Shown here one piece after another: positions 1 to 13,864 of a stretch of DNA of 13,864 nt. Below the pieces are notes generated by a model. The model searched no databases. It was not told the DNA's origin and saw only the letters and a program-made list of their open reading frames with translations. Position numbers and translations under genes: made by a program. The stretch covers positions 1-13,864 of the forward strand of contig JALRLA010000114.1 of the NCBI GenBank assembly GCA_023254645.1, in the 5' to 3' direction. Positions within the stretch are counted from its first letter, which is position 1; the number at the start of each line of letters is the position of its first letter. Source of the DNA: Bacteroidia bacterium. GTDB taxonomy: Bacteria > Bacteroidota > Bacteroidia > NS11-12g > UBA955.

Positions 1-1284
1 CGAGTCGACCAAGCCTTGGGTTCAAAAGCGCCCATTCAAAAATGGGTAGACAAGGTGGCTGCCATATTTGTCCCCGTGGTTATCGGCTTAGCCTTAGCTT
101 CCTTCTTGATCTGGACAATAGCATTTGGCAACAACCAACAAGGGCTGTTAGCCCTTATCAATGTCTTAATTATCGCCTGCCCCTGTGCATTGGGCCTGGC
201 CACCCCTACCGCTTTAACCGTTGGTCTAGGACATGCCGCCAGCCGCGGCATTCTGGTCAAAGACGCCGAGGCACTCCAACAAGCGGCTACCTTAACCGAT
301 TTAGTATTGGACAAAACCGGCACCCTGACCATCGGCCAACCTCAAGTTGTCGATGGCCTAAGTCGGAACAACCAAGCCGTATCCAGTTTGCTGTTTTCAC
401 TCGAAAAGCAATCCGAGCATCCGCTAGCAAAAGCCATCTTGGAAGGACTGAAAAATCCGCAACGAACCTGGGCCTCGCACGAAGCTCAGCCTTTGGACTT
501 GCTAGACTTGCGCGCTCAAAGAGGATTGGGCATGAGCGCAAGTTGGGAAGGGCATAGCGTGCACATCGGATCCTTGGAATACCTGTTGTCAAAAGGCTAT
601 TCTTTACCCGATGAATGGCAAGAAAAACGCAAACAATGGGAACAAGCGGGATACACCTTGGTCGCCCTTGGATACAACCATGACTTTTACGCCCTATTGG
701 CGATTGCCGATGCCCTCAAGCCCGAGGCCGCGGCCGTTTGCAAAGAATGGCAAAAACAGGGCTTAACCCTGCATTTGATGAGCGGCGACCAGCCCTTGGC
801 CGTCAAAGAAGCGGCCCAGAAATGCGGCATTACTCACTATCGAGGAGGCATGAAACCTGAAGACAAGGCACAATTTATCAAAGGTTTGCAAACCCAGAAT
901 AGGCAAGTCGGAATGGTGGGCGATGGCATCAACGATGCAGAATCATTGGCTCTGGCCCAAACCGGCTTTGCCATGGGTACGGGTACCGATCTGGCCAAAC
1001 AGAGCGCAGGCATTACACTGGTGACAGGTCAGCTAGAAGGCCTGTCAGAAACCCTATTCATATCCCGTCAAACCTTGCGCACCTTAAAACAAAACCTCGG
1101 TTGGGCTTTCGCATACAATGCATTGGCCATCCCCCTAGCCGCCGGTCTTTTCATTCCCCTATTCGGATGGACCTTAAACCCCATGGTGGCCGGTGCCGCT
1201 ATGGCCATGAGTTCGATCTCAGTTGTTTCCAATTCTCTGCGTTTGAGGCGAACTTTGCAAAAGCACCATGAAATACACCTTTAA
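1..1284 (+). CDS. copA: Cu(I)-exporting P1B-type ATPase, 3' part (5' end outside window)
   Basis: This is the C-terminal part of a heavy-metal P-type ATPase that exports Cu(I) from the cytoplasm using ATP. The frame is open from base 1, so the N-terminal metal-binding domain and first helices lie off the left edge. Counting from base 1, I see the membrane CPC metal site at residues 60-62 (bases 178-186), the phosphorylation motif DKTGTLT with its Asp at bases 310-312, the P1B hallmark SEHP (His-Pro near residues 140-141) and the hinge GDGIND near residues 307-312. The last two membrane helices carry the Tyr-Asn pair (FAYNALA) and the MSSISVVSNSLRLRR signature. Together with CPC these are the known ligand set of the P1B-1 (Cu+) subgroup, so copper is favoured over Zn/Cd. 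The stop codon overlaps the following metal-binding gene by 17 nt, so the two are probably co-transcribed and translationally coupled. Confidence 0.95.
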   Translation, partial: RVDQALGSKAPIQKWVDKVAAIFVPVVIGLALASFLIWTIAFGNNQQGLLALINVLIIACPCALGLATPTALTVGLGHAASRGILVKDAEALQQAATLTDLVLDKTGTLTIGQPQVVDGLSRNNQAVSSLLFSLEKQSEHPLAKAILEGLKNPQRTWASHEAQPLDLLDLRAQRGLGMSASWEGHSVHIGSLEYLLSKGYSLPDEWQEKRKQWEQAGYTLVALGYNHDFYALLAIADALKPEAAAVCKEWQKQGLTLHLMSGDQPLAVKEAAQKCGITHYRGGMKPEDKAQFIKGLQTQNRQVGMVGDGINDAESLALAQTGFAMGTGTDLAKQSAGITLVTGQLEGLSETLFISRQTLRTLKQNLGWAFAYNALAIPLAAGLFIPLFGWTLNPMVAGAAMAMSSISVVSNSLRLRRTLQKHHEIHL

Positions 1285-1477
1285 AACCAATATCAATTGC
1301 GGCGGATGCATCGCCTCGGTAACGCCTGCCTTGAATCAAATTGACGAAATTGAATCCTGGAGCGTTGACACCGAGAATCCCGAGAAAATCCTGAGCGTAG
1401 AATTGGAAGATGAAGCTGATGCCCAGTGCGTAATAGACGCTGTGTCTTCAGCCGGATTCCGCATCGAACCGGCATGA
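1268..1477 (+). CDS. Small heavy-metal-associated (HMA) domain protein, CopZ-like
   Basis: This 69-residue protein is essentially one HMA ferredoxin-like domain, the fold used by copper chaperones. The metal site is CGGC at residues 11-14 (context TNINCGGCIASV). The usual Met two residues before the first Cys is Ile here. The C-terminal SSAGFRIEPA matches the closing strand of the fold (usually 'aGy.'). It has no signal peptide, so it should be cytosolic. It starts inside the end of the copper ATPase gene (17-nt overlap), which suggests it delivers Cu(I) to that pump or acts as its missing or extra metal-binding domain. Its TGA overlaps the ATG of the GH53 gene (ATGA at 1474-1477). The domain call is firm. 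Copper specificity and a chaperone role are inferred from the neighbour. Confidence 0.88.
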   Translation: MKYTFKTNINCGGCIASVTPALNQIDEIESWSVDTENPEKILSVELEDEADAQCVIDAVSSAGFRIEPA

Positions 1478-2607
1478 GATTACTGCTAGCCCTTCTGGTG
1501 ACAGCCCTGCTGTTCTTGCCCGCTTGCAAGGAGGAGCCTGTTCCCAGCCCTCCTGATCACCCCTATTACACGGGGCTTGATTTGTCCTATCAATCATTTT
1601 TAGCAGACAAAAATGTAGGCTACCAAACGGCTAAAGGAACTCCCATTTCCGACCTGTTTGGCTTTGCCCAAGATCAGGGTTGCAACCTGCTGCGGTTTCG
1701 GCTGTTCCACAACCCGGTGGGCAATGGCGACCCCATCATTGAAGCCGCTCAATTGGACTCCGTTCGAGCCTTGGCCCGTCGCGCAGCAGCCTTGGGAATC
1801 CCCTATTTGCTCGACTTCCATTACAGCGACAAGTGGGCCGACCCGGCTCAACAGAGCAAACCCAAGGCCTGGGAAAACACCTTGTACGAGGAATTGCAAG
1901 ACAGCCTGTACCGCTACACGCTTCGAGTTTTGCAGGTTTTGGATGACGAATTCATTGGGCCTCAATTTGTCCAATTGGGCAACGAAACAAACGCCGGATT
2001 TTTATGGGAAGCCGGCCGAACAGGCAATGCTCTGCAGTGGAAAGCCTTTGCCGGCCTTGTATCTGCGGCCAGCAAAGCCGTTCGCGATTTCAATACCATT
2101 CGCGGCCAAGGTGTTCGAATTGTACTCCATCACTCAAACCCCAATCAAGCCAAAGACTTCTACGATCATGTCAAAGAAGAAGGCATTGACTTTGACATCG
2201 TAGGATTGAGCTACTACCCCAAATGGCATGGCACCGACATGGGCCAACTTAAAAACAGCTTAGAAACTTTGGTCGTGTCCTATGGCAAGCCCATCCTCAT
2301 TTTGGAAACCTTTTATCCATTTACCTTAAGCTGGAACGATTGGACCAACAACGAAATCGGCATGGAAGAACAACTGGTTCCAGGCATTCCTGCTACCCCG
2401 GAAGGCCAAATGAAATTCATGGACAGCTTGTGCCAAATCGTGTACGACCTGCCCAATCAGAAAGGCTGGGGAGTCATTTACTGGGCCCCAGATTTTGTAG
2501 CCTTCGATGGCCCACAGTCGAGCAAAGGCTCTGCTTTTGAAAACATCGCTTTGTTTGATTTCGACAACAAAGCCACTCCTGCTTGGGAGGTGTTCAAGCG
2601 TTTCTGA
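1474..2607 (+). CDS. GH53 arabinogalactan endo-beta-1,4-galactanase, lipoprotein
   Basis: This is a 377-residue glycoside hydrolase of family 53, which cleaves beta-1,4-galactan side chains such as those of pectic arabinogalactan. The frame is open upstream to 1426, but I choose the ATG at 1474. It gives a proper lipoprotein signal (MRLLLALLVTALLFLPAC, lipid Cys 18) and forms an ATGA overlap with the preceding stop. Cys is followed by Lys-Glu-Glu, resembling the acidic surface-export signals of Bacteroidota lipoproteins, so surface display is likely. Family marks: GLDLSY near 34, DFHYSDKWADP at 114-124, the acid/base Glu 171 in QLGNETN, and the probable nucleophile Glu 278 in LILETFYPFT. The length is typical for a single-domain GH53, with no added binding module. 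Its link to copper genes is positional only. The 3' end overlaps the convergent crtY-blh gene by 14 nt. Confidence 0.93.
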   Translation: MRLLLALLVTALLFLPACKEEPVPSPPDHPYYTGLDLSYQSFLADKNVGYQTAKGTPISDLFGFAQDQGCNLLRFRLFHNPVGNGDPIIEAAQLDSVRALARRAAALGIPYLLDFHYSDKWADPAQQSKPKAWENTLYEELQDSLYRYTLRVLQVLDDEFIGPQFVQLGNETNAGFLWEAGRTGNALQWKAFAGLVSAASKAVRDFNTIRGQGVRIVLHHSNPNQAKDFYDHVKEEGIDFDIVGLSYYPKWHGTDMGQLKNSLETLVVSYGKPILILETFYPFTLSWNDWTNNEIGMEEQLVPGIPATPEGQMKFMDSLCQIVYDLPNQKGWGVIYWAPDFVAFDGPQSSKGSAFENIALFDFDNKATPAWEVFKRF

Positions 2608-4564
2608 ACTTGTTGTAAAACCGATGCATGGCCCAGACATGCGGAAAGCTCAAGCAGGAGAGAAAAATGAAGAACGGGGCTGCCCATTGAAAGGCATCTT
2701 CTGAATGACCGCTAGGCCATATCCACAGGAACAATCCCAGTAATACCCAAGCCCCTAGGTGAAAAGGCAAGGACTGTTTCCAAACCCAAATAGAAGAACG
2801 TTTCATGCGTTGAGTGATGTGCTTCCATCCGTTCCAACTGTGATGGCCAATGAAATACAATCCGAAGGCAATCAACAAGGGCAACCATGAGGACAAACTG
2901 AGCCATACCAAGGTCCAAGCCCAAGATAAGTTTCTCTCTTTAACAGCCACAGGCAACCAAAGTAACAGCAGCCAGGGGCTAAGGGAAAGGGACCACGGTT
3001 CTCCGCTCAACAACTGAATGATGGCCGATGATTCTTCGCTGTGGGTACCCAATAAAAAGAATAAAACCGATGCTCCCCAAGCCAAGGAACGAGGGCCCGA
3101 CCAAGACCATGTTTCTCCATCTGCTTGGCCAAAATGCCAAGCCGAATAAATCAAGAACAAGCCCAACCCGACAACGGGAAACAAGTACCAAATTCCAGCC
3201 AATACCAAGGCTTTTCCTATGTATTCCACTATAAAAGCTGGGAGTTTGGATGGTCTCAATGTGCCCGTCTCTAAGATATGATCAACCGCACCGTGCGGCA
3301 GCCCTATCAAGGCTAGCCCAAATACCCCTAATATGGCGGCACCCAATCCCTGCCAACTTGGAACCCAACCTAGGGCCAAAAAGCTCAGGGTGAGGAGGGT
3401 GACCACCATGGCTTGAAGGGTATTCGAATGATAGAAAGCAATGGCCCTCATGAACGGAGCCCAAGGCAAGCGCACCAGCATGTGGAGCTCATTTTTTAGG
3501 CTCATCTTTTCATCCAAAAACCGAAAAACGGACTCAGGACTTTGGGTAGCAAATAGCCGCTCGAAAATGGGTTTCCCTTGTTCGGGCTCTTTTTCCAAAA
3601 TCCCTAACAACAACTTGTCATAAAACCCATGCCTTGGCTTGCGATTGAATGCAGGATATGAGGCCCGGAACCATTCATTCGCTGCTTTCTCCGACCATTC
3701 ATACATGGATTTGAACGCGTAGCCGGTACTGGGCTTGATCAATCCAGCTCGGGCCCCCAAATTCCAAACTTGTTCATGCCCCGATTCAGGCAAGCTCATG
3801 CTGCTCATGGGTATGCAGCCAAATTCTTTTTCTTGCACATGGACCTGACCGTAGTGCTGGAGAATATAGGCAGCCAATTCATTTTCAGCGTGGTTGCTAT
3901 TGATGCGCTCCTTCCCAAACCGCGTCAATTCCACAAGAGCTTCGTTTTCAGAAGTCGGCAAGACATAGACGAATTGAGTATTCCCTTCTTGGGGCACTTC
4001 AAAATCCATCATGGAGAACTTAGAGGGATCGAAGCAGGGCTTCAATGTCTGTATATGCCAACCCGCAAAGCTCTGCCATAAATGAACGTCATTTCTTCCC
4101 GGCTTTTGCCATTCAGGAGGACGGGAATCTAACACTCTTTTGCAGCGAATGCGTTGTCCGTCTATCTCCACCCAAGGCCCTTGTGAATCACTGCCAACGG
4201 CCGAAACTTCAGCCTTTTGAATCTGCCAATTTTCGCTAGCCGACAAGATTCGAATGTGATCATAGAGTTTGAGGCTGGAGACTCGGGCATACACTTGATT
4301 TTCCAAGCGTTTGGAAGGCTGCCCCGCTACCTCGATCGCCGACCATTGGTGACCGATGACCGCCTCCAAATGGTCCAAAATAGGATCATGGGTATTCGCC
4401 CAAAAGCAATAGGTTTTGTCATTCTTGAGCTTCAAATCTCCATCCAAAATCAAAACCCTGCATCCGCTAAGAAGCTGGCGGCGATGAAGAGCCATCAATA
4501 ACAAACTTGTTGAAGCTCCAGCCCCCACAAAAATGAAATCGTAAGTCAATGACTCTCTGCCCAT
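2594..4564 (-). CDS. crtY-blh: Lycopene beta-cyclase / beta-carotene 15,15'-dioxygenase fusion (CrtY-Blh)
   Basis: One 656-residue frame joins two consecutive enzymes of retinal synthesis. Residues 1 to about 378 are a CrtY-type lycopene cyclase: FAD-binding strand VGAGAST (13-19; the third Gly of GxGxxG is Thr), NDKTYCFW (48-55, cf. NDRTWCFW), SFAGWHIQT, MDFEVPQ and VYVLPTSENEALVE, and the late KPSTGYAF (277-284). From about 380 the protein becomes a polytopic membrane domain of the Brp/Blh family: GLPHGAVDH (421-429), SAWHFGQAD (474-482), GHHSWNGW (573-580) and SFPHVWAMHRFY (639-650), holding the His residues that bind iron in this family. The domain boundary is near base 3430. The expected reaction is lycopene to beta-carotene to two retinals at the membrane. 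Each half has about the usual full length (roughly 380 and 275), so neither looks truncated. No rhodopsin or other crt gene is in the window. It is divergent from ssrA, with 69 nt between them. Confidence 0.93.
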   Translation of the reverse strand: MGRESLTYDFIFVGAGASTSLLLMALHRRQLLSGCRVLILDGDLKLKNDKTYCFWANTHDPILDHLEAVIGHQWSAIEVAGQPSKRLENQVYARVSSLKLYDHIRILSASENWQIQKAEVSAVGSDSQGPWVEIDGQRIRCKRVLDSRPPEWQKPGRNDVHLWQSFAGWHIQTLKPCFDPSKFSMMDFEVPQEGNTQFVYVLPTSENEALVELTRFGKERINSNHAENELAAYILQHYGQVHVQEKEFGCIPMSSMSLPESGHEQVWNLGARAGLIKPSTGYAFKSMYEWSEKAANEWFRASYPAFNRKPRHGFYDKLLLGILEKEPEQGKPIFERLFATQSPESVFRFLDEKMSLKNELHMLVRLPWAPFMRAIAFYHSNTLQAMVVTLLTLSFLALGWVPSWQGLGAAILGVFGLALIGLPHGAVDHILETGTLRPSKLPAFIVEYIGKALVLAGIWYLFPVVGLGLFLIYSAWHFGQADGETWSWSGPRSLAWGASVLFFLLGTHSEESSAIIQLLSGEPWSLSLSPWLLLLWLPVAVKERNLSWAWTLVWLSLSSWLPLLIAFGLYFIGHHSWNGWKHITQRMKRSSIWVWKQSLPFHLGAWVLLGLFLWIWPSGHSEDAFQWAAPFFIFLSCLSFPHVWAMHRFYNKFRNA

Positions 4565-4618
4565 AACAAGCGCAATTATCTATTAAAGGATTGAAAGGCA
4601 AAAAGGTTCATTCCTTTG

Positions 4619-4626
4619 TAACTTTG
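4619..4626 (+). promoter_or_regulatory. Promoter -7 box of ssrA (TAACTTTG)
   Basis: TAACTTTG matches the Bacteroidota -7 consensus TAnnTTTG exactly and ends 7 nt before the first base of the tmRNA acceptor stem, where transcription should start. A -33 TTG is not clear at the usual distance; the nearest (4591-4593) is 25 nt away. Confidence 0.6.
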
Positions 4627-4633
4627 CCCCATC

Positions 4634-5005
4634 GGGGTTGATCGGAATCGACGGGATGATTGATGACCGTGTAAGCATGTGGTGCCTTGTGCGGATGCAC
4701 CCTAATCTGAACGCTCAAAACCATTAAGAGGCGAGTCTAACTACGCTATGGCTGCTTAATCGGAACGATTAGCTATGACCATCTGTCTGGGTTTCCTACC
4801 ACCTGAGCCGGAAACCACCACAGGCAGTCGACCCGCTCGGGTATGGCCCCAATCAACTGGTGCAGGGAGCCATTATCAACATCAGTTAAGGCAACGTCAA
4901 GGTTCGACCTGTACCCGACTAGCCCGACAAACAAACAGCGTCTAAACATGTAGAAAGCGCGAGTTTTCGCATCTCCGGACGGGGGTTCAATTCCCCCCAA
5001 CTCCA
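4634..5005 (+). ncRNA. ssrA: tmRNA (transfer-messenger RNA)
   Basis: This 372-nt RNA rescues stalled ribosomes and tags the unfinished protein for degradation. The 5' end (GGGGTTGATCGGAATCGACGGG region) is the near-universal tmRNA start. Its first seven bases, GGGGTTG (4634-4640), pair with CAACTCC (4998-5004) with one G-U, forming the tRNA-like acceptor stem. The T arm is GGGGG-TTCAATT-CCCCC at 4981-4997. A discriminator A follows at 5005. The next bases are CAT, so the CCA tail is not encoded and must be added enzymatically. The molecule is in one piece, not circularly permuted. The tag frame is at 4730-4759 and a strong terminator lies 11 nt beyond the 3' end. tmRNA genes are common integration targets, but I see no integrase gene or duplicated 3' end here. 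Confidence 0.96.
4730..4759 (+). other. tmRNA tag reading frame, encodes GESNYAMAA
   Basis: Inside the tmRNA, GGC GAG TCT AAC TAC GCT ATG GCT GCT TAA encodes GESNYAMAA and stop. With the alanine carried by tmRNA, the added tag would be A-GESNYAMAA. The layout fits the Bacteroidota pattern G-E-x-N-Y-A-(L/M)-A-A, and the frame lies about 96 nt from the 5' end, as expected. Choosing GGC as the resume codon rests on this similarity. Confidence 0.88.
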
Positions 5006-5016
5006 CATCACGCTGG

Positions 5017-5039
5017 CCGGCCCCGTTGGGGCCGGTTTT
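5017..5039 (+). terminator. Rho-independent terminator of ssrA
   Basis: CCGGCCCC (5017-5024) and GGGGCCGG (5028-5035) form a perfect 8-bp GC stem with loop GTT, followed by TTTT (5036-5039). It lies 11 nt after the mature tmRNA end. The T run is also the beginning of the left arm of the next inverted repeat. Confidence 0.9.
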
Positions 5040-5097
5040 CGTTTGCCCCCACCAAGCCCAACCGAAGGATGGAAGCGAGGGTGGGGGCAAACGAAAA
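5036..5097. repeat. 18-bp perfect inverted repeat (26-nt spacer)
   Basis: TTTTCGTTTGCCCCCACC at 5036-5053 is repeated as its exact reverse complement at 5080-5097, with a 26-nt spacer. On either strand the transcript would form a strong hairpin; the outer A/T run gives a T tract after the stem only on the minus strand. It could be a reinforcing or bidirectional terminator, or a copy of a dispersed palindromic element. The GC-rich stretch to about 5200 (including GCGC-GAA-GCGC at 5101-5111) codes for nothing I trust. Confidence 0.8.
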
Positions 5098-5206
5098 CGA
5101 GCGCGAAGCGCCAGCCAGCGGGATGTAGGTACCACCCACTGGATTCGCCGAAGGCCGATAAGGCCGAGGCAATTCCGCCAACCTTATCAAACCCTGCCCG
5201 GCTCAA

Positions 5207-5229
5207 CTTCTTGTTTCTAATACAAGAAG
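5207..5229. promoter_or_regulatory. Palindrome overlapping the GH16 promoter, operator-like
   Basis: CTTCTTGT (5207-5214) and ACAAGAAG (5222-5229) are perfect 8-bp inverted arms with a 7-nt spacer. The left arm contains the TTG of the putative -33 element and the right arm ends 2 nt before the -7 box. A dimeric regulator bound here would control the GH16 gene. No regulator gene is nearby. Confidence 0.5.
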
Positions 5230-5239
5230 CCTATCTTTG
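5211..5239 (+). promoter_or_regulatory. Putative Bacteroidota promoter of the GH16 gene
   Basis: TTG (5211-5213), an 18-nt spacer and TATCTTTG (5232-5239) match the Bacteroidota pattern TTG-N17-23-TAnnTTTG. The box ends only 4 nt before the ATG at 5244, so the transcript would begin at or next to the start codon and could be leaderless. Confidence 0.55.
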
Positions 5240-5243
5240 GTTC

Positions 5244-6815
5244 ATGTTCCAGCGCTTCTTCGTATCACTGACGTTCTTGATCACGGCTTCATTTGGCCAA
5301 GCCCAATCGTTGCCCCTAACCTTCAACCAAGCCAACCATTCCTTTACCTCGTTTGGCGGTTGTCAGTTTTCGCGGGTATCTGACCCCTTGAGACCCAACA
5401 ATACGGTGGGTCAAATCAGCAATGCCGGTGGTGACATTTACGAAGGCGCCTTTTTGGACATCAATCCCAGCATAGACTTGGATAGTTCCAAAAAAGTTTA
5501 CCTCGAACTGCACAGCGACCTTCAAGACTCCTTTACTGTTCAAGTCAAATTGGAACAAAGCAACATTGGGCAACCCGATATTTACGTTCAAAAGCGCTAC
5601 AAATCCAGCACTTGGATCAAGGACTCCTTTGATTTCAGCCAGGCCTACCCCATCGGCATGAACGAACCCGTTGACGGCAAGGGCAAATACAAGCGCATCA
5701 CCCTTTTCCTGAATCCCGGAGTCAACAGCGCTGGAAACCTAGACATTGACAACATCTCCGCCTACACCGGTACCCCCAGCAGCAGTGGGAATGCCAAACT
5801 GTTCAGCCAATACGATTCTTTGGTTTGGCAAGATGAATTCAACCAAACTGGGGCCCTAAACTCTGACAATTGGCACTTCCAGGTCATTCCTCCCAACAAC
5901 GGAAGCTGGTTCAATAACGAAATACAGCACTATACCGACCGCACTCAAAACTCCGTTTGCGACGGCAATAGCTTGCACATCACGGCCCGCAAGGAAACCT
6001 ACACCTACCAAGGCAACACAAAAGAGTATACCTCAGCCCGCCTGAATTCCAAGTTTGCCTTTACCTATGGCCGTGTTGACGTGCGAGCCAAGTTGCCTGC
6101 TGGAAGCGGCATGTGGCCGGCCATTTGGACCTTGGGCACCAACATAGGGGAGACTGGCAATTACTGGGGTCGAGATGCCAACACCGTCGGATGGCCCAAG
6201 TGCGGAGAAATAGACATCATGGAAAGCTGGGGCCACAATCCGAACTACGTGTCTTCAGCCGTGCATACCCAAGCGCAATTCGGCAGCGTTCCCACAGGGG
6301 GCATGAAGCTGGACGATGCTTACAATCAATACCATCTGTATTCACTGGTTTGGACTCCGGAGCAACTGGTATTTTTCGTAGACAGCATCGAAACTTACGC
6401 CTACAAACCCAGCACCCAAAACGCTGATAACTGGCCCTTCACCAAAGATCAATACATCTTGTTAAATGTCGCCGTGCTGTCCTCTGTGGCCCAAAACTTT
6501 GATACAGCCCGCATGCAGGTTGATTTTGTTCGGGTCTACCAAAAAGGTCAAAAAACAACATCAAACTATAGCGATCAAGAAGCCTTGTTGGGCCATCCTT
6601 ATCCTAACCCTTGTTCAGGCAATCTGAATGTCGAGGAATGCCTAGGATCGCTGCCCCAACAGAATTTCTCCATTTGGTCTTCAACAGGAGCTCTCATCCA
6701 AACAGGAACCGCTTATGCCAGTAATCCTATCATTGACCTTGAGCACCTTGACACCGGATTGTACTACCTAGTATTCGAATCAGGAGCGCAGTATCAGTTT
6801 GCCTTAATGCCCTAA
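5244..6815 (+). CDS. Secreted GH16 beta-glucanase (laminarinase-like) with T9SS sorting domain
   Basis: This 523-residue secreted glycoside hydrolase of family 16 probably cuts beta-1,3- or mixed beta-1,3/1,4-glucans such as laminarin. The frame is open back to 5043, but that part is a translation of the repeat region. The ATG at 5244 gives a clean signal peptide, MFQRFFVSLTFLITASFGQA. Domains in order: residues 22-180, a beta-rich carbohydrate-binding-like module; 185-435, the GH16 catalytic domain opening with LVWQDEFN, with GEIDIMES holding nucleophile Glu 322 and acid/base Glu 327 and closing with MQVDFVRVYQK; about 447-523, a type IX secretion C-terminal domain (HPYPNPCSGNLNVE, LDTGLYYLVF). 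The protein should cross the outer membrane by T9SS and be released or anchored at the surface. The exact substrate within GH16 cannot be fixed by eye. The gene stands alone, with no SusC/SusD pair, and its stop overlaps the convergent gene by 4 nt. Confidence 0.93.
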   Translation: MFQRFFVSLTFLITASFGQAQSLPLTFNQANHSFTSFGGCQFSRVSDPLRPNNTVGQISNAGGDIYEGAFLDINPSIDLDSSKKVYLELHSDLQDSFTVQVKLEQSNIGQPDIYVQKRYKSSTWIKDSFDFSQAYPIGMNEPVDGKGKYKRITLFLNPGVNSAGNLDIDNISAYTGTPSSSGNAKLFSQYDSLVWQDEFNQTGALNSDNWHFQVIPPNNGSWFNNEIQHYTDRTQNSVCDGNSLHITARKETYTYQGNTKEYTSARLNSKFAFTYGRVDVRAKLPAGSGMWPAIWTLGTNIGETGNYWGRDANTVGWPKCGEIDIMESWGHNPNYVSSAVHTQAQFGSVPTGGMKLDDAYNQYHLYSLVWTPEQLVFFVDSIETYAYKPSTQNADNWPFTKDQYILLNVAVLSSVAQNFDTARMQVDFVRVYQKGQKTTSNYSDQEALLGHPYPNPCSGNLNVEECLGSLPQQNFSIWSSTGALIQTGTAYASNPIIDLEHLDTGLYYLVFESGAQYQFALMP

Positions 6816-7339
6816 AACAAGGGCGTACCGTTGATCAGGCGCTCTTCTTCGTACTTCATCTGTTCATCACGCAAAATGAAGTGAACGGCCACCTGATTTT
6901 GATTGACGACCTCGGCGATCAAATGCAAGTTTTGGAAAAAGGCCATTTGACCCCAATCAGCCCGGGCTTTTTTAGCCTTCTTATCCAAGGAATGCTCCAC
7001 CCAATGGCCGTAACGGGCTTCCAATTTGGCCACTTTGGCTTCAAAATCGATGGCCGCCTTTTTGAAATTCTTAACAGGGGTATGGTAAACCACCGCTTTC
7101 CAAACCCTGGTGCTGATGGGGGAAGAATGGATGTGAACGGTGACGGCGTCTCCGTTTAGCACACCCGTAACCACTCTCACAGAACCCTGATTGGGTTGAG
7201 AAACAAACCCGCGCTCCGAAACCAATCGAAGAGCCAAGGTATCGGGATGCCCCTTCATGTCGATCATGGCTATTCTCTGGGCCGACAAACTCGACACCCA
7301 AAGACTTAAAACCAATAGACCCGACCGAATCAAGCTCAT
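6812..7339 (-). CDS. Exported protein of unknown function, 175 aa
   Basis: I do not recognise a family. The N-terminus MSLIRSGLLVLSLWVSSLSA is a signal peptide with probable cleavage before Gln 21 and no lipobox, so the protein is likely periplasmic. The mature part is about 155 residues: a beta-prone first half (VRVVTGVLNGDAVTVHIHSS) and a charged, Lys/Ala/Glu-rich helical stretch (FKKAAIDFEAKVAKLEARYG, then LDKKAKKARADWG), then another beta stretch (VNQNQVAVHFILRDEQM). It is the last gene of a three-gene unit: its ATG overlaps the TGA of the DUF4249 gene (ATGA at 7336-7339), so translation is coupled to a TonB-receptor/lipoprotein pair, and a role in the same uptake or surface process is inferred. 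Its stop overlaps the GH16 stop by 4 nt from the other strand. Confidence 0.8.
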   Translation of the reverse strand: MSLIRSGLLVLSLWVSSLSAQRIAMIDMKGHPDTLALRLVSERGFVSQPNQGSVRVVTGVLNGDAVTVHIHSSPISTRVWKAVVYHTPVKNFKKAAIDFEAKVAKLEARYGHWVEHSLDKKAKKARADWGQMAFFQNLHLIAEVVNQNQVAVHFILRDEQMKYEEERLINGTPLF

Positions 7340-8193
7340 GGATAAATTTCTCCTTGTATCAGCGTGTAGGAACCCAAAAAGCCCAAAGCCCCTTTACTCA
7401 TAGATGAGTGAAACAAAATGGGTTCTTGGAAGGGGTTGTTTTCGTTTTGGTACTGGGTCTCAAAAAAGGCCTTGTAGTTCTCGTCTACGATCCACAAGGT
7501 CCCGGCGATGAATTGAAAGCTGGGATCAGCCGTACCGTATTCACCAAATTGCGACTCTCCGAACAACTTGTAGGGCGCTCCTGTTCCACCGGCAAGGCCG
7601 CTGTTGTTGAACCACATGTTTTCTTCGTACAATCCGAAAGGCCCGTCTTCCAACAAGGCCATAAACTCGGCAAACAGGTATTCATTTTCCGCAAAATCGC
7701 CTTTGTAATTCAGCTGCAAACTGAAGGGCCAATACACATAGCCCCAGTTGGACTGGCGTTTATCACCCATGCTCCAACTGACAATTTTCAGGTCATCCAA
7801 CTTGGGCTGAGGGGGAACGGTGGTGCTGCTGGAACAGGCGAATCCGCCGGGGAGTTCCACCCGCATGGTATAACGGTGACCCGGTTCGATGGGAAGCGAA
7901 GCCGCATTCACTGCATAGACTCCGTTGGCTTGGTGAGCCAATGAAACCGAGGCACCTGATCCTTCATCGGTGATCGAAACTTTGGCATCGTAAATGCGCT
8001 CAGCCGTATCCTGGTACTTTCCAAAATAGGGAACTGTATAGGACAACTCGGCCTTTATCAGGGCGTCAGAAGGAGAAATGTAGGAGATCAAAACCGGCTG
8101 TTTGACAAAGGCCGGCGGGTCCAGTTCCGTGTCGCGCTCACATGAAGCGAGCAATAGCGCCATGGCGGGTACAATCAATTTTATGGCTTTCAT
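7336..8193 (-). CDS. DUF4249 family lipoprotein, partner of TonB-dependent receptor
   Basis: This 285-residue lipoprotein resembles DUF4249, a Bacteroidota family typically encoded just after a TonB-dependent receptor. MKAIKLIVPAMALLLASC is a lipoprotein signal with lipid Cys 18, followed by ERDTELDPP, an acidic stretch compatible with surface export. The mature domain is beta-rich: PVLISYISPSDALIKAELSYT near the N-terminus, then a module with DAKVSITDEGSG and GHRYTMRVELPGG, then aromatic-rich strands including YVYWPFSLQLNY. The family has no established biochemical function; a surface ligand-binding or lid role with the receptor is an inference by analogy with SusD-like partners. Only 1 nt separates its ATG from the receptor stop, and its own stop overlaps the next gene, so the three are surely one transcript. 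Confidence 0.82.
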   Translation of the reverse strand: MKAIKLIVPAMALLLASCERDTELDPPAFVKQPVLISYISPSDALIKAELSYTVPYFGKYQDTAERIYDAKVSITDEGSGASVSLAHQANGVYAVNAASLPIEPGHRYTMRVELPGGFACSSSTTVPPQPKLDDLKIVSWSMGDKRQSNWGYVYWPFSLQLNYKGDFAENEYLFAEFMALLEDGPFGLYEENMWFNNSGLAGGTGAPYKLFGESQFGEYGTADPSFQFIAGTLWIVDENYKAFFETQYQNENNPFQEPILFHSSMSKGALGFLGSYTLIQGEIYP

Positions 8194-8194
8194 A

Positions 8195-10585
8195 TCAACG
8201 GAATTTATAGCTGTAACTGATGGAAGGAATCAAGGGGAACAAGGTCACTTTTTTCAATTTGGTTTCGTTGCCTTCGCTGGCCCCGTAATAGAAAAATGGA
8301 TTGAATCGGTTGTAGGCATTGTAGCAGCCAATTTCAATCGTTTGGCGGGCTTTCTTTTTCTCCTTGGAGTATTGCAAACCCACATCCAATCGGTGGTAGG
8401 CCTCCATGCGGAAGTCGTTGCGCTTGCCGTAGTCGATGTATCGACCCTGCCAGCTGTTCAAGGGGTCCCACAAACTGGCATAGGCATCGGGGATGTGGCT
8501 GGTACCAAAAATTTGGCCCTGGGGCATGGTGATGGAGTTACCCGTACCATAGACCCATGTGGCCGAGAAGGTCAAATCAGGGGTGATGCGGTAGATTCCG
8601 ACTACAGAAATATCGTGGCGGCGGTCGTAACGGGCAAAGAAGGGATCTCCTTGGTTGATTTCGTCAAATTGCATCTGTGTCCAACTCAAGGTATAGCCTA
8701 CCCATCCGCTGAACTGGCCTTGCTGCTTTTGCAAGAACAATTCTCCGCCATAGCTCCAAGCTCGACCATCGGTGACTTGCTTTTCCCAGGCCTTATTGTC
8801 AGTCGGTGCATTTTGATCGAACAAATCATCGTTGACAATGAAGCTCGCCCCCTCTTTGTATTGGATCACGTTGCTCATGGTCTTGTAATACCCTTCTGCA
8901 CTCAGGGAAAATCCTTTTTTGAAATCTTTGGCCAAGCCAGCGGCACCCTGTTGGCTGCGCATGGGCTTAACATTGGTGGTAGCCGGCACCCACAAATCAG
9001 TGGGAAGACCAATGCCTGAACTGCTCAGCAGGTGAATGTACTGGTTCATGATGGCATAACTGGTCTTGAACGACAAATCCTTTTTGATGCTGTAGGCCAC
9101 CGAAACACGCGGTTCGGGGTTCAAGTACTGGGTTTGATCAACGGCGTAATGACTCAAGCGAAATCCAGGGTATAGGTTCACCCGACCCAAGCGCCACTTG
9201 TCTTCGATGTACAAGCCACTTTCGTACGAACGAATGGTTTTGAGCGCGCGCTCAAAGTTCGTGGTTTGACCCACGGTGATATCCAAAACCACGGCACTGG
9301 GATCGAATTGGTGCATGGTCGTGGAAGCTCCGTAACGAACCATGTGTTGGTTGTTGGGGCGCCAATCGATATCGTATTTGGCCCCAATGTCATTGATGGT
9401 ACTGGAGTACTTCAAATCAAAAGTTTGGTTGTCTTCTTTGCTCAATACGTTGATGCCCAAATCGTAATGGGAATAGATTAGCGAAGCATTGCCGAAGGTG
9501 CGCCCATTGAATTGGTGATTCCAACGGGTGGTCAAGGTCTGGTTGCCCCATCCGAAGTTGGTTTTGAGCTGATATTCGGGCTGCTTGTCGTTGAAATAGA
9601 ATTTGTCGCGGCCAAAATACCCCGATACAAACAACTTGTCTTTTTCGCTCAATTCGTAGTTGAACTTGGCGTTTAAGTCATAGAAATAGTAACCCAAATT
9701 GGAACCACCCGAAGCGGCCATCACCAAGGGCTGTATCAAGGCATCCAAATAGGTTCGTCGCGCCGAGATCATAAACGAACTCTTGCCCTTGACAATAGGT
9801 CCTTCTACCAAGCCGCGGGCAGAAATAAGACCGATACCCGCTTCGGAATTGAAATGTTCCTTGTTACCCTCTTTCATGGTCATTTCTATGACCGATGACA
9901 AACGCCCGCCGTAGCGAGCCGGAAAACCGCCTTTCACCAGCTCCACACTTCGAAGTGCATCGCCGTTGAACAATGAAAAGAAACCGAAGAGATGGTTGGC
10001 GTTGTACACGGTGGCTTCGTCCAAAATCAATAAATTCTGGTCAGGCCCGCCTCCTCGAACATAAATACCGCTCTGTCCTTCACCCCCTTTTTGCACGCCG
10101 GGAAGCAATTGAATCACTTTCAATACATCTTTCTCACCCAGCAAGGCCGGAATGTCCTTGATGTCTTGGGTAGGAATGCTGATGCGGCTCATGTCGGCCT
10201 TGTCGGCAATGGTGTTTCGGTTGGCGATGATTTCCACTTCCTCAATTCGCTGAGAGATGCCCATTCGCACCGACACCGAACTATCGGCCGAGGCCGTCCA
10301 AATGAAATTCTGTGTTTCGAAACCCGAGAAACGAACGCTAATGAACACGGGCTGTCCTTCGGGCGCACTCAAAGAGAAAAATCCATAGCTGTTCGACTGG
10401 GTCAGAGCTGCCTCAGCCGCCGAAGTATCGCCAAAAGGGCGCATGGCTACGGAAACATTTCCCAGCATTTCCCCGCTGCCTGATTCTCGTATGTAACCTG
10501 AAAGGGAAACCTGTTGGGCCATGAGACCGGAAACACCCATTCCCGTGCACAGCATTGCGGTTTTCCAAATTGAATTGAATTGCAC
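8195..10585 (-). CDS. TonB-dependent receptor with carboxypeptidase-like N-terminal domain
   Basis: This 796-residue outer-membrane receptor takes up a ligand with energy from TonB. The start is GTG at 10585: the frame is closed by a TAA four codons upstream, and the first in-frame ATG (residue 11) would leave too short a signal peptide. Signal peptide 1-23 (ending GLMA); a carboxypeptidase-regulatory-like beta domain at about 26-108 (SLSGYIRESGSGEMLGNVSV); the plug at about 115-235 with IPALLGEKDVLKVIQLLPGV, YVRGGGPDQNLLILDEA and FPARYGGRLSSVIEM; the 22-strand barrel from about 250, ending in the typical aromatic-containing C-terminus YSYKFR. It is shorter than SusC-type glycan receptors (about 1000 aa) and has no SusD neighbour, so a sugar substrate is not implied. 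It is the first gene of the unit with DUF4249 and the 175-aa exported protein. Confidence 0.95.
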   Translation of the reverse strand: MQFNSIWKTAMLCTGMGVSGLMAQQVSLSGYIRESGSGEMLGNVSVAMRPFGDTSAAEAALTQSNSYGFFSLSAPEGQPVFISVRFSGFETQNFIWTASADSSVSVRMGISQRIEEVEIIANRNTIADKADMSRISIPTQDIKDIPALLGEKDVLKVIQLLPGVQKGGEGQSGIYVRGGGPDQNLLILDEATVYNANHLFGFFSLFNGDALRSVELVKGGFPARYGGRLSSVIEMTMKEGNKEHFNSEAGIGLISARGLVEGPIVKGKSSFMISARRTYLDALIQPLVMAASGGSNLGYYFYDLNAKFNYELSEKDKLFVSGYFGRDKFYFNDKQPEYQLKTNFGWGNQTLTTRWNHQFNGRTFGNASLIYSHYDLGINVLSKEDNQTFDLKYSSTINDIGAKYDIDWRPNNQHMVRYGASTTMHQFDPSAVVLDITVGQTTNFERALKTIRSYESGLYIEDKWRLGRVNLYPGFRLSHYAVDQTQYLNPEPRVSVAYSIKKDLSFKTSYAIMNQYIHLLSSSGIGLPTDLWVPATTNVKPMRSQQGAAGLAKDFKKGFSLSAEGYYKTMSNVIQYKEGASFIVNDDLFDQNAPTDNKAWEKQVTDGRAWSYGGELFLQKQQGQFSGWVGYTLSWTQMQFDEINQGDPFFARYDRRHDISVVGIYRITPDLTFSATWVYGTGNSITMPQGQIFGTSHIPDAYASLWDPLNSWQGRYIDYGKRNDFRMEAYHRLDVGLQYSKEKKKARQTIEIGCYNAYNRFNPFFYYGASEGNETKLKKVTLFPLIPSISYSYKFR

Positions 10586-10765
10586 GCGGCGAAATTAATT
10601 CCAGGCTCGTCACTTTGATTCAGTCGCCCATCACAATTCTGTCACTGTCTGATTTTTACGACCGGCGAACCTCGTCTTCAGGCTTTAATCCACAGGCGTT
10701 CACATTACCCTGTTTTTCGGTTTGCTAAGATTGCCTTCATTTGCACTTATCATTTTGGTAACACC
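10586..10765. promoter_or_regulatory. Divergent intergenic region, TBDR operon / DUF4956 cassette
   Basis: These 180 nt separate two divergent units and must hold both promoters. I found no exact TAnnTTTG box on either strand; near matches are TTCATTTG (10736-10743, plus) and TAATTTCG on the minus strand just before the GTG start. I saw no strong palindrome. Confidence 0.4.
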
Positions 10766-11440
10766 ATGAACGAAATTCTGCAACAAGCCGAGCTGATCTC
10801 AGCCCTCAATTACGTCAACTGGTCACTGGGCTTTGCCCTATTGCTGCTCTATACCTGGGTCTTCCAAGTCGCCTTCAAACGCTACGCCTTGGTGGTCAGC
10901 AACCGCGATTTGTTCGCTTCCAATTTCTACTACTACGCCATTTCCATCTTTTTGATCATCACCACCATCAAGAGTTCCTTGGCCCTGTCATTGGGATTGG
11001 TGGGTGCCTTATCGATCATTCGTTTCCGAACCGCCATCAAGGAACCCGAGCAAATCATTTACCTATTGGGACTCACGGCTATTGCCATTTCCTTGGCGGC
11101 CGAACAGTTCATCATTTCCACTTTCTGCGTGGCCATCTATGTGATCGTCGCTTTCACCCGAAGCAAGCGATCTTCTCAGTATTCTTCGTTTGCCACCGAT
11201 TACCTGATGATTCAGTTGGCTGAAGCCGACGCCTCATCCGTTCAGGCATTCATGAAACACATGGAGGCCCAAGATTGGACCGCTAGCTTGTTGAACTACG
11301 AGCAACAGTCAACTCAAGGGGTGCGCTTGTTGTACAAACTGCGCAACGCCAATCCTGAGAGCATTGCAGAGGTAAACGCTCAGTTGAAGGCCCATTCTTT
11401 GACCGCTCATTCGGTGAAACTCAGCGCTTCAAACGCCTAA
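10766..11440 (+). CDS. DUF4956 family membrane protein
   Basis: This 224-residue protein matches the DUF4956 family, whose signature is clearly present: SLGLVGALSIIRFRTAIKEP at residues 75-94. It has about five hydrophobic segments: roughly 21-37, 54-68, 71-85, 98-112 and 116-130, followed by a soluble C-terminal domain of about 90 residues (DYLMIQLAEADASSVQAF onward) that looks like a small alpha/beta regulatory fold. It has no cleavable signal peptide. No biochemical function is established for the family. In many bacteria its genes sit beside VTC-type polyphosphate polymerases and CotH-like proteins, and that arrangement is found here: the CotH-like gene begins 3 nt after this stop, in the same reading frame. 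It is the first gene of the cassette, directly after the divergent intergenic region. Confidence 0.88.
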   Translation: MNEILQQAELISALNYVNWSLGFALLLLYTWVFQVAFKRYALVVSNRDLFASNFYYYAISIFLIITTIKSSLALSLGLVGALSIIRFRTAIKEPEQIIYLLGLTAIAISLAAEQFIISTFCVAIYVIVAFTRSKRSSQYSSFATDYLMIQLAEADASSVQAFMKHMEAQDWTASLLNYEQQSTQGVRLLYKLRNANPESIAEVNAQLKAHSLTAHSVKLSASNA

Positions 11441-11443
11441 GAC

Positions 11444-13717
11444 TTGCAACTGCGCAATTCCCATACCCCCAAACCGGGATTCTTGCTCCTGGCTTGGGCC
11501 GCAGCCATCCTTCTTCTCGACTGGGTCAGTTGGGCCAAATTTGGCGTGCATCTTCCTGCCGTCTTGGAAAAGGTCTACCACAACGACAACCGTGATTTTC
11601 GGCATTTGAACGAGGCTACGCTCTCCCATTACGTTTGGGAAAAAGGTCAGGTAGCCGTAAAAGACACCTTGCGCATTGACATGCCGGAACTCGAATACCA
11701 ATCCATGATTGGCGAGTGGAGAAAGACCTTCCGAAACGATCATTTCATGGGCCGCGAAGAACCTTGGCTGGAGAAAAAAGGCAAGTACAAGGCCCGAGTC
11801 AAGCACAACATCTCCGACAACAAATGGCACAGTTGCAAACTGTCCATGACCGGGATGCACCGCGACCACCACGGGGATTTGAACCGATTTTCCATCAAGC
11901 TCAAACTCAAAGGAGAAGACCGTTTATTCGGTGGAAAGGCCGTCAATTTGCTGGTGCCTGAGTCCCGTGGATTCATCGTCGATTGGTGCGCCAATCAGGT
12001 CTTCGCCCAGCAATTTGGAGGCCTCGAAATTCATTATACGCCCGTTATGGTTCAGGTGCGAAAGCAGCTACCGGTCATGCTGCTTCGAGAAGAGAATTTG
12101 GACAAGTTTGTCATAGAGGGGAACCGCAGACGAGAATCCATCTTGTTTGAAAAAGGCTACAAAGGGCCGCTCAAAGACATTGAGGGATTGAAAGCCCAAA
12201 ACATCGATTTTGAGGTCAACTCTGGCTTGGATGACAGCAGCCGTCAGGCCGCCATTATGAACGAGGCTTCCCGCCTTTTCAATCAAGGTGGTCCTGAACT
12301 GTTCGAGGCCATTGACGAGAAACTCATGCTGGGGGCTTTGGGGGCTGGACTGGCCTTTGGGTCTTGGCACCATTTGGTAGACATCAATCTGCACTGGTAT
12401 TACAACCCGGTGAACAACCGATTTGAGCCCAGCGTGCGCGAGGTCATGGCCGATCCCTCAGGCGTATACCAGGACATTGGAGCCCCCCAAGCCTGGCCTT
12501 GGAAAGAGCGCCAACGCCATTACCGGAACTACTTTGCCGAACTTCACCGCCGCGGCTTTGATTTGGCTCCCGACTATTTTGCTTACATGTTGGAGCGAGA
12601 TGGAGAACTCGCCTACATCAAATTGGATAAAGCCTTGCAAACCTGGGCCAAAGGTCTTCAACAGGTGCTTCAGGATTCTTCCATGCAGCAAGCCTCGCAT
12701 CAATACTACGGATACTGGGGCCGAAGAACACGCTATGTGCAACACGAGTTGTTGGGCCGCGCCCAGAACTTGCTGCAATCTTTCCAGACCCACCCTTGTC
12801 CCGAGGCGGAGTCGGTGGCCGCTGAAACGATCACTTGGCGCGGCCGCCTCGCCATTGATCAAGATTTCGTACTCAAACCCCATCAAACGTTGATCATTCA
12901 ACCCGGTACCCAAGTTCGATTGAGCCAAAACGCCCATTTGATATGGTATGGAGAAGTTCATGCCATGGGCACAGCCAGTCAGCCCATCGTCATCGAAGCC
13001 GAGGAAGGCAGCCACAGTAGTGGTTTCATGGAGCATACCCAAGGCCATTGCGAATGGCACTATGTGCACATTAAGGGTCTCTCCAGTTTTAGCAAAGGCA
13101 TTTGGAAAACACCGGCTGCCTTTACGGTTCACGCTACCCCCAATTTGATCATGGATGGCGGCTGGTTCCATGACAACAAAACCGGCGATGACATGATCAA
13201 CCTCTTTGGCTGCCAGGACTTCAGCATGACAGGCTGCCGATACGAGAAGACCTTGTCAGATGCCTTTGACAGTGATTTCTCATCGGGCTTGGTCGATGCC
13301 TGCACCTTTGTACAAGTGGGCAATGACGGGGTGGATGGTTCGGGCTCTACCATCGACATTTTAAATTCCGAATTTGACGGAATCAGCGACAAAGCCATCA
13401 GCTCGGGCGAACGGAGTCACTTTTTTGCCCAAGGCAACCGCATTAGAAATGCCGAGCTTGTTTTCGTAGCCAAAGACCAAAGTGTTTTGAAGGTGGCCCA
13501 AAATGATTTCACTGGCAACAAACTGGACTTCGCGGTCTTTCAAAAGAAGCCCGAATACGGCCCAGCGCGCATAGAGTTCACGGGCAACCTCACGCAATTC
13601 AGCGGCTTGTTCCAAAACGGGTCTGAGATCCAACATACTGGACCAGCCATGAAAACAGTCAAAAACGTCGAAGATTTGCTCTACGGCAATATGTATGGAA
13701 AGGCGACCGTAAAATGA
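11444..13717 (+). CDS. CotH-like protein fused to a right-handed parallel beta-helix
   Basis: This is a 757-residue membrane-anchored protein. A single hydrophobic helix lies at about 12-29 (FLLLAWAAAILLLDWV) with no clear cleavage site. Residues about 75-460 resemble the CotH spore-coat kinase family: RFSIKLKLKGEDRLFGG, then SRGFIVDWCANQVFAQQFGG, VMLLREENLDKFVIE, and NLHWYYNPVNNRFEPS. The usual WDxD-like acidic motif after this last block is not visible (VREVMAD instead). Residues about 465-735 are a parallel beta-helix with 21-23-residue rungs and stacked aspartates. The first in-frame ATG is at residue 80, inside the fold, so I take the TTG at 11444, 3 nt after the DUF4956 stop. Its TGA overlaps the ATG of the VTC gene (ATGA). 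CotH kinases phosphorylate proteins on Ser; activity here is uncertain. The domain call is good; the function is unknown. Confidence 0.82.
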   Translation: MQLRNSHTPKPGFLLLAWAAAILLLDWVSWAKFGVHLPAVLEKVYHNDNRDFRHLNEATLSHYVWEKGQVAVKDTLRIDMPELEYQSMIGEWRKTFRNDHFMGREEPWLEKKGKYKARVKHNISDNKWHSCKLSMTGMHRDHHGDLNRFSIKLKLKGEDRLFGGKAVNLLVPESRGFIVDWCANQVFAQQFGGLEIHYTPVMVQVRKQLPVMLLREENLDKFVIEGNRRRESILFEKGYKGPLKDIEGLKAQNIDFEVNSGLDDSSRQAAIMNEASRLFNQGGPELFEAIDEKLMLGALGAGLAFGSWHHLVDINLHWYYNPVNNRFEPSVREVMADPSGVYQDIGAPQAWPWKERQRHYRNYFAELHRRGFDLAPDYFAYMLERDGELAYIKLDKALQTWAKGLQQVLQDSSMQQASHQYYGYWGRRTRYVQHELLGRAQNLLQSFQTHPCPEAESVAAETITWRGRLAIDQDFVLKPHQTLIIQPGTQVRLSQNAHLIWYGEVHAMGTASQPIVIEAEEGSHSSGFMEHTQGHCEWHYVHIKGLSSFSKGIWKTPAAFTVHATPNLIMDGGWFHDNKTGDDMINLFGCQDFSMTGCRYEKTLSDAFDSDFSSGLVDACTFVQVGNDGVDGSGSTIDILNSEFDGISDKAISSGERSHFFAQGNRIRNAELVFVAKDQSVLKVAQNDFTGNKLDFAVFQKKPEYGPARIEFTGNLTQFSGLFQNGSEIQHTGPAMKTVKNVEDLLYGNMYGKATVK

Positions 13718-13864
13718 ACCCCTATCGTTTTGAAAAGAAGTTTCTGTTAGACCCCTGGGAGCGCGATGCCTTCATTGCACGCTTGTCTCGCTTGGGTTGC
13801 AACGAAATTTACCACGAACGTTGGGTCAACAACCTGTATATAGACAGCCCAGAAGCCGGTGCTT
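13714..13864 (+). CDS. VTC-domain polyphosphate polymerase, 5' fragment
   Basis: Only the first 50 codons are inside the window; the gene continues off the right edge. The start MNPYRFEKKFLLDPWERDAF followed by YHERWVNNLYIDSPEAG fits the beginning of a VTC domain (CYTH/triphosphate-tunnel superfamily). Proteins of this type make polyphosphate from nucleoside triphosphate in the yeast VTC complex. The pattern Arg-x-Glu-Lys-Lys-Phe in the first strand and Arg-x-Val-Asn-x-x-Tyr-x-Asp in the second are the expected conserved positions. The ATG overlaps the stop of the CotH-like gene (13714-13717), so it belongs to the same cassette. Whether it is full-length and active cannot be judged from this fragment. 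Confidence 0.82.
   Translation, partial: MNPYRFEKKFLLDPWERDAFIARLSRLGCNEIYHERWVNNLYIDSPEAGA

Follow-up and report, generated by a model that had tools for sequence, protein, structure and literature searches.

In uncultured aquatic Bacteroidota, a lycopene cyclase (CrtY, a flavoprotein) and a beta-carotene 15,15'-dioxygenase (Blh), both full-length, share one frame, which has 656 codons in the gene described here. The product is probably a single membrane-anchored bifunctional enzyme that converts lycopene to retinal, forming a dedicated retinal line beside a separate pigment line and having arisen once. The gene lies in the window, the whole 13,864-nucleotide stretch of DNA that was analysed, on the minus strand from an ATG at 4564 to a stop at 2594; the original prediction had given it without a strand. 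The features are as follows.

2594..4564, minus strand: crtY-blh fusion gene (protein P0001), an open frame of 656 codons
3443..4540, minus strand: lycopene cyclase (CrtY) half, residues 9–374, with E212 (ALVELT) and E247 (ExGxIPM) kept
3320..3442, minus strand: junction, residues 375–415, helices in the AlphaFold2 model, dN/dS 0.118 against the genome L002
2624..3319, minus strand: Blh half, residues 416–647, PF15461 and TIGR03753
4565..4633, no strand: gap of 69 bp between the fusion gene and a divergent tmRNA gene, the putative place of the fusion promoter

Domain architecture and selection

The proposal that CrtY and Blh occupy one 656-codon frame with no linker is confirmed by the open reading frame, the Pfam domains and the helices of the AlphaFold2 model (pLDDT 88.9, pTM 0.83). 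In this model, the last CrtY helix (residues 368–378) passes directly into the helix that opens the Blh half (380–398), so that "no linker" holds. It is very improbable that the single chain is later cut in two or that an internal start yields free Blh as well, given that the model shows no disordered linker and that no conserved internal Met was found in residues 355–420, where the commonest occurs in 26% of 57 sequences (GTG and TTG starts left out).

Both halves are full-length and keep their family motifs, as predicted, according to the PF05834, PF15461 and TIGR03753 matches and the invariant residues. In the CrtY half, PF05834 (Lycopene_cycl) covers residues 9–374 and profile positions 1–378 of 380 (E = 4.6e-49; 167.9 bits against a cut-off of 23.4). 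Scores against the NCBIfam models were 114.7 bits for TIGR01790 (cut-off 209.5) and 64.7 for TIGR01789 (cut-off 215.2); because five stand-alone Bacteroidota CrtY controls reach only 69–91 for TIGR01790, these cut-offs do not discriminate here. Seven residues, E212, E247, P252, M253, K277, G281 and D316, whose catalytic role is putative, are 100% conserved across 93 fused and 57 separate CrtY sequences. The Blh half matches PF15461 (BCD) over residues 416–647 (E = 1.2e-31; 110.8 bits against a cut-off of 28) and scores 127 bits for TIGR03753, above the cut-off of 95.25, with two stand-alone controls at 149 and 185. H424, D428, Y448, H477, H575 and H642 are invariant in all 66 Bacteroidota Blh rows (49 fused, 17 stand-alone); in the larger set, H642 is gapped in 2 of 93 fused rows (L069 and L108), both cut by contig ends. 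Among solved structures, fold matches were obtained for the CrtY half only, and sequence searches found no relative for the Blh half. A marine Blh was reportedly characterised by Kim in 2009. The CrtY half is predicted to convert lycopene to beta-carotene, and the Blh half to cleave beta-carotene to retinal.

Two genomes of the same genus encode a one-frame homologue at 87% and 68% identity, which excludes the frameshift or stop named in the original prediction as grounds for rejection. Against the nearer genome (L002), dN/dS is 0.100 for CrtY, 0.118 for the junction and 0.073 for Blh; against the farther one it is 0.203 for the junction and 0.062 for Blh, CrtY giving no ratio owing to saturated dS. 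These ratios indicate that purifying selection is acting on both halves.

Distribution and origin of the fusion

Domain searches combined with a search across genomes, as had been proposed, found the fusion to be clade-specific. It is whole and in frame in 37 of the 97 genomes searched, the window's own counted, and in 39 if two genes cut by contig ends are included. Among the 40 fused-clade genes of these genomes, 37 are whole, three are cut by contig ends (G018, G047 and G091) and none is split. G091 was counted as fused clade by identity, outside the trees; a split of its gene was considered and rejected, the contig ending inside the gene. A scan of named genomes confirmed 402 relatives, and the best 80 of these all carry the one-frame fusion, a selection that biases these loci towards full-length fusions; contig ends truncate some of them, and the set overlaps with the 97 genomes (L051 is G002). 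Both domains are present in all 120 protein clusters among the matches listed (1,278 matches from 7,999 candidates scored).

The window belongs to a 424-contig draft, which makes an assembly or frameshift artefact conceivable. However, the full-length one-frame protein recurs in 36 other genomes and in the best 80 of the 402 named relatives, and the 120 two-domain clusters agree with this; an artefact or a lost stop in the window is thereby refuted, and its probability is negligible. Relatives outside the window's genus also carry the fusion, and its confinement to that genus was rejected. No fusion was found in the viral_contigs set, the best viral fold match was a separate lycopene cyclase of ChoanoV1, and a search for stand-alone Blh on plasmids gave no match.

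Once duplicates and short fragments had been discarded, 123 fused loci left 93 non-redundant fusions, which form one clade in the CrtY tree and in the Blh tree. Two loci labelled "separate" in one tree (L046 and L050) are in fact fusions that run off the end of the retrieved locus, and the "3 changes" there amount to one. Given this single clade in both domain trees, the trees indicate that the fusion had one origin. In other Bacteroidota, crtY and blh are separate neighbouring genes of rhodopsin/retinal clusters; they belong to the same families, follow the same order (crtY then blh) and serve the same pathway, but they encode two proteins, and in each tree the fusions group apart from them as a clade. 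This comparison used 20 unfused genomes picked for close spacing of the two genes, and the separate pair also occurs in genus g6. The fusion probably derives from such an adjacent pair.

The single origin and the adjacent pair in the same order are also consistent with a neutral event, in which the stop between co-transcribed genes was lost once and then inherited, both activities working and the tether giving only equal dosage. In G219, where a second, independent fusion was suggested by a full-length profile match and then rejected, crtY and blh are two genes in the same frame with a single TGA between them, which also favours this account. Against it, 37 of the 40 fused-clade genes are whole, three are cut by contig ends and none is split, a retention that fits selection without proving it. 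Such a neutral history is a real possibility, if a somewhat doubtful one, and it concerns why the two genes are fused rather than what the protein does.

Carotenoid genes and a second cyclase

All 39 fusion genomes carry crtB and crtI-family genes, and 38 carry a crtZ-like gene. The fused Blh is the only Blh in 37 of them (G059 has a second copy, and in G018 the gene is cut before the domain), and no RPE65-type enzyme (PF03055) was found in any of the 39. Likewise, no other full-length CrtY (PF05834) was found in these genomes. From PF05834 alone, the fusion had been regarded as the cell's only lycopene cyclase, its beta-carotene thus being shared with CrtZ. This interpretation was withdrawn, as a PF18916 search covering the fusion genomes identified CrtYc/d, a membrane lycopene cyclase unrelated to CrtY, in 36 of the 39. 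The window genome's copy (C93:1237–1878) passes both PF18916 and TIGR03462, and CrtYc/d directly adjoins crtZ in 9 of 11 fusion genomes of family f2. This free CrtYc/d is expected to catalyse the same reaction as the CrtY half but belongs to an unrelated family and is not fused to Blh. Its presence in 36 of the 39 fusion genomes suggests that the pigment branch has its own cyclase. The original prediction that carbon is channelled to retinal apart from pigment thus gains support at the level of gene content, with CrtYc/d in 36 and crtZ in 38 of the 39, and a split into a retinal line and a pigment line is proposed.

A second cyclase in 36 of the 39 genomes would also allow only one half of the protein to be active, for example a CrtY remnant attached to a Blh that cuts beta-carotene made by CrtYc/d. 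This is quite improbable, since the family-invariant CrtY residues are kept in all 93 fusions, the CrtY-half dN/dS is 0.100, and neither a replacement Blh nor an RPE65-type enzyme occurs in 37 of the 39 genomes (G059 having another Blh and G018 being cut). Alternatively, both halves may work while much of the beta-carotene leaves the fusion for CrtZ, so that retinal and zeaxanthin would both come from it. The crtZ-like gene in 38 of the 39 genomes agrees with such a shared supply, and CrtYc/d was not found with PF18916 in G043, G050 or G086, all three of which have crtZ. G043 and G050 are 96% and 98% complete, and the fusion may feed pigment too in those two genomes; in G086, 200 bp separate the crtZ gene from the end of its contig. 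Nevertheless, the 36 genomes with CrtYc/d, and its adjacency to crtZ in 9 of 11 genomes of family f2, make a shared supply rather unlikely in general. Two cyclases in one cell are no proof of two lines; their beta-carotene may mix in the membrane.

Association with rhodopsin

The proposed search for a rhodopsin and crtEBI in the same genome found a proton-pump rhodopsin in 35 and crtB and crtI in all 39 of the fusion genomes, but no rhodopsin in the window's own assembly. The contig leading to the expected site in that 424-contig draft stops about 1.5 kb short, and the gene may lie beyond this end; both same-genus genomes encode a rhodopsin. The four fusion genomes in which none was found are G000, G040, G050 and G053. 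In 24 of the 39 genomes, the rhodopsin lies at most 420 bp upstream of the fusion, 18 on the same strand and 6 divergent. It adjoins the fusion in 51 of the 80 named loci (the best 80 of 402 relatives), and 21 of these 80 have no rhodopsin although their sequence extends 1 kb or more to either side. PF01036 matches were found in 59 of the 97 relatives and in none of 14 control genomes. Of the 58 genomes with Blh or a cut fusion, 54 have a rhodopsin, compared with 5 of the 39 that have neither (p = 1.9e-16 by Fisher's test, genomes treated as independent).

According to PMC13093654, Kin4B8 and the Salinibacter xanthorhodopsin have an antenna-carotenoid fenestration with a glycine. This glycine is shared by the rhodopsins studied here, occurring in all 86 aligned rows, which comprise the query and 85 rows left from 114 phmmer matches after identical and short ones were dropped; for 57 of the 85, a fused gene is present at the locus as well. 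However, whereas those two proteins are xanthorhodopsins (PMC13093654), the G002 rhodopsin best matches solved proteorhodopsins (9jov, E = 3.3e-91), and carotenoid binding here is putative.

Comparison with known fusions

Searches of the open-licence PubMed Central literature revealed no CrtY-Blh fusion from bacteria. A four-domain CrtI-CrtB-CrtYc/d-Blh protein of Thecamonas trahens, found by sequence search, likewise combines a lycopene cyclase and a C-terminal Blh in one chain, as described in PMC10016063. Unlike the bacterial fusion, it is eukaryotic, has four domains and uses a membrane-type CrtYc/d, the enzyme that in the bacterial fusion genomes is a separate second cyclase. The same source describes the trifunctional crtIBY protein of thraustochytrids, which is stated there to be essential in Aurantiochytrium limacinum; it similarly unites consecutive carotenoid steps but is given there without Blh and with a CrtYc/d-type cyclase.

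Proposed function and implications

In the preferred reading of one bifunctional enzyme, lycopene from CrtB and CrtI would supply both lines. The N-terminal CrtY half would close the rings of lycopene at the membrane surface to yield beta-carotene, and the C-terminal membrane Blh half would cut this centrally into two retinals for the proton-pump rhodopsin, often encoded by a neighbouring gene. In parallel, CrtYc/d and then CrtZ would produce zeaxanthin, which could plausibly serve that rhodopsin as an antenna. We infer that beta-carotene could be handed over directly between the halves. More tentatively, the tether may act as a metabolic partition, in which one cyclase is committed to retinal formation as part of the cleaving enzyme, the Blh half taking beta-carotene within the membrane and the fusion possibly contacting the rhodopsin, while the other cyclase makes zeaxanthin as a possible antenna.

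Sources name the fusion either "lycopene beta-cyclase" or "Brp/Blh" among the matches listed. As such names cover one half only, surveys that give each gene a single name may overlook crtY or blh. The single-chain enzyme would be a ready part for bacterial retinal production. Furthermore, a tethered and a free cyclase of unrelated families in one cell are natural material for testing whether linkage within one protein commits a shared, very hydrophobic intermediate to a single product; if the partition is true, the chromophore and the antenna of one light-driven pump would come from two separate lines. Rhodopsin phototrophy needs retinal, and in 37 of the 39 fusion genomes of uncultured aquatic Bacteroidota no retinal-forming enzyme other than the fusion was found. 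Retinal appears to be made by one fused protein in an arrangement that is widespread among these bacteria.

The fusion gene and its neighbourhood

As the original prediction had held, CrtY and Blh lie in one frame. Profile searches matched residues 9-374 to lycopene cyclase PF05834 (E 4.6e-49) and residues 416-647 to beta-carotene dioxygenase PF15461 (E 1.2e-31), both halves being members of known families. The fusion also exceeded the cut-off of the NCBIfam Blh family TIGR03753 (127 against 95.25 bits). Its score for the lycopene cyclases of TIGR01790 was 114.7, below the cut-off of 209.5, which is non-discriminating here because five stand-alone Bacteroidota CrtY scored just 69-91. The window's features are as follows.

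1-1284, plus strand: P-type ATPase, C-terminal part (PF00122, PF00702), cut at the window start
1426-2607, plus strand: glycosyl hydrolase family 53 gene, its end overlapping the fusion gene end by 14 bp
4564 to 2594, minus strand: crtY-blh fusion gene, single open frame of 656 codons
4634-5008, plus strand: tmRNA gene (ssrA) with tag GESNYAMAA, oriented divergently to the fusion gene across a 69-bp gap
5043-6815, plus strand: glycosyl hydrolase family 16 protein ending in a type IX secretion sorting tail (profile matches)
7336-10585, minus strand: TonB-dependent receptor plug protein adjoining a DUF4249 gene
10766-13717, plus strand: DUF4956 protein, then a 757-aa protein (weak beta-helix match, below cut-off)

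The true start of the glycosyl hydrolase family 16 protein is probably later than the first TTG, and the DUF4956 and 757-aa proteins may form one unit. Genome G002 is collinear with the window across 5.1 kb; in G001 (locus L003), no glycosyl hydrolase family 53 gene separates the fusion from the nearby P-type ATPase gene.

In a structure model of the fusion built from a 57-sequence input (mean pLDDT 88.9, pTM 0.83), the final CrtY helix (368-378) continues into the helix that opens the Blh half (380-398), and the halves are therefore joined without a linker, as originally described. Residues G416, H508, E511 and W580 are invariant or nearly so in fused but not in stand-alone Blh, and the same holds for R148, Q197 and R215 in fused as against stand-alone CrtY; judged by conservation, these are candidate contacts between the halves.

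Distribution and origin of the fusion

The original prediction had left the wider occurrence of the fusion to a search across genomes, which found it whole and in one frame in 37 of 97 (the window's own counted) and cut by a contig end in G018 and G047. Both same-genus genomes carry it, at 68% and 87% identity. Among the best 80 of 402 relatives in named genomes, some of them end-cut by a contig, all 80 were single frames of 652-731 codons from stop to stop. In a collection of 5.8 billion protein sequences, both domains were present in all 120 listed of 1,278 hits, which their sources name 'lycopene beta-cyclase' or 'Brp/Blh'. A phylum-wide draw yielded the fusion in 5 of 395 genomes (the window's own counted), in families f1, f8 and f25. 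G219 was rejected as a sixth full-length case; its crtY and blh (L183, G219:C45) are two genes sharing a frame that one TGA interrupts, possibly a picture of the pre-fusion state.

Trees were built from 150 CrtY and from 132 Blh sequences, and in each the 93 non-redundant fusions formed one clade (SH-aLRT 99 and 98, respectively); two rows labelled 'separate', L046 and L050, are end-cut fused genes. Unfused relatives can carry blh after crtY; 20 such pairs were fetched, picked for the closeness of the two genes. Close relatives in genus g6, from the window's family (L135, L138, L140, L142, L143, L148, L152, L154-L156), have separate crtY and blh that overlap or abut, and the full rhodopsin match sits on a different contig. 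Of 40 fused-clade genes, none was seen to be split. The simplest history is a single fusion event out of an adjacent crtY-blh pair.

No bacterial CrtY-Blh fusion was found in the open-licence literature searched. Among the published architectures that we saw, the nearest, in excerpts of PMC10016063, comes from the protist Thecamonas: a CrtI-CrtB-CrtYc/d-Blh protein with a cyclase not of the CrtY type, as in the fusion, but of CrtYc/d, an unrelated membrane-type family. The CrtY-Blh fusion is real and old; it is widespread, arose once and goes by the name of one half.

A second lycopene cyclase in the fusion genomes

The fusion was the sole full-length PF05834 match in the 39 fusion genomes (37 whole, two end-cut), no other match reaching beyond 128 of the 380 positions. 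The reading of it as the cell's only lycopene cyclase is overturned by CrtYc/d (PF18916; two domains per frame, 227-286 aa), found in 36 of the 39 and not in G043, G050 or G086; in the last, crtZ lies 200 bp from a contig end. CrtYc/d immediately adjoins crtZ in 9 of 11 family-f2 genomes, and the order in G073 is crtI-crtB-crtZ-crtYcd. The window's genome (G000) carries:

G000:C93:1237-1878 (L239:1213-1908), minus strand in L239: CrtYc/d, 232 aa, over the PF18916 and TIGR03462 cut-offs
G000:C173:5926-8612: crtZ, crtI and crtB in a row

This crtZ passed no family cut-off; it has histidine motifs that we take to be typical of CrtZ, and its homologues in f2 genomes exceed the PF04116 cut-off. A crtZ-like gene occurs in 38 of the 39 genomes (G006 being without).

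An ECF-type sigma factor gene precedes the window genome's CrtYc/d on the same strand, and CrtYc/d has neighbours of similar appearance in the four other f1 stretches fetched (L241-L244). Elsewhere (L170:8400-9272, G065:C1), a MerR-type regulator with a B12-binding domain, matching CarH weakly and below cut-off, adjoins crtI-crtB-crtZ-crtYcd; light control of the pigment branch is possible there.

In 37 of the 39 genomes there is no Blh besides the fusion. The exceptions are G018, whose contig ends before the Blh domain, and G059, where a second, stand-alone Blh immediately follows a rhodopsin on a contig other than the fusion's (L229, G059:C2). RPE65-type enzymes were found in none of the 39, the same search matching 2 of 14 control genomes.

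Rhodopsins

The companion genes that the original prediction had looked to proved common, with crtB and crtI-family genes in all 39 fusion genomes and a rhodopsin in 35. In 24, the rhodopsin lies upstream of the fusion at a distance of no more than 420 bp (18 on the same strand, six divergent). Across the 97 genomes, a rhodopsin was present in 54 of 58 with Blh or a cut fusion versus 5 of 39 without (Fisher p 1.9e-16, ignoring kinship). Among the 80 named loci kept as the best of 402 relatives, a rhodopsin was adjacent in 51 (same strand, 40 upstream and nine downstream; two upstream on the opposite strand), absent in 21 whose flanks each extend for at least 1 kb, and undecidable in eight. None was found in the window's own draft genome (1.92 Mb, 424 contigs, 90% complete); this absence is not evidence because the matching contig stops 1.5 kb short of the rhodopsin position in G002.

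All 86 aligned rhodopsin rows (85 from fused and unfused genome loci, plus the query) share the triad DTE, Met at the tuning position and a helix E glycine, which aligns over a Trp of 4jq6. We take the triad to indicate a proton pump and the Met green absorption.

Proposed division of lycopene

Two lines would draw on the lycopene made by CrtB and CrtI. In the retinal line, the CrtY half, a surface flavoprotein, would carry out ring closure, and its product would be cut to retinal by the Blh half tethered to it; in the pigment line, free CrtYc/d would close the rings before hydroxylation by CrtZ. With CrtYc/d present in 36 of 39 genomes, pigment synthesis is served by a cyclase of its own, which leaves the fused CrtY free for retinal alone. 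This comes close to the channelling of carbon to retinal originally proposed. Through its tether the fusion would direct beta-carotene into cleavage, more or less strictly since the membrane pool may mix; where CrtYc/d is missing, it may supply both lines. As to why the genes are fused, a serious rival is a neutral fusion whose sole effect would be equal dosage. Under the two-line scheme, the branches could meet again at the rhodopsin. In xanthorhodopsins, according to excerpts of PMC13093654, the helix E glycine opens a window giving carotenoids access to retinal, and hydroxylated xanthophylls, zeaxanthin among them, bind to Kin4B8. Zeaxanthin made by CrtYc/d and CrtZ could therefore serve as antenna to the very rhodopsin that the fusion would supply with retinal.
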